From Spirochaetales bacterium (lineage in GTDB: Bacteria > Spirochaetota > Spirochaetia > Treponematales > UBA12059): a DNA stretch of 64,000 nucleotides. The translations under genes and the position numbers were made by a program. Location of the stretch: the NCBI GenBank assembly GCA_016926955.1, contig JAFGNN010000030.1, positions 62,001 through 126,000 of the forward strand, in the 5' to 3' direction. Below the pieces are notes generated by a model. It saw only the letters and a list, made by a program, of their open reading frames with translations. It was not told the DNA's origin and searched no databases. This document shows positions 1-64,000 of the stretch, in pieces (position 1 is the first letter of the stretch; each line of letters starts with the position of its first letter).

Positions 1-840
1 GGCGTCAATTTTTTCGACAACGCCGAGGCCTATGCCGGTGGCGCCGCCGAGGAGCTTATGGGCGCGGCGCTCAAACGGCTCGGCTGGCGGCGCGGATCAT
101 ACCTCGTCTCAACGAAAATATACTGGGGGCTCGATGACGGTCCCAACGAAAAGAACACGCTGAACCGGAAGCGCCTGCTCGAGGGCATCGACGGCTCCCT
201 CAAGCGGCTCGGCATGGAATATGTCGACCTCCTCTATTGCCACAGGCCCGATCCGGACACGCCCGTCGAAGAAACCGTCTGGGCCATGTCTGATATCATC
301 GCTTCCGGCCGCGCTCTCTACTGGGGGACCAGCGAGTGGAGCGCCGAGCAGATCCGCGAGGCTTGGGACGTCGCGGACCGGCGCAACCTCCGGAAACCCC
401 AGATGGAGCAACCGCAGTACAACCTCTTCGTCCGCAATCGCGTCGAGAAGGAGTATTCGCGGCTTTACGACTCGATCGGCCTGGGGCTTACTACCTGGAG
501 CCCGCTCGCGTCGGGCGTACTGACCGGCAAGTACCTCACGGGAATCCCGGAAGGCAGCAGGCTCTCCCTCAAAGGGTACGAATGGCTCAAGGAAGCTACC
601 CTTACCCACGCGCGAGTCGACGCCGTTCGCAAGCTGGAGGGCATTGCCAAGGATCTCGGCGTACCGCTCTCGCGACTTGCCTTGGCCTGGACCGCCCGGA
701 ATCCGCGCGTCAGCTCGGTGATCACCGGCGCGAGTCGACCCGAACAGGTTGCGGAAAACCTCAAGGCGCTCGAATTGTTGCCACAGCTCGATGACACGAT
801 TGTCGCGCGTATCGAGGAAGCTGCCGGTCCGGGGGACTGA
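1..840 (+). CDS. Aldo/keto reductase, 5' end missing
   Basis: NADPH-dependent aldo/keto reductase, closest in pattern to the voltage-gated potassium-channel beta-subunit/YghZ group (AKR6-like). The gene is open at the first base of the window, so the N-terminus (about 45-50 residues by family length) is missing. The catalytic tetrad is visible in the fragment: Asp6 and Tyr11 ([10 protein letters not shown]), Lys39 (STKIYWG) and His81 (YCHRPDPD). The C-terminal cofactor-binding part is also seen ([20 protein letters not shown]). The physiological substrate cannot be read from sequence. cheD follows after 14 nt, so the two may be cotranscribed, but a functional link is not obvious. Confidence 0.9.
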
Positions 841-854
841 CGGACCTCCGCACC

Positions 855-1451
855 ATGGCATACACGGCCCCGCCCCTCGAACAGCGCATCATCCTCCACC
901 CCGGCGAGCATCGGGTCGTCAAGGGGAAGGCCATCCTGCAGACTCTCCTCGGATCGTGCGTGGCTGCCTGTCTATACGACGAGAAGACCGGGATTGCCGG
1001 AATGAACCATTTCCTTCTCGCCAACAAGCGCTACGCGAAGGCGATGCCGCTCAGCGTCACCGAGGCGGGGCGCTACGGCATCCACGCGATGGAGCTCCTG
1101 ATCAACGACATGATCAAGCTCGGGGCCGAGAAGACGCGCATCAAGGCCAAGGCGTTCGGCGCCGGCAACATAATCGAGACGCTCGGTTCCGACAATTTCG
1201 AATGCGTCGGCGACGTGAACGGCCGTTTCATAAGGGAATTCCTGAGCACGGAAGGAATCGAACTGGTATCAGCCGACCTGGGCGGCGAGCTCGGCCGCGT
1301 CATCCACTTCCACACCGACACTCACCAGGTGTTCAGGCGTTTCATCAAGAAACAGGAGACGCTCGAGATCGAGAAGGATGAGCGCAGGTTCTGGACCAAG
1401 GAAATCGAACGGCACGAGAAGCCGGAGGGCGGCATCGTCTTTTTCAAGTGA
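855..1451 (+). CDS. cheD: Chemoreceptor glutamine deamidase CheD
   Basis: CheD deamidates specific glutamines of methyl-accepting chemotaxis proteins and in many bacteria also binds the CheC phosphatase. The 198-residue product has the family signature LGSCVAACLYD with candidate nucleophile Cys35, followed by the catalytic His52 in GMNHFLL and a conserved GGELGR loop. The C-terminal 40 residues are charged and longer than in the shortest CheD proteins. No other chemotaxis gene lies in the window, so this copy is an orphan here. No strong ribosome binding site precedes the ATG, which may be coupled to the upstream reductase. Confidence 0.93.
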   Translation: MAYTAPPLEQRIILHPGEHRVVKGKAILQTLLGSCVAACLYDEKTGIAGMNHFLLANKRYAKAMPLSVTEAGRYGIHAMELLINDMIKLGAEKTRIKAKAFGAGNIIETLGSDNFECVGDVNGRFIREFLSTEGIELVSADLGGELGRVIHFHTDTHQVFRRFIKKQETLEIEKDERRFWTKEIERHEKPEGGIVFFK

Positions 1452-1493
1452 TCCGCGTATGCATTCGTATCCTTCAGGTCGCCTTGCCGCCGC

Positions 1494-1970
1494 TCAGGAA
1501 ATCCAGGCGAGCATGCCGGCGCCCGATTCCGCGGACTTTCCGAACCAGGCTCTTATCCGGTCAAAATGGTACTCGAGGTAGTCGAAATCCGACGCGTCAT
1601 CGAATCCGGGCAAGATCTCACGGTTGCCGAGAACCTCCTTCTCGAAGCGGCCGCGGAGTGAAGAAAAATCCACGGTTTCCAAGGCGGCCCGGATCGACAC
1701 CACATCGTCGGGGGTGAGGACGCGCACAGGCCCGTAGCCCCAGTCCTCCTCGCCGACCTTGTCGCCGCCGAACGCGAGTTTGGCCAAGGCCCCTTCGCCC
1801 TCCCACGCCGAGCCGCAGAGCAGATAGTGTATGCCGTGCCAGGACTTGTCCGCGTCAAGCGCGAGCTCGTCATCGTCCTCGGCCCGTTCGAGAAAGCGCG
1901 CGAGCGCCTCGGTGTCGGCGATCAGGCCCCTCAGCAGCTCTGGATCGAGCGGGGCGTAGCGGGCGATCAT
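1494..1970 (-). CDS. DUF1877 family protein (YfbM-like)
   Basis: Small cytosolic protein of 158 residues in the DUF1877/YfbM family, function unknown. Recognised from the pattern KSWHGIHYLL, GGDKVGEEDWGYGPVRVLTPDDV and the C-terminal FDYLEYHFDRIRAWF. The ATG at 1970 overlaps the stop of the upstream DUF3788 gene (ATGA), so translation is probably coupled. The same frame is open further upstream, but that part overlaps the DUF3788 gene in another frame and reads as low-complexity shadow sequence. It is the last gene of a minus-strand trio with DUF3788 and a broken GNAT gene. Confidence 0.85.
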   Translation of the reverse strand: MIARYAPLDPELLRGLIADTEALARFLERAEDDDELALDADKSWHGIHYLLCGSAWEGEGALAKLAFGGDKVGEEDWGYGPVRVLTPDDVVSIRAALETVDFSSLRGRFEKEVLGNREILPGFDDASDFDYLEYHFDRIRAWFGKSAESGAGMLAWIS

Positions 1971-2383
1971 CGCATTCCCGCCACGAGACGGGCGATCGTG
2001 AAGGTTTCGTCGAAACTGCGGCCATCGTGGACGAACCACTGCGCCGGGTAACCTTCCGGGTACTCCTTGGCTATCCGGATAGGCCTGCGCGCGCTTTCGG
2101 GCAGATCCAGGGAGAGCGCGGCTTCTTTCTCTTCCTTGCGGAACGACAGGCCTATCATGACGCCGCCTTTGACCGGAGCGAGCCAGATAAGGGAGTCCTT
2201 TTTTCGGACGGCTTTCCAGGTCCAGCCGAAACGCTTGTTGTGATATTTCCATTCACCGTTCCAGCCCAAATCCTCGGCGAACGCGACAAAGCGCTCGAAC
2301 CAGGTGCAGGCCTTGCCGAGGCGCTCGCGGACGAGTTCGGCGTCGGGTACCGGGGCTTTGTCAACGAATATGCGTTCTTCCAT
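1967..2383 (-). CDS. DUF3788 family protein
   Basis: 138-residue cytosolic protein of the DUF3788 family, role unknown. Recognisable features are the aromatic core WNGEWKYHNKRFGWTWKAV, the strand RKKDSLIWLAPVKGGVMIGL and the terminal DGRSFDETFTIARLV. The start at 2383 is chosen because a GGAGG ribosome binding site lies about 8 nt upstream. The frame is open to about 3031, but that part carries the damaged acetyltransferase gene. The 3' end overlaps the DUF1877 start by 4 nt. Such small DUF pairs often accompany acetyltransferases, but nothing here assigns a substrate. Confidence 0.82.
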   Translation of the reverse strand: MEERIFVDKAPVPDAELVRERLGKACTWFERFVAFAEDLGWNGEWKYHNKRFGWTWKAVRKKDSLIWLAPVKGGVMIGLSFRKEEKEAALSLDLPESARRPIRIAKEYPEGYPAQWFVHDGRSFDETFTIARLVAGMR

Positions 2384-2427
2384 GGGGCGCCTCCGCTTTT
2401 CGGGCCCTGGGGCCCGCTCCGGCCATT

Positions 2428-2940
2428 TTAGCGGAGCGACACGAGCGCGTCGACGGAGGCTGACAGGCACACCAGGGCTCGCTCGAGGACGAATCCTTCG
2501 CGTTGGTACAGGGACAGTGCTGATCGGTTGAGGGCGTTGACGGACAGGAATGCTTTCGAGAACCCGTGGTCGTCGCCGAAGGAGAGCGCCGAGCGATACC
2601 GCGGCGGATTCGGGCAGGAACAGGTAAAGGTCGCGGACCTGGCCTTCGGCCGCAAGAGAGGTGGAGATCAGTAGCAATCGGTATCCGTCACGGGTCTCAG
2701 GAAGGCTCCCGCCTCCCGCGTGCAGTACCGCGAAACGTCCGCGTCCCGCGCGCCCCCAGGCTCCGCCGAGCAGAAGCGACGCGGCTCCCGCGACCCTCCG
2801 GTCTTCGTCCTCGAGGATGAAGGCCGGAGTATCCGGTCCCGGAAGAAAGGAATCGTCATGCTCTTTTCCGTTAAGCGCGCAGTAGTCCAGGAAAGCTGAA
2901 AATTTTCCCGCCCGACACCTTCGATCTTCATGGCTTCCAT
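2428..2940 (-). pseudogene. GNAT-type acetyltransferase, frameshifted
   Basis: Pieces of one GNAT N-acetyltransferase are spread over three frames. The start (MEAMKIEGVGRENFQ, from 2940) is in one frame. The middle (AFLDYCALNGKEHDDSFLPG through LYLFLPESAAVSLGAL) continues in a second frame after about 2900. The C-terminus (GFSKAFLSVNALNRSALSLY then QREGF, ending at 2428) is in a third frame after about 2590. The C-terminal N-RSALSLY-REGF motif is typical of the family. The first shift falls near the run GGGAAAATTTTC. The acetyl-CoA P-loop (R/Q-x-x-G-x-G/A) is not recognisable between the middle and C-terminal parts, so loss of more than single bases is possible. Either a decayed gene or sequence/assembly errors; the sequence alone does not decide. 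Confidence 0.7.
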
Positions 2941-2978
2941 GAATCATCCTTGTCAGAGCGCCTGGTGAATCGACGCGG

Positions 2979-4148
2979 TCACTTCCCGGAAACGGATTCG
3001 CCGGCGTCGTTCCCGGCCACGGGGCGGACACGCTTCGATAGGCGCGACCGGATCGAAAGACGGGGCGCCTGACCCCGTGTGCGATCGTGACCGGACTTGC
3101 GGCGCGTGGCCGGCAGCCCCAAGGTCGCTGCGATCCATGCCCCCGCGCGTGCCAGGGTCTCTCGCCCGGGACGCGTCGGCACGCCGATGAACGCGTGCAC
3201 CACGCCCGGGACCTTTATGAATTCGACGGGAACGCCGGCTTCCTTGAGGCGCTTGGCGTACTGCTCGCCGTCGGATGAAAGCGGATCGAGGCCGGCGCTG
3301 GCTATGAAGGCCGGCGGGAGGCCGGCGAGCGACGCGGCCCGGAGCGGGGACGCCAGGGGATCGTACGCGTCGGAGAGATCGCGCAGGTACTGGTCGCGGA
3401 ACCAGCGGATGTCTCGTTCGGTCAGCATGTAGCCCTCGCCGAATTTCCGGTACGACTCCGTGTCGAAGCGGGAAAGGTCCGTTGCCGGCACGAAGAGCAC
3501 CTGCGCGGTAATCGGCGGCAAGCGGGCGTACCGGAGGTCGCGCAGATGTATGCACAAGGCGGCGGCGATCGCGGCTCCCGCGGAATCGCCCGCGAGGATG
3601 ATGCGAGAAGCGTCCAGCTCCGGGCTCGCGCCTTTGTCTGCAAGCCACTCGAGCACCGCGGTGCCTTCCTGGATCGGCGTCGGGAAGCGCGCTTCGGGCG
3701 CCAGCGAGTACTCGACCGAGACGACGGCGCACGATGAGGAGGCAGCGAGTCCGCGGCACAGGCCGTCATGGGTTTCAATGGAGCCTGTTACCCAGCCGCC
3801 CCCGTGAAAATATACGATAACCGGCCGGCGACCCGAGCCGGGCGGCAGGTAGCGTCGGACAGGAATCCTGCGGCCGCGGGCTCTCGCGACCAGGTCCATC
3901 GTATCGATGTCCCGGGGGTAGAAGGGAATGACGACCCTCGTTGCGAGCTCGGTTTCGCGGCGTTTCCAGGCGACCGAGACATCCTTCCGGCGCCAGGAGC
4001 TGGTTGCGCGCTCCGCGGCGATCAGGAAGGCGAAGAAAGGATCCACGCGGGGAGAGGTCCTGTCGGCACGTCGCCTTCGCCAAAGCAGAAGGTAGAGCGC
4101 CCCGAACATGAGGACGAGCAAGGTGAAAATGCTTCTGTCAAAAGGCAT
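2979..4148 (-). CDS. Alpha/beta hydrolase (HSL family esterase)
   Basis: Carboxylesterase/lipase of the hormone-sensitive-lipase family, 389 residues. An N-terminal hydrophobic helix (residues 7-23, followed by WRRRR) suggests membrane anchoring with the catalytic domain attached. The oxyanion-hole motif HGGGW is at 115-119 and the nucleophile elbow GDSAG at 187-191 (Ser189). Acid Asp288 (GLDPL) and His318 (VVHAF) complete the triad. A basic 30-residue C-terminal tail is unusual. The start is the first ATG before the hydrophobic segment; the frame remains open upstream only as an antisense shadow of the acyltransferase gene. It is divergent from an acyltransferase, so the pair may make and break esters of the same kind of substrate (inference). 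Confidence 0.9.
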   Translation of the reverse strand: MPFDRSIFTLLVLMFGALYLLLWRRRRADRTSPRVDPFFAFLIAAERATSSWRRKDVSVAWKRRETELATRVVIPFYPRDIDTMDLVARARGRRIPVRRYLPPGSGRRPVIVYFHGGGWVTGSIETHDGLCRGLAASSSCAVVSVEYSLAPEARFPTPIQEGTAVLEWLADKGASPELDASRIILAGDSAGAAIAAALCIHLRDLRYARLPPITAQVLFVPATDLSRFDTESYRKFGEGYMLTERDIRWFRDQYLRDLSDAYDPLASPLRAASLAGLPPAFIASAGLDPLSSDGEQYAKRLKEAGVPVEFIKVPGVVHAFIGVPTRPGRETLARAGAWIAATLGLPATRRKSGHDRTRGQAPRLSIRSRLSKRVRPVAGNDAGESVSGK

Positions 4149-4265
4149 GCGCGCTCCGGATATCAAGGGCTGCTCGGACACCGAAGTATACGCTTTCGCG
4201 CGTGTTTTCGCCCGATCCGCGCGCCCTGTTGCACCCGTGAAGGATGCAGTATCATCTAAGGAGTC

Positions 4266-5597
4266 ATGGATATCGACGAGAAACCCAGACGCGGCCCCAT
4301 GCCCCCATGGTTCGCCCTCGATCATGCCGCCATCATCTATCCGGCCGTCATCTCCGACCGCATCACGGTATTCTTTCGCCTGCAGGCTACCCTCGACAAG
4401 CCGGTCAATGTCGAAATCCTGTCCAAGGCCATGGCGAACATCGCGAAGCGGTTTCCGCACTACCACGTCGAGCTCCGCCGCGGACTCTTCTGGTACTATC
4501 TGGAGAAGAATCCCGAACCGCACGGTCCCATCGCGGACTCCCGCTATCCCATGCAGAAGCCGGGAATAGGCCGGCGCGGCGTCCACCTCTACCGGGTCAG
4601 GGCCTACCATGACCGCGTCGCGCTCGAGGTCTGTCATATCATCACGGACGGTTCCGGCGGACTGATCCTCCTCAAGACCCTGCTCGGCGAGTATTTCCGC
4701 CTGCAGGGAGTCGATGTCGCTTACGTCGACGGCGTTCTCGATCCCGATTCGGAGCCCCAGGAGGACGAATGGGAGGACGCCTTCGCGAAGTACAGCATGC
4801 CAGGCTATCCCGCGCCGCCGCACGAGGTGAAAGCGTACCACATACCCGGGACGCACCTGCCCGTGCGTACCAATCGCATCGTCACGGGCTACCTCTCGGT
4901 AAAGGAGCTGCTCGAACTGTCGCGGAAGCACGGCGCCTCCGCGACCGAATACCTCTCGGCCCATTATGTCGCCGCTCTTCAGGACATCCAGGACGCGGAT
5001 CCGACCCAACGGAACCGTCGCCGGCGACGGCCCATCAAATTCGAGATACCGGCGAACATGCGCAAGATCTTCCCCACGAACACGTTGCGCAATTTCAGCC
5101 TCTTCATGATGCCCTTCGTCGACACCCGGCTCGGGCACTGGAAGTTCGAGGAAATCCTGCACACGGTCAAGCACTCGATGGCGCTCCAGCTCCGTCCCAA
5201 GGAGCTTCTCAAGACGATCACGCGCAACGTGCAGGCCGCCCGGAGCATTTTCATCCGCGCGCTTCCGCTGCCCCTCAAGAACGCTTTCATGCGCATGCTC
5301 TACAGCGCCCTCGGAGAATCCCTCTTCTCGGGGCTGCTCACCAACCTCGGGCCGGCGGGATTCCCCGAGCCGATCGCCGGCCGGGTACGCAAGGTAGAGG
5401 TGCTTGTTACGCCGAGCCCCTTCATGAAGACGACGGCTGCCATGGTCAGCCACGGCGACGTCGCGGCGATCAGCTTCGGAAGCAATATTACGGAAACCGA
5501 CCTCGAGCGGATTTTCTTCCGTCGACTTGTCAAGGCCGGGCTCCACGTCAAGATCGAGTCGAATGTCTCGTCGCACGACGAGAGGAAGGAAGGATAA
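4266..5597 (+). CDS. Acyltransferase, condensation-domain/alcohol acetyltransferase-like
   Basis: 443-residue protein of the chloramphenicol-acetyltransferase/condensation superfamily, resembling alcohol acetyltransferases and PapA-type enzymes. The catalytic HxxxDG motif is present as H124-IIT-D128-G129, inside a typical EVCHIITDGSGG context. A second structural block (NTLRNFSLFMMPFVD) corresponds to the DFGWG-side region, though the canonical residues are not obvious. Such enzymes transfer acyl groups from CoA or a carrier to an alcohol or amine. The next gene starts 2 nt downstream and encodes a zinc-ribbon membrane protein; these two families are commonly neighbours in anaerobes. The acceptor is unknown. 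Confidence 0.8.
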   Translation: MDIDEKPRRGPMPPWFALDHAAIIYPAVISDRITVFFRLQATLDKPVNVEILSKAMANIAKRFPHYHVELRRGLFWYYLEKNPEPHGPIADSRYPMQKPGIGRRGVHLYRVRAYHDRVALEVCHIITDGSGGLILLKTLLGEYFRLQGVDVAYVDGVLDPDSEPQEDEWEDAFAKYSMPGYPAPPHEVKAYHIPGTHLPVRTNRIVTGYLSVKELLELSRKHGASATEYLSAHYVAALQDIQDADPTQRNRRRRRPIKFEIPANMRKIFPTNTLRNFSLFMMPFVDTRLGHWKFEEILHTVKHSMALQLRPKELLKTITRNVQAARSIFIRALPLPLKNAFMRMLYSALGESLFSGLLTNLGPAGFPEPIAGRVRKVEVLVTPSPFMKTTAAMVSHGDVAAISFGSNITETDLERIFFRRLVKAGLHVKIESNVSSHDERKEG

Positions 5598-5599
5598 GC

Positions 5600-6325
5600 A
5601 TGCCCTACTGCAGCGAATGCGGGGTGGAGGTCGACGCGGGCGTCGAGGCCTGCCCCCTGTGCAAGGCTCCCATCCACAGGTCGGCGGAATGCGACGAGGC
5701 GGTACGGCCGCACGCGGCCTACCCGGACAGGATCATCGACCCCGAGGACCGTTACCATCTGACCGCGACCGAACGGCGGCGCATCGCTGTCGAACTGCTC
5801 TCTCTGGCTTTCGGGCTCGCGGGCGCGGTGATCATTCTCGTGGATCTCGTGGTCAACCAGCGCCTCGGATGGTCGCTATACGCCCTGGTGTCGGTCGGAT
5901 TCGCCTGGCTGGTGAGCGCCATGCCCTTGATCCTGTACGGGAAGCCGTGGCTGGTCTTCACGGTGCTGGCTCCGGCTTTGCCGCTATTCCTGTTCCTGAT
6001 CGACGTATTTGACGGCCGTGGGATCGGCTGGTTCCTGCCTTACGGCTTTCCGATCGCGGGGGCCGGCCTTGCCGCCGTGGCGTCCGTCGGAGCGGTCGTC
6101 GGAGCGAGCCGGAGGAAAGGACTCAACGTTATCGCTACCGTCTTTCTGGGGGCGGCGATCTTCATGCTCATCCTCGAGGGCATCCTCGACCTGAACCGGG
6201 GCGGCCTCTCGCCCTATTGGTCGGCGATTGCGGCACTGGCGCTGGCGCCGACCGCGGTCGTGCTCTACTTCCTGCACGGCCGGGTGCTACGGGGCGCCGA
6301 TCTCAGGAAGGTATTCCGGCTCTGA
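5600..6325 (+). CDS. Zinc-ribbon membrane protein, DUF6320-like
   Basis: 241 residues: an N-terminal zinc ribbon with Cys4, Cys7, Cys18 and Cys21 (CSEC...CPLC), a linker, then about six hydrophobic segments between residues 53 and 230. The architecture matches DUF6320 proteins, which I recall as usual partners of alcohol-acetyltransferase-like genes; this assignment is from memory of the family and not a search. Start ATG at 5600 sits 2 nt after the acyltransferase stop, with the purine-rich stretch GAGGAAGGAAGG upstream serving as ribosome binding site. A terminator follows at 6357-6385. Likely works in the envelope with the acyltransferase. Confidence 0.72.
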   Translation: MPYCSECGVEVDAGVEACPLCKAPIHRSAECDEAVRPHAAYPDRIIDPEDRYHLTATERRRIAVELLSLAFGLAGAVIILVDLVVNQRLGWSLYALVSVGFAWLVSAMPLILYGKPWLVFTVLAPALPLFLFLIDVFDGRGIGWFLPYGFPIAGAGLAAVASVGAVVGASRRKGLNVIATVFLGAAIFMLILEGILDLNRGGLSPYWSAIAALALAPTAVVLYFLHGRVLRGADLRKVFRL

Positions 6326-6356
6326 CCCCGTCGCGCCCGCGGGAGGAGATGACGAA

Positions 6357-6385
6357 AAACCGGCTCCTGATTCGGGAGCCGGTTT
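6357..6385 (+). terminator. Rho-independent terminator
   Basis: Perfect 11-bp inverted repeat AAACCGGCTCC / GGAGCCGGTTT (6357-6367 and 6375-6385) with a 7-nt loop, flanked by A and T runs. It closes the acyltransferase-DUF6320 unit and, being symmetric, could also stop transcription coming from crtZ. Confidence 0.85.
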
Positions 6386-6404
6386 CATTTGTCGCTGATC
6401 GTAC

Positions 6405-6463
6405 GGGGACATAGCTGTCGGGGACGGATCCTGCGGGGACAGAGCCGCGAACGGGGACAGAGC
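6405..6463 (+). repeat. Cluster of GGGGACAGAGC-type words
   Basis: Two exact copies of GGGGACAGAGC (6435-6445 and 6453-6463) and two variants starting GGGGACATAGC (6405) and GGGGACGGATC (6420) lie within 59 nt, between the terminator and the crtZ stop. Exact copies elsewhere: 13020-13030, 15275-15285, 16133-16143, 21948-21958, 33635-33645, 48644-48654, 51474-51484 and 51510-51520 (some on the minus strand). Variants: 49257 and 49274. Confidence 0.85.
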
Positions 6464-6468
6464 CAGTC

Positions 6469-6954
6469 TTAGCCGTGTTGCGGTCCTTCGTAGGGTCCGC
6501 GGAAGCGCCTCGGCGCGTAGAGGAAGCCGAAGCTGGTGGCGCCATCCTTTGTTGCCGTGGCGTGGTGCCGGCGGTGCGCGTTGACGATGCCTTCGAGATA
6601 GGCGCCGCGTGCGGGAATCCTGAGCCAGCGCAGCCGCTTGTGGAACATGATGTCGTGGAAAAGCACGTAGCCGAGGCCGTAGAGCGCGACGCCGAAGCCG
6701 GACGCCGCCATCAGCGTCCAGCCGCGGAGCAGCCCGTTGTAGATCAGCAGGAACGACACGAAGGCGAAAACGAGCGCATACGCGTCGTTCCGCTGGAGTC
6801 GGCGACCGGATTTTCGGTGATGATCGGCGTGCAGGAACCATCCGAATCCGTGCATTACCCAGCGGTGCATCACGTAAGCCACGCCCTCGAATGCCGCCGC
6901 GGAAGCGAGCAAAACGATTGCATGGGCCAGAATCGAGACGATTTGAGATGCCAT
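6469..6954 (-). CDS. crtZ: Beta-carotene hydroxylase, CrtZ-like
   Basis: 161-residue integral membrane di-iron hydroxylase of the fatty-acid-hydroxylase superfamily; CrtZ adds 3-hydroxyl groups to beta-ionone rings. Histidine clusters are complete: H30-RWVM-H35, H42-xx-H45-H46 (LHADHH), then HDIMFH and HRRHH near residues 98-130. Three to four hydrophobic helices surround them. Length matches bacterial CrtZ. It is divergent from a CrtI-type desaturase, with a shared intergenic region of 117 nt, which supports carotenoid work. No lycopene cyclase or phytoene synthase is in the window, so the actual substrate is uncertain. Confidence 0.88.
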   Translation of the reverse strand: MASQIVSILAHAIVLLASAAAFEGVAYVMHRWVMHGFGWFLHADHHRKSGRRLQRNDAYALVFAFVSFLLIYNGLLRGWTLMAASGFGVALYGLGYVLFHDIMFHKRLRWLRIPARGAYLEGIVNAHRRHHATATKDGATSFGFLYAPRRFRGPYEGPQHG

Positions 6955-6987
6955 GAGCGTCCTCCGGAGGCGAGCGGCCGTTCGCGC

Positions 6988-7017
6988 TTGCGGAATGAAC
7001 CGGGCGCGCCTGATACT
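6988..7017 (+). promoter_or_regulatory. Candidate promoter for the crtI-like gene
   Basis: TTGCGG (6988-6993), an 18-nt spacer and GATACT (7012-7017), 54 nt before the ATG. It resembles the -35/-10 pattern seen at the tRNA promoters in this window. Confidence 0.45.
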
Positions 7018-7071
7018 CTAGGATCGGCATCGGCCGGGCGCAAGCGCGAAGCGGCATGGCATGGAGGAATC

Positions 7072-8574
7072 ATGGGCGGTAAGGCGATCGTGGTCGGCGC
7101 GGGCCTCGGCGGCCTTTCGGCGGCCGCGAACCTGGCGGCGGCGGGATGGCGGGTGGAGGTGTACGAGCAGGGGGACGGCCCGGGGGGAAAAGCGACCGAA
7201 TTCCGGCTCGGCGACTACAGGTGGGATGCCGGACCGAGCCTCGTGACCATGCCGCAGGTGTTCCGTGCGACCTTCGCCCGGTTCGGGAGGCGTTTGGAGG
7301 ATTACCTTACCCTCGTCCCCCTGGACCGGATCTGCGCCTACTTCTGGCCGGACGGATCCTCCCTCGGCTCAAGCGCGGATACTCGGCGATTCGGCGACGA
7401 GGTCGACCGCGCCTTCGGCTCAGGCTCCGGGGAGCTGGAACGCTATCTGGCAGGCGCGTCGCGGCTCTGGCGCATCGCCGGAGAGATATTCCTCGAGCGT
7501 CCCATCCACGAGATCGGATCCTGGCTCGGATTCCGGACCATCCCCAAGATCCTGGGCCTGCCTTTCATCGACCCTTTGCGCAGCCTTCACGCGCGCAACG
7601 CGTCCAGCTTTCGCGATGCGCGCCTCGTGCAGCTATTCGACCGCTACGCCACCTATAACGGCTCGAACCCGTGGCGCACGCCTGGCACCATGGGCATCAT
7701 CCCGCACGTCGAGTACGAGTGGGGCGGCTGGACCGTGCTGGAAGGCATACACGCCATTCCCCGCGCCCTCGAACGCGTCGCTCGGGAGCTCGGCGTCGAG
7801 TTCCGCTACGGAACGAAGGTCGAGCGCATCTTGACTGACACGGGCAGGGCGATCGGAGTCGCATGGCGCGACAGCTCCGGCCGTCGCGGCGAGACGCGCG
7901 CCGATGCCGTGGTTTCCGACGTGGACGTCCTCGCCACATGGCGCGAGCTGCTGGGCATGGCCGATACGAAGGCCTCACGACGCTATGCGCGCCTGGAGCC
8001 CTCGAGTTCGGGCGTCGTGTTCTACTGGGGAATGGCGCGGCGCGACGCGCGGCTCGGAGTCAACAACATCTTCTTTTCGAAGGATTATGCGGCCGAGTTC
8101 CGCGCCATTTTCGACGAGGGGCGCCTTCCCGACGACCCGACCGTATATGTCAACATCACGGGACGTGTCACGCCCGGGGACGCGCCGCCGGACGGCGACA
8201 ACTGGTTCGTGCTGGTCAATGCCCCGCCGGACCGCGGCCAGGACTGGCCATCGGAACTCGCCAGGCTTCGTGCCGCGGTGATCCGCGTCCTCTCGGATCG
8301 GCTCGGCTGGGATGTGGGCGCCGCCATCGTCGAGGAGGCTACGCTCGATCCGGCTCGCATCGCCTTAAGGACCGGAGGCACGGGTGGGTCGCTCTATGGC
8401 GTTTCGTCGAATTCGGCCGCGGCCGCGTTCCGCAGGCAAGCCAATCGCTGCCGCGAGGTTGACGGGCTCTACTTCTGCTCTGGCTCGGCCCATCCCGGCG
8501 GCGGCATGCCGCTGGTGCTCCTGTCGGGTCGCATGGCCGCCGAGCTCGCGGACCGGCGATACCGTCGGGAGTAG
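7072..8574 (+). CDS. Phytoene desaturase-type FAD oxidoreductase
   Basis: 500-residue member of the CrtI/CrtN/CrtD carotenoid desaturase family. The N-terminal dinucleotide-binding fold is clear (GAGLGG at residues 8-13, then EVYEQGDGPGGK) and the C-terminal FAD-contact region GLYFCSGSAHPGGGMPLVLLSG is typical. The family desaturates or isomerises acyclic carotenoids at the membrane surface. Start ATG at 7072 follows a GGAGG site 5 nt upstream; the open frame before it overlaps divergent crtZ and is shadow. Pairing with crtZ argues for pigment synthesis. CrtI, CrtN and CrtD subtypes cannot be told apart with confidence here. Confidence 0.88.
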   Translation: MGGKAIVVGAGLGGLSAAANLAAAGWRVEVYEQGDGPGGKATEFRLGDYRWDAGPSLVTMPQVFRATFARFGRRLEDYLTLVPLDRICAYFWPDGSSLGSSADTRRFGDEVDRAFGSGSGELERYLAGASRLWRIAGEIFLERPIHEIGSWLGFRTIPKILGLPFIDPLRSLHARNASSFRDARLVQLFDRYATYNGSNPWRTPGTMGIIPHVEYEWGGWTVLEGIHAIPRALERVARELGVEFRYGTKVERILTDTGRAIGVAWRDSSGRRGETRADAVVSDVDVLATWRELLGMADTKASRRYARLEPSSSGVVFYWGMARRDARLGVNNIFFSKDYAAEFRAIFDEGRLPDDPTVYVNITGRVTPGDAPPDGDNWFVLVNAPPDRGQDWPSELARLRAAVIRVLSDRLGWDVGAAIVEEATLDPARIALRTGGTGGSLYGVSSNSAAAAFRRQANRCREVDGLYFCSGSAHPGGGMPLVLLSGRMAAELADRRYRRE

Positions 8575-8575
8575 C

Positions 8576-9919
8576 TCAGGCGCCTTCGATCCCCTGTTGG
8601 CCGACCGCTGTCTCGGCGATCTTCCTGACTTTGAGGTACTCGGTATTGAGCCGCGACATGCGCAGGTTCAGCCTGGCCAGGCGCTGCGCCAGCAGGCGCG
8701 CCAGGTAGATGCCGTAGTGCGGGTTGTCCTTGATCAGGTTGACGAAGTCCTGCTTCGAAATGCGGATCAAGGTGCTCTTTCCCTTTGACACTACCGTCGC
8801 GGAGCGTCGGTTGGAGAGCAGGAAGCTCATCTCGCCCATGAACATGTCGTCAGGGGTGAGCGCGGAAACCAGCTTGCCCTTCGCGTAGACGTGCAGCCGG
8901 CCGGAGACGATGTAGTACAGGAAGTCGCTCGCCTCTCCCTCGGAGCAGATGTACTGGCCGTCCTGGAAATTCATCTCAAGCGCGCTCTCGAAGATAGCGG
9001 GGATGACGTTCGACTGGGCCACCTGGTGGTCGATCTCGAAGCTTACTTCGTTGCCCTTCTCGTTGTAGGCAAGGTTCTTCACGTAGATGCCGGCCATGCG
9101 CATGCCCATGCCGTGGAGCCCCGGTTCGGCGGGATCCGCGGCGATGCGGCTTCGCCAGTCGAAGCCGTCGCCCTCGTCGCGGATGGTGAAGCGCGACCAC
9201 TCCGGCATGATCGTATAGGTGAAGTAGACCTTTCGGGTCCGCACCTCGGCGTCGCGATTCTTCTCCCGGATCAGGTCCATGATGTCGCGGTTCTTCTCGA
9301 GCCAGGCGCTCTTCTCTTCGAAGGAGATCTTGCAGTTGCCGTGCTCGATGGCGTTGATCAGCAGCTCGAGCAGCGCGACATGGAGCTTCTCCTTCATTTC
9401 GCGGTCGATCAAGTTGGCGTTGTAGAGGTAGTTGGTGACCAGGTTCGAGTACGTGGTGATGTCGAGCGGCTCGTTGTCGATGACGAAGGAGCCGGAGATG
9501 CTCTTGATCAGGTGCTGCTGGATGCCGCGCTGGAAGAGGATCTGCTTGTTCTGCCGGACGATTTTCAGGAGGCGCTGGAAGCCGGCGGCCAGCTCGCGCT
9601 TCTTGAGCATCGCGATGACGTTCTGGTCGCGCATGGACTCGCGCAGGTCCTTCTCGTCCAGCTGGTCGTGGATGGCCACGATGCCGCCGTAGTGGAGCCA
9701 GGGGTCGCGCCGTATCTCCTCGAGGACGGCCATCGCGTCCACCTTCGGGTCGGAGAAGCAGATGACCTTCATGTCCGGCAGTTCGTACTTGAGGAATTCG
9801 ATGACGGAAGAGCCGTCGCTGAAGAAGACCGGTTCGAATTCGCCGCCGAAGGCTGCGCACTGGGCCTCGATGAAGCGATTGAGTTGCTCGTCCGAGGAAA
9901 TGACGGGGAATTTTCTCAC
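8576..9919 (-). CDS. Receiver-like / HATPase / cyclic-nucleotide-binding regulator
   Basis: 447-residue cytosolic regulator with three parts. Residues 1-115 look like a divergent receiver domain. Residues about 165-300 form an anti-sigma-type HATPase domain (N-box LLELLINAIEHGN, G-box DEGDGFDW, then LHGMGMRM). Residues about 310-430 form a cNMP-binding domain (GEASDFLYYIVSGRLHVY, FMGEMSFLLSNRRSATV). In the cNMP cassette, GEMSFLLSNRRSATV matches the phosphate-binding cassette with its key Glu and Arg. The combination suggests a cyclic-nucleotide-modulated protein-serine kinase or sigma-factor switch, but no partner anti-anti-sigma gene is adjacent. It faces the crtI gene tail to tail with 1 nt between them. 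Confidence 0.85.
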   Translation of the reverse strand: MRKFPVISSDEQLNRFIEAQCAAFGGEFEPVFFSDGSSVIEFLKYELPDMKVICFSDPKVDAMAVLEEIRRDPWLHYGGIVAIHDQLDEKDLRESMRDQNVIAMLKKRELAAGFQRLLKIVRQNKQILFQRGIQQHLIKSISGSFVIDNEPLDITTYSNLVTNYLYNANLIDREMKEKLHVALLELLINAIEHGNCKISFEEKSAWLEKNRDIMDLIREKNRDAEVRTRKVYFTYTIMPEWSRFTIRDEGDGFDWRSRIAADPAEPGLHGMGMRMAGIYVKNLAYNEKGNEVSFEIDHQVAQSNVIPAIFESALEMNFQDGQYICSEGEASDFLYYIVSGRLHVYAKGKLVSALTPDDMFMGEMSFLLSNRRSATVVSKGKSTLIRISKQDFVNLIKDNPHYGIYLARLLAQRLARLNLRMSRLNTEYLKVRKIAETAVGQQGIEGA

Positions 9920-10006
9920 GGTGGCGGGTCCTTGTCGTCGTTCGATGTGGGAAAACGCGCCGGGCGCGCGTTGCTTCTTACAGCATCGGCGCGAAGGGCA
10001 CTCCGA

Positions 10007-10035
10007 TTGACGATGACGTCTTCAATTTGTATCAT
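10007..10035 (+). promoter_or_regulatory. tRNA-Ile promoter
   Basis: TTGACG (10007-10012), a 17-nt spacer and TATCAT (10030-10035) precede the tRNA by 20 nt. This is a good sigma-70-type match and sets the promoter pattern for the window. Confidence 0.75.
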
Positions 10036-10055
10036 GCTCCTGCGATTCCCACCAC

Positions 10056-10128
10056 GGGCCTATAGCTCAGCGGTCAGAGCTGCGGACTCATAATCCGTAG
10101 GTCGCTGGTTCAAATCCAGCTGGGCCCA
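10056..10128 (+). tRNA. ileX: tRNA-Ile (anticodon CAU)
   Basis: Full cloverleaf: acceptor GGGCCUA/UGGGCCC, D arm AGCUCAGCGGUCAGAGCU, anticodon stem GCGGA/UCCGU with loop CUCAUAA, and T arm GCUGG-UUCAAAU-CCAGC. The anticodon is CAU. The acceptor and D-arm sequence match the tRNA-Ile2 type, whose C34 is changed to lysidine by TilS to read AUA, rather than initiator or elongator Met. CCA is not encoded. A terminator follows at once. Confidence 0.88.
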
Positions 10129-10129
10129 G

Positions 10130-10167
10130 AAAACGCCGTCTCGCCCGTAAGGGCGGGGCGGCGTTTT
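10130..10167 (+). terminator. Terminator of tRNA-Ile
   Basis: AAAACGCCG (10130-10138) pairs with CGGCGTTTT (10159-10167); an inner CGCCC/GGGCG extends the hairpin. It begins 2 nt after the tRNA. Confidence 0.85.
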
Positions 10168-10177
10168 CTATAAGGAT

Positions 10178-10194
10178 CCAGCTGGATTTGAACC
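10178..10194 (-). repeat. Inverted copy of the tRNA-Ile T arm
   Basis: CCAGCTGGATTTGAACC is the exact reverse complement of tRNA positions 10107-10123 (GGTTCAAATCCAGCTGG). It lies 50 nt downstream of the tRNA, just past its terminator. Confidence 0.85.
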
Positions 10195-10298
10195 GAGGCG
10201 TCCGTTCCGAGCGATGAGCGAGGACGAGCGCCAAGGAAGGCGCGAGAGGGCTTCGAGGCGGGCTGTAGGGAGTCGGCAGGATGCCGACGACCATAAGC

Positions 10299-10321
10299 CA
10301 AATCCAGCTGGGCCCAGAAAA
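10299..10321 (+). repeat. Direct copy of the tRNA-Ile 3' end
   Basis: 23 bases identical to 10111-10133, covering the 3' part of the T arm, the 3' acceptor strand and the first bases of the terminator. It lies 171 nt after the tRNA and is again followed directly by a terminator hairpin. The 276 nt between the tRNA and the next gene hold no coding signal, only these copies and two terminators. Confidence 0.88.
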
Positions 10322-10354
10322 ACCCGCTCCGCCCCATGGGCAGGGCGGGTTTTT
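10318..10354 (+). terminator. Second terminator after the tRNA 3'-end copy
   Basis: AAAAACCCGC (10318-10327) pairs with GCGGGTTTTT (10345-10354); inner CCGCCC/GGGCaGG extends it. It is convergent with the DUF3798 gene that ends at 10405 and may serve both strands. Confidence 0.8.
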
Positions 10355-10404
10355 CGCCAAGGTTATGACCGGTAGCATTGCGCGCGGGGGACTCCCGCAA
10401 GCCT

Positions 10405-11925
10405 TCATTCATTAACCGGCGAATACTCCCACTCGATGGTCCTTCCGAAATCGTCATCCATGAATAGGTGGAGCTCGATCCCGTCTTCATCCAGGAAGAA
10501 CGTGAAGTCCGTATCGGACGTGACGATTCGGTCTCCGCGGATCTCGAAGGCAAGCGTATCGGTCTCCTCGGGTTCAAACCGGCCGTTTCCGTTTTCGTCA
10601 AACTTCATCGTGACCGTGCCGGTGTTTTCGAACTCGATTTCACGGAGCCTCGGCCGGATCGTGCCAAGACCTTCGACCTGTTCCGCCTCCAAGCGCCAAC
10701 GGCCGAACAAAAGCTCCCGTGGCGCGGGCGGTGCATCAGACTTCAACGCGGACAGGCTGTATGAGGGATCGACCTTCACGGAAGTGGTATCGAGGAATCC
10801 CTTTCCCAGGACGTACGTGTCCATGTAGACGAGCAGGTGGTTCCGGGCGCGGACCCCGGTGGACGCATCGAAATAGGGCCCCCCGCTCCACGCGGCGCCG
10901 GGTGTGTACTCGGCGAAGGCGGCGTGCAGGGCGTTCGAGTCGCCCATCTCGGCCATTCCTTCAACCACGTTTTTGGCGTATTCGCCGAGGCCGGCGGTAA
11001 CGGTGAAGCCATAGCTGTAAGCCCAGGTGCCGAAACGCCCGGCTCCGCCACGCTCCGCGACGGCTTTCTCGACTTTCTTGAGGATGGCCGTGAAGTCGCC
11101 GGCATCCCGGCTCAGGTCGAGTCCGAGCGCCCCCGGGTAGCCCGCGCGCGGCGAAGGCAGGTCCGGCTCTATGAAGAGTCCGCCGTGTTCGAGCAATTGC
11201 CGGATCAGGGGTTCGATATGGGCGTCGCTCGTGCTGAAGAACGCGGTGTCCTTGCCGTACTTTTCGACCCACCGCGGCGCTACGTCCAGCAGGTATCGCT
11301 GCGCCCCGTAGATGCCGAGGTCGGAAAGGGGGTCGGGCACGTTCTCGACGACGAACGCGAGGCCGAGCTCGGCGCAGGCCGCTTCCATGACCTTGCGGCG
11401 GAAGGCCAGCGTTTCGTACGACATGTGGCGGGGGAACGAGATGTGGACGAAGGTCTGGGCTCCGAGTTCCTTGGCTGCATGGACGATCGCGTACCCGCGA
11501 TTGATGAAATCGAGGCTGACCACGATATCGGCGACCTGGTCGATGAAGAGCGGATCATCGTGGGGTTCCCCGGCCAACAGCAGGATGTCGGGCCGAATTT
11601 CGCGGACGCGACTGAACGCCGTCGCCGTTCCGGGAATGGCCTGATTCACGACGATGGCCTTCATGCGCGGATCGTCGGCGAGCGCGATGATCTCGCCAAT
11701 GTAGACTTCCTGCCACTCCATGAAGTTGTCCGGATAGGTGATGTGCTTGATCATGCCGCCGTCGGAGGCCTTGCCGTAGCGCCGGATCAATTCTTCCGCG
11801 CCGCGCAGTTCCTCCTCCGAGAAGGCCATCCCACCGGTAACCACTCCGATGTGGAAAGGCGTCTCGGCATGCAGGGTGCTGACCGCGAGCGCGAGAACGA
11901 GAACGAGCGCGGATGCCTTTTTCAT
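10405..11925 (-). CDS. DUF3798 periplasmic protein
   Basis: 506-residue exported protein with a clean signal peptide (MKKASALVLVLALAVSTLHA, cleavage after about residue 20). Residues about 22-400 match the DUF3798 family, a two-lobed fold resembling type 1 periplasmic binding proteins (HIGVVTGG start). The last about 90 residues carry acidic repeats (FDENGNGRFEPEETDTL, a calcium-binding-like DxNxNG loop) and form an added lipocalin-like domain. Ligand unknown. It lies 12 nt behind the outer-membrane-type gene that starts at 12567, with AGAGG as ribosome binding site, so the two form an operon. Confidence 0.82.
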   Translation of the reverse strand: MKKASALVLVLALAVSTLHAETPFHIGVVTGGMAFSEEELRGAEELIRRYGKASDGGMIKHITYPDNFMEWQEVYIGEIIALADDPRMKAIVVNQAIPGTATAFSRVREIRPDILLLAGEPHDDPLFIDQVADIVVSLDFINRGYAIVHAAKELGAQTFVHISFPRHMSYETLAFRRKVMEAACAELGLAFVVENVPDPLSDLGIYGAQRYLLDVAPRWVEKYGKDTAFFSTSDAHIEPLIRQLLEHGGLFIEPDLPSPRAGYPGALGLDLSRDAGDFTAILKKVEKAVAERGGAGRFGTWAYSYGFTVTAGLGEYAKNVVEGMAEMGDSNALHAAFAEYTPGAAWSGGPYFDASTGVRARNHLLVYMDTYVLGKGFLDTTSVKVDPSYSLSALKSDAPPAPRELLFGRWRLEAEQVEGLGTIRPRLREIEFENTGTVTMKFDENGNGRFEPEETDTLAFEIRGDRIVTSDTDFTFFLDEDGIELHLFMDDDFGRTIEWEYSPVNE

Positions 11926-11937
11926 GGAGACCTCTGC

Positions 11938-12567
11938 TCAGAACAGGACGCGGATGGCGGGGACGAACGAAAAGTCCCGGGTTCCGTAGAGTAGATATGA
12001 GCCCAGGGATGTGTATTCCTCGTTCTCGTCCTTGATGGCCGGGAAGAGACCGAGCGCGAAATCCGCCCCGACGAAGACCCGCACCTTGCCCGCGGGGAAG
12101 AGGAAGCCCAGGGTGCCGCCGGCGCCGATCGTACCGCTCGAGTAGAGGAGGCTGTCCATGCCGTCGACCGCTTGATCCTTCGAGTCGATCGAGCGCATCT
12201 GGGCGGACGCGCCGCCACCGAGGAGGAGCTGGCCGCTTCCCATGGGAATAAAGCCGCAGGGACCGGCGATCAGGGTGACGTTGAAGCCGCCCGCGGAGAA
12301 GCTATCCTCCGAGATTGTGCCGGATAGGGCGGCGCTCGCATCGAAGGTCAGGAACATGCCGAATTTGTCCAGCGGGTAGAATCCGAAGGAAGCGCCGAGG
12401 CCCTTCGACTCGAAGCGGGTTCCTTTGATGGCGGGCAGGTCCTGGGCGGTGCCCGAGTGGAGCACGCCGATGACGCCGAAGCCTCTGAGCCCGGGTGCCT
12501 GGGCGGACAGGCTGCTGAGGGCGAATCCGACAAGCGCCGCTGCAATCAGCAAGCTGCGATGTTTCAT
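11938..12567 (-). CDS. Exported outer-membrane beta-barrel-like protein
   Basis: 209 residues with a signal peptide (MKHRSLLIAAALVGFALSSLSAQA). The mature part alternates short hydrophobic/glycine-rich strands (GLGASFGFYPLD, LLLGGGASAQM, VFVGADFALGLFPA) and ends in FVPAIRVLF, a terminal aromatic residue typical of barrel proteins. Function unknown. Start at 12567 is supported by AAGGAG about 8 nt upstream; the frame is open further but loses sense. First gene of the operon with DUF3798; both would sit in the outer envelope. Confidence 0.7.
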   Translation of the reverse strand: MKHRSLLIAAALVGFALSSLSAQAPGLRGFGVIGVLHSGTAQDLPAIKGTRFESKGLGASFGFYPLDKFGMFLTFDASAALSGTISEDSFSAGGFNVTLIAGPCGFIPMGSGQLLLGGGASAQMRSIDSKDQAVDGMDSLLYSSGTIGAGGTLGFLFPAGKVRVFVGADFALGLFPAIKDENEEYTSLGSYLLYGTRDFSFVPAIRVLF

Positions 12568-12761
12568 GATGGTCTCCTTTTTTCGGCTGAAGCCGAGTGC
12601 AATGCGCAGATCATACCACAGCGATCCCGGCGTTAAAGGAGCCTTGCCTGCCGGAGCTCGATCCTTGTGGTCCTGTCCGCTGTGTGGGAGCGATGGTGCG
12701 GGGGCGTCCATCCGCTGGCGGGTGATGATGATGAGGCACTCTGACGCGCCATGGATTTGCG

Positions 12762-12790
12762 TTGACCGGAGCTGGCATCTGCGCTAGGGT
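12762..12790 (+). promoter_or_regulatory. Promoter of panE
   Basis: TTGACC (12762-12767), a 17-nt spacer and TAGGGT (12785-12790), 58 nt before the panE start. The 281-nt gap between this gene and the divergent operon holds nothing else recognisable. Confidence 0.6.
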
Positions 12791-12848
12791 TCCCCTCCCG
12801 CGAGGCGTTCCCGGCGGAACGCCTGCAACCCATGGTGGACGGTGACAC

Positions 12849-13874
12849 ATGAAGCTCTGTATTTACGGATGCGGTTCGATGGGAACCATTCTCGGCGCAT
12901 TTCTGTCGAGGGCCGGGCACAAGGTCGACCTGGTCGACTCGTACGCGGAACATGTCGAGGCGCTGAACCGCGATGGCGCCCGGGTAGTGGGCGCCGCCGA
13001 GTTCTCGACGCCGGTCCGGGCTCTGTCCCCAGACTGTATGGATGGCGGGTACGATGTCGTGTTCCTGATGACCAAGCAGCACGAAAACCGGACTGTCGCC
13101 GGGAAGCTCGCGGGACGGCTTGCGCCTGGCGGCGTCGTCTGCACCATGCAGAACGGCCTGCCCGAACGCGCGCTCGCCGAGGTGCTCGGTTCCGACCGGG
13201 TTGCAGGCTGCGCGCTCGGCTGGGGCGCCACGTTCCGCGGGCCTGGCGTATCGGAGCTCACGTCGGAACCCGACGCGCTGACCTTTCATCTCGGAAGCGA
13301 AGGCGTTCCCGCCGAGAAGCTCGAGGATATCGCCGGAGTGCTCCGGTCGATGGGCGAGGTCCGCGTCGAGCCGAACTTCATGGGCGCCCGTTGGTCGAAG
13401 CTCCTGATCAACGCGGCCCTGAGCGGCATGTCGGCCGTGCTCGGCTCGACCTTCGGCGAGGCGGTCGCGAACCCGCGGAGCCGCGTCTTCGTCCAGCGGC
13501 TGATAAAGGAATGCATCGACGTCGCCAAGGCCGGAGGCATCCGGATCGAGCCCGTCCAGGGCAAGGACGTCGCGCGGCTTTTCGACTACCGCGGACCGGT
13601 GAAGCGCGCCTTCGGCTTCCTCCTGCTGCCGTTCGCCATCCGGAAGCACCGTTCGCTCCGGGCCAGCATGCTGCAGGATCTCGAAAAGGGGCGACCCTGC
13701 GAGATCGACGCCATCAACGGCGCCGTATGCGCCGAGGGCCGACGGCTCGGCGTTGCGACGCCGGTGAACGATCGCGTTGTGGCGATCATCCGTTCGATAG
13801 AGGCGGGCGAGCGCGGCCCCGCCTGGGCGAACCTGGAGTTGTTCGGCAGGACGATCGCGACCGCGGGGAAATGA
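12849..13874 (+). CDS. panE: 2-dehydropantoate 2-reductase (ketopantoate reductase family)
   Basis: NADPH-dependent reduction of 2-dehydropantoate to pantoate in pantothenate/CoA synthesis. The 341-residue product shows the Rossmann motif GCGSMG (residues 7-12), QNGLPE, and the catalytic lysine in GARWSKLLIN (Lys184). The C-terminal helical domain includes the conserved S-L-R-ASMLQDLEKGR-CEIDAINGAV block. It is somewhat longer than E. coli PanE because of an insertion near residues 245-265. Family members can act on other 2-oxoacids, so the symbol is a best guess. It stands alone; a GC-rich hairpin follows. Codons for ALSP overlap a GCTCTGTCCCC word at 13020. Confidence 0.85.
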   Translation: MKLCIYGCGSMGTILGAFLSRAGHKVDLVDSYAEHVEALNRDGARVVGAAEFSTPVRALSPDCMDGGYDVVFLMTKQHENRTVAGKLAGRLAPGGVVCTMQNGLPERALAEVLGSDRVAGCALGWGATFRGPGVSELTSEPDALTFHLGSEGVPAEKLEDIAGVLRSMGEVRVEPNFMGARWSKLLINAALSGMSAVLGSTFGEAVANPRSRVFVQRLIKECIDVAKAGGIRIEPVQGKDVARLFDYRGPVKRAFGFLLLPFAIRKHRSLRASMLQDLEKGRPCEIDAINGAVCAEGRRLGVATPVNDRVVAIIRSIEAGERGPAWANLELFGRTIATAGK

Positions 13875-13877
13875 AAT

Positions 13878-13917
13878 CCGGCCGCGCGGCCGCCTCGAAG
13901 GACGACCGCGCGGCCGG
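13878..13917 (+). terminator. GC-rich hairpin after panE
   Basis: CCGGCCGCGCGG (13878-13889) and CCGCGCGGCCGG (13906-13917) form a perfect 12-bp stem; no T run follows, so it may be a weak or factor-dependent terminator between convergent genes. Confidence 0.55.
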
Positions 13918-13968
13918 TTGCGCGAACTGAGCGCGCCGTCGCGGGAGCGACGGCGACGACCCGGACTC

Positions 13969-14931
13969 TTACTCTTCCACCTTCACCCAAGTGACGCTGT
14001 TGTAGTAGACGGGGCGGAACGCGGGAACGAGGTTGTCTGCCACCCGGTCGACCAGCGCCTCGGCGGCCGCGGTGAAGTCGTAGCTCCTGAAGAAGGTTGA
14101 GAAGGCCGCGGCGTCCTTGTTTTTCACGGGAACGTACTCGAAGGCTCCCTCGACGTACGCGAGCGGAAGCGCTTGCTCGGTTTTTTCCGTCATGAGTACA
14201 TCGCCGGTCCTCGCGTCGACGAGCGAGAATTCCACGTAGGCCTTGTACGTCAGGTAATAGTCGCCCATGGCGGGCTTCCGGTCCAGGATTCCGAAGGAGC
14301 TCGTGTTGTAGCCGTAGTCCGCCAGGATCTCGAGAATTTCGCTGCGGATGTCGACGGAGACCGCGAGCCGGTAATCCGAGTTCACCGGACTGGGCGACGC
14401 GGAGAAAATCGGCGCGAGCGGCGCGCTTGCCTCGTCGACGGTGGCGGCGTAGGGGGTGACGGTGTAGTCGTAGGTGATCTTCCGCGAAGAATACTCGCCG
14501 GCGTCAGGATACGCGCGGTTGATCGGCAGGCGGAGGTCGGCCGCGCCGGTGATGCCTGCCAGCAGGCGCTCCGAGAGCCGCACGCCGAGCGCGCGGGCGT
14601 CGACTCCGGATTTTTTGAAGATGTTGGTGTCGAGAACCCCGACCTCGCCGAGGTCCCAATCGTCGTCCGTCTCGAGGTAGCGTCCGCCCAGCTCGATGGT
14701 CTGGGTCGAGTCTCCCGCGGTGACGGTCACCGAGACTCCGCGCAAATCGAATTCTGAGCGCGATGAGGACAGGGTGATATCGGCGCGCTCGATGGCGAGC
14801 GTGGAGCCCGCGGCGACTCCTCCGAGGGGCGGCTCGTACAGGGTGGAAACGCTCTGCCGCTGCATGCCCGCGCATGAGGCGAGGGCCGCCGCCGCGACGA
14901 TCGCCATCCCGATTTTCAGTACTGGCTTCAT
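13969..14931 (-). CDS. Lipoprotein of unknown function
   Basis: 320-residue predicted lipoprotein: signal peptide MKPVLKIGMAIVAAAALASC with lipobox cysteine at residue 20. The mature part is beta-rich, with repeated statements of paired strands (DYRLAVSVDIRSEILEIL, YYLTYKAYVEFSLVDARTG) and a C-terminal helical stretch (AAAEALVDRVADNLVPAF). No family is recognised. The ATG at 14931 has AAGGAG 10 nt upstream. It is divergent from mtnA with about 120 nt between them and convergent with panE. Probably an envelope protein. Confidence 0.7.
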   Translation of the reverse strand: MKPVLKIGMAIVAAAALASCAGMQRQSVSTLYEPPLGGVAAGSTLAIERADITLSSSRSEFDLRGVSVTVTAGDSTQTIELGGRYLETDDDWDLGEVGVLDTNIFKKSGVDARALGVRLSERLLAGITGAADLRLPINRAYPDAGEYSSRKITYDYTVTPYAATVDEASAPLAPIFSASPSPVNSDYRLAVSVDIRSEILEILADYGYNTSSFGILDRKPAMGDYYLTYKAYVEFSLVDARTGDVLMTEKTEQALPLAYVEGAFEYVPVKNKDAAAFSTFFRSYDFTAAAEALVDRVADNLVPAFRPVYYNSVTWVKVEE

Positions 14932-15040
14932 TCTGGAATCTCCTTGGGCTCCGGGCTGTCCCGGGCCGGCATCCAAGGTAGCACGCGGACCGGCGCAAAC
15001 CAATCGGAACAAATCCTGTACGCGCGAGGCGGGGCTCGGG

Positions 15041-15046
15041 TAGAAT
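15041..15046 (+). promoter_or_regulatory. Candidate -10 box of the mtnA operon
   Basis: TAGAAT ends 6 nt before the mtnA ATG and no Shine-Dalgarno sequence is present. The -35 is weak (TGTACG at 15017). A leaderless or nearly leaderless transcript is implied if the box is used. Confidence 0.4.
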
Positions 15047-15052
15047 CGGCGC

Positions 15053-16167
<1,115 letters not shown>

Positions 16168-16168
<1 letters not shown>

Positions 16169-16818
16169 TGGAGGATGATCGGGGGAAAGGCAACTCGGCC
16201 GCCGCGCCGACCGGGGCGGAGGGCGTCATCAAATTCACCGTCGGAAGACACACGCGCACGGACGCCGTTCCCGACGCGGAGTGGGCCGACCTTGAAAGCT
16301 GGCGCTCGCGGCTCCGGCGGCGCGGCCTTGTCGGGCATGACGAGGCCGCCGGGCTCGGCTACGGCAACATCTCCGTCCGCCGGGCGGCGGGCGGCTTCGT
16401 CATCACGGGCACGCAAACGGGTCGGCTCGAACGCCTCGACGGGCTGGGCTACGTCATCGTCGACGCGTGGGATTTCGGACGGAATAGCGTGGAATGCACG
16501 GGACCGATACTGCCCTCCAGCGAGGCCTTGAGCCACGCCGCCTTCTACGCGGCGAAGGCGGCCATCGGAGCGGTCGTCCACGCGCATTCGCGTTCCCTCT
16601 GGCGCCGCATGCTCGACTCAGGCGATCCTTCAACCCCCGCGGACGTGCCGTACGGCAGCGTCGCGTTGTATACTCGGCTTGGGGAACTGGCGCGCGCCCG
16701 GGAGGCTCTGCCTTTCCTCGTCGTGCTCGCGGGGCACGAGGACGGCGTCTTCGCCGTTGGCGGCAGCCTGGCCGATGCCTGCGGGGCGCTTTTCGCCCGC
16801 GTCGAACGGGAGGACTGA
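16168..16818 (+). CDS. Class II aldolase, likely methylthioribulose-1-phosphate aldolase or dehydratase
   Basis: 216-residue member of the class II aldolase/adducin family. Metal and catalytic residues are in place: GN at 67-68, Glu119 (PSSEALSH), His138 and His140 (VHAHS) and His190 (LAGHEDG). An unusual TGTQTG replaces the common sugar-phosphate-binding loop. Between mtnA and mtnP it should act on 5-methylthioribulose-1-phosphate, either as the retro-aldolase of the dihydroxyacetone-phosphate shunt or as an MtnB-type dehydratase. No mtnC/D/E genes are in the window, which slightly favours the shunt. The first 16 residues are a low-complexity extension encoded by a repeat also found at 20940, so a later start is possible. 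Confidence 0.8.
16181..16197 (+). repeat. 17-bp repeat shared with 20940-20956
   Basis: GGGGGAAAGGCAACTCG occurs here inside the N-terminal extension of the aldolase gene and again in the intergenic region after the nitroreductase gene (20940-20956). In both places it is followed by nCCGCC. Confidence 0.8.
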
Positions 16819-17573
16819 TGACGAAGATCGGCATTATCGGCGGTTCGGGCCTCGAGGATCCGCGCATCCTCGACCACGCCGTCGAGCGCGCGGTTTCGAC
16901 CCGTTTCGGCGCGCCGTCCTCCACGCTCGCCGAGGGGACGATCGGCGGCGTACCCGTGGTCATACTCTCGCGCCATGACCGCGACCACCACATCGCGCCG
17001 ACTGGCATCCCGAACCGCGCCAACCTCCAGGCCCTCATGGACGCGGGTTGTACGCACGTCATAGCAAGCACCGCGGCCGGATCGCTCCGCGAGGAGATCG
17101 GCCGCGGCGACTTCGTAGTCCTCGACCAGTTCATCGACTTCACGCGCCGCCGCGAGCTCACCGTGTTCGACGACTTCCGCGACGGCATGCATCACGTCGG
17201 CATGGCAGATCCCTTCGACGCGACGCTCCGCCGGATCCTGGCCGATGAGGCAGAGCGTCTCGGCATCAGGACGCACCGGACCGGCACCGTCGTCACCATA
17301 GAGGGACCGCGCTTCTCGACTCGCGCGGAGTCGCGAATGTTCCGCGCCTGGGGCGCCGACGTCATCAACATGAGCACCGCCCCCGAGTGCATCGTCGCGA
17401 ACGAGCTCGGCCTGCCTTACGCGGCGGTCGCCATGGCCACCGATTACGATTGCTGGAAGGAGGACGAAGCGCCGGTCAGCTGGCAGGCGGTCCTCGAGAT
17501 CTTCAAGTCGAACGCCGAGCGCATGACCTCGTTGCTGGCCGCGGCGGTCAGGGCTGTCGACGCCGGGCGCTGA
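16818..17573 (+). CDS. mtnP: S-methyl-5'-thioadenosine phosphorylase
   Basis: Phosphorolysis of 5'-methylthioadenosine to adenine and 5-methylthioribose-1-phosphate, the first step feeding MtnA. 251 residues of the PNP/MTAP family: GIIGGSGL start, RHDRDHHIAPTGIPNRAN phosphate/ribose region, IEGPRFSTRAESRMF, and MSTAPE followed by ATDYDCW (Asp209, Asp211) which marks 6-amino-purine MTAP rather than purine nucleoside phosphorylase. Its ATG overlaps the aldolase stop by one base. All three genes are therefore made from one coupled message. Confidence 0.94.
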   Translation: MTKIGIIGGSGLEDPRILDHAVERAVSTRFGAPSSTLAEGTIGGVPVVILSRHDRDHHIAPTGIPNRANLQALMDAGCTHVIASTAAGSLREEIGRGDFVVLDQFIDFTRRRELTVFDDFRDGMHHVGMADPFDATLRRILADEAERLGIRTHRTGTVVTIEGPRFSTRAESRMFRAWGADVINMSTAPECIVANELGLPYAAVAMATDYDCWKEDEAPVSWQAVLEIFKSNAERMTSLLAAAVRAVDAGR

Positions 17574-17602
17574 ACCGCGGCCGGAAGGCAAAGGAGGAGA
17601 CG

Positions 17603-18313
17603 ATGGATACGGACACCCCGGGAACCGAAGGTTCCGGGAACGCCGCGCGAGCGACGCGCCCCTCGCGCGGGCCGCGCCACGGCGGCGATGGCCTCGCGAA
17701 GTCCGCGCGCCGTGTCCGGCGGACCCTCCTCGTCGTCCTGGTCTCCGCGCTTGCGGGCCTCGCCGCGGGCTTCGGCATCGTGGCGCTGGCGAACGCGGAT
17801 CGGGCGGCCAGGGTCGAGGACGTCGCCGTGTTCGTCGCGGGAACCGCCGAGGCAGGCAAGCTCGTGCTGGCGGAAACCCGCGGCGTCTGGGAGGGCACGC
17901 GCCGGGTGCCGGCCAGCGTGCTCGGCATCCGCTCCGACTGGCAGGCCCGCTTCCGCGCTGGGTACCTGGTGCGCTGGTATGTGGACTTCCTCGAGGACGG
18001 TCCGCCGCGCGTCAGCTACGCGGACCATGTCGCCCTGGTGGAGGTGCCCCGCCTCCGGGCCGACCGCGCCGAATTCCTTCCGGAAACCTTCGCAATCCTC
18101 TCCGAGGACCGCTCGATGCTCGTGGACGAGGAGAAGGCCAAGATGGAGCTCGTGCGCGGCATCGGCGCCGAGCTCGCTTCCGTGGTGCCGCACCTCGACA
18201 CCGGCGCCTCGCCCCGGGCGACGGCCATGGCTTCGCTCGCTCGCCTCGTCCGGGACGCGTTCGTCGCGGCCGGCTTCCGCGTCGACCACGTGTCCGTCCG
18301 CTTCGTCGACTGA
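17603..18313 (+). CDS. Single-pass membrane protein, unknown
   Basis: 236 residues. Residues 1-38 are basic/low-complexity, followed by one membrane helix (TLLVVLVSALAGLAAGFGIV, about 41-60). The soluble part has beta strands such as LVRWYVDFLEDG and VSYADHVALVEVPRL, and ends FRVDHVSVRFVD. No family recognised. The start is supported by AAGGAGGAG about 6 nt before the ATG. It lies 29 nt after mtnP and is probably the last gene of that operon, but no role in methylthioadenosine salvage can be inferred. Confidence 0.65.
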   Translation: MDTDTPGTEGSGNAARATRPSRGPRHGGDGLAKSARRVRRTLLVVLVSALAGLAAGFGIVALANADRAARVEDVAVFVAGTAEAGKLVLAETRGVWEGTRRVPASVLGIRSDWQARFRAGYLVRWYVDFLEDGPPRVSYADHVALVEVPRLRADRAEFLPETFAILSEDRSMLVDEEKAKMELVRGIGAELASVVPHLDTGASPRATAMASLARLVRDAFVAAGFRVDHVSVRFVD

Positions 18314-18376
18314 ACCCGGACGGGAACTTTCCCGCTGGCCGTGTTTTCCGTATATTCGGATGAAACGGAGGCAGTC

Positions 18377-18580
18377 ATGAAATCGAACATGGGGACTCTC
18401 GATCGCGTCATCCGGATCGCCCTGGCCGCGCTCTTCGCCGTGCTGATCGCAACGGGAGTCGTCGTCGGGACCGGCGCCTGGATCCTCGGCGTGCTCGGGG
18501 CGGTGTTCCTCGTCACGGGCGTAATCGCCTTCTGCCCGCTCTACCTGCCCTTCGGCATCAGTACCCGGGGAAAGAAGTAG
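18377..18580 (+). CDS. DUF2892 (YgaP-like) small membrane protein
   Basis: 67-residue inner membrane protein of the DUF2892 family: MGTLDRVIRI amphipathic start, two membrane helices (IALAALFAVLIATGVVVG and LGVLGAVFLVTGVIAF), then CPLYLPFGI. The Cys-Pro at the end of the second helix is typical. The family is often fused or linked to rhodanese; no rhodanese is adjacent here. GGAGG lies 7 nt before the chosen ATG. Confidence 0.85.
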   Translation: MKSNMGTLDRVIRIALAALFAVLIATGVVVGTGAWILGVLGAVFLVTGVIAFCPLYLPFGISTRGKK

Positions 18581-18691
18581 CGAAGCAAGTACGGTTGCGC
18601 CCGCCGTCAGCGACGGGCGCCCGCCTCGACCCCGGTTGCGGGGGCGCGGCCCTCGCGGATCGGTGATGGTCGAGGGCCAGGGCCACGCTCC

Positions 18692-18719
18692 TTGCCGTCG
18701 CACAACGTGCGCATATACT
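18692..18719 (+). promoter_or_regulatory. Candidate promoter for the PAS/HisKA_2 kinase
   Basis: TTGCCG (18692-18697), a 16-nt spacer and TATACT (18714-18719). The -10 box ends 8 nt before the ATG at 18728, and no Shine-Dalgarno is visible, pointing to a leaderless message. Confidence 0.5.
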
Positions 18720-18727
18720 TTTCGGAC

Positions 18728-20032
18728 ATGACCCCAGCGGAGTTCTCACGCATTGGCCCGAAGCGGAATCCGCCGCGTCCTTCGCGACCACGTCTCTCGC
18801 CGCTCTCGCGCTCGTCGCGCCACACGCTCGCCCTGGCCCTCGCGCTCGCTTTCTCGTTCGGCGGCCCGGCATTCGCCCAAACCGAAGGGCCCGAAGGTTT
18901 TTCCCTCGTCGAGGGACATTCGGCGGTCATGCTCCTCATCGAGCCCGAGTCCGGGAATATCGTGGCGGCCAACGCGGCCGCCGACCGGTTTTACGGCTAT
19001 CGGCCCGGCGAACTCGAGACGATGAACATCAAGGACGTAAACGCTTTCGAGCCCGATGCGGTGGACGGGGAACGGAGTCGCGCCGCGGACGAGCAGCGCT
19101 CGTATTTCATCTTTCCGCACCGGCATTCCGACGGATCGGTGCACGCCGTCGAAGTCTATTCCTCCCCGGTAAGTACCTCGGAAGGCGATCTGCTGCTCTC
19201 GATAATCCACGACATCACAGGCAAGGCGCTTGCGCCGGACGACGTCGCGGAATACCAGGCGCGCCTCACTGCGCTCGCCGAGACGCGGGCCAACCAGCTG
19301 TCCCGCGCTCGGGGCGTCGTCGCCTTCGTGGCGGCGGCTCTGGCCGTGGCCATCGTCGCGGCTGTTGCGCTCGCCCACTCGGTCTCGGTGAGGAGGCGGG
19401 CGACCCTCCATGCGGAGGCGGCTCTCGCCGAGCGCACGAACCTCTACCGGGAACTCCAGCACCGCGTCAAGAATTCGCTGTCGACCATCGCGGCCCTGGT
19501 CGGCATCGAGACCTCGCGCGCCGCGGGCGAGGAGGCGCGGACGGCTCTGTCGGCCATCGGCGCGCGGATCGGCACGGTCGCTTCGCTTTACCGCATCCTC
19601 CATGAAAGCGGGAGCATCGGCGAGGTGGACGCGGCCCGCTATCTCGATGCCGTGGCGCGCTCCGCCCATGACGCGTGCGGCACTTCGTGCGCGGATATCG
19701 AGCTCGTCCTCGACCTGGCTCCCGTACCCCTCGATGCCCGGCAGGCGTCGGCGGTCGGCCTGGTGCTCAACGAGTTGCTGACCAACGCGTACAAGCACGC
19801 GTTCGCGGCGGGAGCCTCGGGCTCGATCATGGTACGCTTCGGCGATTCCGCGTCCGGGCGGCGGGAGCTCGCGGTCCTCACTGACGGCAAGCCCTTCCCT
19901 CCGGATTTCGATCCGGCGGCAGCGTCCGGCTTCGGGCTCCGCATGGTCGGCGAACTCGCGCGCCAGCTCCACGGCGAGCTGGCCCTGGCCGACGGCCCCG
20001 CTCCGGGGTTCGTCCTGAGGTATTCCGCATGA
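18728..20032 (+). CDS. Sensor histidine kinase, PAS + HisKA_2
   Basis: 434 residues: arginine-rich N-terminus, a hydrophobic segment resembling a signal peptide (TLALALALAFSFGGPAFA), a PAS domain (about 50-165, with MLLIEPESGNIVAANAAADRFYGY), a membrane helix (about 190-215), then a HisKA_2/HATPase core. The phospho-acceptor is His245 in ELQHRVKNSLST; the ATPase N-box is LVLNELLTNAYKHAF and the G-box region ends GFGLRMVGELARQL. The sensing part lies outside the membrane. The start at 18728 is preferred over 18692 because the upstream one overlaps a promoter -35 box. It overlaps the nitroreductase gene by ATGA; no response regulator is adjacent. Confidence 0.85.
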   Translation: MTPAEFSRIGPKRNPPRPSRPRLSPLSRSSRHTLALALALAFSFGGPAFAQTEGPEGFSLVEGHSAVMLLIEPESGNIVAANAAADRFYGYRPGELETMNIKDVNAFEPDAVDGERSRAADEQRSYFIFPHRHSDGSVHAVEVYSSPVSTSEGDLLLSIIHDITGKALAPDDVAEYQARLTALAETRANQLSRARGVVAFVAAALAVAIVAAVALAHSVSVRRRATLHAEAALAERTNLYRELQHRVKNSLSTIAALVGIETSRAAGEEARTALSAIGARIGTVASLYRILHESGSIGEVDAARYLDAVARSAHDACGTSCADIELVLDLAPVPLDARQASAVGLVLNELLTNAYKHAFAAGASGSIMVRFGDSASGRRELAVLTDGKPFPPDFDPAAASGFGLRMVGELARQLHGELALADGPAPGFVLRYSA

Positions 20033-20892
20033 GCATCGCCCTGGACACCCTGCTTTCGCGCCGCTCGGTGCGCTCCTTCGACGGCCGGCCGCTCGAAGCG
20101 GCGGACCGGGACGCGCTCGAGGCCGTTTTTGCCGAGGCTCGTCCGGGTCCGTTCGGCGGCAGGCCAAGGATCCGCTTGCTCGACGCGGCGCAGGCCGGCC
20201 TCGCGGACGCGGACCGTGCGCCGGCGCGCATCGGCGCCTACGGAGTGGTCTCCGGGGCCCGCGCCTGGCTGGTCGGCGCCATCGCGAACGCTCCCGACGC
20301 CTGCTCAGATTTCGGCTATGTCTTCGAAGGCATCGTGCTGTCGGCGGCGGGACGGGGGCTCGGCACCTGCTGGCTCGGCGGCACCTTCTCGCGCGGGGCC
20401 GCGGCGCGGGCCGTCGGGCTCGCGGAGCGCGAACTCCTTCCCGCCGTCTCCCCCGTCGGGTATCCCGCGGACCGGCGCACCCTCGTCGACGCCGCGTTCC
20501 GTCTCGGGGCCGGATCCGACGGGCGCAAGCCGTGGCGCGAGCTGTTCTTCGACGGCCAACCCGGCCGGCCCTTGCCCGCGTCCGGGCTCGGCGACTGGGC
20601 CGGCATTTTCGAGGCGGTCAGGCGCGCGCCCTCGGCCTCGAACCGGCAGCCCTGGCGCCTGGTGCGCGACGCTCCGGGCAGGGTCCGGCTGCTCTTCGCG
20701 GAAAACCGCGCCTACAACCGGGCGCTCGATCCCGTGCGCGTTCAGGAGCTCGACCTCGGCATCGCGATGCGACACATCGCCGAAGCGTGCGCCGCCACGG
20801 GCAGGACCGGCGCCTGGTCACGCCTGCCCGAGGACGCCATAAAACCCGCCGCGCCGTTCGCCTACCACGCCACCTGGCTCGGAGACGCCTAG
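20029..20892 (+). CDS. Nitroreductase family protein
   Basis: 287-residue FMN-dependent nitroreductase-like protein of the longer TM1586-like type. N-terminal SRRSVRSFDGRPLE contacts flavin phosphate, GLGTCWLGGTFSRG is the second conserved block, and RRAPSASNRQPWRL is the duplicated FMN-binding motif in the C-terminal half. Substrate unknown. The ATG overlaps the stop of the kinase gene (ATGA), so translation is coupled, an unusual partnership between a sensor kinase and a flavoenzyme. Confidence 0.85.
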   Translation: MSIALDTLLSRRSVRSFDGRPLEAADRDALEAVFAEARPGPFGGRPRIRLLDAAQAGLADADRAPARIGAYGVVSGARAWLVGAIANAPDACSDFGYVFEGIVLSAAGRGLGTCWLGGTFSRGAAARAVGLAERELLPAVSPVGYPADRRTLVDAAFRLGAGSDGRKPWRELFFDGQPGRPLPASGLGDWAGIFEAVRRAPSASNRQPWRLVRDAPGRVRLLFAENRAYNRALDPVRVQELDLGIAMRHIAEACAATGRTGAWSRLPEDAIKPAAPFAYHATWLGDA

Positions 20893-20939
20893 CCGCAAAG
20901 TGTGGCCGTGTTTTCGGGATGCCGGAGATCGGGGATTCC

Positions 20940-20956
20940 GGGGGAAAGGCAACTCG
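20940..20956 (+). repeat. Second copy of the 17-bp repeat
   Basis: GGGGGAAAGGCAACTCG, identical to 16181-16197, in the 149-nt gap between convergent genes. The gap shows no clear terminator. Confidence 0.8.
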
Positions 20957-21041
20957 TCCGCCTCCGCCCGCCCTCGCGCCGCGTCATCGCTCGCACCGGG
21001 AAGCTCGCTTTGCCCGCCCGCCGCATCGACGGCGGCCGGCC

Positions 21042-22229
21042 CTACGGTCGGGGCTGGAGCCGCCAGAGCCTGCCCGCCGGGCCGTCAGAAAGCAGGTACA
21101 CCAGTCCGTCGGGCCCGACGCGCACGTCGCGGATGCGGCCGATATCGCCGTCGAGCAGGACCTCCTCGGCCACGACCCGGCGTCCGTCCAGGACCAGCCT
21201 GACGAGCTTCTGCCCGGCGAGCGAGCCCGCGAGCAGGTTCCCGCGCCAGGCGGGGAACGGGTCGCCCGAATAGAAGGCCAGGCCCGAGGGCGCGATGGAC
21301 GGGGTCCAGTGCAGGATCGGGTCCGTCACGCCCGGAGCCGTAGCGCCGACGCCTACCTTCGCCCCCGAATATGCCACACCGTAGGTGGTCAGGTCCCACC
21401 CGTAATCCGCGCCGCGGAGTACGACGTTCACCTCGTCGCCGCCCTTGGGGCCGTGCTCGGTCAGCCAGGGCAGGCCGTCCGCGGGGTTGATGGCGAGTCC
21501 CTGCGCGTTCCGGTGGCCGAGCGACCAGACGGCCGGCGCGTCGCCGGAACCGCCAGCGAAGGGATTGTCAGCAGGGACGGAGCCGTCGTCGCGGAGCCGG
21601 ATCACCTTGCCCTGGCCGTCGGCAGGATCACGCGCGCGCTTGCCGTCACCGCGCTCACCGGTGGTGACGAACAGGTAGCCCGCCGCGTCGAACGCGAGGC
21701 GCGAACCGAAATGGACGCCAGCCCCCGTCTTTTTCGAAGCGCGCCAGATGACGCGACCCTCGACGAGGGCCGGCACCGCGCCGGGACGCTCCTCGAGCCT
21801 CGCGCGGTATACGGCGGTCGAGGCTCCGCCGGCTCCGGGCTCGGCGAAGGAGAGGTACACGAGTCGGTTCTCCGAAAACCGCGGGTGGAGCGCGACGTCG
21901 AGCAGCCCCCCCTGTCCGGCCGCCGCGACCTTCGGCGGGCCGGCAACGGGGACAGAGCTCGAGCCGTCGACCAGCAGGAGCCTGCCTCCGCGCTCGGTGA
22001 CCAGCGCGCGACCGTCCGGGAGGAAGGCCAGCGCCCAGGGATTGGAAAAGGCGACGGGGAATTCCGCGAGTACGAAAGGTACCTCGGCACCCGGCCTGGA
22101 CTCAGCCACGATTCGGGGCTCGTCCAGTCGTACGGAATCGGCCCGGGCTGGCCATTGGACGGCAGACAGGAACAAGGTGGCGACGAGGAGCTGACGCCAG
22201 GCATTGCGATACCGAACATTCGTATTCAT
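21042..22229 (-). CDS. PQQ-dependent sugar dehydrogenase-like protein (YliI/Asd type)
   Basis: 395-residue exported six-bladed beta-propeller of the glucose/sorbosone dehydrogenase family, oxidising sugars in the periplasm with PQQ in known members. Signal peptide at 1-30 (LLVATLFLSAVQWPARA). Family motifs: NPWALAFLPDG, GQGGLLDVALHPRF, HFGSRLAFD, GHRNAQGLA, TEHGPKGGDEVN and DYGWDL. The ATG at 22229 is preferred over the in-frame TTG at 22247. No PQQ synthesis genes are nearby, so the cofactor may be taken up. The region before the gene is AT-rich, unlike its surroundings, and probably carries the promoter. Confidence 0.88.
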   Translation of the reverse strand: MNTNVRYRNAWRQLLVATLFLSAVQWPARADSVRLDEPRIVAESRPGAEVPFVLAEFPVAFSNPWALAFLPDGRALVTERGGRLLLVDGSSSVPVAGPPKVAAAGQGGLLDVALHPRFSENRLVYLSFAEPGAGGASTAVYRARLEERPGAVPALVEGRVIWRASKKTGAGVHFGSRLAFDAAGYLFVTTGERGDGKRARDPADGQGKVIRLRDDGSVPADNPFAGGSGDAPAVWSLGHRNAQGLAINPADGLPWLTEHGPKGGDEVNVVLRGADYGWDLTTYGVAYSGAKVGVGATAPGVTDPILHWTPSIAPSGLAFYSGDPFPAWRGNLLAGSLAGQKLVRLVLDGRRVVAEEVLLDGDIGRIRDVRVGPDGLVYLLSDGPAGRLWRLQPRP

Positions 22230-22357
22230 GACTGTAAATATAATCAAAATTGAGTCGAGGGCATACCTTTGGCGGCGGACCGGCGCGACGGGTTCCCTGC
22301 CGATCGCGGTCTTGTCTTCCGTTCCGGGTCCGGGAGCCGCTCCACATCCGCCTCAGG

Positions 22358-22708
22358 TCACCCTCGTCCGATAAGGAAGACGCCGACGCAGACCAGCGCG
22401 ACGCCGATCGCCTTGTTGAGGGTCAAAGGTTCGCCGAGGAAGATCGCCGAGGCGCCGACGATGAGCACGTAGGAGGCGCTCGCCGACGGGGCCGCGACGC
22501 TCAGGGGTAGTAGCTTCAGGGCGTTCAGCCAGAAGAAGAGGCTGGCGGTGTAGAAGAACGCGCCTGCGAGGATGAACGGATTGCCGACGACGCCGCGCAG
22601 GCTCAGGACGGATCCGGTCGGAACGCCCTTCTTGAGCAGAATCTGGCCGCAGACCGTGAAGCTCACGGTCGCGAGGAGATACAAGCCGCCCTTGCCGCCG
22701 AACGCCAT
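22358..22708 (-). CDS. Small EamA/SMR-type transporter
   Basis: 116 residues with four membrane helices (LYLLATVSFTVCGQILLKKG, FILAGAFFYTASLFFWLNAL, PSASASYVLIVGASAIFLGE, IGVALVCVGVFLIGRG). The pattern matches half-size EamA or small multidrug resistance proteins such as ArnE/EmrE; the family Glu in helix 1 is not seen, so EamA-like is more likely. Expected to work as a dimer. Start at 22708 has GAGGAGG 7 nt upstream; the first ATG at 22735 lacks one. Confidence 0.75.
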   Translation of the reverse strand: MAFGGKGGLYLLATVSFTVCGQILLKKGVPTGSVLSLRGVVGNPFILAGAFFYTASLFFWLNALKLLPLSVAAPSASASYVLIVGASAIFLGEPLTLNKAIGVALVCVGVFLIGRG

Positions 22709-22839
22709 CCAAGCCTCCTCGCGATTCCGCGTCATCGACCGTGTCGGGCGGAGACGCGTCGCATCCTTGGGGGCATGGTGACGCGCTCGCGGCGAGGGCG
22801 CAAGCCCCGGAAGCGCTTTGCTCGGGCCGGCGGCTTCCC

Positions 22840-22868
22840 TTGACCCCGGTCCGGCGGAGGGCTAGGCT
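22840..22868 (+). promoter_or_regulatory. Promoter of sbcDC
   Basis: TTGACC (22840-22845), a 17-nt spacer and TAGGCT (22863-22868). The -10 box ends 8 nt before the sbcD ATG, so the transcript would have almost no leader. Confidence 0.6.
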
Positions 22869-22876
22869 GGGCGGCC

Positions 22877-24097
22877 ATGCGATTCATCCATGCCTCAGAC
22901 CTCCATTTGGGAAGGACGCTCCGCGAACGCCCGCTCCGCGACGAGCAGGCCGCCATGCTGGATGCCTTATCCGCGGCTGCCCGGGATGCGACGGTGGCAG
23001 CGCTCGTGATCGCGGGCGACATATATGACCGGGGCGTGCCTCCGCCTGAAGCTGTCGCCTTGCTGGACGGCTTCCTGGCGGGCCTCAGGATCGATCGCCC
23101 CGATCTGGTGATCATCGCTATCCCGGGCAACCATGATTCGGCCGCCCGGCTCTCCTTCGGCGCCCGGCTCTTCGAGGGTGCGGGCGTACATATCAGGACT
23201 GACGCGGAATCGTGCGTCCTGCCCGTCGTTGTAGAGCGCGACGGGGAACGGGCCGCGTTCTGGCCCCTGCCCTTCCTGACGCCGGGTTGTCTGCCGCCGG
23301 ATTTCGGGCGGCAGGCTCCGGAGGGACGCGCCGGAGCGGCGCTCGGGGAGCTCGATTTCGGCGAGGCTCCGCCCGAACGGCTGCGTTCGCAGGAGGACCT
23401 GTGCGCCACGGCAGTCTCCGCGATCGTTCGAAGGCTCGAGCCGGGCAGGTCCAACATCCTGGTCGCCCACCTGTTCGCCCGTGGCGGGGCCGCGAGCGAA
23501 TCGGAGCGCGCCTTCGTCGGAGCCGCGGAGCAGGTGGACGCGGGACTTTTCGACGCGTTCGATTATGCGGCCCTCGGCCATCTGCACCGCCCGCAGGCGG
23601 CCGGCGCGAAAGGACGCTATTCCGGGGCGCCCTTGGCCTACTCGTTCGACGAGTCCGGACAGGAGCGGGGTTTCCTGGTCGTGGATGTCGAACCACTCGC
23701 GCCCGCGAAGGTCCAGTTCGTCCCTGTCGTCCCGATCCGGGCCCTCAGGCGCATCGTCGGAACGTGGGACGAGATCATGTCCGCGGCCGCGCGGGACCAG
23801 AATCCCGACGATTTCATCGAAGCGGTGATCGAGGATCCGGCGCCGGTTCTGAATCCGGTGGAACGCCTGCGAGAGCGTTTGCCGAACCTTCTCTCCGTTC
23901 GGCAGGCGGCCTTCGAGTCGTCGGGGGGCGATGCCTCGGCGGGCCCCGTCCGGATGGAGCGCGCAGACGCCGCGGGCGTGCTTGACGATTTCCGGGCCTT
24001 CCACCGCGAGGTTCTTGGGACGGAAGTGGAAGCCGATGCGCTCGCGTTGATGACCGGCTTGGTCGAGGAGGCGGAGCGTGCGGCCCGTCAGGCTTAA
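22877..24097 (+). CDS. sbcD: Exonuclease subunit SbcD
   Basis: Mre11-type nuclease subunit of the SbcCD complex, which opens hairpins and processes double-strand breaks in a Mn- and ATP-dependent way. 406 residues with the metallophosphoesterase motifs in order: DLHLGR (8-13), GDIYDRG, GNHD, then VAHLF and GHLHRPQ. The C-terminal part carries the capping domain. sbcC starts within its last codons (20-nt overlap). No ribosome binding site is evident, in line with a very short leader. Confidence 0.95.
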   Translation: MRFIHASDLHLGRTLRERPLRDEQAAMLDALSAAARDATVAALVIAGDIYDRGVPPPEAVALLDGFLAGLRIDRPDLVIIAIPGNHDSAARLSFGARLFEGAGVHIRTDAESCVLPVVVERDGERAAFWPLPFLTPGCLPPDFGRQAPEGRAGAALGELDFGEAPPERLRSQEDLCATAVSAIVRRLEPGRSNILVAHLFARGGAASESERAFVGAAEQVDAGLFDAFDYAALGHLHRPQAAGAKGRYSGAPLAYSFDESGQERGFLVVDVEPLAPAKVQFVPVVPIRALRRIVGTWDEIMSAAARDQNPDDFIEAVIEDPAPVLNPVERLRERLPNLLSVRQAAFESSGGDASAGPVRMERADAAGVLDDFRAFHREVLGTEVEADALALMTGLVEEAERAARQA

Positions 24098-27083
24098 GCT
24101 CGAGAATTTCGGACCTTACCGCGCCCCGGCCGAAGTCGACTTCGAAAAGCTCGGCGGCTTGTTCCTGGTGCACGGAAAGACCGGATCCGGAAAGACCACC
24201 CTGTTCGACGCCATGACTTACGCGCTCTACGGCAAGGCGCCCGGGGCGCGGAGCAGCCTCGAAAGCCAGCTTGCCTCCCATTGGGCCGAACCCGGAGAGG
24301 CGTCGAGCGTTTCGTTCGAATTCATCGTCGGGGGACGGCGTTACCTGGCCGAAAGGAATCCGCCGTCGCGACGGGTAAAGCGCAACGGCGAGATGGATTT
24401 GACGCCGCCATCCGCGACGCTTTCGAGATTCGAGGACGGGGGATGGAAGCCGATCGCGTCCAAGGTTTCCGAAGCCGGCGCCGCGGCCGCCGGGCTGCTC
24501 GGCCTGAGCGCCGATGAATTCTCGAAGGTCGTGCTCTTGCCGCAGGGAGAATTCCAGCGCTTCCTCGAGATGGGCAGCAAGGATCGCACCGCCGTGCTCG
24601 AGAAGCTGTTTCCCGTGGACCTGCACGAAACCACGACGAGCTTGGCGCGAGAAAAGGCAAAGGCGGCAGAGGAAGCCGCCGGGCTGGTCGGCGCGGCGTT
24701 GGCGAGAATCGCCGCGGAGGAACCGGAGGAAGGTGCCGAGGAGGCGCTCGCGACGCTTCGAGGCAGACTCGAACAGGCAGAAATCGGACGCCAGGCCGCC
24801 GCGGCGGAGGCGACCTTGCTCGCGCTCGCGCTCGAGGCGGCTCGCGCGAAGAGCGAGGCTCTCAAACGGGCCTCTGACGCACGCACAAGGTTGGAGGCAC
24901 TCGAAGCCGCCTCCGCTGAAATGGACGCGCTCGCGACCCGCCTTCAAGCCGCGCGGCGGGCCGCGGAAGCGGCGCCCGAGATCGCCGAGGCGCGGAGGAG
25001 CGCCGAAGAATCCGCTGCCGCCGAAGCACGTTTGGCGGGGCTTCGCGACGAAGCCCTCGCGGTCCAGTCGAACGAGGACGCCATCGCGGAGAGGCTTGCG
25101 GAATCCGCCAGGCTCGTGGAGCGGATCGCGGTTATTGACGGCGACATGGGCTCCATCGCGGCGGCGCTCGAAGCCTGGGACAGAGCGGCGCACCTGTCGG
25201 AACGGCGCCTGATGTCCGAGCGGCGGCTCAAGGCGGCCCAGGCACAGGCGGAATCGCGCGGCCACGCGCTCGTGTCCGCGGAGGACAGGCTCGCGACGCT
25301 CGCCGTTCCGGACGGAGAGGACGAGCGCCGGCAGTCGGCTTCCGAGGCGGCGCGGGCCGCGTACGAGGCCGCGCGCGACGCGAAGTTGCGCGCCGACGCG
25401 CTCGAGGCGGATCGGGTCGCTCTCGGCAGGGCCGTCGAAGCTTTGGCCAAGGCCGAAGCCGAGCGGTCGGAATCCCGCGATCGGCTGGCCGGACTCGATG
25501 CCCGCATCCAGGAAGCCGTCGCGCTCCGCGACGCCTCGGCGGCCGCGTTGCTCGCAGCGGGCTTGAGCTCCGGTTCGCCATGCCCCGTATGCGGATCGAC
25601 CGATCATCCTGCCCCTGCCAGACCGCTCGAAACGACGACGATCGACTCCGCTTCCTTCCGGGTGCTCGAAGCAGAGCGACGCGTGGCGATGGAACGCCAT
25701 TCGAGGGCCGCGGCAGAGCTTGACTCGCTCAAAGCCGCTGTCGAGAGGGGGAGGGCCGCCCTGGAGGAACGGGAAGGGCTCGACCCTGCCGCGGCCAGGG
25801 CTGCCTTCGAGGCGGCCGGGCGCGACGACGAGGCCGCCGCCGCTTCGCTCCGCGAACTCGCGTCGCTCCGGCGGCGTCGCGACGAGGCGTCGGTATCCGT
25901 CGAGGCCGCCCGCTCCGAACTGAAAGCGGCGAACGACAATCTCGCCGTCGAGCGCGAGACCTACGCCCGGCTGGACGCGGAAGCCGCCGAAAACGCGAAG
26001 GCGGCAGGGACGTTAGACCCTCGCCCGCGTCTTGAGGCGCTCCGGAAGGAGCGAGCCGACGCGGAGTCTCGCCGCGCAGGGCTGGAGGCGGAACGGGTAG
26101 CCCATATCGAGAAACGATCGCGGGTGGCCAGCGCCATCGAGGAGACGCTCGCCCGTACCGAAGCACTGCGCCAGCAGGCGGTCCGGGCGGCCGAGCGCCG
26201 GGATGCGGCGCTTGAGCGCTGCGGCTTCGACGGCGAAACGGCCGTCCTCGAGGCTTTCCTTCCGCCGGAAGGCATCCTGGCCCTGGAAAAGCGACGGAGC
26301 GCCTGGGATAGGGATCTGGCCGCGGCGCGCGCCGCCCTGGAGGAGGCACTCCGGTCGGCACAGGGTCCGATTCCGGACAGCGATGAAATCGCTGTCCGGC
26401 TCAGGGACGCTGAGGAACGCCGGGTCGCCGCGGAGCTCGCGAGGGACGCCGCGCGTGACGAGGTGTTCCGCCTGCGGGCGCTCGTCGACGACCGGGCTCG
26501 ACTTGAAGCCGAGCGGCAGGACCTCGACGCGCGACACGCCAGGCTCTCCAGCCTTTCCCAGCTGCTTTCCGGGACAATCAACCAACGGAGGCTGCCGTTC
26601 AAGAATTTCGCGCTCGGGGCATGGTTCCGCGCCGTGGTCGATCGCGCGAACCTCCGGCTCAGGGAGATGTCCGGGGGCCGCTACAGCCTCGCGGTGGAGG
26701 ATCAGGGGGGGCGCGGGTTCGGCGGACTCGATCTGGCCGTCCGGGATGCCTATACCGGTACCTCGCGCGCGACCGGCACCCTGTCCGGCGGCGAACGGTT
26801 CCTCGCCTCGGTCTCGCTCGCCCTCGGTCTCGCGGACGCGATCCGGGAACGTTCGGGCGGCGCCGCGCTCGAGGCGGTGTTCATCGACGAAGGCTTCGGA
26901 TCGTTGGACGAGGAAGCGCTCGACCGGGCCATCGCCGCGCTCGAGTCCATCAGGGGAGCGCGCATGATCGGCATCGTGTCCCATGTCGCGGCCTTGCGGT
27001 CGCGCGTGCCGTCGCGGATAGAGGTGCTTCGGGAGCGGGAGGGCTCCAGGATCGTCCTGGCCGAGGGTTTGGAGGAAGAATAG
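24078..27083 (+). CDS. sbcC: Exonuclease subunit SbcC
   Basis: Rad50-type SMC ATPase of SbcCD, 1001 residues, start codon GTG inside the sbcD end. Walker A GKTGSGKTT at residues 33-41, Q-loop region VLLPQGEFQRFLEM near 155, long alanine/glutamate/arginine-rich coiled coils, the zinc hook CPVC at Cys502 and Cys505, ABC signature LSGGE near 900 and Walker B VFIDEGFGSLD near 935. The domains are complete and in the expected order. Together with SbcD it repairs DNA in the cytoplasm. Confidence 0.95.
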   Translation: MRPVRLKLENFGPYRAPAEVDFEKLGGLFLVHGKTGSGKTTLFDAMTYALYGKAPGARSSLESQLASHWAEPGEASSVSFEFIVGGRRYLAERNPPSRRVKRNGEMDLTPPSATLSRFEDGGWKPIASKVSEAGAAAAGLLGLSADEFSKVVLLPQGEFQRFLEMGSKDRTAVLEKLFPVDLHETTTSLAREKAKAAEEAAGLVGAALARIAAEEPEEGAEEALATLRGRLEQAEIGRQAAAAEATLLALALEAARAKSEALKRASDARTRLEALEAASAEMDALATRLQAARRAAEAAPEIAEARRSAEESAAAEARLAGLRDEALAVQSNEDAIAERLAESARLVERIAVIDGDMGSIAAALEAWDRAAHLSERRLMSERRLKAAQAQAESRGHALVSAEDRLATLAVPDGEDERRQSASEAARAAYEAARDAKLRADALEADRVALGRAVEALAKAEAERSESRDRLAGLDARIQEAVALRDASAAALLAAGLSSGSPCPVCGSTDHPAPARPLETTTIDSASFRVLEAERRVAMERHSRAAAELDSLKAAVERGRAALEEREGLDPAAARAAFEAAGRDDEAAAASLRELASLRRRRDEASVSVEAARSELKAANDNLAVERETYARLDAEAAENAKAAGTLDPRPRLEALRKERADAESRRAGLEAERVAHIEKRSRVASAIEETLARTEALRQQAVRAAERRDAALERCGFDGETAVLEAFLPPEGILALEKRRSAWDRDLAAARAALEEALRSAQGPIPDSDEIAVRLRDAEERRVAAELARDAARDEVFRLRALVDDRARLEAERQDLDARHARLSSLSQLLSGTINQRRLPFKNFALGAWFRAVVDRANLRLREMSGGRYSLAVEDQGGRGFGGLDLAVRDAYTGTSRATGTLSGGERFLASVSLALGLADAIRERSGGAALEAVFIDEGFGSLDEEALDRAIAALESIRGARMIGIVSHVAALRSRVPSRIEVLREREGSRIVLAEGLEEE

Positions 27084-27136
27084 AGCGAAGGCCGAGCCGC
27101 GGCATTCCCGTCGACGGAGCTCCGGCTTCTGACCGG

Positions 27137-28087
27137 TCAGGCCTGGTCGAGGAAACGGCGTGAAACCAGTATCTCGTGGCCCTCGAACGCTGCGGCGGGC
27201 AGGAAGATGTCGGAGAGCTGCGGCAGAAGGGCATCCGCGCAGGAGAGCGACAAGGTTATGCGTCCGTCATGGCCGCCGCGGTTTGCCAGGTGGAAGATGA
27301 AATTCACGTCTTCAGAGACGACCGTGCCGGTCGATCCCGGCGGACGCCAGGGCGCCCTGCCCGCGTGGAAGGCGAAGCGGAACGTGAGCGGTACTTCCAG
27401 CTTGAAGACTTCGTAGCCTACGAGGGCGCGGTCGAGCAGCAATTCGAAGGCGGCCAGCACGGGAGAATCCGAAAGGTCCCGCGGGGGAAACACGAGGAGC
27501 AGGCCGTGCGAATCCAGGATCCAGGCTTTGCCGTCGATGCCCTCCGCTATCTCGGCCATGTGGGCCGCGAAGGCTTCCTTGAGCTTTGCCAGGCGCTTTT
27601 CCCCGATCGCCTCGCGAAGGCGCTCGGCCTCCCCGATCGCGGCGTGGCAAAACAGGAAGTCGTATTCCTTGCCCTCGCGGAGCTTGGCCCAGCCCGGGAA
27701 GCTCCGCGCTTGCTCCGGTTCAGGAACCTCGTCATCACGATGAGCCCTCGCCAGCGCGCAGCGCAGCCTCGTTTCGCTCGCCGGCAGCACGCCCGGGCCG
27801 AGGTAGTCGCCCGCGCCGGCGAAGAAGAGGGCGGCCGGATCCTCGATTGCCCCGTCCGGATCGAGGACGCCCCACGCGACGCCGGGTTTCCCCGCGATCC
27901 AGGCGACGGCCTCGTGGAGCGCCCCCTTTTCGACGCCGCGGGCGTCCAGGTACACGAAGCGGTCGGCCCGACGCTCGACCGTACGCTTGAGGCTGGAGAT
28001 CGCCAGGGTCTCCACTTCCACCTTCGGCGGGAAGAGCTCCGCCCAATCGCAGGCGCCGGCGTAGCCGCCGTATATGACGATCCTCAC
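27137..28087 (-). CDS. Receiver-like plus divergent cyclase-like protein
   Basis: 316 residues, unknown role. The first about 100 residues read like a degenerate receiver fold (MRIVIYGG start, then AWGVLDPDGAIEDPAALFF and AGDYLGPGVL). Residues about 140-310 resemble a class III nucleotide cyclase homology domain. The similar parts are WILDSHGLLLVFP where cyclases have the G-D-G strand, then FRFAFHAGR and GTVVSEDVNFIFHLANRGG, and ITLS. The metal-binding Asp of GDG is replaced (SHG), so it is probably not catalytic alone. Start GTG at 28087 overlaps the upstream stop (GTGA), with GGAGG nearby. Likely forms a pair with the next gene product. Assignment is by eye. Confidence 0.6.
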   Translation of the reverse strand: MRIVIYGGYAGACDWAELFPPKVEVETLAISSLKRTVERRADRFVYLDARGVEKGALHEAVAWIAGKPGVAWGVLDPDGAIEDPAALFFAGAGDYLGPGVLPASETRLRCALARAHRDDEVPEPEQARSFPGWAKLREGKEYDFLFCHAAIGEAERLREAIGEKRLAKLKEAFAAHMAEIAEGIDGKAWILDSHGLLLVFPPRDLSDSPVLAAFELLLDRALVGYEVFKLEVPLTFRFAFHAGRAPWRPPGSTGTVVSEDVNFIFHLANRGGHDGRITLSLSCADALLPQLSDIFLPAAAFEGHEILVSRRFLDQA

Positions 28088-29010
28088 GCGCCCTCCAGCT
28101 TGACGGTATAGCCGTAGACCGACCAGGCGTTCTTGGCTTCGATCGGCTTGAACCGTTCGAAGAGGACACGGTCGAGGGTCGGCGCGACCGCCGCGGAGAT
28201 CACCAGCCAATCCGGCGGGGCGCAATGCTCCTCGAGTTCGACGGCTTCCTTGCAGGTTTCCTGCCTGCGGATTTCGACCTGGTCCTCGGAGAATCGGAGG
28301 GGGCCGGTATGGACGGCGGAACGGATTCGGAGCGCTTCCTCGAGCGGATTGTCGAAGCGGTTGTAGAGGAAAAGGTCGTGGAGCAAAGCCATGCCGGCCA
28401 GCGTGGCGGAAGTGGTCGCGTGGCCGAAGAGGAAGGCGGCGAGCGCTCCGTCCCCTTCCCAGGCCCAGATCCGGCCGCCGCGGTCCTCGACCGAACGGGT
28501 CAGCATCTCGCGAAGATCCGCGAACGCGCGGCGGACCTCCGTCGGCTTGTGGGTCCGTACCAGTCGGGAGTTCCGCGCGATGTCGATGCGGAGCAGCGAA
28601 TAGCGCCGCTCCTCGCCCGGCAGGACCCGTCCCCAATTGGCGGTCCTGCGCATGCGCGGATCTTCCATGAACATCGAGGTGTGCTGGTCCCACGTGAATC
28701 CTTCGAGGCCGATCTGGTGGAACAGTTCCCGCAGCTGCGGGATCGGATAGCTGCGGCCCATGAAGCCGGATTTCTCGAGGCGTACAAAGAGCTCGATGAG
28801 TTCGAGGAAGCGGTCGCGGCGCAAGGCGTCGTCGACGATGACCTGGGCGGATATCTGCGGCGGGATCGGAACCGTGGCGGGAAAGCCGGTCGCTTCGTGG
28901 AGGTCGTAGCCCTGGAACAACTCCCTGGCAAGCTTGTGGTGCAGCTCGGGGGGCACCGATTCGAGGAGAGTTCGTCTGGACAGCTGGACCAGTTCCTTCC
29001 TGACTTTCAT
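28084..29010 (-). CDS. Divergent class III cyclase-like protein
   Basis: 308 residues. The N-terminal 135 residues are helical and unassigned (ELVQLSRRTLLESVPPELHHKL). The C-terminal half matches the outline of a class III adenylate/guanylate cyclase domain. LLRIDIARNSRLVRT holds a possible first metal Asp, WAWEGDGALAAFLFG the second (GDG), and IRSAVHTGPL corresponds to the R-x-G-x-H-x-G strand. Both metal-ligand candidates survive here, whereas the partner gene lacks one. Known cyclases work as dimers, so a heterodimer of one metal-competent and one degenerate chain is conceivable (inference). It precedes its partner with a 4-nt overlap. Confidence 0.6.
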   Translation of the reverse strand: MKVRKELVQLSRRTLLESVPPELHHKLARELFQGYDLHEATGFPATVPIPPQISAQVIVDDALRRDRFLELIELFVRLEKSGFMGRSYPIPQLRELFHQIGLEGFTWDQHTSMFMEDPRMRRTANWGRVLPGEERRYSLLRIDIARNSRLVRTHKPTEVRRAFADLREMLTRSVEDRGGRIWAWEGDGALAAFLFGHATTSATLAGMALLHDLFLYNRFDNPLEEALRIRSAVHTGPLRFSEDQVEIRRQETCKEAVELEEHCAPPDWLVISAAVAPTLDRVLFERFKPIEAKNAWSVYGYTVKLEGA

Positions 29011-29142
29011 CCCGATGCGTTCCTGCCGGTGCGGCTTGAAGCCGCGCTCCGATCTTCCTTTCTCAATGATATGCGGCGGATGCCTTGCCCGCCAGCGCGG
29101 GCGCGTGAAAGACGAACGGGCCTGATTTTGCCGTGGCGCCGT

Positions 29143-29943
29143 TCACCCGTAGGAATGGAGGCCCGGCAACAGGTAATTGACCCCGAAAAAGGTGAAGAGG
29201 GCGCAGAGGAAGCCGGCAATCGCGAAAACCGCAGGCCATGAGTCCTTGCGCTTCCTGACGAGTCGAAGATGCAGGTAGGCGGTGTAAGTCAGCCAGGTCA
29301 CCAAGGCCCAGGTCTCCTTCGGGTCCCAGCTCCACCAGCGTCCCCAGGCTTTTTCGGCCCAGATCGCGCCGAAAACGAGGGCCCCCGCGGTGAATAGCGG
29401 GTAGCCGAGGGCGATGGCGGTATACACGACGCGATCGAGCTCGACACGCCGGGCGGGGTCTTTCGCGAAGAGGAAGAGTATCGCGGCGACGAAGGATGCC
29501 ACGAAAAACGCTTCGCCGACGAAGGCGAAGCCGACGTGGAGGACCAGCCAACCCGAACGCAGCGCGGGAATGGGCGGCAGGGCCTCAGTGGAGACGAGCG
29601 GCGACGACGCGATGGAAAGCATGACGATGGCGGCCAGTACGATGCCGAAACCGATGCCGGGCCTGTAGGCGGGTTTTCCGCGCAGCCGCCAGGCGAAAAC
29701 CATGAATCCGAGCGCGGCGGCCCAGAACGACAGCGATTCCCAAATGCCCGTCAGCGCGATGAAGGATATCCGGATCGACCGGGCCGCGAGGGCGGCGACG
29801 AGGAGCGTCGATGCGACGAGCAGCATCCAGTGCGAGGCCGGATCCACGGCCCCGCGCCAGCGGAACAGCCAGGCGGCCTGCAGCGCGGCCGCGCACAGGA
29901 GCAGGGCGAACGCCAGGTTCGCAAGTGCGGCTCCGTCGGTCAT
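29143..29943 (-). CDS. ccsA: Cytochrome c biogenesis protein CcsA/ResC
   Basis: 266-residue polytopic membrane protein of the heme-handling CcmC/CcsA family, with the haem-binding tryptophan-rich motif RWWSWDPKETWAL and about eight helices. With ResB it forms system II cytochrome c synthase, which attaches haem to CxxCH apocytochromes outside the membrane. The ATG overlaps the resB stop (ATGA). No c-type cytochrome or thiol-disulfide partner (ResA/CcdA) is in the window. Confidence 0.9.
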   Translation of the reverse strand: MTDGAALANLAFALLLCAAALQAAWLFRWRGAVDPASHWMLLVASTLLVAALAARSIRISFIALTGIWESLSFWAAALGFMVFAWRLRGKPAYRPGIGFGIVLAAIVMLSIASSPLVSTEALPPIPALRSGWLVLHVGFAFVGEAFFVASFVAAILFLFAKDPARRVELDRVVYTAIALGYPLFTAGALVFGAIWAEKAWGRWWSWDPKETWALVTWLTYTAYLHLRLVRKRKDSWPAVFAIAGFLCALFTFFGVNYLLPGLHSYG

Positions 29944-30845
29944 GTGGCCTCCTTCAGCTTGCCGAGGAAAGTCCAGGCGCTGCCGATGGCGACGAGCGCG
30001 AGCGCCGCGAGCGAGAGCGGGTAGGCGGGGTCGGATACCGCGTCAATCCTCGTGGCCAGGGTACGACGGAGCCCGGAAACTTCGAGCCCGTCCAGCGCGC
30101 CGCCTGCGGGTATGCGCAGGGTGCGGGCCTCGCGGCCGGGTTCCGTCGCGCGTATCAGGGCGTGGCCGGGATCGGGGCCCTCGGGATTCTCGACGCCCAG
30201 AAAGACGCGCGTCGCCTGACCGAAGGCGAGCTCGTCGCCCCTCGAGAGGCTGCGTTCCGCGCCCGCGGCGTCGATGACGACCAGGCTCCACTCGTCGACG
30301 AAGGCGCTCAGGTAAAACCCCAGGCCCGCGTGGCGAAGGGGCTTGTTGACGCGGAGCTCGTAATCCCGGACCAGGGCCTCGCCGTCCCTGGACAGGTCCA
30401 CGACCGCCACCCAGTCGTGAGGACGGCCGTCCGCGTAGGCTTCTTGGCGCATTTCCCGTAATGCGAGGACCGAGCCGTCGGGAAGGCGGGCTCCTTCGCC
30501 GGCTTCGATTGTCGCGGAGCGCTCCACGCGGCCGGACCAGGACCAGAGGCCGCCGACGACGAGGAGTACGAGGCCGAGGTGCAGGATGTCGGGGCCGAAG
30601 CGTTTTCCGTTTGCGGCGCGAAGCTGGCGGAGGAAACGGCGCGCGGCGCAGGTCGAGAGGTTGGCCAGGAAGATCAGGACCGGCACGAGGACGAAAAGGA
30701 TCGTGGCGGGCGGGCGGAAATTCCGGGCGCCTTCCCGGGCCGTTCCGGGCGGCAGCACGGTCGCGACGACGCCGGCGACCGACAGGTAGACGATCAGGCC
30801 TATGGCGAGTCTCATCGACGAGAGCGCATCCAGGAATCTTTTCAC
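29940..30845 (-). CDS. resB: Cytochrome c biogenesis protein ResB/Ccs1
   Basis: 301-residue ResB-like protein: helices at about 10-30 (MRLAIGLIVYLSVAGVVATVLP), 45-65 and 80-105, an extracytoplasmic beta-rich region (120-260) and a C-terminal helix (LSLAALALVAIGSAWTFLG). It is short compared with B. subtilis ResB. GTG at 30845 is chosen because AAAGGA lies 8 nt upstream; a GTG at 30878 is also open. First of the resB-ccsA pair; the cyclase-like genes follow 130 nt after ccsA on the same strand. Gap 30846-31100 holds no recognisable gene. Confidence 0.85.
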   Translation of the reverse strand: MKRFLDALSSMRLAIGLIVYLSVAGVVATVLPPGTAREGARNFRPPATILFVLVPVLIFLANLSTCAARRFLRQLRAANGKRFGPDILHLGLVLLVVGGLWSWSGRVERSATIEAGEGARLPDGSVLALREMRQEAYADGRPHDWVAVVDLSRDGEALVRDYELRVNKPLRHAGLGFYLSAFVDEWSLVVIDAAGAERSLSRGDELAFGQATRVFLGVENPEGPDPGHALIRATEPGREARTLRIPAGGALDGLEVSGLRRTLATRIDAVSDPAYPLSLAALALVAIGSAWTFLGKLKEAT

Positions 30846-31100
30846 GAACCGGATCCTTTCCCGCGGCTGACCCGACACGACGCGGGCACGCGCCGCGCCT
30901 GGCGGAGCTTTCCGGAAGGATACCCGCCGCGCCGGCCCTCGTCAATTTTGGCGGGTGCGTGCGGATTGACCGGTCGCGCGACAGCGTGGGGCCCGGATAG
31001 GCCGTGCCGGAGCGGCCGCTTCCCCCGTCAGCCCCAAACCGGCTATCTTTGAAAGCGCCGGGTCACGTTCCCGGACAATGACGGAGAGAAGGAGGCGCGC

Positions 31101-31607
31101 ATGGCCAACCCGCGCGTAAAATTCGAGACCACCCTCGGCGATCTGCTGATCGAGCTTGATGAGGCGAAAGCCCCCGTTTCCGCGAAGAACTTCGCCGATT
31201 ACGCCCGCTCCGGATTCTACGACGGAACCATCTTCCACCGGGTCATACCGGGCTTCGTGGTGCAGGGAGGCGGCATGCTTCCGGGCATGGTGCAGAAGGA
31301 CAACGGGGAGCCCATCCGCAACGAGGCGACCAATGGCCTCAAGAACCTGCGCGGCACCCTTTCCATGGCGCGCACGAACGACCCGCACAGCGCCACCAGC
31401 CAGTTCTTCATCAACCTGGTGGACAACGCCGGACTCGACCACAAGGCGCCCACCGGGGCGGGTTGGGGATACGCGGTCTTCGGCAAGGTCGTCGAGGGCA
31501 TGGACGTCGTGGACGCCATAGCCAAGGTGCCGACCGGCATGCGCCCGCCGCACGGCGACGTTCCGAAGGAGGACGTGGTCGTAATCAAGGCTTCGGTCGT
31601 TTCCTGA
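31101..31607 (+). CDS. ppiB: Peptidyl-prolyl cis-trans isomerase, cyclophilin type
   Basis: 168-residue cytoplasmic cyclophilin. Active-site residues typical of the family: [13 protein letters not shown] (Arg/Phe), then ATSQFFINL and [17 protein letters not shown]. No signal peptide. AAGGAGG precedes the ATG by 8 nt, and a strong terminator follows, so it is a single-gene unit. Confidence 0.95.
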
Positions 31608-31618
31608 CGGAGGGTAGA

Positions 31619-31643
31619 AAAAGGGCCGGTTTCCGGCCCTTTT
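31619..31643 (+). terminator. Terminator after ppiB
   Basis: AAAAGGGCCGG and CCGGCCCTTTT form a perfect 11-bp stem with a TTT loop. It is symmetric and also faces the trpR gene from the other side. Confidence 0.9.
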
Positions 31644-31696
31644 CAAACTCCGGCGACGGGCTTGGCTGAACGGCAGGCGTCGGCCGCGCCCGAGGC

Positions 31697-32038
31697 TCAG
31701 CGTTTCGGAGATGTCCTGTCGGCGACGCGCCTGTCGAGCTCGACGCCGGCCAGCTTGAGCATGCGCCTGAAAGCGCCTTCCGGGTTCTTGAGCTCGCGCG
31801 AGCCGCGGGTGATCTTGCAGAGCGAGAGGCCGAGCTCGGCAGCGATGGTCCGCTGCGGCACGCCTTGCGCGAGCTCCTTGACCAGGGCCCAGCGTTTGGC
31901 GAAGTCGTCGGCCTCGCTCGGGGTGAACATGCCGTAGAGGAACTCCTCCACCAAGGATGCGTCACCCGACGCGAAGAGGCGGGCAAGTTCGGAAATGTTT
32001 TCCCGGACGATCTCCGGATGTTCGATGTTGGCTTCCAT
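31697..32038 (-). CDS. Trp repressor family regulator
   Basis: 113 residues of the TrpR family. The helix-turn-helix is QRTIAAELGLSLCKITRGSRELK, where ITRGSxxLK is the DNA-reading signature of TrpR. The N-terminal helices (FLYGMFTPSEADDFAKRWALVKELAQG) match the dimer core. Whether it binds tryptophan and which genes it controls are unknown; no trp gene is nearby. It is divergent from arfB. The -10 box AATATA (complement) lies 10 nt before the ATG. Confidence 0.85.
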   Translation of the reverse strand: MEANIEHPEIVRENISELARLFASGDASLVEEFLYGMFTPSEADDFAKRWALVKELAQGVPQRTIAAELGLSLCKITRGSRELKNPEGAFRRMLKLAGVELDRRVADRTSPKR

Positions 32039-32048
32039 ATGTGCATGG

Positions 32049-32078
32049 AATATAGCGAAATGATGTCGCGCGCGTCCA
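32049..32078 (-). promoter_or_regulatory. Candidate promoter of the TrpR-family gene
   Basis: Reading the minus strand: TGGACG (32078-32073), an 18-nt spacer and TATATT (32054-32049), 10 nt before the ATG at 32038. Confidence 0.4.
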
Positions 32079-32127
32079 TGATGAATCCGTGTTCGGCGCC
32101 GCGGCGTGAAAGCCTGGAGATGCGGGA

Positions 32128-32547
32128 ATGGATCTTGAACAGGTCAGGCTCTCGGTGGCCGCCAAAGCCGAATTCGACTACGCGCGGTCCGGCGGTCCGG
32201 GCGGACAGAACGTGAACAAACGCGACACGAAGGCGAGGGCGCGGGTGCGCCTCGCCCTCGTGGAAGGGCTCTCCGAGGCGGAATTGGCGCTCGCCCTGGA
32301 ACGGCTCGCGGGACGCCTGGTCGGCGACGGCGAACTGGCGGTTTCCGCGGAGGACGAGCGAACCCGCGAGCTCAACCGACAGGCCGCGCTCGGTCGCCTC
32401 GTCGCGATCATAGCGAAGGCGGCGAAGCGGCCGAAGCGTCGGGTCGCCACCAAGCCGACCCGCGCTTCGAAGGAGCGCCGCCTGCAATCGAAGAAAACCC
32501 GCGGCGAGACGAAGCGCCTGCGCTCCTCGCGTCCCGCCGAGGGTTGA
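32128..32547 (+). CDS. arfB: Alternative ribosome-rescue factor ArfB-like
   Basis: 139-residue release-factor-like peptidyl-tRNA hydrolase. The catalytic GGQ is at 25-27 (SGGPGGQNVNK), and the C-terminus is highly basic (KAAKRPKRRVATKPTRASKE...), which in ArfB enters the empty mRNA channel of stalled ribosomes. It lacks the codon-recognition domain of RF1/RF2. Single gene, divergent from trpR. Confidence 0.92.
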   Translation: MDLEQVRLSVAAKAEFDYARSGGPGGQNVNKRDTKARARVRLALVEGLSEAELALALERLAGRLVGDGELAVSAEDERTRELNRQAALGRLVAIIAKAAKRPKRRVATKPTRASKERRLQSKKTRGETKRLRSSRPAEG

Positions 32548-32593
32548 TCCGCCGCGCCGGGGTCATTGCCCGGACTCCGGCGCGGATCGAGGC

Positions 32594-33352
32594 CTAGGCT
32601 CGGCCGGCCGCCCAGGCAGTCATGGCGTCCCGCAGGTACTCGGCGAGTCCGGGCGCCTGTTTCTCGTAGTGAGCGCGGAACTCGGGGTGCTGGACGTACA
32701 TGTCTCCGAGACCTTTCACCATCTCGGGCGAAGGCTCGTAGAAATTCCTGAGGTGCGCCACCTTGCGCTCGACCAGGGCGAGCGCCTCGGCCGAACCGGG
32801 CGCTACGCCCCTCCGCATCGCGTCTGCCAGCGCCTCGTCTGCCGCGGCGCCCTCGGCTTTCACCTCGGCCCACCGTTCCTTGCTCATGCGCGCGACCCTT
32901 TTCCGCGACTCGCGATACGCGTCGGAATCGCCCCAGTTCTCGGCGGCTTCGCGCTCCCAGCGCTCGGCCGTTTCCTTCGGAAAGCCTTCGTACAGTTCTT
33001 CAGGTTTCAATTCTTTCTCCCCGCCGCCCAGTCTGGCCAGCGTCGTGTCGATGGTGGCTACGAGCCTCCGCAGGCGTCCGAGCCTCTCCTCAAGCCGCGC
33101 CCGGTGCGCTACAAGCGCGGCTTCCGGATCGAAGTCGGGACGCCCGAGTTCCCGCGCTATCCCCTCGAGCGGCATTTCGAGCTCGCGGTAGAACAGGATC
33201 TGCTGCAGTCGCAGGAGGTCCTCCGGACCGTAGATCCGGTAACCCGATGGACTGCGTCGCGCGGGGGAAAGGAGGCCGATCGCGTCGTAGTGGTGCAGCG
33301 TGCGCACACTGACCCCCGCGAGCCCGGCCAGCTCTTTGACTCGGTAGTTCAT
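32594..33352 (-). CDS. MerR-family regulator with TipAS domain
   Basis: 252 residues. An N-terminal MerR winged helix (YRVKELAGLAGVSVRTLHHYDAIGLL), a dimerising coiled coil (about 75-110), then a TipAS-type ligand-binding domain (about 120-245; WGDSDAYRES, RMSKERWAEV, FYEPSPEMVKGLGDMYVQHPEFRAHYE). TipAS domains bind thiopeptides and other drugs and are activators. No obvious drug-export gene is next to it. The MATE exporter at 51917 is not linked. Confidence 0.92.
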   Translation of the reverse strand: MNYRVKELAGLAGVSVRTLHHYDAIGLLSPARRSPSGYRIYGPEDLLRLQQILFYRELEMPLEGIARELGRPDFDPEAALVAHRARLEERLGRLRRLVATIDTTLARLGGGEKELKPEELYEGFPKETAERWEREAAENWGDSDAYRESRKRVARMSKERWAEVKAEGAAADEALADAMRRGVAPGSAEALALVERKVAHLRNFYEPSPEMVKGLGDMYVQHPEFRAHYEKQAPGLAEYLRDAMTAWAAGRA

Positions 33353-33452
33353 GAGTGGAGCTTAAACCCTGACGCTACGTCATGCTCAAGGGGGAAAGGA
33401 TGAATTCCGGCGATTGAAGCGACGACCCGAGTCCCGCCATACTCGAGGGCGC

Positions 33453-35177
33453 ATGAAAGCGAGCAGAACCACCGGTACCCGCCGATCCCGGGTCGTCCTC
33501 GTATCGATCCACCTGGCGCGCACGCCCCAGAACCTGCCGCTCGGCGCGGCCTGCGTCGCGAGCGCGCTCAAGCAGGCGGAGGCCAGTCGGGACACGGTCG
33601 ATCCGGTGCTGTTGGACGGGTACGTGACCGAGCCGGGGACAGAGCTCGCGAAGCGGATCATCGAGCTCGCGCCCGACCTGGTGGGCTTCTCCGTGTACGT
33701 CTGGAGCCGGGAGGCCGCCGCCGCGTGCGCGCGCGAACTCCGCTCCATGGCCCCCGGCCTGTTTTTGGTGGCGGGCGGAGCGGAAGCGACCGCCGATCCC
33801 GAAGGGTTGCTCTCCGCGGCGCCCTTTGACGCGATCATTGCCGGCGAGGGCGAACGCGCCGGAGTCTCGGCGATCACCGAACTGCTGGCGCGCGGCTCGG
33901 CTTCCGTTGCCGCGGGCGTTTTCGTGCGGGGAGAGACGGTACCTCGGATCGCGCCCCGAAGGACCCCGCCCGAGGATGTCACGAGGCTTCCTTCGCCCTG
34001 GCTCGACGGCACCCTCGTCCCGGGACCGTACGGCGGCGCGCTCTGGGAGCTGGCGCGGGGCTGTCCCTTCGGCTGCACCTTCTGCTATGAGTCCAGGGGA
34101 CATCGCGGGGCTCGGCGCTTCGCGTTGGAGCGGATTGAAGCGGAGCTCGAGCTTTTCGTCCGTTCCGGCATCGCTCAGGTCATGGTGCTCGATCCGACCT
34201 TCAACGCCGACCGCGAGCGCGCCGCCAGGCTGCTCAGGCTCCTGCGCGAGCGCGGCCAGGACCTTCACTACGTCATTGAGGTGCGCGCGGAATTCCTCGA
34301 CCGCGTCCAGGCTCGGCTCTTTTCCGAACTCGCGTGCTCGGTGCAGATCGGCCTCCAGACCGCGCGGCCTGAGATTTCGAAGCTGGTCGGCCGATCGCTC
34401 GACCCTTCGCTTTTCGCCCGCAAGGTGGGACTGCTCAACGAGACGGGAACAGTCTTCGGCATCGACCTGATCTACGGGCTCCCCGGCGACGACCTGGCCG
34501 GATTCAGGGCAAGCCTCGAATGGGTGTTGGCCCTCGAGCCCAACCATCTCGACGTGTTCCGCCTCTCTGTATTGCCCGGGACGCTCCTTTTCGACCAGGC
34601 CGACAGCTTCGGCATGGCGCGTGAAACCGCGCCGCCGTATCGGGTGCTTTCGACGCCGACCTTTCCCGCGGCGGATCTGGATGCCGCGGAACGACTGGCG
34701 AAGGCGCTTGACCTCTTCTATGTCAAAGGGAGGGCGGTCGCCTGGTTCGCGCGCGCGCTCAAGGCACTCGGAGCCAGGCCGCTCCCGCTTCTCGACCAGT
34801 TCGCGGATTGGGTCGAAGGGAACGGAGGCTTCGACGCCCTCTCGGATCCGGGTTCCATCGAAGAGGCGCAGGCCTCCTTCCTTTCCGAGCGCTTTGCGGC
34901 GGGACGGCAAACCCGCGCGCTCCCGGTCGTCCTCGACCTGGTGCGCCTGAACGGTGCCTGGGGTCGCGCCCTCGCCGAAGGCGAGACGACGGAGCTGACG
35001 CTCGGACACGATCCCGAGGCGCTCATGGGGCCCGAAGCGCTCGAGCTCCGCGCCTTCGCCGCCGCCTTTCCGGCTTCGAGGCTGCGGTATCGGATAAGAC
35101 CGTCGAATGACGGCGGCGTTTCGATCGAAGGACCCTTGGGGAAGGGCGACGCGGCACGACGCTCCCGCATCCGGTAA
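33453..35177 (+). CDS. B12-binding radical SAM protein
   Basis: 574 residues: N-terminal cobalamin-binding-like Rossmann region (about 15-135, ending GGAEATADPEGLL), then a radical SAM barrel with CPFGCTFC (Cys-x3-Cys-x2-Cys) in ARGCPFGCTFCYE near residue 207. A C-terminal DUF4080-like region follows. The B12 DxHxxG signature is absent, so cobalamin may be bound base-off without His or not at all. Members methylate or rearrange unknown substrates. ATG 33453 is chosen over 33414. The codons at 33635 include the GGGGACAGAGC word. Confidence 0.82.
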   Translation: MKASRTTGTRRSRVVLVSIHLARTPQNLPLGAACVASALKQAEASRDTVDPVLLDGYVTEPGTELAKRIIELAPDLVGFSVYVWSREAAAACARELRSMAPGLFLVAGGAEATADPEGLLSAAPFDAIIAGEGERAGVSAITELLARGSASVAAGVFVRGETVPRIAPRRTPPEDVTRLPSPWLDGTLVPGPYGGALWELARGCPFGCTFCYESRGHRGARRFALERIEAELELFVRSGIAQVMVLDPTFNADRERAARLLRLLRERGQDLHYVIEVRAEFLDRVQARLFSELACSVQIGLQTARPEISKLVGRSLDPSLFARKVGLLNETGTVFGIDLIYGLPGDDLAGFRASLEWVLALEPNHLDVFRLSVLPGTLLFDQADSFGMARETAPPYRVLSTPTFPAADLDAAERLAKALDLFYVKGRAVAWFARALKALGARPLPLLDQFADWVEGNGGFDALSDPGSIEEAQASFLSERFAAGRQTRALPVVLDLVRLNGAWGRALAEGETTELTLGHDPEALMGPEALELRAFAAAFPASRLRYRIRPSNDGGVSIEGPLGKGDAARRSRIR

Positions 35178-35266
35178 TCACGACGGACGACGCTCCGGAG
35201 GGGGCGAGACTCCGGATTCTCCGGAAGGAGGCGGGGCGCGCGGAGCGGTCGGAGCCCGCCCGCGAC

Positions 35267-35295
35267 TTGCGCCCGACAAGGCCACGGCCTAGAGT
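35267..35295 (+). promoter_or_regulatory. Promoter of the binding-protein/kinase operon
   Basis: TTGCGC (35267-35272), a 17-nt spacer and TAGAGT (35290-35295), followed by GGTGGAGGC and the ATG at 35315. Confidence 0.55.
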
Positions 35296-35314
35296 TGGTG
35301 GGTGGAGGCGAGCA

Positions 35315-36439
35315 ATGGAGGATTCCCATCGGGTCCGGCGCCGGCGACGAAGGCCGAGCCCCCTCGTGGCGGGAGCCGCCCTCTCGCTGGCGCTCGTCGC
35401 GGTCCTTTCCGGGTGCGCGCGCGCGGTTCTGCGGGTCGCGCTGCTCACCAAACTCGAATCAGGCTCGCTTGTGGGGGCGAGCGAGGCGAACGCCGCCACG
35501 CTGTTCCTCGAGGAGCGGGCGAGCGCGGGGAAGGCGGGCGACATCGAGGTTGTTCCCTACGATGACGCTTGGCTGCCGGACAAGGCCCTCCTCGCCTATG
35601 AACGCGCCAGGGCAGACGGCATCGATTTCTTCATCACCAGCCACACTTCGACCTGCGCCATCGGTCTCGAGCCGGCCATGCGGCGAGACGGAGTCTTCGC
35701 CATGGTCACCGGTTCGGCGACGACCGCCCTGAGCGGCAAGGACGACCTGATCCTCCGCAACGTGCCCGACCTGACCTTCGAACAGGAGAGGATTGCGGAC
35801 TACGTATCGGGCTTGCCGGGGACCTCGGTGCTCGTTCTGAGGGACCTCGACAACGGCGCCTACACCGAACCGGCGTTCTGGGCCTTTTCGCGCGGACTCG
35901 TCGGGAAGGACCTGCGCCTGCACGATGTCCGCATGTCGGCGCTCGATCTCGGGCAGGTGCGGGAAGCCATGCTCGAGAAGCCGTTCGACGTCCTATACGT
36001 TCTCGTCGGAGCCTACCAGGCTTCCGCCGGTACCTTCGCCCAGCTCGCCGCGTCGATCAATCCCGAGGCGCGCATCGTGTTCACCCCCTGGCTCAAAACC
36101 CCGGCCCTCGCCGCGTCCGCGGGTCGGGCGCTCGAGCGATCTACCCTGCCGTCGCATTATCCGGCCAAAGGGCAGGACGAGAGGGTCGACGGATATATCG
36201 AGCGCTTCGAGGCGCGATTCGGCTATGTGCCGACCTTCATCAGCCTGAATGTCTACGCAGGGCTCGAAACCCTCGCCGCAGCCTGGGATTCCGGGGCGCG
36301 GACTCCCCTCGAGTTCAAGCGCTGGATCCTGGAACGCGGAGAGGTTCCCACCAGTTTCGGCACAGCCGTTTTCGACCGGTACGGCGACTCTAACACTCCC
36401 ATCGTCATGATCGAAGATCCGAGACGGGAGTTCGAATGA
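35315..36439 (+). CDS. Periplasmic-binding-protein-like lipoprotein
   Basis: 374 residues: arginine-rich start, hydrophobic segment and lipobox LSGC with Cys34. The mature part is a two-lobed type 1 periplasmic binding fold like branched-chain amino-acid receptors (VALLTKLESGSLVG, EVVPYDDAW, FFITSHTSTCA, VFAMVTGSATTALSG, YVPTFISLNVYAGLETLAAA). The downstream histidine kinase gene overlaps the stop (ATGA) and no ABC permease is nearby. It is therefore likely a ligand sensor for the kinase rather than a transporter part (inference). Confidence 0.82.
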   Translation: MEDSHRVRRRRRRPSPLVAGAALSLALVAVLSGCARAVLRVALLTKLESGSLVGASEANAATLFLEERASAGKAGDIEVVPYDDAWLPDKALLAYERARADGIDFFITSHTSTCAIGLEPAMRRDGVFAMVTGSATTALSGKDDLILRNVPDLTFEQERIADYVSGLPGTSVLVLRDLDNGAYTEPAFWAFSRGLVGKDLRLHDVRMSALDLGQVREAMLEKPFDVLYVLVGAYQASAGTFAQLAASINPEARIVFTPWLKTPALAASAGRALERSTLPSHYPAKGQDERVDGYIERFEARFGYVPTFISLNVYAGLETLAAAWDSGARTPLEFKRWILERGEVPTSFGTAVFDRYGDSNTPIVMIEDPRREFE

Positions 36440-38616
36440 GGCGATGGACCCTGCAGGGTTTCGCGATCGCCGTGGAGGCGATGACGCTGGCCGTCACGCT
36501 GGCCCTCATGGCGCTCGCGCTCGCCGTCGCCACGGGACGGATCGAAGCGCGCTACCGGGAAGATCGCGTTGTCGAAGCAAGGAAGGCGGGAGCGCTCGTC
36601 AACGTATTCCTCGATCGGGCCGCGGAGCGTTTCGGAGTGCTGGTCCGCGACCCGGGCGCGCGCGAGTCCGCGGCTTACTTCGGCGACTTTTCCGACCTCT
36701 ATGAGGTCGGTCGCGATCTGCGCGTCCGTCGCATTCTGAGCGCGGAGCCTGGATCCGCCGTATTCGAGGGGTTCAGCCTCGCCTCGAGCGTGCCCGGTCG
36801 GATGCTTGTCGAATCCGGCGAAGGTGGCGTCGTCACGTCCGGTATCGTCCGGGGCGTGGAGGACGAACGGCCCTGCATCTATTACGCCGCGCGGATCGGC
36901 GAAGGATGGTTGCTGGGGCGTATGGGGGTCGACTCAATCACCGCCGAGCTCGCGCGCATCGCCGAATACGCCGGCTCCGTGATCCTTATCGTGTCTGCCG
37001 ACGGCCGCGTGCTGACCTCGACGCGATCCGGGATCGGTCTCGATATCCTTCCGAAAAAGCTCGGCGCGGAGGCGGAGGTCGGCGGCGTCCATTGGATGGT
37101 GGGCGAAGCGGATAGCCCGCTCCTTCAGGACCGGATCGTCGTGTTCACGCCGAGGGCGGAGCTCGACCGGCTGCTGGCCGCTTTCCCCGCGCTCGGATTT
37201 TCCATGGCCGCGGTTTTCCTTTTCGGCTCCATCGTCCGCTCGACGCGCATGCGAAGCCGCTTTCTCAGGCCTCTCGAGCGGCTTTCCGCCCTCGTTGCGG
37301 CTTGGGATCCGGATCGGCAGGATCCAGCGGCCCTCGCGGCGACCGAGACAGATTTCCTGGAAGTCCGCGCGCTGGCTGACGCGTTCGTCTCCAAAAGCGC
37401 GGAGGTCCGTGACGCGCTCGAGGCCCTGCGCCGCAAGGACGAGGAAGTACGCGCGCTCAACGCCGGTCTGGAGAATCGGGTCGAGGAGCGGACCGCCGAG
37501 CTGGAAAGCGCCAATCGCCGCCTCGGCGCCGCGAACCTCAACCTTTCGCGCGCGGTGGAGGAATTGACCGAGACCCGCGATCGCTTGGTCGTGTCGGAGA
37601 AGATGGCCGCGCTCGGCAGGCTGTCCGCAGGAATCGCGCACGAGCTCAACACCCCTCTCGGCGCGCTCCGATCGAGCGCTGAATTCCTCGCGGGCACCCT
37701 GCCCGGGCATCTGGCGGCCCTTCCTTCCCTCGTGACCTCGATCGGGGCCGACTCGCTCGCGATCCTCGAGGAACTGCTGGGACGGGGCTTTGCCGACGCG
37801 CCTGACCCAGGGTTCTCGGGGCGGCGCGCCTCGCATCGCAAGCTCGTCACCGCGCTTGAGGAGGCCGGCGCCTCCGGTCCGGGGGCGCTGGCAGACGGTT
37901 TGCAGGAACTTGGCATCCATGAAGCGGATGATCCGATGGTCGGGAAGCTGGCGGCGTGCGGCCGGGCGCAAGTGCTCGTTTCGACCGCAGTGGCGCTGGT
38001 GGGCGCCGTCCGTTCGGGCCGCATCGTGGCCCAGGCCGCCGAGAAGGCGGCATGGACCGTCAACGCGCTCCGCACCTATTCGCGGCAGGAGGAGCGGGGC
38101 AAGCCCGTACGGGTGGATATCGTCTCCGACCTGGAGACCGTGCTCGCGCTGCTCAACAACAAGCTGAAACGGGGAATCGAGGTCGAGCGCGAGTACGGCG
38201 CCGATATCCGGGTCTATGGCCGTCCCGACGAACTGGACCAGGTATGGATAAACCTCGTCAACAACGCGGTGGACGCGATGGACGGGAACGGACGGCTCAC
38301 GGTACGCGCCCTCAGGGAAGGCCCTTCCGTCGTCGTTTCCATCGAAGACGATGGGAAAGGAATTCCCGAGGAATCGAAGGCGCGGATCTTCACGCCGTTC
38401 TTCACCACGAAACCCGAGGGTATGGGCCTCGGCCTTGGCCTCGACATCTGCAAGCGCATCGTCGAATCCCACGAGGGCACGCTGTCGTTCGAAAGCCGTC
38501 CGGGGCGGACCGTATTCACGACGCGCCTGCCAGCCTATTCGGGCGAGGGCACGATCGGATTCGCGGAGCCCGGCGAGGGAAGCGAAGCGAGGCTCCAGGA
38601 ACTGCCCGGCGCCTGA
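36436..38616 (+). CDS. Membrane sensor histidine kinase with enlarged DHp domain
   Basis: 726 residues: membrane helix at 12-32, an extracytoplasmic domain (about 40-250), helix at 255-275, a coiled coil (about 320-390), then the kinase core. Phospho-acceptor His402 is in GIAHELNTPLGAL. The second helix of the dimerisation domain (AAWTVNALRTYSR) begins only near 538, so about 90-100 extra residues sit between the two helices. ATPase motifs: WINLVNNAVDAM near 600, DDGKGIP, GMGLGLGL. It is coupled to the binding-protein gene. No response regulator lies beside it. Confidence 0.88.
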   Translation: MRRWTLQGFAIAVEAMTLAVTLALMALALAVATGRIEARYREDRVVEARKAGALVNVFLDRAAERFGVLVRDPGARESAAYFGDFSDLYEVGRDLRVRRILSAEPGSAVFEGFSLASSVPGRMLVESGEGGVVTSGIVRGVEDERPCIYYAARIGEGWLLGRMGVDSITAELARIAEYAGSVILIVSADGRVLTSTRSGIGLDILPKKLGAEAEVGGVHWMVGEADSPLLQDRIVVFTPRAELDRLLAAFPALGFSMAAVFLFGSIVRSTRMRSRFLRPLERLSALVAAWDPDRQDPAALAATETDFLEVRALADAFVSKSAEVRDALEALRRKDEEVRALNAGLENRVEERTAELESANRRLGAANLNLSRAVEELTETRDRLVVSEKMAALGRLSAGIAHELNTPLGALRSSAEFLAGTLPGHLAALPSLVTSIGADSLAILEELLGRGFADAPDPGFSGRRASHRKLVTALEEAGASGPGALADGLQELGIHEADDPMVGKLAACGRAQVLVSTAVALVGAVRSGRIVAQAAEKAAWTVNALRTYSRQEERGKPVRVDIVSDLETVLALLNNKLKRGIEVEREYGADIRVYGRPDELDQVWINLVNNAVDAMDGNGRLTVRALREGPSVVVSIEDDGKGIPEESKARIFTPFFTTKPEGMGLGLGLDICKRIVESHEGTLSFESRPGRTVFTTRLPAYSGEGTIGFAEPGEGSEARLQELPGA

Positions 38617-38640
38617 GCCCCGTCCGCTTCGTACGGACGC

Positions 38641-38669
38641 TTGACCCCCGCCCCCGCGGACGCCATGTT
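38641..38669 (+). promoter_or_regulatory. Candidate promoter of the 5-FTHF cyclo-ligase gene
   Basis: TTGACC (38641-38646), a 17-nt spacer and CATGTT (38664-38669), 6 nt before the ATG at 38676. The -10 box is a weak match. Confidence 0.35.
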
Positions 38670-38675
38670 CTGGGC

Positions 38676-39257
38676 ATGGAAACAATGGACAAGCGATCGC
38701 TCCGACGGACCATGCGCACCCTGCTGGACTCGCTGCCGGCCGAGCGCTTCGCGGAAGCGGGCAGGATCGTCGCGGCGTCCCTCATGCGCGAGGAACGATA
38801 CAGGGCGGCCCGCATCATGCTCGCCTTCCTCCCCATGCCGCGCGAGATCGACACGGTGCCGCTCGTGGAGGCCGCCTTCTCGGACGGCAAACTCGTCGGG
38901 GTGCCCAGGATCGAAGGCGACGAAATCGCCTTCGTGGTCCTCGACCCGCTCTGGCGAGCATGGCCGCGGGACCGGTTCGGGATACCCGAGCCGCCGGTCG
39001 ACGCCCTTTCGCTCGGAATTGAGGAACTCGCGTCCGGGCCGACCCTCGTCGTCGCTCCGGGCCTCGCCTTCGACCGCTCAGGGGCGCGGCTCGGCCGAGG
39101 CAAGGGATATTACGACAGGTTCCTGGCCTCGCTCGCCGCTCGGAATCCGGCGCCAGGCGCGCTCGCCGTCATCGGGGCTTGCCTCGAGGAGCAGCTCGTC
39201 GATGCGGTTCCGGTCGACGGACGCGATCGCGGGGTGGACGCCGTCCTTTCCGCGTAG
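38676..39257 (+). CDS. 5-formyltetrahydrofolate cyclo-ligase
   Basis: ATP-dependent conversion of 5-formyl-THF to 5,10-methenyl-THF, returning folate to the one-carbon pool. 193 residues. N-terminal basic K-R-SLRR-MR helix, substrate loop near VVAPGLAFDRSGARLGRGKG, and the family hallmark GRGKGYYDRFL. Start may be ATG 38676 or 38685; no Shine-Dalgarno is seen for either. Sits 59 nt after the kinase gene. Confidence 0.92.
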   Translation: METMDKRSLRRTMRTLLDSLPAERFAEAGRIVAASLMREERYRAARIMLAFLPMPREIDTVPLVEAAFSDGKLVGVPRIEGDEIAFVVLDPLWRAWPRDRFGIPEPPVDALSLGIEELASGPTLVVAPGLAFDRSGARLGRGKGYYDRFLASLAARNPAPGALAVIGACLEEQLVDAVPVDGRDRGVDAVLSA

Positions 39258-39347
39258 GAGCCCCCGCGCAGGGGCGGGTTTCGCCGTAGGGTGTTATACT
39301 CGGAGGAGTCCGGTTCGACCGGACGAGTCCGCAATCAGGAGTGTCGC

Positions 39348-39752
39348 ATGGCAGTGCGCATGAAGGGCAGGTCCACAGGGCCGACCACCGTCGAGCTCAC
39401 GCATGAGTCCGGATCGATCATCAATACCATGGCGCCGAAGGACAATCGCGGCGACGGCTCCACCTTCAGCCCGACGGACCTTTGCGCCGTCTCGCTCGGG
39501 GCCTGCGCCACGACCATCATGTCCCTCTTCGCCCGCGACAACGGCATCAAGCTCGGCGGTATCGATTTCGAACTGGTGAAGGAGATGGCCGCGAACCCGC
39601 GGCGCATCGCGAAGCTCACGGTGAAATTCACCATCAGCGGCACCGAGACCCAGGCCGATTACGAACGGCTCGTGGCCGAGGGAAAGACCTGTCCGGTGTG
39701 CGGCACCATCGGCAAATGCGTGGAGATCGACGCGAGCTACGAACGCGCGTAG
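39348..39752 (+). CDS. OsmC family protein
   Basis: 134-residue OsmC/Ohr-type protein. Cys in DLCAVSLGACATTIMSL corresponds to the first thiol of the family, with the second possibly in TCPVCGTIGKCVEI near the end; the extra CPVC and C positions are unusual. These proteins reduce organic hydroperoxides or act on sulfur. CAGGAGTGTCGC gives the ribosome binding site. TATACT at 39295-39300 is a likely -10 box. Possible link to the thiF-thiS pair that follows on the other strand. Confidence 0.85.
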   Translation: MAVRMKGRSTGPTTVELTHESGSIINTMAPKDNRGDGSTFSPTDLCAVSLGACATTIMSLFARDNGIKLGGIDFELVKEMAANPRRIAKLTVKFTISGTETQADYERLVAEGKTCPVCGTIGKCVEIDASYERA

Positions 39753-39865
39753 CAGGACCTGAGCCTGACGCGTGCAAGGCCGGGGCAGGGGCGCCAAAAA
39801 AGCCGCGGCCGAAACGCGGCGCGCATGGGCGATGCCTGGGAACGCGAAGGCTGCGCGTTCCCCGG

Positions 39866-40069
39866 CTAGCCGCCCGATACGAGATGGTAAAGTTCCACCT
39901 CGTCGCCTTCGCTCACGAGCGTCGTTTCGTAATCGGCGCGTTCTATGAGCCTGCCGTCGATGCGCGCGATTATGAGCGGGAACGTGTAGCGTTTGATCCG
40001 GAGCAGGTCGGCGATGCTGACGGTTTCACCGGGGACTTCCTCCGGCTCGAAGTTGACGATTACCCGCAT
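39866..40069 (-). CDS. ThiS/MoaD-type sulfur carrier
   Basis: 67-residue ubiquitin-fold carrier ending in Gly-Gly (LYHLVSGG), the site where an E1 adenylates it and sulfur is added as a thiocarboxylate. The core VNFEPEEVPG, LIIARIDGRLIER and LVSEGDEVELYHL matches ThiS. Located right after thiF; no thiG/thiH is in the window. A role in the tungsten or molybdenum pterin of the AOR encoded 3 kb away is an alternative to thiamine. Confidence 0.85.
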   Translation of the reverse strand: MRVIVNFEPEEVPGETVSIADLLRIKRYTFPLIIARIDGRLIERADYETTLVSEGDEVELYHLVSGG

Positions 40070-40070
40070 G

Positions 40071-40667
40071 TCACGCTCCCTTCGGCGAGGAACCGCCGAG
40101 CAGGATTTCCAGTACCAAATCGGCTTCCATGCACGCGGCGACGCCGACGCGCGAAGCCATGGGCGGGAGTTCGTCGGAGACCGCGCTTTCAAGATCGCCC
40201 ACGAGGAAGAGCCTGCCCATGCGCCGGACGCCCAGTTCCTCGACTCGGCCCCAGCCCGCTATTCCGGAGGCCGCCACGACAAGGGTTTCCGGGCTGATGG
40301 CTAGCGCCGCCTCGATGAGCATGGCTTTTGCGGCAGCGTCGTCGAGCGCTTCGACCACGACGGAGCAGCCGGCGAAGGCGACGGCGACGTTCCCGGCGTC
40401 GAGACGGAGCGCCTTGGCGTCCACCCGGATATCGGGGTCGATTCTCGCGATGTTCTCCCGCAAGGCCTCGGTTTTGTGCTTTCCGATTTGGTCGAGGAAG
40501 TAGTACTGACGGTCGAGGTTCGAGCGCTGGACGACATCGAAGTCTGCCACGACGAGGTGACCGACGCCGGCGCGGGCCAGGGCGACTGCGCAGTTCGAGC
40601 CGAGCCCGCCGGCTCCCGCGATGCCCACCCGGGCCGACTTCAGCCGTTTACGCAGTTCGTTCCGCAT
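40071..40667 (-). CDS. thiF: ThiF-type E1 adenylyltransferase
   Basis: 198 residues. Rossmann ATP-binding start GIAGAGGLGSN (15-25), DFDVVQRSNLDRQYY with the Asp-Arg-Gln core, and QIGKHKTEALRENIARI. The protein is short and has no rhodanese domain or CxxC zinc pairs, matching the compact ThiF2 class that works with ThiS. The carrier gene starts 1 nt after its stop. Which pathway is served is uncertain (see sulfur carrier). Confidence 0.88.
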   Translation of the reverse strand: MRNELRKRLKSARVGIAGAGGLGSNCAVALARAGVGHLVVADFDVVQRSNLDRQYYFLDQIGKHKTEALRENIARIDPDIRVDAKALRLDAGNVAVAFAGCSVVVEALDDAAAKAMLIEAALAISPETLVVAASGIAGWGRVEELGVRRMGRLFLVGDLESAVSDELPPMASRVGVAACMEADLVLEILLGGSSPKGA

Positions 40668-40674
40668 GGAGGCA

Positions 40675-40703
40675 ACGATACCGAAGCCGGGCGTCGTGGT
40701 AAA
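40675..40703 (-). promoter_or_regulatory. Candidate promoter of thiF-thiS
   Basis: Minus strand: TTTACC (40703-40698), a 17-nt spacer and TATCGT (40680-40675), only 7 nt before the ATG at 40667, with no Shine-Dalgarno between. Confidence 0.45.
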
Positions 40704-40751
40704 GCGCGGTGGACGCTCGACCGGCGCCGGCTGACGTTGTACGATACTGTC

Positions 40752-42641
40752 ATGCGGATCGCAGGCAAACGCCGCGCCGGGCCGAGGCGCGGCTTCTCCA
40801 GGCTACGCTTGGCCCTCGTCGTCCCCATGCTCTCGCTGTTCGCCGCCGCCCTCGGTGTGTCCTGGACGCTTTCCATGATCAACACCCGCGCGGCGATGCG
40901 CGTCACGGCCTTGAGGCTCGCGGAGGAGATCGGCGCGCATGCCGCCGAGAGCGTAACGGACTTCCTGGCCAGGCCGCTCGCGGTCGGGGAGGCGGTCGCG
41001 GCCTGGGCTTCGCTGCAGCGAGGTTCGCCGGGGGACGCGGAAGCCATGGACCGTCTGGCCGCTTCGCTCCGGGCGACCCTCGCGCTCTTCCCCGAGATCA
41101 ACCTGGTCAGCGTGGGATTCACCGACGGCGAGTATGTCGAGAGCCAGCGTCTCGACGACGGAACCCTCCGCGTCGGACGGTCCGGTGCCGCTACGGGAGG
41201 AGCGCTCGAGCTCTGGAACGCGGACGAGCAGGGATACCGGACAACCCTGGCCCGGTCGATTCCCTCATACGATCCCAGGACGCGGCCTTGGTACCAGCGC
41301 GCGGCTTCATCGGGCCGTACGGGATGGTCCGAGCCGTACGCCTTGGTATCGGACGGTAGTTTCGCGCTCGCCGCGAGCGTCCCGGTGTATTCCCGAGGCG
41401 AGTTTCGAGGCGTGGCGACCGTCGACTTGGCTCTCGAACGCATCGGAACCCTCATCGGGGGCGTGGTTCGCGCCGAGGACGGTCTTCTGGCCATAGTCGA
41501 CGATCGGGGCTTCCTGGTCGCGGTCACCGACGGATCGCCCACCCTGACTGGAACCGGCGACGCCGCCCTGCGGATAGCGGCCCAGGATAGCCCGAGTCCG
41601 ATCGTCGCCGATCTCGCCCGAGGGCGGCGTCCCGCGTGGACGGGGGGCGCGTCAGCCGGGGTGGCCTTGTTCGAATCGGGCGGCGTCACGTATCTGGGGG
41701 CGTCCGGCCACGTGAAGACCGCCGGGAGTGATTGGACCGTGTTGGTGGCGCTCTCCGAGGCGTCGTTCATGGCGCCGCTCGAACGGGCGGACCGTCAGAA
41801 CCTTGCCTTGCTCGGGTTATCGCTCGCCGGCGTGTTGGCCGCGGCCTGGGCCGTGGCGGATCGCGTCGTCGGTCCGGTCTTGCTGCTGGCCGACACCGCC
41901 GCCAGGCTCGTACCGGGCGAGACAGGGGCTGCCGCTGCCGTCGCAGGACTCGCCCGTCGCCAGGACGAGATCGGCAGCCTTGCCGCATCCTTCATCGATC
42001 TCGAGCGCCGGCTCGAGGAAAGCTTCGCCTCGCTCAGTCGAAGCCTGGAGGAGAAGGAAGTCCTGCTTCGAGAGGTTCATCACCGCGTAAAGAACAACCT
42101 CCAGGTCATCTCGAGCATTCTTTCGATTCAGGCGTCGGAACTCGCCGACTCCCGTGCCCGAGAAGCTTTCGCGGTCTGCCAGGATCGCATCCAGACCATG
42201 GCCTACGTGCACGAGGATCTGTACCAGAGCGGAACGTTCTCGGACATCTCCATGGATTCCTATCTGGGACGCATCCTGGAGGGACTCCAGGCCACGGTAG
42301 GCGTCACCGGCTCGGTCGAGCTCGCGCTCGTCCCCGGCGGCGTCCGTTTGCCCCTCGAGAAGGCCATACCCTGCGGGCTCGTGGTCAATGAGCTGGTTAC
42401 CAATGCGCTCAAACACGCCTTCCCCTCCGGTCGCCCCGGTTCCATAAAGGTCGGAATCCGGCGCGAAGCCGACGGGGTCCTGGAGCTCGCGGTCGCGGAT
42501 GACGGCGTGGGCATGGGCGGAGGGGCGATCCGCGAAGGCGGAATCGGCAGGCACCTCGTGGCGAGCCTGGTGGCGCAGCTGGGAGGGCTTGAATCGACGC
42601 GATTGGAGGGCGGGGTTTCGGTAAGCGTGCGCTTCGCCTGA
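40752..42641 (+). CDS. dCache sensor histidine kinase, HisKA_2
   Basis: 629 residues. Helix at 22-43, extracytoplasmic dCache domain (about 50-330, with the ligand-pocket type DPRTRPWYQRA motif), helix near 340-365, a HAMP-like stretch, then the HisKA_2 core with His443/His444 in REVHHRVKNNLQ. ATPase motifs are VVNELVTNALKHAF and DDGVGMGGG. Cache domains bind small ligands such as carboxylates or amino acids. No response regulator adjacent. GATACT ends 3 nt before the ATG. No Shine-Dalgarno is visible. Confidence 0.9.
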   Translation: MRIAGKRRAGPRRGFSRLRLALVVPMLSLFAAALGVSWTLSMINTRAAMRVTALRLAEEIGAHAAESVTDFLARPLAVGEAVAAWASLQRGSPGDAEAMDRLAASLRATLALFPEINLVSVGFTDGEYVESQRLDDGTLRVGRSGAATGGALELWNADEQGYRTTLARSIPSYDPRTRPWYQRAASSGRTGWSEPYALVSDGSFALAASVPVYSRGEFRGVATVDLALERIGTLIGGVVRAEDGLLAIVDDRGFLVAVTDGSPTLTGTGDAALRIAAQDSPSPIVADLARGRRPAWTGGASAGVALFESGGVTYLGASGHVKTAGSDWTVLVALSEASFMAPLERADRQNLALLGLSLAGVLAAAWAVADRVVGPVLLLADTAARLVPGETGAAAAVAGLARRQDEIGSLAASFIDLERRLEESFASLSRSLEEKEVLLREVHHRVKNNLQVISSILSIQASELADSRAREAFAVCQDRIQTMAYVHEDLYQSGTFSDISMDSYLGRILEGLQATVGVTGSVELALVPGGVRLPLEKAIPCGLVVNELVTNALKHAFPSGRPGSIKVGIRREADGVLELAVADDGVGMGGGAIREGGIGRHLVASLVAQLGGLESTRLEGGVSVSVRFA

Positions 42642-42691
42642 AGGTCGTGGCGAAGCGTCCGGCGCGAGGCGGCGCTCGGGCCGATTCCACG

Positions 42692-42720
42692 TTGCCTATT
42701 CCCGGAGGCGCCCCTATACT
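42692..42720 (+). promoter_or_regulatory. Promoter of the ferredoxin-AOR operon
   Basis: TTGCCT (42692-42697), a 17-nt spacer and TATACT (42715-42720). Transcription would begin near 42727, leaving about 115 nt of leader before the GTG start. The leader has no motif that I recognise as a molybdenum/tungsten cofactor riboswitch. Confidence 0.65.
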
Positions 42721-42840
42721 GGCCCTACCCCGAAAGCTGATCGACGGACACGCTCGTTCCGGCGCGAGTCTGGCTTGCCCATGCACCGCCCGCGCATCCG
42801 CGTCCCCGATGAAGCGACCGATCGAGGAGGAATTCCCATC

Positions 42841-43251
42841 GTGATCAAATACCTGAAGACCGACGACTCCAAGTGCGTCGGATGCATGACCTGCACGGCG
42901 GTCTGCAGCCGCCTGTACTTCAAGCAGGACAATCCCGCGCGTTCCGCCATTCAGGTCCTCGACCGCGGCAACAACGAGTTCCACCTGATCGCCTGCGACC
43001 AGGAGTGCCGGAAGTGCGTGGACGAATGCCCCGTCCAGGCCATCCGCGTCACGCAGGCCGGCGTCGTCATGATCGACAGGAAGCTTTGCGTCGGGTGCCT
43101 GGCCTGCGTGGCCGTGTGCCCGATCGGCGCCATGCGCTACTACCCCGGCGACTCGAGTCCTTTCAAGTGCGTCGCCTGCGGAGCCTGCGCCAAGGAATGC
43201 CCCAAGGGCGCCCTCGAGATCGTGAAGAAGGAAGAAGGAGCCAGGGCATGA
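42841..43251 (+). CDS. Four-cluster polyferredoxin (HycB-like)
   Basis: 136 residues from GTG at 42841, which follows GAGGAGG by 10 nt; ATG at 42781 is in frame but lacks a ribosome binding site. Cysteines are arranged as four [4Fe-4S] sets: CVGCMTCTAVC (from Cys12), CRKCVDEC, CVGCLACVAVC and CVACGACAKEC. The stop overlaps the AOR start (ATGA). Likely the small electron-transfer subunit that carries electrons to or from the aldehyde oxidoreductase. Confidence 0.9.
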   Translation: MIKYLKTDDSKCVGCMTCTAVCSRLYFKQDNPARSAIQVLDRGNNEFHLIACDQECRKCVDECPVQAIRVTQAGVVMIDRKLCVGCLACVAVCPIGAMRYYPGDSSPFKCVACGACAKECPKGALEIVKKEEGARA

Positions 43252-45410
43252 GCGTGAAGAGGGAAGACTTCAAGATCCTGTCCGAGACCCGATTCGAGCC
43301 GAAGGCGATCGAGCGCGGCTACGCCATGCGGACCATGCACGTCGACGTCGGCTCGGGCGCTTTCACCGAGAAGCCCGTGTCCGAGGACATGAAGAAGCGC
43401 TTCACCGGCGGCAAGGGCTTCGGCCTCAAGCTGCTCTGGGACGCCGTCAGGCCGACCACGAAATGGAACGATCCGGAGAACGAGATCGTCATCGGCATGG
43501 GCCCCATCTGCGGCAACACCAACTATCCCGGTTCGGGAAAGAGCCTCGTAGTGTCGATCTCGCCGCTCACCGGCATCCCGATCGACTCGAACGTGGGCGG
43601 CTACTTCGGCCCCTACTTCAAGTTCGGCGGCTGGGACGCCCTCGAGCTGCAGGGCAAGGCCGTGAAGGACGTGGTGCTCTTCTTCGACGCGAACGAAGGA
43701 CAGGTGCAGATGTTGGAGGCGCCGGCCGCCCTCGGCGTCGACACGCACGTCCTCGCCGAGGAGCTCACGGTCGCCTTCTCCGCGAGCGAGGCCGAGAGGC
43801 AGAACGTGTCGGTGGTGAGCGCGGGCTCGGCCGCCGAGCACTCCTTCATCGGGCTCCTCAACTTCAGCCTCTGGGACAAGCGGCGCGGCGGCGTGCGCGT
43901 CAAGCAGGCGGGCCGCGGCGGCATCGGCACGGTGCTCCGCGACAAGCGGATCAAGGCGCTCGTCGTGCGCTACAAGGGCGTCGTGCAGGACTCGAACAAG
44001 GCCGCGGATCCCGCGCTGGTGCAGCGGACCGGCCTCAAGCTGCACCGCGAGATCATCAAGAACGACGACAAGCAGTGCAAGATGCGCAGGCAGGGCACCG
44101 CGCACCTGATGGAGGTCATGAACGACTACGACCTCCTGCCGACCAACAACCACAAGTACGGACGCCACGAGAAGGGCAACGAGCTCGCGAGCTGGGTCTG
44201 GGAGAAGTACTTCACCCAGGGCCTGCCCGACGGCTGCTGGTTCGGCTGCACGATGGCGTGCGCCCACGCGGTCGACGGCTTCGAGCTCAAGACCGGCCCG
44301 TACAAGGGCCACAAGGTCTGCGTCGACGGCCCCGAGTACGAGACGGCCGCGGGCTGCGGCTCAAACCTCGGCGTCTTCGACCCCGAGGGAGTCCTCGAGA
44401 TCAACTTCTACTGCGACACCTACGGCGTCGACACCATCAGCTTCGGCACGATCACCAGCTTCCTCATGGAGTGCCAGGAGCTTGGCGTGCTCAACCGCGA
44501 ACGCACCGACGGCATCGACCTTTCCTGGGGAAACTGGAAGGGCGCCTGCGAGGTGCTGCACTCCATGTCGCGCGGCGAGCGCTTCGGCACGCTGGCAGGC
44601 AAGGGCGTCAAATTCCTGGCCGGACACTTCGCGAAGGAGTACGGCGCCGACCCGCAGCTGATGAAGGACATCGCCCTCCACGGCAAGGGCCTCGAGCAGT
44701 CGGAGTACATCTCGAAGGAGTCGCTCGCGCAGCAGGGCGGCTACTACATGACGAACAAGGGCCCCCAGCACGACGAAGCCTGGCTCATCTTCATGGACAT
44801 GGTGAACAACCGAATTCCCACGTTCGAGAACAAGGCCGAGGCGCTGCACTATTTCCCCATGTTCCGCACCTGGTTCGGCCTGCAGGGCCTGTGCAAGCTC
44901 CCCTGGAACGACGTGGAGCCGGCGGACAACGCCAAATGGGAGGAGCCCAACAAGGTACCCGAGCACGTGCAGAATTACTGCGACATGTACACGGCGATCA
45001 CCGGCGAGAAGCTCGACCCGCCCGGGCTCATCCGGCAGAGCGAGCGGGTGTACAACTTCCAGCGCGCCTTCAACGTGCGCATGGGCAAAGGGCACCGGGT
45101 CGACGACTGGCCGCCCTATCGCGCCATGGGTCCCGTGCTCGAGGACGAGTACCTCGCGCGCGAGGAGCGCTACGACAAGCAGATGAAGGAAAAGATAGGC
45201 GTCGACCCCGCGGGCAAGAAGCTCGCGGAAAAGATGCGCATAACCCGCGAGTTCCGCACCAGGCAGTACGAGTCGCTGCTCGACGCCGTGTTCAAGCGCC
45301 GCGGCTGGACCATGGACGGCTGCCCGACACCCGGGCACCTCAAGGACATCGGTATGGACCTTCCCGAGGTGCTCGAAGTCGTGAACGCCCGCATCGCGGG
45401 CGAGGCCTGA
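43248..45410 (+). CDS. Tungsten-type aldehyde:ferredoxin oxidoreductase
   Basis: 720 residues. Oxidises aldehydes to carboxylic acids, or the reverse, with a bis-pterin tungsten or molybdenum site and one [4Fe-4S] cluster. Cluster cysteines appear as Cys330-x3-Cys334-x3-Cys338 (CWFGCTMAC), where classical AOR has C-x2-C-x3-C. Cys549 (LQGLCKLPWNDV) is the fourth. AAGCGSNLGVFD is also conserved. The N-terminal RFTGGKGFGLKLLWD is typical. It is longer than the about 600-residue classical enzyme. Operon with the polyferredoxin. Its very strong codon bias makes long alternate frames that are not genes. Confidence 0.9.
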   Translation: MSVKREDFKILSETRFEPKAIERGYAMRTMHVDVGSGAFTEKPVSEDMKKRFTGGKGFGLKLLWDAVRPTTKWNDPENEIVIGMGPICGNTNYPGSGKSLVVSISPLTGIPIDSNVGGYFGPYFKFGGWDALELQGKAVKDVVLFFDANEGQVQMLEAPAALGVDTHVLAEELTVAFSASEAERQNVSVVSAGSAAEHSFIGLLNFSLWDKRRGGVRVKQAGRGGIGTVLRDKRIKALVVRYKGVVQDSNKAADPALVQRTGLKLHREIIKNDDKQCKMRRQGTAHLMEVMNDYDLLPTNNHKYGRHEKGNELASWVWEKYFTQGLPDGCWFGCTMACAHAVDGFELKTGPYKGHKVCVDGPEYETAAGCGSNLGVFDPEGVLEINFYCDTYGVDTISFGTITSFLMECQELGVLNRERTDGIDLSWGNWKGACEVLHSMSRGERFGTLAGKGVKFLAGHFAKEYGADPQLMKDIALHGKGLEQSEYISKESLAQQGGYYMTNKGPQHDEAWLIFMDMVNNRIPTFENKAEALHYFPMFRTWFGLQGLCKLPWNDVEPADNAKWEEPNKVPEHVQNYCDMYTAITGEKLDPPGLIRQSERVYNFQRAFNVRMGKGHRVDDWPPYRAMGPVLEDEYLAREERYDKQMKEKIGVDPAGKKLAEKMRITREFRTRQYESLLDAVFKRRGWTMDGCPTPGHLKDIGMDLPEVLEVVNARIAGEA

Positions 45411-45474
45411 GCCCTTCATTCGGACCCGGGCGCGACTGGAAAAGCCCAGGTAGCGCCCGAGGTCCGTCCCGTCC

Positions 45475-45480
45475 TATAAT
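45475..45480 (+). promoter_or_regulatory. Candidate -10 box before the 136-aa membrane protein
   Basis: TATAAT at 45475-45480, 33 nt before the ATG at 45514. No convincing -35 at the expected spacing. Confidence 0.35.
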
Positions 45481-45513
45481 TGCGCGCGAGATCCCGTGTT
45501 CAAGGAGGCTCCA

Positions 45514-45924
45514 ATGGCAAAAGGCGTTTCGGCCGTCGGCTTCCAGCGTTTCGCGCTGGGCCTTTTCTTCGTAGTGCTCGGGTTGACCGGCATACTGCCG
45601 TCCGCGGGCGAAAGCTTTTTCGGGTTCACCAGCGGCCATACCACCGCCGAGGTCGTTTTCGGTGTCGTCGAGTTGCTCTGCGGTCTTTTCCTGCTCGCGG
45701 ACGTTTTCCTCCGCATTCCCGACCGCACCAGCGCGACGGTTATCATGGTCATCCTCGTGCTCTGGCTGGCGAGGGTCGGATACGTCGAAGTCTACCAAGG
45801 CATCAGCTTCAGGAACGACGGTGTCCGCTTCTCCCCGAACTTCTGGAATTGGGCGCTGGCCGTCTCGACCGACCTGGTCATCGCGAGCGGCCTCTGGGCG
45901 CTCTGGCGTTCGGAAGCCCGCTGA
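45514..45924 (+). CDS. Four-helix membrane protein, unknown
   Basis: 136 residues with four likely membrane helices (FQRFALGLFFVVLGLTGIL, EVVFGVVELLCGLFLLADVFL, ATVIMVILVLWLARVGYVEV, LAVSTDLVIASGLWALW). No family recognised; the helix content and size resemble DoxX-like or small membrane proteins. AAGGAGG gives the ribosome binding site for the ATG at 45514. Possible minor -10 box TATAAT just upstream. Stands alone between the AOR operon and a bidirectional terminator. Confidence 0.65.
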   Translation: MAKGVSAVGFQRFALGLFFVVLGLTGILPSAGESFFGFTSGHTTAEVVFGVVELLCGLFLLADVFLRIPDRTSATVIMVILVLWLARVGYVEVYQGISFRNDGVRFSPNFWNWALAVSTDLVIASGLWALWRSEAR

Positions 45925-46052
45925 CAGGTAGCCCGCCGTTCGACGGCTCCGACGGGGCGCTTCCGGCAGGGCCGGCTCGCGGATGAGGACGGCGGATAAA
46001 GCCCGGCACCGCGCTCCGCGGATCTTGGTCGCGCTTGCCGTCGCGACGTGAA

Positions 46053-46092
46053 AAAAGGGGCTGTCCCGCGATCATGCGGAACAGCCCCTTTT
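46053..46092 (+). terminator. Bidirectional terminator
   Basis: AAAAGGGGCTGT (46053-46064) and ACAGCCCCTTTT (46081-46092) with an inner CCGC/GCGG and a GATCAT loop. It separates convergent genes. Confidence 0.88.
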
Positions 46093-46109
46093 CGTCGGCT
46101 GATGGTTGA

Positions 46110-46472
46110 TCAGCGCTTTTCCATCTCGACGCGGTAGTCGGGCTCGTCCGGGCGCACGATTTCGAGGACGACCTTCGTGTTGAGGAGGGGCTTCGAGATC
46201 TTGTAGTGCTTGCCGGTGGCTTCGCAGTCGAACTCGACGTACGGGCCGTCGCCGCCCGCGCCGTACTTCCAATTCTGGACCTCGACGGCGCCGAAGTCGT
46301 AGTGGACCGTGCCGTCCGGCGCGAGGATGCGGATGTTGTTGGACGAGAACTCCCAGATCGCGTCCCAATTGGCGTCGAACCACGAGCCGAGGGGGAACTC
46401 GCCGAGATCGAGCGCCGAGGCGGCGGGAATGACGATCGCGGCGACGAGCAGGGCGAGTACGATTCGCTTCAT
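46110..46472 (-). CDS. Small secreted protein, unknown
   Basis: 120 residues with signal peptide MKRIVLALLVAAIVIPAASA. The mature part is beta-rich and acidic (LGEFPLGSWFDANWDAIWEF, ILAPDGTVHYDFGAVEVQNW, YVEFDCEATGKHYKI) and resembles small lipocalin-like domains, though no family is certain. The ATG at 46472 follows AAGGAG. It is the only gene between a terminator and the divergent pckG. Confidence 0.72.
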   Translation of the reverse strand: MKRIVLALLVAAIVIPAASALDLGEFPLGSWFDANWDAIWEFSSNNIRILAPDGTVHYDFGAVEVQNWKYGAGGDGPYVEFDCEATGKHYKISKPLLNTKVVLEIVRPDEPDYRVEMEKR

Positions 46473-46712
46473 TTGAACTCCTTCTGCGGAAAAATCCGCC
46501 AACAACCAGTCTAGTCGAGGCTGGCCCAAGTTCAAGGCTCGATGCGACGGTTTCCCGCCGGGCTTCGTGCCGCCCGGCCCGCGGCGCGGTCGTGCCTCGC
46601 GACCATGGGCCTCGTGCCATCGATGGCGTTCCGTTTTCGCAACACGGAACAGGAAAATGGCCGTATCACTATAGGGTCCCGATCATCATGCGGCGAAAAA
46701 GGAGAGACGCGC

Positions 46713-48569
46713 ATGGAAACGCCCGTGTGGGTGAAGCACGAGAAAATGAAGAAATGGGTGGCCGAGATGGCGGCGCTGACCAAGCCCGATCGCGTCCACT
46801 GGTGCGACGGCTCCGACGGGGAGTACGCGGCGATCTGCGAGGAAATGGTTGAGGCTGGAACCTTCATCAGGTTGAACCAGGAAAAACGGCCGAACAGCTT
46901 CCTCGTACGCTCGGATCCGGCCGACGTCGCACGCGTCGAGGACCGGACCTTCATCTGCTCGAAGACCAAGGTCGACGCGGGACCCACCAATAACTGGATG
47001 GACCCGAAGGCGATGAAGGCCATCCTGAACCGGCTCTTCGACGGCTGCATGCGCGGCCGGACCCTCTACGTCATCCCCTTCTGCATGGGTCCGCTCGGAT
47101 CGCCCATCTCCAAATTCGGCGTCGAGATAACGGATTCCGGCTACGTTGTCGCGAACATGCGCATCATGACTCGCATGGGCAGACAGGTCGTCGAGGCGAT
47201 GAACTCGGACGCCGATTTCGTGCCTTGCATGCACTCCGTCGGCGTTCCGCTCGAGAACGGCCAGAAGGACGTCCCGTGGCCCTGCGACAAGGACCACAAA
47301 TACATCGTCCACTTTCCCGAGGAACGCGCGATCTGGTCCTATGGTTCCGGCTACGGCGGAAATGCCCTGCTCGGAAAGAAGTGCTTCGCGCTTCGCATCG
47401 CCAGCGTGATGGCGCGTGACCACGGCTGGCTCGCCGAACACATGCTGATCCTCGGCGTCGAGTCGCCCGAGGGCGAGAAAACCTACGTGACCGCGGCCTT
47501 CCCGAGCGCTTGCGGCAAGACCAACTTCGCCATGCTCATCCCGCCCGGTTCGTTCGACGGCTGGAAGGTGACCACGGTCGGCGACGACATCGCCTGGATC
47601 AAGCCCGCCGACGACGGTACGCTCCGCGCCATAAATCCCGAGGCGGGCTATTTCGGCGTCGCTCCCGGCACCTCGGAGAAGTCGAACCCGAACGCGATGG
47701 CATCCATCCGGGCAAACACCATCTTCACGAACTGCGCCATGACGCCCGACGGCGACGTCTGGTGGGAAGGTATGACGAAGGAAGCGCCGGCCGGCCTCAT
47801 CGACTGGCAGGGCCGCCCTTGGACCCCGGATTCGAAAACTCCGGCAGCCCACCCGAACGCCCGCTTCACCGCGCCTGCGGGCCAGAATCCCGCCATCGAT
47901 CCACGCTGGCAAGATCCGGCCGGCGTGCCGATCAAGGCCTTCGTCTTCGGCGGCCGCCGCTCGACCATGATGCCGCTCGTCTACCAGTCATTCAATTGGA
48001 CCTACGGCGTGTACCTCGCCGCCACCATGGGCTCGGAAACCACCGCCGCCGCCCAAAGCGCGGTTGGGCTGGTGCGGCGAGATCCCTTCGCCATGCTTCC
48101 GTTCTGCGGCTACCACATGGGGGCCTACTTCAACTACTGGCTGCGTTTCGGCCGGAACATAGAGAACACCCCGCGCATCTTCGGCGTCAACTGGTTCCGC
48201 ACGGACAAGGACGGGAATTTCCTCTGGCCCGGATTCGGCGAGAACATCCGGGTGCTCAAGTGGATCGTCGAGCGCGCCAACAACCATGCCAAGGCCATCG
48301 AGAGCCCGATCGGCTGGATGCCGCGCTACCAGGACCTGAGCTGGAAGGGCCTCGAGGATTTCCCCGAGTCGCGCTTCAAGGAGCTGATGGCCGTCGACCG
48401 GGACCAGTGGATGGCGGAGCTCCTCTCGCACGAAGAGCTGTTCATGAAGCTCTACGACCGCCTGCCGAAAGAGCTCGTCTTCACCAAGGAGCTGACGCTT
48501 TCCGCGCTGTGGAGCGCCCCAGAGCACTGGGAGTTCTCGCGGGGGAAGCTGGAACCGACTGAGGACTGA
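46713..48569 (+). CDS. pckG: Phosphoenolpyruvate carboxykinase (GTP)
   Basis: Interconverts oxaloacetate and PEP with GTP/GDP. 618 residues with full family hallmarks: [24 protein letters not shown], the kinase P-loop [13 protein letters not shown] including the reactive Cys267, VGDDIAWIK and [12 protein letters not shown]. Length and motifs match a complete enzyme. GGAGAG lies 8 nt before the ATG at 46713. In fermenters this enzyme often runs in the carboxylating direction, feeding succinate formation. Confidence 0.96.
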
Positions 48570-48686
48570 CGGCGCTGGCGGGATCGACCGCCCTCGTCTC
48601 GCGGGCCGCCGGGGAACCGGCGGCCTTTTCTTGTCCCGTCGCGGGGGACAGAGCTCGAGATGCCCGGGCGGCTTGGTCCAGTCTTG

Positions 48687-48700
48687 TTGTACATATACAA
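48687..48700 (+). promoter_or_regulatory. Candidate operator/promoter
   Basis: TTGTACATATACAA is an inverted repeat (TTGTA-CATA-TACAA) in an AT-rich patch otherwise rare here; TATATT (48706-48711) follows as a possible -10. It lies 20 nt before the ATG of the 4Fe-4S membrane protein gene and could bind a regulator. Confidence 0.5.
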
Positions 48701-48719
48701 AGCCATATATTATGCACCT

Positions 48720-49295
48720 ATGCAGTCAGCCAGGAATCGGCGCGTTCTCGACGCGCTCGCCCTCGTCTTCGTACTCGCCGTCGCCTCGGGCGGATGGTTT
48801 TACCCGGCGGCGGGGCTCGCCCTCGCCGTCCTGATGGCCGTGGCGGTGGCTCTGTCCCTGCTCGGACGCTTCGGCGCGGCACGGAAGCGCGCGTTCTGCA
48901 ACGGGGTCTGTCCCAGGGGGCGCGCCCTGGGTTTCGCGCTCAGGCACTTCGCGCGCGGGAAACCGTTGCCGCGAGCCTTCACCGACCTTTCGCTCCGTCG
49001 CGGGCTTTGCGGTTTCATGATGTTCTGCGTGATCGGCAGCCTGGTCCGTGCGCTGCCCGGACTCCAGGGCTACCCGTCGCTCGCGGCCGCGGGGCGGATC
49101 TTCTGGGGACTGTGCGTCATCAGCCTGGCCGGCGGGCTCGTGCTCGGGGTGCTTTTCAGGCCGCGCGCGTGGTGCGTCGTCTGCCCGATGGGCACCTTGC
49201 AGGATACGATAGCGGGAACTGGGGCGAGGCGACGGATGACCGGCGCGGATGCTCCGGGGACAGCGGACTCCAGGGGGACAGCGCTCGAAGGCTGA
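48720..49295 (+). CDS. Membrane 4Fe-4S protein (NapH-like fragment)
   Basis: 191 residues with four membrane helices. Cysteine sets FCNGVCPRG (between helices 2 and 3) and WCVVCPMGTLQD (after helix 4) resemble those of NapH/NosR-type membrane iron-sulfur proteins, but the protein lacks the usual following ferredoxin domain. The C-terminal 20 residues are coded by two GGGGACAG words and look non-native. The ATG at 48720 is chosen over 48660. Possibly an electron-transfer protein at the inner membrane. Confidence 0.72.
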   Translation: MQSARNRRVLDALALVFVLAVASGGWFYPAAGLALAVLMAVAVALSLLGRFGAARKRAFCNGVCPRGRALGFALRHFARGKPLPRAFTDLSLRRGLCGFMMFCVIGSLVRALPGLQGYPSLAAAGRIFWGLCVISLAGGLVLGVLFRPRAWCVVCPMGTLQDTIAGTGARRRMTGADAPGTADSRGTALEG

Positions 49296-49344
49296 CCGCG
49301 CTTCGCGAGGTCGCGCGGAGCGGTGGAGCCTGGCGCGCCGGGCG

Positions 49345-50424
49345 CTAAAGCCGCGCGGCCAGGTCCTCGAGCAGGGCTTCGTTGTCTGAGATGAGATCGA
49401 GGGCGGCGGCCCTCAGCCTGGCCAGATTGGCGGGCGAGGCGTCGTCGATGGCGCTGGCGTCGGCGGACAGGTCCGGATCGAGCCGAACGTAGTCGATGCC
49501 CGGCAGGTGGGCGAGCATCCAGTCGACCGATTCGGATTGCGCCCGGCCCATCATGGCGAGGAGCGGAGAGCCCTTGCCGGGGTCGATCCAGTCCAGGTAG
49601 CCCCAACGCGCGAGTTTCCCGATGTTCCACGCCCTGACGGCGCCGCCGGTGCCGAGCGAGACCACGAGGAAGCGGCGCGCGTCCGGCCTGAGCTTTCGCG
49701 CCTCCACCCAGGCGCACATGGCCGGGTTGTTGGCGAAGAGCCCGCCGTCGACGAGCGTGCGCATCCGTACCTGACCCGCGGCAAGCTCCGGGGCGCCCGG
49801 AGGCGGCAGTTCGCGGATCCGGGCGGCCGGGAAGTAGGTGGGGGCGGCGCTGGACGCGCGGGCGGCGTCCCGGGCGAGGAAGTCGGGGCCGTCTCCCAGG
49901 TTCTTCATGACGAGCGACTCGTCGTGCTCCGGATCGTAGGCCGTCACGAGTACGGGACCCGCGGCCTGCGAGAGCCGCGTTTCACCGAGCGATTCCCGGA
50001 GGAAGCGCTCGAGGGGTTCCGCGTCGTACTTCGAGGAAAGGGCTTGGCGGACGAAGCCTATGCTCTCGTGTCGATGCCGCGGGAACAGCTCGCCGCCACG
50101 CTTTTCGTAAAGTTCGGCTACCTGCGCGCAGGTGAAGCGCCTCGGCGAGTCGAAGGCCGGCCGCCCGAGAATCGAGCCGGAGCCGCGCATTTCCTTGATG
50201 GCCCGCCCCGGCCCGGTCTCGCCGGCTGGCGCCTGCAGGGCCAGGGCGATGAGCGCGCCCGTTGAGGTTCCCGCCACGATGTCGAAACGCGACGCGAGGC
50301 TCCCGGCCTTTCCCAGCTTCTCCCGGCGCCGCTCGAGATCGGCCAGCACCAGGGCAGGCGCGTAGCCGCGTATGCCGCCACCGTCTATCGAGAGCACCCG
50401 AATCGGGCCGCGGAGCCGGCTCAT
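49345..50424 (-). CDS. Patatin-like phospholipase
   Basis: 359 residues. Catalytic dyad Ser54 (AGTSTGALIA) and Asp226 (VDGGLFANN) with oxyanion loop GGGIRG (15-20). No signal peptide. Patatins hydrolyse phospholipid acyl chains. The ATG overlaps the stop of the omptin-like gene upstream (ATGA), so both are made from one message. A link between a surface protease and a lipase is not known to me. Confidence 0.9.
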   Translation of the reverse strand: MSRLRGPIRVLSIDGGGIRGYAPALVLADLERRREKLGKAGSLASRFDIVAGTSTGALIALALQAPAGETGPGRAIKEMRGSGSILGRPAFDSPRRFTCAQVAELYEKRGGELFPRHRHESIGFVRQALSSKYDAEPLERFLRESLGETRLSQAAGPVLVTAYDPEHDESLVMKNLGDGPDFLARDAARASSAAPTYFPAARIRELPPPGAPELAAGQVRMRTLVDGGLFANNPAMCAWVEARKLRPDARRFLVVSLGTGGAVRAWNIGKLARWGYLDWIDPGKGSPLLAMMGRAQSESVDWMLAHLPGIDYVRLDPDLSADASAIDDASPANLARLRAAALDLISDNEALLEDLAARL

Positions 50425-51407
50425 CGCTCGACCTTCACCATGAGCGAAAACGAACCGGCCGTGAATTCCTGGCCGGCGATGCCCTCCCATAAGCTGATGC
50501 TGCCATCGTCCTGGATCGCGTAATCGTCGCCCCGGGCGAAACGCTCGATCCATAGCTCGGTGTCGAACCGCAGCGAGATGCCTGGAGCGACGGCTCCGGT
50601 TATGCCGAGTCCGGGCCGGAAACCCAGGCCGCCGTTCATCACGTCGAAAAAGGTGAAGTCATTGTCGGGGTTTCTGGCGACGTGGGAATCGATGCCCCAT
50701 TGCAATGCGTGGTACCGCAACTCGAACCCCAGCTGAAATTCGAAACCGCTGGCCGTGGTGACCCAGGACGCTTCGAGAGCGGGACCGAGCCTGAGTGCCC
50801 GGTACGCTATGACGAGGCCGGAGAATGTCACCTGATCGGTATAGGTTGCGTGTTCATAGGTAGCCGATCCGTCCCATCCTTCCCAGGAAAAATCCGAAAC
50901 GACCGCGCCGGCGCCGAGCCTCAATCCAAGGCTTGGCCAGCTCCACGACGCGAACAGGGTCGCGTCCATGCCCCGCGCGAGCTGTGCCTGATGTTCGGAG
51001 CGTCCGTAGATCAGGGTGCCGGTATCCCAGTCCTCGTCCACCATGGTGCCCGTGACGGTCGGGAAGAGGGACGTCACGGACAGCCTGAACGAGAGCGGCG
51101 CCCTCCAGCGGGGGCTCAGCGTCGCGTCGAGCCTGAGGCCCGCGGCGGGCAGGAGCTGCCAGCGGAGCTTGGAGAGCAGGTCCGTGGTAGTCGAGTCGCG
51201 GTAGACGAGCTCGTCCATGTAGCCGACGACCAGCACGGGGCCTGTGGCGAGCGAGAGGAGCGGGACGCTTGTCGCGGGGCCCTCCGCGGCTGGAAGCGCG
51301 GCCGATGCGGGCGGAGAGTCCTGGGCCAGTGCAAGGCGGGGCGCGAGGAGCGCCATCACTGAAACCAACGCGAACGATGCGCACCGGGCGCCGCGGAACT
51401 TGCTCAT
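50421..51407 (-). CDS. Omptin-like outer membrane protease
   Basis: 328 residues with signal peptide (about 1-29, ALLAPRLALAQ). A barrel domain follows from about 50 onward. Omptin catalytic positions can be found by pattern: Asp124 and Asp126 in TMVDEDWDTG, Ser137 and His139 in GRSEHQ, and Asp240/His242 in GIDSHVARN. These correspond to Asp83, Asp85, Ser99, His101 and Asp210-His212 of OmpT. The overall sequence is diverged, so a non-proteolytic barrel is possible. Start at 51407 chosen before the hydrophobic segment. Coupled to the patatin gene. Confidence 0.72.
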   Translation of the reverse strand: MSKFRGARCASFALVSVMALLAPRLALAQDSPPASAALPAAEGPATSVPLLSLATGPVLVVGYMDELVYRDSTTTDLLSKLRWQLLPAAGLRLDATLSPRWRAPLSFRLSVTSLFPTVTGTMVDEDWDTGTLIYGRSEHQAQLARGMDATLFASWSWPSLGLRLGAGAVVSDFSWEGWDGSATYEHATYTDQVTFSGLVIAYRALRLGPALEASWVTTASGFEFQLGFELRYHALQWGIDSHVARNPDNDFTFFDVMNGGLGFRPGLGITGAVAPGISLRFDTELWIERFARGDDYAIQDDGSISLWEGIAGQEFTAGSFSLMVKVER

Positions 51408-51556
51408 GATGGCGGAAGCATACCCCATGAAACCGCGCGGGTCATCATCGATTCGGGTTTTCGGTCGGAGTCGGCTCTGTCCCCGGATCGGCGGCATCTT
51501 CGCAATGGAGCTCTGTCCCCATTGGCCAAACGGCCGCCCGTCGCTATCCTTGCGGC

Positions 51557-51907
51557 ATGACGAAGCTCACGAAGGACCAGTGCCTGTCGGCCATCGCCAT
51601 GGGCGAATTCGGGAAGGATATCCTCGGCGCCGCGCGCCGCGTGGCCGTCGTGCTGACCCAGGGCTGGTGCCCCCAGTGGGTCCATATGCGCCGGAAGCTC
51701 GAAGGCCTTGCCGGTTCCGATGACCCGGTCGTGTTCTGGGTCGAGTACGATGTCGAACCCTTCTTCGACGATTTCATGGCCTGGAAGGAAGATGTCCTGG
51801 GGAACCGCGAGGTGCCCTATGTCCGCTACTACCGCGACGGCGTTCTCGTCGCGGAAAGCAACTACACGGACATCCCCGGGTTCCTGGCCCGATTCGGACG
51901 CGACTAG
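51557..51907 (+). CDS. Thioredoxin-like protein with a single active-site cysteine
   Basis: 116 residues of thioredoxin fold. The active-site loop is WCPQW, so only Cys38 is present where CxxC would be expected. VPYVRYYRDGVLVAE supplies the cis-Pro strand. Such monothiol proteins may act in glutathionylation-like or peroxide chemistry, or be redox-inactive. It lies just before a MATE exporter gene on the same strand (9 nt gap). Two GCTCTGTCCCC words precede it (51474 and 51510). Confidence 0.82.
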   Translation: MTKLTKDQCLSAIAMGEFGKDILGAARRVAVVLTQGWCPQWVHMRRKLEGLAGSDDPVVFWVEYDVEPFFDDFMAWKEDVLGNREVPYVRYYRDGVLVAESNYTDIPGFLARFGRD

Positions 51908-51916
51908 GCATCCGGG

Positions 51917-53392
51917 ATGGCGCGAAACCGGACTCCGCTCTTCGGTCCCTGGTCGTTCTACCGAACCGCGCTCGGCGTCGCCGTGCCGGTGATGCTCCAG
52001 CAGGCCGTCATGAGCCTCGTGTCTCTCGTGGACAACTTCATGGTGGCCGGCCTCGGCGACGCGCGCATGGCCGCGGTCAACGTGGCCAATCAGGTGAACT
52101 TCGTCTACTTCGTCGTGCTGTTCACGCTCTGCGGGGCGGGCGGCATCTACCTGTCGCAGTTCAAGGGCGCGGGCGACGGGGAGGGGATGCGCCAGGCCTA
52201 CCGCTTCAAGCTCGCGGCCTCGCTCGCTGTGTCCGGCATCTGGCTCTTCCTGACGCTCGCCATCCCCGAGCGCATGGTCGCCCTCATGCTCGGCGGAAAC
52301 CCGCAGGGACCCGAAATCATCCGCGAGGCGGCCGGCTACCTGCGCATCGTGTCAATCGCCTGGATTCCGATGGCGGTCTCCACCTCGATCGCGACGGGGC
52401 TGCGCGAGATCGGAAGGGCCCGGCCTCCGCTGTACATCTCCGTGGCTGCCACCCTGGTCAACACCTTCTTCAACTGGTTGCTGATCTACGGTTCGCTCGG
52501 CGCGCCGCGGCTCGGGGTGAACGGAGCGGCCATCGCGACGGTGATCGCGCGGCTCGTCGAGTTCGCCGCTTTCCTCGTGTTCATCCGCGTCGACCGGACG
52601 GTCTTCATCCCGAAGCTGCGCGAACTCGCGCGCGTGAACCTCAAGCTTTTCGTCGAGGTGGTGCGCAAATCGGGTCCGATGCTGCTGTCCGAAACCACCT
52701 GGGTGGTCTCCGAGACGGTAATTACCGCGCTCTACAACGGTCGCGGCGGCGCGGAGGTCGTGGCCGGCATGGCGGCCGGCTGGACCATAGCCAACGTCTT
52801 CTTCCTCGTGTTCACGGGCATCCACACGGCCACCGGCGTGACCGTCGGAGGCTCGCTCGGGGCGGACCGGCTCGACGAGGCCCGCGACCGGGCCCGCTGG
52901 ATACAATCCGGCGCGGTCGTCGCGGGCGCGGCGCTCGGCGCGCTCGAGGCGCTTTCCACGCTCGGCATACCCATAGTGTTCGGCAACCTGAGCGCCGACG
53001 CGCGCGAGGTGAGCCGAGGCCTCCTCTTCGTCATCTCCGCATACCTGCCGCTCTGGGCCCTGCTCAACGCGCAGTTCGCCGTTTCCCGCGCGGGCGGGGA
53101 CACGATGATGGGCATGGTGGTGGACGTGGGAGTCAACCTGCTGCTCTTCCTGCCGGGCGCCTTCGCGCTCGCGTTTCTCACGGCGATCGGTCCTGTGCCC
53201 ATGTTCGCCATCCTCAAGACGACGGATTTCGTGAAGTGGCTGGCCGCCTGGCTTTGGCTGCGCGGAGAGCGCTGGGTACGGAACCTGACTCGGGAGCACG
53301 CGGCGATGCAGCCGGGTCCCGGTGTCGAGGCGGAGGCCATCGCCGCGGTCGGAGCGGGAACGGCGGCCGGCGCCGTCACCGCGGCGGATTAG
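51917..53392 (+). CDS. MATE family efflux transporter
   Basis: 491 residues with 12 membrane helices typical of multidrug and toxic compound extrusion proteins; the segments LGVAVPVMLQQAVMSLVSLVDNFMVAGL and AVNVANQVNFVYFV are characteristic of helix 1-2. The helices after 240 mirror the first half. Substrate and ion unknown. Starts 9 nt after the thioredoxin-like gene, and its ATG is the first one after TAG; ribosome binding site weak (CCGGG). Confidence 0.92.
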   Translation: MARNRTPLFGPWSFYRTALGVAVPVMLQQAVMSLVSLVDNFMVAGLGDARMAAVNVANQVNFVYFVVLFTLCGAGGIYLSQFKGAGDGEGMRQAYRFKLAASLAVSGIWLFLTLAIPERMVALMLGGNPQGPEIIREAAGYLRIVSIAWIPMAVSTSIATGLREIGRARPPLYISVAATLVNTFFNWLLIYGSLGAPRLGVNGAAIATVIARLVEFAAFLVFIRVDRTVFIPKLRELARVNLKLFVEVVRKSGPMLLSETTWVVSETVITALYNGRGGAEVVAGMAAGWTIANVFFLVFTGIHTATGVTVGGSLGADRLDEARDRARWIQSGAVVAGAALGALEALSTLGIPIVFGNLSADAREVSRGLLFVISAYLPLWALLNAQFAVSRAGGDTMMGMVVDVGVNLLLFLPGAFALAFLTAIGPVPMFAILKTTDFVKWLAAWLWLRGERWVRNLTREHAAMQPGPGVEAEAIAAVGAGTAAGAVTAAD

Positions 53393-53455
53393 GCGGCGAA
53401 TCCGGGCGCGGCTTGCCGTGATCGCCGATTCGCTATATTCTCGCGCCTAAAGGTT

Positions 53456-56140
53456 ATGAAACACGCCCGCATCCGGTCCGGCACCCAATTCGCGCGGTTT
53501 TTCAGGGGGACCCTCGCCGCGCGCGCCGCGGGGGCGGTCGCCGCGGCGACGATCCTGCCGCTCGCGATCACGGGTTTCCTCGCGTACCGCCTGGCGGCCT
53601 ATTCCTTCGAGACGAGCGCGCGCGGGCAGGTCCAGGACGCCCTCTTCGGCGCCATCGAGCTGGTCGACGAGCATCGCTTGCGCGTGGAACGCGGCGAGGA
53701 GACGCTGGAAACGGCAGTATCGCGATTGCGGCGCGTCTATGCCGGCAGCCTCGCGGAGTTTCATGTCGCATCGTTCAGCGTGACCTTCCTGGTGCGGCTT
53801 TTCGTCGAACTCGGCATCGACCCCTCGTCGCTCGTGGTTTCGCCCCACGATTCCATCCTTTCGTGGTCTTCCCGGAAGATCGGGCGCATCATGCCGGGCG
53901 CCTACGTCGTCGACGATCCGGAACTCGTCCGAGCCCTGGAGATCGCCCTGGAACGGATCCCGATCCAAAGGCAACAGGAATTCGCGAACGGCCCGATGCA
54001 GCTCAGGCTGGTCCATGATTTGTCCAAAGCCGCGGTCCGCATTCGGAGTTCCGGTTACGTCTTCGCGTTGACCCAAGCCGTGGACGACGGCGGAAGCGGA
54101 AAGCTCCACGAGGTTTTCCATCCGCGACTTTCTTCGGTGGATGTCTCGGACATCCGGAACGACGCGGGCGAACCTGTCGCACGCGAGCTCGTGGCGCTCG
54201 CGGGGACGCTCGTCTCGAGGCCCGCGGGCGAGCTCGTCTGGACGGACTATTTCTGGAAAAACCCGGGAGAACCCCGCGCTCGGGACAAGCTGACCTATGT
54301 CGGATATTACCGTCCGTGGAACTGGACGATCGCGGCCGGGCTCTACCGGGACGAGTTCTTCGCTCCGCTCCGGAGCGTGCGGCTCTTCCTCACCCTCTCG
54401 GTGATCGCCTTCGGGTTGGCCACGGCCGCCATCGCGTACCGGGCGACGCTCATATGGTTCGTCAGGCGGATCGATGCCGTGGTAATCGGCATCGGAGCCG
54501 TCGAGAAAGGCTCGTACCTTCCCGGCTTGCCCGAGGACTGGCGGGACGAACTCGGAGACATCGCCCGCGCGGTGAATGCCATGGCGGCGGCCATCGGCGA
54601 CCGCGAGAACCGCCTCGATGATCTGCGGGCGTTCCAGAGCGGTCTTCTCGACGCGCTGCCGACTCCCATCCTGGTGATAGATCCGCAAGGGAGGATCGAG
54701 GCGTGGAACGAGGCCTCGCTCGACGTGTTCGGCCGCGAGCCGGAGGCGCTGGCGGGTCGCGGTCTCACCCAGGCCTGCCCGGCTTTGGCGGAGCTCGGAT
54801 CGGACGTCGAGCGCACCAGATCCCTACGAGAACGGCAGTCCTTCGTGCGCCGGGAATTCGACATGCCGGGGCGCCGGGCCTTTTCCGTCGTCCTCGAACC
54901 CCTGGGCCCCGTGACCGAGACCAGCGTGGTCATCTCGTTTTTCGACCTGGCGGACGTCGACCGGCTGGAACGGCAGCTCAGGCGATCGCAGAAGCTCGAA
55001 ACCGTCGGCACCCTGGCCGCCGGCCTGGCCCACGATCTCAACAACGTGCTCGGAGGCATCGTAGGCACCGCGAGCGTGCTCGGCCTGTCCGCGGACGATC
55101 CGCGGCCGCCGGAACGCGACGAGGTGAAGGACGCCGTCCAGTCCATCCTCCGTTCTTCACGACACGCCGCCGAGGTCGTGCGGCAGCTGCTTGTCCTCTC
55201 CCGCCGTCAGGAAATGACCCTCGCGCCGGTCGATCTGGCGACCATCGTTGAGTCTACCGTACGGCTCTGCCGACGCACCTTCGATCCGTCCGTGGAGATC
55301 GCCTTCGAACGGCCCGATTCCGCCTGCATGGTCATGGGCGAGGCCGTCCAGTTGGAACAGGCGCTGCTCAACCTGTTGGTAAACGCCCGCGACGCCATGA
55401 CGATCATGCGCGCCGAAGGCGAAACCCGGGGCGGCCAGGCGACGGTGAGGATAGAAAAAAGGATACCGGAATCGGGCGACGACGCGCGGCCGCTTTGGGC
55501 GGTCTCCGTCACCGATGAAGGCGTCGGCATCGCAACAGAGGCGATCGAACGGATCTTCGATCCTTTTTTCACGACGAAGATCGGAGGCAAGGGTTCCGGC
55601 CTCGGCCTGACCATGGTTTTCGGCATAACGGAACGGCATGGCGGCACGGTGCACGTGGATTCCATGCCCGGACGCGGGACGACCGTCGAGCTGCGCTTGC
55701 CGCAACTCTCGTCCGAGCTGCGGGTCGCGACACCGGCGGAACCGGTCGTCCGACCGTCGGTTCCCGGTCGCGGCCAGGGGCGGGTGCTCGTGGCCGAGGA
55801 TGACGCCGTGATGCTCGAGAGCCTCGGGCGGATGCTGAAAGTCTGCGGCTACGACGCGTTCGGCGAGAGCCGCGGCGAGGCGGCGATCCGGCGTTTCGAA
55901 GCCGCTCCGGAGGAATATGCGGCGGCCGTCCTGGATCTGGCCATGCCGGGGATGTCCGGCCTCGACCTGGCGCTTGCGCTCCGGGCGCGCAGACCCGACC
56001 TCCCCATCCTCCTGGTTTCAGGCTACGACGAGGATGAACGGATAGATCGCGCGCGGATGCTGCCCAAGCTCAAGTTCCTCAGAAAGCCCTTCGGCATCGA
56101 GGCGCTGAGCGTCGCGCTCGGAAGCCTTCTGGGAGCCTAG
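53456..56140 (+). CDS. Hybrid sensor histidine kinase, Cache + HAMP + PAS + REC
   Basis: 894 residues in this order: membrane helix (about 20-45), extracytoplasmic Cache-like domain (about 60-290, ending YYRPWNWTIAAGLY), helix (about 300-325), HAMP-like segment, PAS (about 390-500), HisKA with His526 in GLAHDLNNVLGG, HATPase (LLNLLVNARDAM, DEGVGIA, GSGLGLTM), and a C-terminal receiver (about 770-890) with Asp827 in AAVLDLAMPGMSG. Phosphate would pass from His526 to Asp827 in the same chain; no Hpt domain is seen. The last 4 nt overlap the convergent ThrE-type gene. Confidence 0.9.
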   Translation: MKHARIRSGTQFARFFRGTLAARAAGAVAAATILPLAITGFLAYRLAAYSFETSARGQVQDALFGAIELVDEHRLRVERGEETLETAVSRLRRVYAGSLAEFHVASFSVTFLVRLFVELGIDPSSLVVSPHDSILSWSSRKIGRIMPGAYVVDDPELVRALEIALERIPIQRQQEFANGPMQLRLVHDLSKAAVRIRSSGYVFALTQAVDDGGSGKLHEVFHPRLSSVDVSDIRNDAGEPVARELVALAGTLVSRPAGELVWTDYFWKNPGEPRARDKLTYVGYYRPWNWTIAAGLYRDEFFAPLRSVRLFLTLSVIAFGLATAAIAYRATLIWFVRRIDAVVIGIGAVEKGSYLPGLPEDWRDELGDIARAVNAMAAAIGDRENRLDDLRAFQSGLLDALPTPILVIDPQGRIEAWNEASLDVFGREPEALAGRGLTQACPALAELGSDVERTRSLRERQSFVRREFDMPGRRAFSVVLEPLGPVTETSVVISFFDLADVDRLERQLRRSQKLETVGTLAAGLAHDLNNVLGGIVGTASVLGLSADDPRPPERDEVKDAVQSILRSSRHAAEVVRQLLVLSRRQEMTLAPVDLATIVESTVRLCRRTFDPSVEIAFERPDSACMVMGEAVQLEQALLNLLVNARDAMTIMRAEGETRGGQATVRIEKRIPESGDDARPLWAVSVTDEGVGIATEAIERIFDPFFTTKIGGKGSGLGLTMVFGITERHGGTVHVDSMPGRGTTVELRLPQLSSELRVATPAEPVVRPSVPGRGQGRVLVAEDDAVMLESLGRMLKVCGYDAFGESRGEAAIRRFEAAPEEYAAAVLDLAMPGMSGLDLALALRARRPDLPILLVSGYDEDERIDRARMLPKLKFLRKPFGIEALSVALGSLLGA

Positions 56141-56604
56141 GTTCGCGTGAGGTTCCGCCGCCTTGCCGTCCGCATGCGTCGTCCCTTCGGCGCCAGTCTC
56201 GCGACGGCGGCAGCCACCGCGAGCCCTGCTGCGATCGCTCCTGCGAGCAGTAGCGTGGCGAACCCCGTCGCGGCAGCGCCCGCAGCGTCGCCTGCCGTCG
56301 CCTCGCTCATCGTGTAGAACATTCCTCCGCCCGGCACGAGGGGGATTATCGACGAGACGATCATGACAGTGGCGGGCGCCCGCATGATCGTCGCGACCGC
56401 CTCAGCGTAGAGTCCGACCGCGATGGCGGCGATGAAGTAGGCCATGGGATCGGAACCGGACAGCGCCGCTGCGAGCAAGCGGATTCCCCAGGCCAGCGCC
56501 CCACCGACGGCGGCGAGCGGCAGATCGCGGGGCTTCGCGCGGAAGATCAGCGCGAAGCCGAACGTGGCCACCGCCGAGATGCCGATCTGGGCGGCCGCGT
56601 TCAC
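56137..56604 (-). CDS. ThrE_2/YjjB-type transporter subunit
   Basis: 155 residues with four to five membrane helices of the ThrE_2 (DUF3815, YjjB) family; LPLAAVGGALAWGIRLL and IMRAPATVMIVSSIIPLVPGG are typical. Start GTG at 56604 overlaps the stop of the partner gene (GTGA). The pair makes up a two-component exporter like YjjPB, which exports succinate in E. coli, or ThrE for threonine. Confidence 0.82.
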   Translation of the reverse strand: MNAAAQIGISAVATFGFALIFRAKPRDLPLAAVGGALAWGIRLLAAALSGSDPMAYFIAAIAVGLYAEAVATIMRAPATVMIVSSIIPLVPGGGMFYTMSEATAGDAAGAAATGFATLLLAGAIAAGLAVAAAVARLAPKGRRMRTARRRNLTRT

Positions 56605-57389
56605 GAGAGCGCTCCCGTCAGGAGCGTCCAGGATTCGAGGCCGACGCCCGCGCCGATCGAAATGCCGGCCGCGGACATGAAGGCGTCGGTCATCCGGGCG
56701 ATGCCCGCCACGAGATCCCCCGCGATTATGTCCCGGATGCCGTTCGTTATGGTGACCCCGGGCACGAGGAGCATGATGGCGCCGATGATGGCCTTGTCCG
56801 CCGCGTCGGCGAGTCCGCCCTGGGCGGCGGCCATGCAGAGGAAGGCGGTCAGCGCCCCTCCGGCGATGTTCGAGAAGAAATCCGAAACCTTGGCGCGCTG
56901 GATCCTCGGCACCATGCGGCCGAGTATGATGCCGACCGTTCCCGCGACCAGCGCGTCCTTCCACGAGCCCCCGAACAACAGCGAGAAGAATCCCGCGCCC
57001 AGCGCCGCGCCGGGAATCGAGACCCAGGCGGGATACGAGCTGCCGGTCTCGAGGGCGCAGAGTTCGGACTCGACAGCGTCGAAACCGAGCGCGCCGGCCG
57101 TGGCCCGTCTGGCGAGCGAGTCGATGGCGGATATCCTCTCCAGGTTCATCTGCCGCGTGCGGATCCTTCGAACGAGCGCCCGGGACCTGCCGTCCTCTCC
57201 CTCGCACGAAAGCATGAAACCGGTCGGCGTCGCGAAGCTTTCGCCGTTCCACGCGCCGAACGCGGTGAGGAAGGCGAGCATGGCTTCCTCGGCTCGGTAG
57301 GTTTCGCCGCCGCTTTCCAGCACGAGGCGGCCGGCGTCGGCGGCGACGCGCAGCGCGGAATCCGCGTCCGGTGCGTCCGATCCCCTCAT
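56601..57389 (-). CDS. ThrE/YjjP-type transporter subunit
   Basis: 262 residues of the DUF1212/YjjP family: cytosolic N-terminal alpha-beta domain (ESGGETYRAEEAM, FATPTGFMLS) then helices, with the conserved LLVPGVTITNGIRDIIAGDLVAGI. Coupled to the YjjB-type gene downstream by GTGA and to the upstream exported-protein gene by ATGA. With PEP carboxykinase nearby, succinate export is a reasonable guess but not shown. Confidence 0.85.
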   Translation of the reverse strand: MRGSDAPDADSALRVAADAGRLVLESGGETYRAEEAMLAFLTAFGAWNGESFATPTGFMLSCEGEDGRSRALVRRIRTRQMNLERISAIDSLARRATAGALGFDAVESELCALETGSSYPAWVSIPGAALGAGFFSLLFGGSWKDALVAGTVGIILGRMVPRIQRAKVSDFFSNIAGGALTAFLCMAAAQGGLADAADKAIIGAIMLLVPGVTITNGIRDIIAGDLVAGIARMTDAFMSAAGISIGAGVGLESWTLLTGALS

Positions 57390-58150
57390 GGAACGGGGTT
57401 CTCGGGCGAGGGGATCGCGGCATCTTCGCTTTCGGGAGCGAGCGCGGCTTCGGGCTCGGGGGAACGGCCCAGGGCGAGCCGCATGCCGAGGCCGATTCTC
57501 AGCATGGCTCCGTCCATGGCCATGGCGGGATCGGGATCGGTCCACAGGTTCGCGAGCGGGTAGAACCCGCGGACGTCGGCCACAAGCGACATGCCCGGGC
57601 CCAGCTCGAGTTCCATGCCCATCCTGGCTTCCGCATACAGCCATCTGGCTTTTCCGAGGAACCACGCGTCGAGCTCGAGCGGGGTCTGGCCTCCGACGGC
57701 CAGCCGGAGGAGCAGTGCCGGTCCGGCGCCGAAGACCGGCGTGAAGGGCACCGGCAGGCGGGGGCGGACGATCATCGGGGCGGAGAGGAGCAAGCCGGCG
57801 GTCCAGGACGATGCCGCCGACTCGACCGCGGCGGGCACGGCCCGAGGCAGGTCGAGGACGGGGCCCGAGAGCGGCTGTTCCGAGAGGAGCTCCGAATGGA
57901 ACGAATACACGTCGAAGCCGGGCTCGAAGGCGAAAATGGAAGCGGGTGAAAGCGGAAGCGCGAAATCCAGTCCCAGCGTGCCCGAAATGGGCCCGGCGGC
58001 GCTGTCGCTCGTCGGCACGCCGTTTGCCACGAGGACAAGCCCGAACCGCGGCGTGAGGGCTTCGAGCTCCAGCGCGTTAACCGCGACGGACGCGGTGAGC
58101 GCGAACGCGAGCACGAGAGGGAGCGCGGGCGGTCTGGGTGAGCGGCTCAT
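57386..58150 (-). CDS. Exported, outer-membrane-like protein
   Basis: 254 residues with signal peptide (LPLVLAFALTASVAVNA). Mature part has alternating aromatic/hydrophobic strands suggestive of a beta-barrel (FGLVLVANGV, LGLDFALPLS, FGAGPALLLRLAVGG, LVADVRGFYPLANLW) and an acidic tail (EPEAALAPESEDAAIPSPE). Start at 58150 has GAGG 7 nt upstream; 58156 is also possible. First gene of a three-gene unit leading to the ThrE-type pair. Confidence 0.68.
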   Translation of the reverse strand: MSRSPRPPALPLVLAFALTASVAVNALELEALTPRFGLVLVANGVPTSDSAAGPISGTLGLDFALPLSPASIFAFEPGFDVYSFHSELLSEQPLSGPVLDLPRAVPAAVESAASSWTAGLLLSAPMIVRPRLPVPFTPVFGAGPALLLRLAVGGQTPLELDAWFLGKARWLYAEARMGMELELGPGMSLVADVRGFYPLANLWTDPDPAMAMDGAMLRIGLGMRLALGRSPEPEAALAPESEDAAIPSPENPVP

Positions 58151-58169
58151 CGACATACCTCGGCTACGA

Positions 58170-59303
58170 CTATAGCGCGGCCGCGCGGTCGGGGCCAGCG
58201 ACTGCCCGGATGAACAATCCGGCGCCGCCCGTGTCGGGAAAGCTTTCGACCCACCAGGAAAGCAAGAGCACGAGCGGGGCGCCCGAGTCACCGTGGATGA
58301 GGGCTCCGTTCCATGTGGCGCCCGCGAAGGGTACCTCGAGCCCGGGATCGAGAAGCTCGACGGAGCCGTCGCGTTCCGCCGCTATCCGCGCCGGGCCCCC
58401 GGGAAGCGCCGCGAACGCCACCGTACCCGTCCGGTCCAGCGCGGCGACTATCTCCACGGCGGTCTCCGGCGCCCCGTCTCCGAGAACATACCAGGCGCCA
58501 TCGCCTCCGGGATTGCGGGCGAACGCAAGGATCCTCCCGATGCCGGTCGCCGCCCCAAGCTCCTCGAGCGCGGCTCGCAGGGCGGGCGGGCCGCTCCGCG
58601 CGTCTCTCGGCGCGAGCAGTCGTTCGAATGCGTCCATGTCGAGCCGTTCTGCTTCGCCTTCGCGGGGGAGAAGCCAACGGTTCGCGAGCACACGGTCCCC
58701 TTCAAGCCTGCGCGTCGCGAGCAGGAAGCTTCCGTCATCACGGCGATTGAGCGAAAAGACGCTCGTCGCGTCTATGGGGCCGGGCAGCGAGGCCGGTTCC
58801 CAGACGGCGGCCGAGGCGTCGAGCCTGAGCATGGTTCCGCCCGCGTCCGGTTCCGACTCGTCGGGATGGCGGTACAGCGAAACGAGAAAGGAATCTCCTT
58901 CGTCGGCCAGGAGGGAGCCCACGGTTCTGCCCGAGAATTCCGGTGAAGGGATTTCATTGAAGCGGAGGGTCCGGTTCAACGCGTCGATTTCCAGTACGAC
59001 GGCGCCCGCCCGGTTGATCGCCGCGGCCACGGTTTGGCCAGATGAGGCGAACGCCGCGACGAAACCGGACGAGTGCGCGGGGGACGGCCGAGGGAAACCG
59101 CCCTGGAAACCGGCCGGAACGAGGCCGTTACCGGAGACGACCAGAAGCAGGCTGTCGGCGAAGGATAGCGAGCCCGGTTCCGTCACGGACGGCGCCGCGT
59201 CCTTCCCGCATGCGACGATGGATGCCGAGGCGAGGATGGCTGCCATGAGCGCGACGCGCCGGTCCGATGAACTACCCGTTCGTTGCGCAATCCGGCCGAG
59301 CAT
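58170..59303 (-). CDS. Lipoprotein with propeller-like repeats
   Basis: 377 residues with lipobox ASIVAC, Cys32 after a hydrophobic segment. The mature sequence shows repeated strand-turn patterns of a beta-propeller type (AINRAGAVVLEIDALNRTLRF, LVSLYRHPDESEPDAGGTMLRLD, ALDRTGTVAFAALPGGPARIAAERDG), perhaps six or seven blades. No family recognised. GGAGG before the ATG at 59303. It lies 19 nt upstream of the barrel-like gene, so probably in one operon. Confidence 0.65.
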   Translation of the reverse strand: MLGRIAQRTGSSSDRRVALMAAILASASIVACGKDAAPSVTEPGSLSFADSLLLVVSGNGLVPAGFQGGFPRPSPAHSSGFVAAFASSGQTVAAAINRAGAVVLEIDALNRTLRFNEIPSPEFSGRTVGSLLADEGDSFLVSLYRHPDESEPDAGGTMLRLDASAAVWEPASLPGPIDATSVFSLNRRDDGSFLLATRRLEGDRVLANRWLLPREGEAERLDMDAFERLLAPRDARSGPPALRAALEELGAATGIGRILAFARNPGGDGAWYVLGDGAPETAVEIVAALDRTGTVAFAALPGGPARIAAERDGSVELLDPGLEVPFAGATWNGALIHGDSGAPLVLLLSWWVESFPDTGGAGLFIRAVAGPDRAAAL

Positions 59304-59362
59304 CGGACCTCCGGAAATTTTCGGGCCCCCGGGCGATCGACCGTCCGGGTAGGCGCGAGAGA

Positions 59363-60820
59363 TCAGTAGCTTCTCGAGAATATCGCCCGGTGTTTCGCGG
59401 GAGCGCCGCAGAGCGCGCAGGTGCCGGAGATTCCTTCCTGTCGATCCATGGGCATGCAACGCAGCGTCGCCTTGGTCTCGGCCTTGAGCCCGGCCTCGCA
59501 TTCGGCGGACCCGCACCACAGGGCTTCGGCGAAGCCGCCCGTGGCGTCCGCGGTGCCGGCGCCTTCCTTCGAGAAGAACGCGAGCATTTCATCGCGCGTT
59601 CCGATCGATTTCGTGTTCTCGACGCGGAAGGCGCGCGCCCGCTCGAGGAGGTTGGCTTGAATGAGGCCCAGCAGTTCCCTGACGCGCGCCGGCGCCGCCT
59701 CGACGGCCACGATTTCCTTTTCGCCCGTATCACGGCGGACCAGCACGACCTTGCCGGCCTCCATGTCTCGCGGGCCGAGCTCGATCCGCACCGGCGTGCC
59801 GCGCATTTCCCACTCGGCGAATTTCCAGCCGGGGCTGTTCGACTCGTCCGAGTCGAAAACCACGCGGAGGCCGAGGCTTTTCAGCGCGGTCGCGAGCCTT
59901 TCGCCGTAGGCCAGCACGGCGGGCTTGGAGTCGCCCTTGAAGATGGGAACGATGACGACTTCTTCGGGCGCGAGGGTCGGGGGAAGCACGAGGCCCTTGT
60001 CGTCAGAATGGGTCATGATGAGCGCGCCCACCAGCCGCGTGGAGACGCCCCAGCTGCTCGCCCAGACATGCTCCAGCTTCCCCTCGCGGGACTGGAATTT
60101 CACGTCGAAAGCCTTGGCGAAGTTCTGGCCGAGGAAATGCGAGGTGCCGGCCTGGAGGGCTTTGCGATCCTGCATCATCGCCTCGATGGTATAGGTCCGC
60201 ACCGCTCCCGCGAACTTTTCGCTGTCGCTCTTGACGCCGGCTACTACGGGCAGGGCCAGGAATTCCTCGGCGAACGAACGGTAGACCTCGAGCATTCGGA
60301 GGGTTTCCTCCTCCGCTTCCTTCGATGTTTCGTGGGCCGTGTGGCCTTCCTGCCACAGGAACTCCGCGGTACGGAGGAAGAGCCGCGTGCGCTTCTCCCA
60401 GCGGACGACATTGGCCCACTGGTTGATGAGCAGGGGCAGGTCGCGCCAGGACTGGATCCAGTCGCGGTACTTGTCCCAGATGATGGTCTCGCTGGTCGGC
60501 CGCAGGACCAGCGGTTCGTCGAGCTCCTCGCCGCCGCCGTGGGTCACCACGGCCAGCTCGGGCGCGAAGCCTTCGACGTGCTCGGCTTCCTTCTTGAGGA
60601 AGCTCATGGGGATGAGCATGGGGAAGTACGCGTTGACGTGTCCGGTGGCCTTGAAGCGGCGGTCGAGTTCGTCCCGCAGCCTTTCCCAGATCGCGTAGCC
60701 GCGCGGGCGGATGACCATGCAGCCCTTGACGGGGGAATAGTCGGCGAGCTTCGCGTTGAGGACGATGTCGAGGTACCACTGCGAATAGTCGACGGAACGG
60801 CTCGTGATCTTCTCTGCCAT
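59363..60820 (-). CDS. proS: Prolyl-tRNA synthetase, archaeal/eukaryotic type
   Basis: 485 residues, the short ProS type 3 class without the bacterial editing insertion. Motif 2 and 3 regions are recognised ([52 protein letters not shown]). The C-terminus has a possible zinc site (Cys in ALWCGSAEC, then CMPMDRQ and GTCALCG) and ends with an aromatic residue (SRSY) as in its relatives. In Borrelia and some other bacteria this class replaces the bacterial enzyme. Start at 60820. Confidence 0.94.
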
Positions 60821-60965
60821 GCTCGGTTCCTTGGAACGGTCGTATTTGTCCCTCGATTCTACCGGAAAGCGCGGCGACTCGGCAATTGCCGGCCGTCGAT
60901 CCGGGCGGGACCGCCTTCTCGGCGTCACCGAGGCCTGCCCATGGTGCCGTTCCCCGTGGGCAAAA

Positions 60966-60993
60966 AAAACCGCCCTCACTTTCGGGGCGGTCG
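60966..60993 (-). terminator. Hairpin between DUF2259 and proS genes
   Basis: ACCGCCC and GGGGCGGT frame a short loop, next to an A-rich run, in the 238-nt gap between the two minus-strand genes. It could end the DUF2259 transcript; nothing else is seen in the gap. Confidence 0.5.
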
Positions 60994-61058
60994 GTATGGA
61001 GCGCAACCCCGGGCGGCGCTCGCCTCGCGCGGCGGCGCGGCCCCGGGCCATGGGCCTG

Positions 61059-61748
61059 TCAGGGAATGCGGATGGTTTCCACCATGTAGCGGACCGAATC
61101 GCCGCCCTTCGCGACCAGCTTCTTTTCGACGATGAAGACGAGTGTCCGTCCGTCGGGGGCGATAAGGATGCGCCTGATCACGTAGCCCCTGACCCCCTTC
61201 CGAACGAAGGTCGGATTCCCGGCGCTGAAGGACTTCTCCGTTCCCGCCTTGGTGGTCAGCTTGACGTCGATCGAGAACGAGCTCGATGCGTCGTCGCCCT
61301 TCTCGACGACGACCTGGCGAAGCATCGTGGTCCAGCGGTCGCCGGTGGCGAAATCCCTGAAGGAAATCGGATCCGACGGGTCCTCCCCGTCTACCAGCAG
61401 ATAGAGGATGCGTCCTTGGGCCAGATGGTCGATCCGGTATTTTTGGACGAGCGCGATCCTGTCCCTGTAAAGGCCGAAAAGCGCGCCGGCCGGATCCTGG
61501 CCCGCTTCGAGCGGGCTCTTGGCGACGAAGCGGGCGACGCCATCCTTCACGAAGTCGTTTTTTTTCGCGTCGACGAGGTACAGCTCGGCGTAGGGGACGC
61601 CGCTCGACCCGTCCAGGCCGTACTGGCCGAAGAGGAAATACGCGGAATCGGGGGAAAAGCCCAGGTTTACCAGGGTTGGCACGTCCCCGGCGAAAACCGG
61701 CATGGCCGCGAGAGTTGCTGCGATAAATATCGCTATGGTCCGTTTCAT
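61059..61748 (-). CDS. DUF2259 secreted protein
   Basis: 229 residues: signal peptide [20 protein letters not shown], then a mature domain of the DUF2259 type ([69 protein letters not shown]). These proteins are common in treponemes and relatives, of unknown role. The ATG at 61748 follows AGGAG. Divergent from the 7-TM gene. Confidence 0.82.
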
Positions 61749-61824
61749 CGGGCGAACTCCTGCATGTAGTATCGGCGCGAGGTTGTCCCCAGCTTAGCCC
61801 GGAATCTCTCTCGAGGCTAAGCGC

Positions 61825-61853
61825 TTGCCCGGGGCGCGCTCCGGGTCTATGCT
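61825..61853 (+). promoter_or_regulatory. Promoter of the 7-TM gene
   Basis: TTGCCC (61825-61830), a 17-nt spacer and TATGCT (61848-61853), then GGGGAGGGG and the ATG at 61869. Confidence 0.55.
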
Positions 61854-61868
61854 CGGCGGGGAGGGGAA

Positions 61869-62669
61869 ATGACCGGGACCGGACGCGTACGTTGGTATCG
61901 AATGGCGTTCTTCATCTCGACGCTGGCCCTTGCCGGCGCAATCGCCATCGCCATCTCCCTCGGGCTGGACGGATATCGGGCGCTCGACGCCCGTGCCGTC
62001 CCCGGCTCGCCCGCCGTGGCGGGATGGGGCGTCGCCGGCGCCTTGTTCGCTGTCCTTTCGTCGGCGTCGTTCCTGGCGCTGATCGCCTTCCGGGCGAGTT
62101 CGAGCGTGTCACAGGAACTGTTCTTCCTCAGCTTCTTTTTCTTCTCCCTGACGGCCGAGGCCGCGAGGACCGGGCTCGGTGCGGCGGCGCTCGGCGGCGC
62201 TTCGATGGAGGCGCGCGACCTGCTCGCGAGATCCATCGTATTCGCCAGGACCTTCGGTACCTTGTCGGTTTTCGCGGCTGGGCTTCACGCTTCCGGCTAT
62301 CGTGACGACAAGCCGTGGAGCGCCGTCTGGATCATGGCGTTCGCCGCGCTCGGCGTGACGGTCGCGCTCCCGGTGAATTCCGGCGATCTATCCGTCGGGC
62401 TCATGCCGCCACGCGGCTTCGCCGTGCTTTCCACCTTCTTCGAGGTGGTGGTGGCGGGTGGCGCCGTGCTCAATTTCCTTCTAGCGGCGCGGAACAGGGC
62501 TTCCCGGGTTTTCCTGGCGGCGACGGGTGGGGTCGTGGCAGCCTTGATGGGAGCCGTCCTGCTGCGCGAAGCCGTGGAGCCGCTGGGCTTCGCTTTCGGC
62601 GGCGTCGCGCTCTGGGCCGGCGCCCTGACCTGCTTCATGACGCTGCGGCGGCATTACCTTTGGCAATAG
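61869..62669 (+). CDS. Seven-helix membrane protein, unknown
   Basis: 266 residues with about seven membrane helices and little else (FFISTLALAGAIAIAISLG, VAGALFAVLSSASFLALIAF, LFFLSFFFFSLTAEAA, SVFAAGLHASG, AFAALGVTVALPVNSG, VLSTFFEVVVAGGAVLNFLL, VVAALMGAVLLREAVEPLGF). No family recognised; a weak resemblance to 7-TM sensor-type helices exists but is not reliable. Between a terminator-free divergent region and the palindromic repeats at 62670. Confidence 0.65.
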   Translation: MTGTGRVRWYRMAFFISTLALAGAIAIAISLGLDGYRALDARAVPGSPAVAGWGVAGALFAVLSSASFLALIAFRASSSVSQELFFLSFFFFSLTAEAARTGLGAAALGGASMEARDLLARSIVFARTFGTLSVFAAGLHASGYRDDKPWSAVWIMAFAALGVTVALPVNSGDLSVGLMPPRGFAVLSTFFEVVVAGGAVLNFLLAARNRASRVFLAATGGVVAALMGAVLLREAVEPLGFAFGGVALWAGALTCFMTLRRHYLWQ

Positions 62670-62750
62670 CGTCAACGGCGCTTCGCGCCGTTGACGGCGA
62701 CGGGCTGCGCCCGTCGATTTACCGTGGGGGGACGTTTCGCGCCGTTGACG
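62670..62750 (+). repeat. Clustered palindromes with GCGCCGTTGACG
   Basis: CGTCAACGGCGC-TTC-GCGCCGTTGACG is a perfect 12-bp stem (62670-62696). It is followed by CGACGGG-CTGCG-CCCGTCG (62698-62716), and TTCGCGCCGTTGACG recurs at 62736-62750. Together they fill the 81 nt between two converging genes and touch both gene ends. They may stop transcription in both directions or be REP-like elements. Confidence 0.8.
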
Positions 62751-63374
62751 CTAGAACAGGAAGTGCGCGAAGGCGCCGACCGCGACGGGAAGGAGCAGGT
62801 TGTCCATATCCTTGCTCGGTATCGCTTCCATTACGGTAGCGAACGCCGCTACCGCCAGGGACATGAGGGGGCGACGGGTAAGGGTCCAAGCTGCCAACAG
62901 CACTGCCCCGAAACAGGCGAGGCTGCCCTCGAGCGATTTTCCGCCGGTAAACGGTATGCGGACGGAACCGAAGAGCCTGCCGACCAGGCTGGAAATGCCG
63001 TCGCCGAAGGCGAGCGCGTAAATCGCGAGGCTCGCGGCCGGTTCCGGAAACAGGAGCAGCGTGAGTAGCGCCCCGAACCCGAGGGTCACGGGACCGAGCA
63101 CGAAACGGCCGGCGTCCCGCCTGCGCGCGGCGGCCGAGGTCACGCGGCTGATAACGGGAATCTCGTAGCCGTCCAGGCGAAGCAGTTCGCAATAGGCGTA
63201 GAACGCGATGCCGCCGGCCAATAGAGCTAGGGTGGCGCCGCGGTTAAAGGACGCGAGGGTCGGCACTATGCCTATGACGATGTGTATGGACTTTCGGACG
63301 AGTTCCGTGCGGATCTCCTGTCCGAGCAAGGCCGTTCCGCGTCGTCCCGTCTGCAATGCCTGGATGTCTGCCAT
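62751..63374 (-). CDS. Sec59/DGK1/VTE5-type polyprenol or diacylglycerol kinase
   Basis: 207 residues with about six helices, of the CTP-dependent dolichol/phytol kinase and phosphatidate cytidylyltransferase-like superfamily. RKSIHIVIGIVPTL at the N-terminus and LAFGDGISSLVGRLFGSVRIPF near the C-terminus are the conserved motifs (the FGDG aspartate and basic residues bind CTP). Ends with MDNLLLPVAVGAFAHFLF. Start at 63374 (ATG, GGAA upstream). The possible substrate is a lipid alcohol. Confidence 0.82.
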   Translation of the reverse strand: MADIQALQTGRRGTALLGQEIRTELVRKSIHIVIGIVPTLASFNRGATLALLAGGIAFYAYCELLRLDGYEIPVISRVTSAAARRRDAGRFVLGPVTLGFGALLTLLLFPEPAASLAIYALAFGDGISSLVGRLFGSVRIPFTGGKSLEGSLACFGAVLLAAWTLTRRPLMSLAVAAFATVMEAIPSKDMDNLLLPVAVGAFAHFLF

Positions 63375-63654
63375 GGTGTTCCTTTCCCGGGTTTCACATT
63401 GAATATGCAATATTCATGCCAAGAGCCGGATTTCGCTCAAGACCCGCTGGGTCGCGACGGGGTAACGAAATACACGATGCCGGGATGGACCCGCATCTGG
63501 CGTGATATGAAAAATCATACGAAGCCGGCCATGGAAACTGTCGGGAAAGACCATGACGAGCGCTCGCCTCCACTTCGCCCGAGGCTTGAATTCAGGCAGC
63601 CGGGCCAGGCCCGGGCCGGCGCGGACCGACCGCCGCGCGCCGGAACGCAACCCG
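63375..63654. other. Long intergenic region
   Basis: 280 nt before the tRNA-Val promoter. An AT-rich inverted repeat TGAATAT-GCA-ATATTCA (63400-63416) 25 nt before the gene at 63374 may bind a regulator or act as a divergent -10 region. The rest carries no gene with credible coding signal. Confidence 0.5.
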
Positions 63655-63683
63655 TTGACAGGCCGTACGCGGCCCGGTAGACT
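63655..63683 (+). promoter_or_regulatory. tRNA-Val promoter
   Basis: TTGACA (63655-63660), a 17-nt spacer and TAGACT (63678-63683): near-consensus sigma-70 promoter 22 nt before the tRNA. Confidence 0.8.
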
Positions 63684-63705
63684 CCGCGTTAAGAGAGCGG
63701 TCCCC

Positions 63706-63777
63706 GGACGATTAACTCAGCGGGAGAGTGCCACCTTCACACGGTGGAAGTCGTTGGTTCAAATCCAACATCGTCCA
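63706..63777 (+). tRNA. valT: tRNA-Val (anticodon CAC)
   Basis: Full cloverleaf: acceptor GGACGAU/AUCGUCC, D arm CUCAGCGGGAGAG, anticodon stem CCACC/GGUGG with loop UUCACAC (anticodon CAC, reading GUG), T arm GUUGG-UUCAAAU-CCAAC. No encoded CCA. The gene symbol is only a placeholder for valine. Confidence 0.92.
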
Positions 63778-63801
63778 GAGGCCGCTCTTGTCACGTCCGC
63801 A

Positions 63802-63842
63802 GGACAGAACGGCCGCCCGCGTCGAGGGCGGCCGTCCTGTCC
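63802..63842. terminator. Bidirectional terminator after tRNA-Val
   Basis: GGACAGAACGGCCGCCC (63802-63818) and GGGCGGCCGTCCTGTCC (63826-63842) pair with one mismatch; 7-nt loop. It separates the tRNA from the gene ending at 63865. Confidence 0.75.
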
Positions 63843-63864
63843 GGAATCGCTCCGCCGCGTCTGC

Positions 63865-64000
63865 TCAAGGCCCGAGTTCCCGCGGCGCTTCTGGGTATAT
63901 CTCGAGGTCGATGCCCCGCTGAGGCCTGAGCACGAAGTCCATATTCAGGAAGGCCAGATTCTTGACAGCCGGCTTGATCATGGTGGCTTGGTCGCGTTCG
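63865..64000 (-). CDS. 3' end of an unidentified gene
   Basis: Minus-strand frame open from the window edge to a TGA at 63865-63867, giving 44 C-terminal residues including MIKPAVKNLAFLNMDFVLRP and GIDLEIYPEAPRELGP at the end. Codon use matches the genome. The fragment is too short to name; it continues beyond 64000. Confidence 0.6.
   Translation of the reverse strand, partial: ERDQATMIKPAVKNLAFLNMDFVLRPQRGIDLEIYPEAPRELGP

Follow-up and report, generated by a model that had tools for sequence, protein, structure and literature searches.

P1 and P2, the products of two adjacent genes in a Spirochaetales genome, are best read as partners in a class III nucleotidyl cyclase-like enzyme, a heterodimer with one composite active site between them. 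We estimate the probability of this reading at roughly two in three; heterodimer formation and catalysis are both inferred, and no complex was modelled. Each protein has kept a different half of one site, so the two half-dead cyclase-like proteins probably work only as a pair. Evolution, as far as it can be read from sequence comparison, supports the heterodimer well; experiment does not yet do so.

Two overlapping genes with a class III cyclase fold

The genes lie in a 64,000-nucleotide stretch of DNA, called the window here. A preliminary description of the window had reported two ORFs sharing a GTGA at this locus, and the coordinates bear this out (Table 1). A GGAGG ribosome-binding site stands 4 nt 5' of the P2 GTG, inside the 3' end of P1, and AGGAA precedes the P1 ATG. 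Translational coupling would yield P1 and P2 in a 1:1 ratio. Compared with species of the same genus, dN/dS is 0.08-0.09 for P1, 0.065 for the cyclase half of P2 and 0.24 for its receiver. Purifying selection on P1 and on the P2 cyclase half is strong.

Table 1. Features of the P1/P2 locus, in window positions
Feature	Position	Strand	Description
P1	28084-29010	-	308 aa, ATG start; N-terminal helical domain and metal-donating cyclase half (C1-like)
P1 residues 1-125	28636-29010	-	Helical domain with beta-hairpin
P1 residues 131-302	28105-28620	-	Predicted class III cyclase fold
P1 Asp143	28582-28584	-	First metal Asp; kept in 82/82 core and 31/31 diverged paired P1
P1 Asp187	28450-28452	-	Second metal Asp, in WEGDG; kept in 82/82 core and 31/31 diverged paired P1
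GTGA	28084-28087	-	4-nt overlap of P1 stop and P2 start
P2	27137-28087	-	316 aa, GTG start; pseudo-receiver and metal-less cyclase half (C2-like)
P2 residues 1-119	27731-28087	-	Degenerate receiver that retains Asp48 but neither the acidic pair nor the Lys
P2 residues 135-310	27158-27685	-	Predicted class III cyclase fold without metal ligands
P2 Asn262	27302-27304	-	Equivalent of the transition-state Asn; invariant, 107/107 scorable P2
P2 His266	27290-27292	-	At the position of the transition-state Arg; invariant, 107/107 scorable P2

Searches of Pfam and NCBIfam gave no match above cut-off for P1 or P2, and for these two sequences the earlier statement that they have no clear family holds. 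PF00211 finds 14 ordinary class III cyclase domains in the source genome, P1 and P2 not among them. Its gathering score of 21.9 bits is passed by two relatives, the solo protein of locus L200 (23.4) and the P1 of locus L221 (22.1). Sub-cut-off matches to Acetyltransf_6 (nine P1 relatives), dCache_1 (P2) and NCBIfam NMCC_0638 were at odds with the structure models and were rejected.

A profile of P1 orthologues matched solved class III cyclases (3mr7, E=1.7e-6; Ma1120, E~1e-4). The AF2 models were confident, with a pLDDT of 94 for P1 and 91 for P2. In Foldseek the P1 model matched Ma1120 (TMt 0.77-0.82) and CyaC (TMt 0.67-0.73), while the P2 model matched Ma1120 (TMt mostly 0.70-0.76), CyaC and other class III cyclases. 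On these models and profiles a class III cyclase fold is present in both chains. The cyclase motifs quoted in the preliminary description were found in both ORFs and, given these matches, are not due to chance; structure prediction, which could have refuted the assignment, returned the fold for P1 and P2 alike. Homology between the two cyclase halves (hhalign 99.2%, E=2.6e-19) extends into a conserved Trp/Gly stretch just ahead of the cyclase domain, and by profile alignment both halves are also homologous to the canonical cyclases of the source genome.

The N-termini differ between the two proteins. The helical domain of P1 matched no known family and occurs once in the source genome. P2 carries a receiver at this end in place of a helical domain; the receiver is degenerate in the lineage of the window and still intact in some diverged relatives. 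Its N-terminal profile matches the receiver 8svz (E=9e-4), and the AF2 model has a receiver fold. Within the window lineage Asp48 is retained in 63 of 69 P2 sequences, and the acidic pair and Lys are gone; phosphorylation control of P2 is therefore unlikely there. The degenerate receiver-like N-terminus proposed earlier for P2 is thus confirmed. Diverged P2 proteins from three loci (L221, L222 and L227) have a seemingly complete receiver (L221 scores 79.6 bits with Pfam Response_reg) joined to a cyclase half without the first metal Asp. These are apparent response regulators with half an active site as output.

Active-site residues divided between P1 and P2

A class III active site is made of two metal-binding Asp from one chain and an N-x-x-x-R motif from the other. 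We mapped these positions by profile alignment to the canonical cyclases of the source genome and to 3mr7. As had been proposed, P1 retains both metal Asp, and it has Lys254 and Glu258 where N-x-x-x-R would have its Asn and Arg. P2 has Ala150 and His194 at the first and second metal positions; two profile alignments agree on Ala150 rather than His148 for the first. The preliminary description was correct that the P2 metal site is degenerate and mistaken that only one Asp had been lost, as both are gone in the window protein. At the other half of the site, P2 reads N-x-x-x-H, with Asn262 at the Asn position and His266 where Arg would be expected.

The same division is seen in the relatives. Both Asp are present in 113 of 113 paired P1 proteins, with the Asn surviving in only two. 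N-x-x-x-H is found in all 107 scorable paired P2 proteins, and the first metal Asp is left in one of 108 and never present in diverged P2. An Asp remains at the second position in 40 of the 108, including 23 of 31 diverged P2, and the split is therefore cleanest at the first metal site. In 69 P2 sequences that share 20-84% identity with the window protein, just four columns never vary: D94, W189, N262 and H266. The suggestion that a metal-competent and a degenerate protein might together recall heterodimeric cyclases is supported by these complementary residues, P2 being without the metal Asp but with the Asn and His that P1 lacks; that the two form a heterodimer and catalyze a reaction remains an inference.

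In the proposed enzyme, P1 would contribute Asp143 and Asp187 at a P1:P2 interface and P2 would contribute Asn262 and His266, the counterparts of the transition-state motif. An NTP would be turned over to a cyclic nucleotide at this composite site, a step inferred from the residues. The second, pseudo-symmetric site (Lys254 and Glu258 of P1 with Ala150 and His194 of P2) would be dead and could be regulatory.

The base pocket is unusual. Neither P1 nor P2 nor the solo proteins described below have the base-selecting Lys; its position is taken by Met or Ile in P2 and by Ser, Asn and others in P1. The second base-selecting position is Thr in 46 of 77 core P2, as in some canonical cyclases of the source genome. 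P1/P2 thus have no purine-selecting pair of the Lys/Asp, Lys/Thr or Glu/Cys type. Asn and Arg are the transition-state residues of the family, with a natural exception in Ma1120, which has Ala for Asn (PMC4215837). Without the Lys, and with His standing where Arg should be, neither turnover nor substrate can be taken for granted, and these two departures leave open whether P1 and P2 belong to an enzymatically active cyclase family.

Distribution of the pair and its undivided relatives

To judge by the genomes compared, P1 and P2 almost always occur together. Of 23 genomes of the bacterial family, 21 gave a P1 match and 20 a P2 match; the P1 count includes one genome (G021) whose match is merely an ordinary cyclase. 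P2 follows P1 on the same strand in all 20 family loci examined, and in most of them the genes overlap by 4 nt. Scanning GTDB as a whole yielded 167 relatives, of which the best 80 were taken for locus inspection. In all 80, P2 lies directly downstream and co-oriented, the offset being -4 in 46; all 80 are spirochaetal by record title. An order-wide sample of 294 genomes held a strong P1 in 57 and a strong P2 in 58, with 57 common to both, and the single unmatched P2 sits at a contig edge. The pairing is accordingly conserved in relatives by each of these counts (20/20 and 80/80 loci, 57/58 genomes), and its absence there would have counted against the original proposal. Named isolates with the pair include Breznakiella homolactica and Candidatus Marispirochaeta associata. 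Two MAG records bearing the pair (L073 and L091) are titled Treponema denticola and Borreliella garinii, titles that look like automatic bin mislabels. Families f1, f4 and f5 possess P1. P1 is absent from all listed genomes of family f3 of the same order, one of them 1.1 Mb, an apparent lineage loss or absence.

The surroundings of the pair are not conserved. Upstream of it, and on its strand, are CcsA- and ResB-like genes (29143-30878, minus), the cytochrome c maturation genes that the preliminary description had noted beside the pair. A link to cytochrome c maturation is rejected: ccsA/resB adjoin the pair only within the same genus. No gene family flanks more than 10 of the 80 GTDB loci. 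From the other side SbcD/SbcC-like genes (22877-27083, plus) converge on the pair. A cyclic-nucleotide-binding domain (PF00027, 68 bits) is encoded at 8723-8974 of the window, minus strand. Its presence had been noted earlier but is no evidence, because the genome has 15 such domains.

When the whole phylum was searched, diverged homologues turned up in other spirochaete families. Of 60 loci inspected, 32 have the pair, one of which (L173) is a core pair, and 28 are unpaired. The 28 solo, one-chain relatives combine what P1 and P2 divide: both Asp are present in 28 of 28, Asn in 27, and His in 25, with Arg in one. Loci L181, L183-L187, L200, L208-L220 and others code for solo proteins with D, D, N and H and a common helical N-terminus. 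This solo spirochaete subfamily has a Trp before the usual Lys position and scores near or under the Pfam cut-off. One unpaired locus, L205 in genome G464, has the P1-type residues D, D, R and Q and no adjacent partner. It is the one solo protein without both Asn and His, and in the tree it groups with paired P1. It looks like a P1 parted from its partner, which may lie elsewhere in that genome.

Paired P1 all group in a single clade (SH-aLRT 91) within a clan that is separate from canonical cyclases (SH-aLRT 99). P2 is not recovered as a single clade with good support, and the tree resolves neither the P2 groups nor the clan's root. The pair may have originated by tandem duplication of a one-chain homodimer, a type still unpaired in other spirochaete families, after which each duplicate would have lost the opposite half of the active site. 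One such duplication followed by reciprocal loss is the simplest reading, the direction of evolution being inferred. The residue and pairing counts come from related sequences and are not independent events; their force rests on both halves being kept across deep divergence.

Other explanations and known heterodimeric cyclases

The main rival to an active heterodimer is a pair of pseudo-enzymes, that is, a heterodimer that binds metal and an NTP at the composite site, does not cyclize the NTP, and works as a sensor of nucleotides or a regulatory scaffold. We consider this unlikely but a serious contender. No member has the base-selecting Lys, Arg has become His, the receiver is degenerate in the window lineage, and the source genome, with its 14 ordinary cyclase domains, is already supplied. 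Weighing against a purely binding role, the four catalytic positions are strictly kept over two chains phylum-wide, and a mere binding site would not obviously require both Asn and His. The His, moreover, is already found in the solo one-chain relatives that keep everything.

It is improbable that P1 and P2 are merely co-transcribed and form two separate homo-oligomers, P1 a metal-binding homodimer and P2 a protein resembling a response regulator, with a cyclase half that is vestigial or acts as a dimerization module. Receiver domains are common self-dimerizing modules, P2 contains one, and each AF2 model is confident alone. However, a vestigial half would not hold N262 and H266 among four invariant columns, the P2 cyclase half is under tighter constraint than the receiver by dN/dS (0.065 < 0.24), and P1 and P2 are almost never found apart. 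A part in an anti-phage Pycsar-like system, with P1/P2 as a pyrimidine cyclase, is scarcely credible. PADLOC PycC models do match P1 (E=8e-6), but they match the canonical cyclases of the source genome far better (1e-29), so the P1 match is generic; nor is there an effector gene or other conserved neighbour, and the distribution is near single-copy and vertical-looking within one phylum. The heterodimeric cyclase-like enzyme thus remains the reading we prefer.

The mammalian membrane adenylyl cyclase is a C1/C2 pseudo-heterodimer in one chain, with the metal Asp from one half, N-x-x-x-R from the other and a degenerate second site. Like it, P1/P2 would have a single composite site with metal Asp and transition-state residues from different halves. 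Unlike it, they are two translationally coupled bacterial genes with no membrane domain, with His for Arg, no base-selecting Lys and a receiver-like domain on P2.

Heterodimeric arrangements of class III cyclases have been described (PMC12264004, PMC3591389), and those with a single site are known mainly from eukaryotes (PMC12264004). The fungal NeoR/RGC rhodopsin guanylyl cyclase has separate subunits and a single site, its metal-donating partner being without NxxxR (PMC12264004), as P1 is here. In that system the other partner has retained a metal Asp of its own and is capable of activity as a homodimer (RGC1), whereas nearly every P2 lacks the first metal Asp; there is also no relationship between the N-terminal domains. 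In soluble guanylate cyclase, homologous alpha and beta subunits form a heterodimer in which one site is active and the other a pseudo-site (PMC3591389), as proposed for P1/P2; it is a eukaryotic NO sensor, and none of its regulatory domains is found in P1/P2. The bacterial class III homodimers CyaC, Ma1120 and Silicibacter 3mr7 share the fold and motif layout but have the catalytic residues in one chain, and the solo spirochaete relatives are their counterparts. Pycsar PycC proteins (PMC11224242) have a class III-like fold and weak profile matches to P1, but are symmetric dimers with cyclic-pyrimidine effectors, and no effector lies beside P1/P2. The cyclase-like DUF2652 proteins are described from Actinobacteria, Bacteroidetes and Proteobacteria, with no mention of a spirochaete member or a heterodimer (PMC4886424). 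The arrangement proposed here is familiar from animals and fungi, and a bacterial two-gene heterodimeric class III cyclase was not found in the open-access full-text literature; subscription papers were not covered.

A fuller picture, for which we see an even balance of right and wrong, is of a phylum-wide spirochaetal two-gene heterodimeric cyclase with a composite Asn/His site, ancestrally receiver-gated, whose unusual base pocket perhaps makes it no ordinary ATP or GTP cyclase. Its undivided relatives in sister families would then be a before-and-after record of a C1/C2-type origin. The odd base pocket leaves the second messenger of P1/P2 open. Both proteins are small, soluble and co-expressible, and with one-chain and split two-gene forms in the same set of spirochaetes the origin of the asymmetry is directly testable. 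If the reading is true, the spirochaetes, already rich in cyclic-nucleotide signalling, have a further signalling enzyme that is unannotated and escapes Pfam and NCBIfam at their cut-offs.
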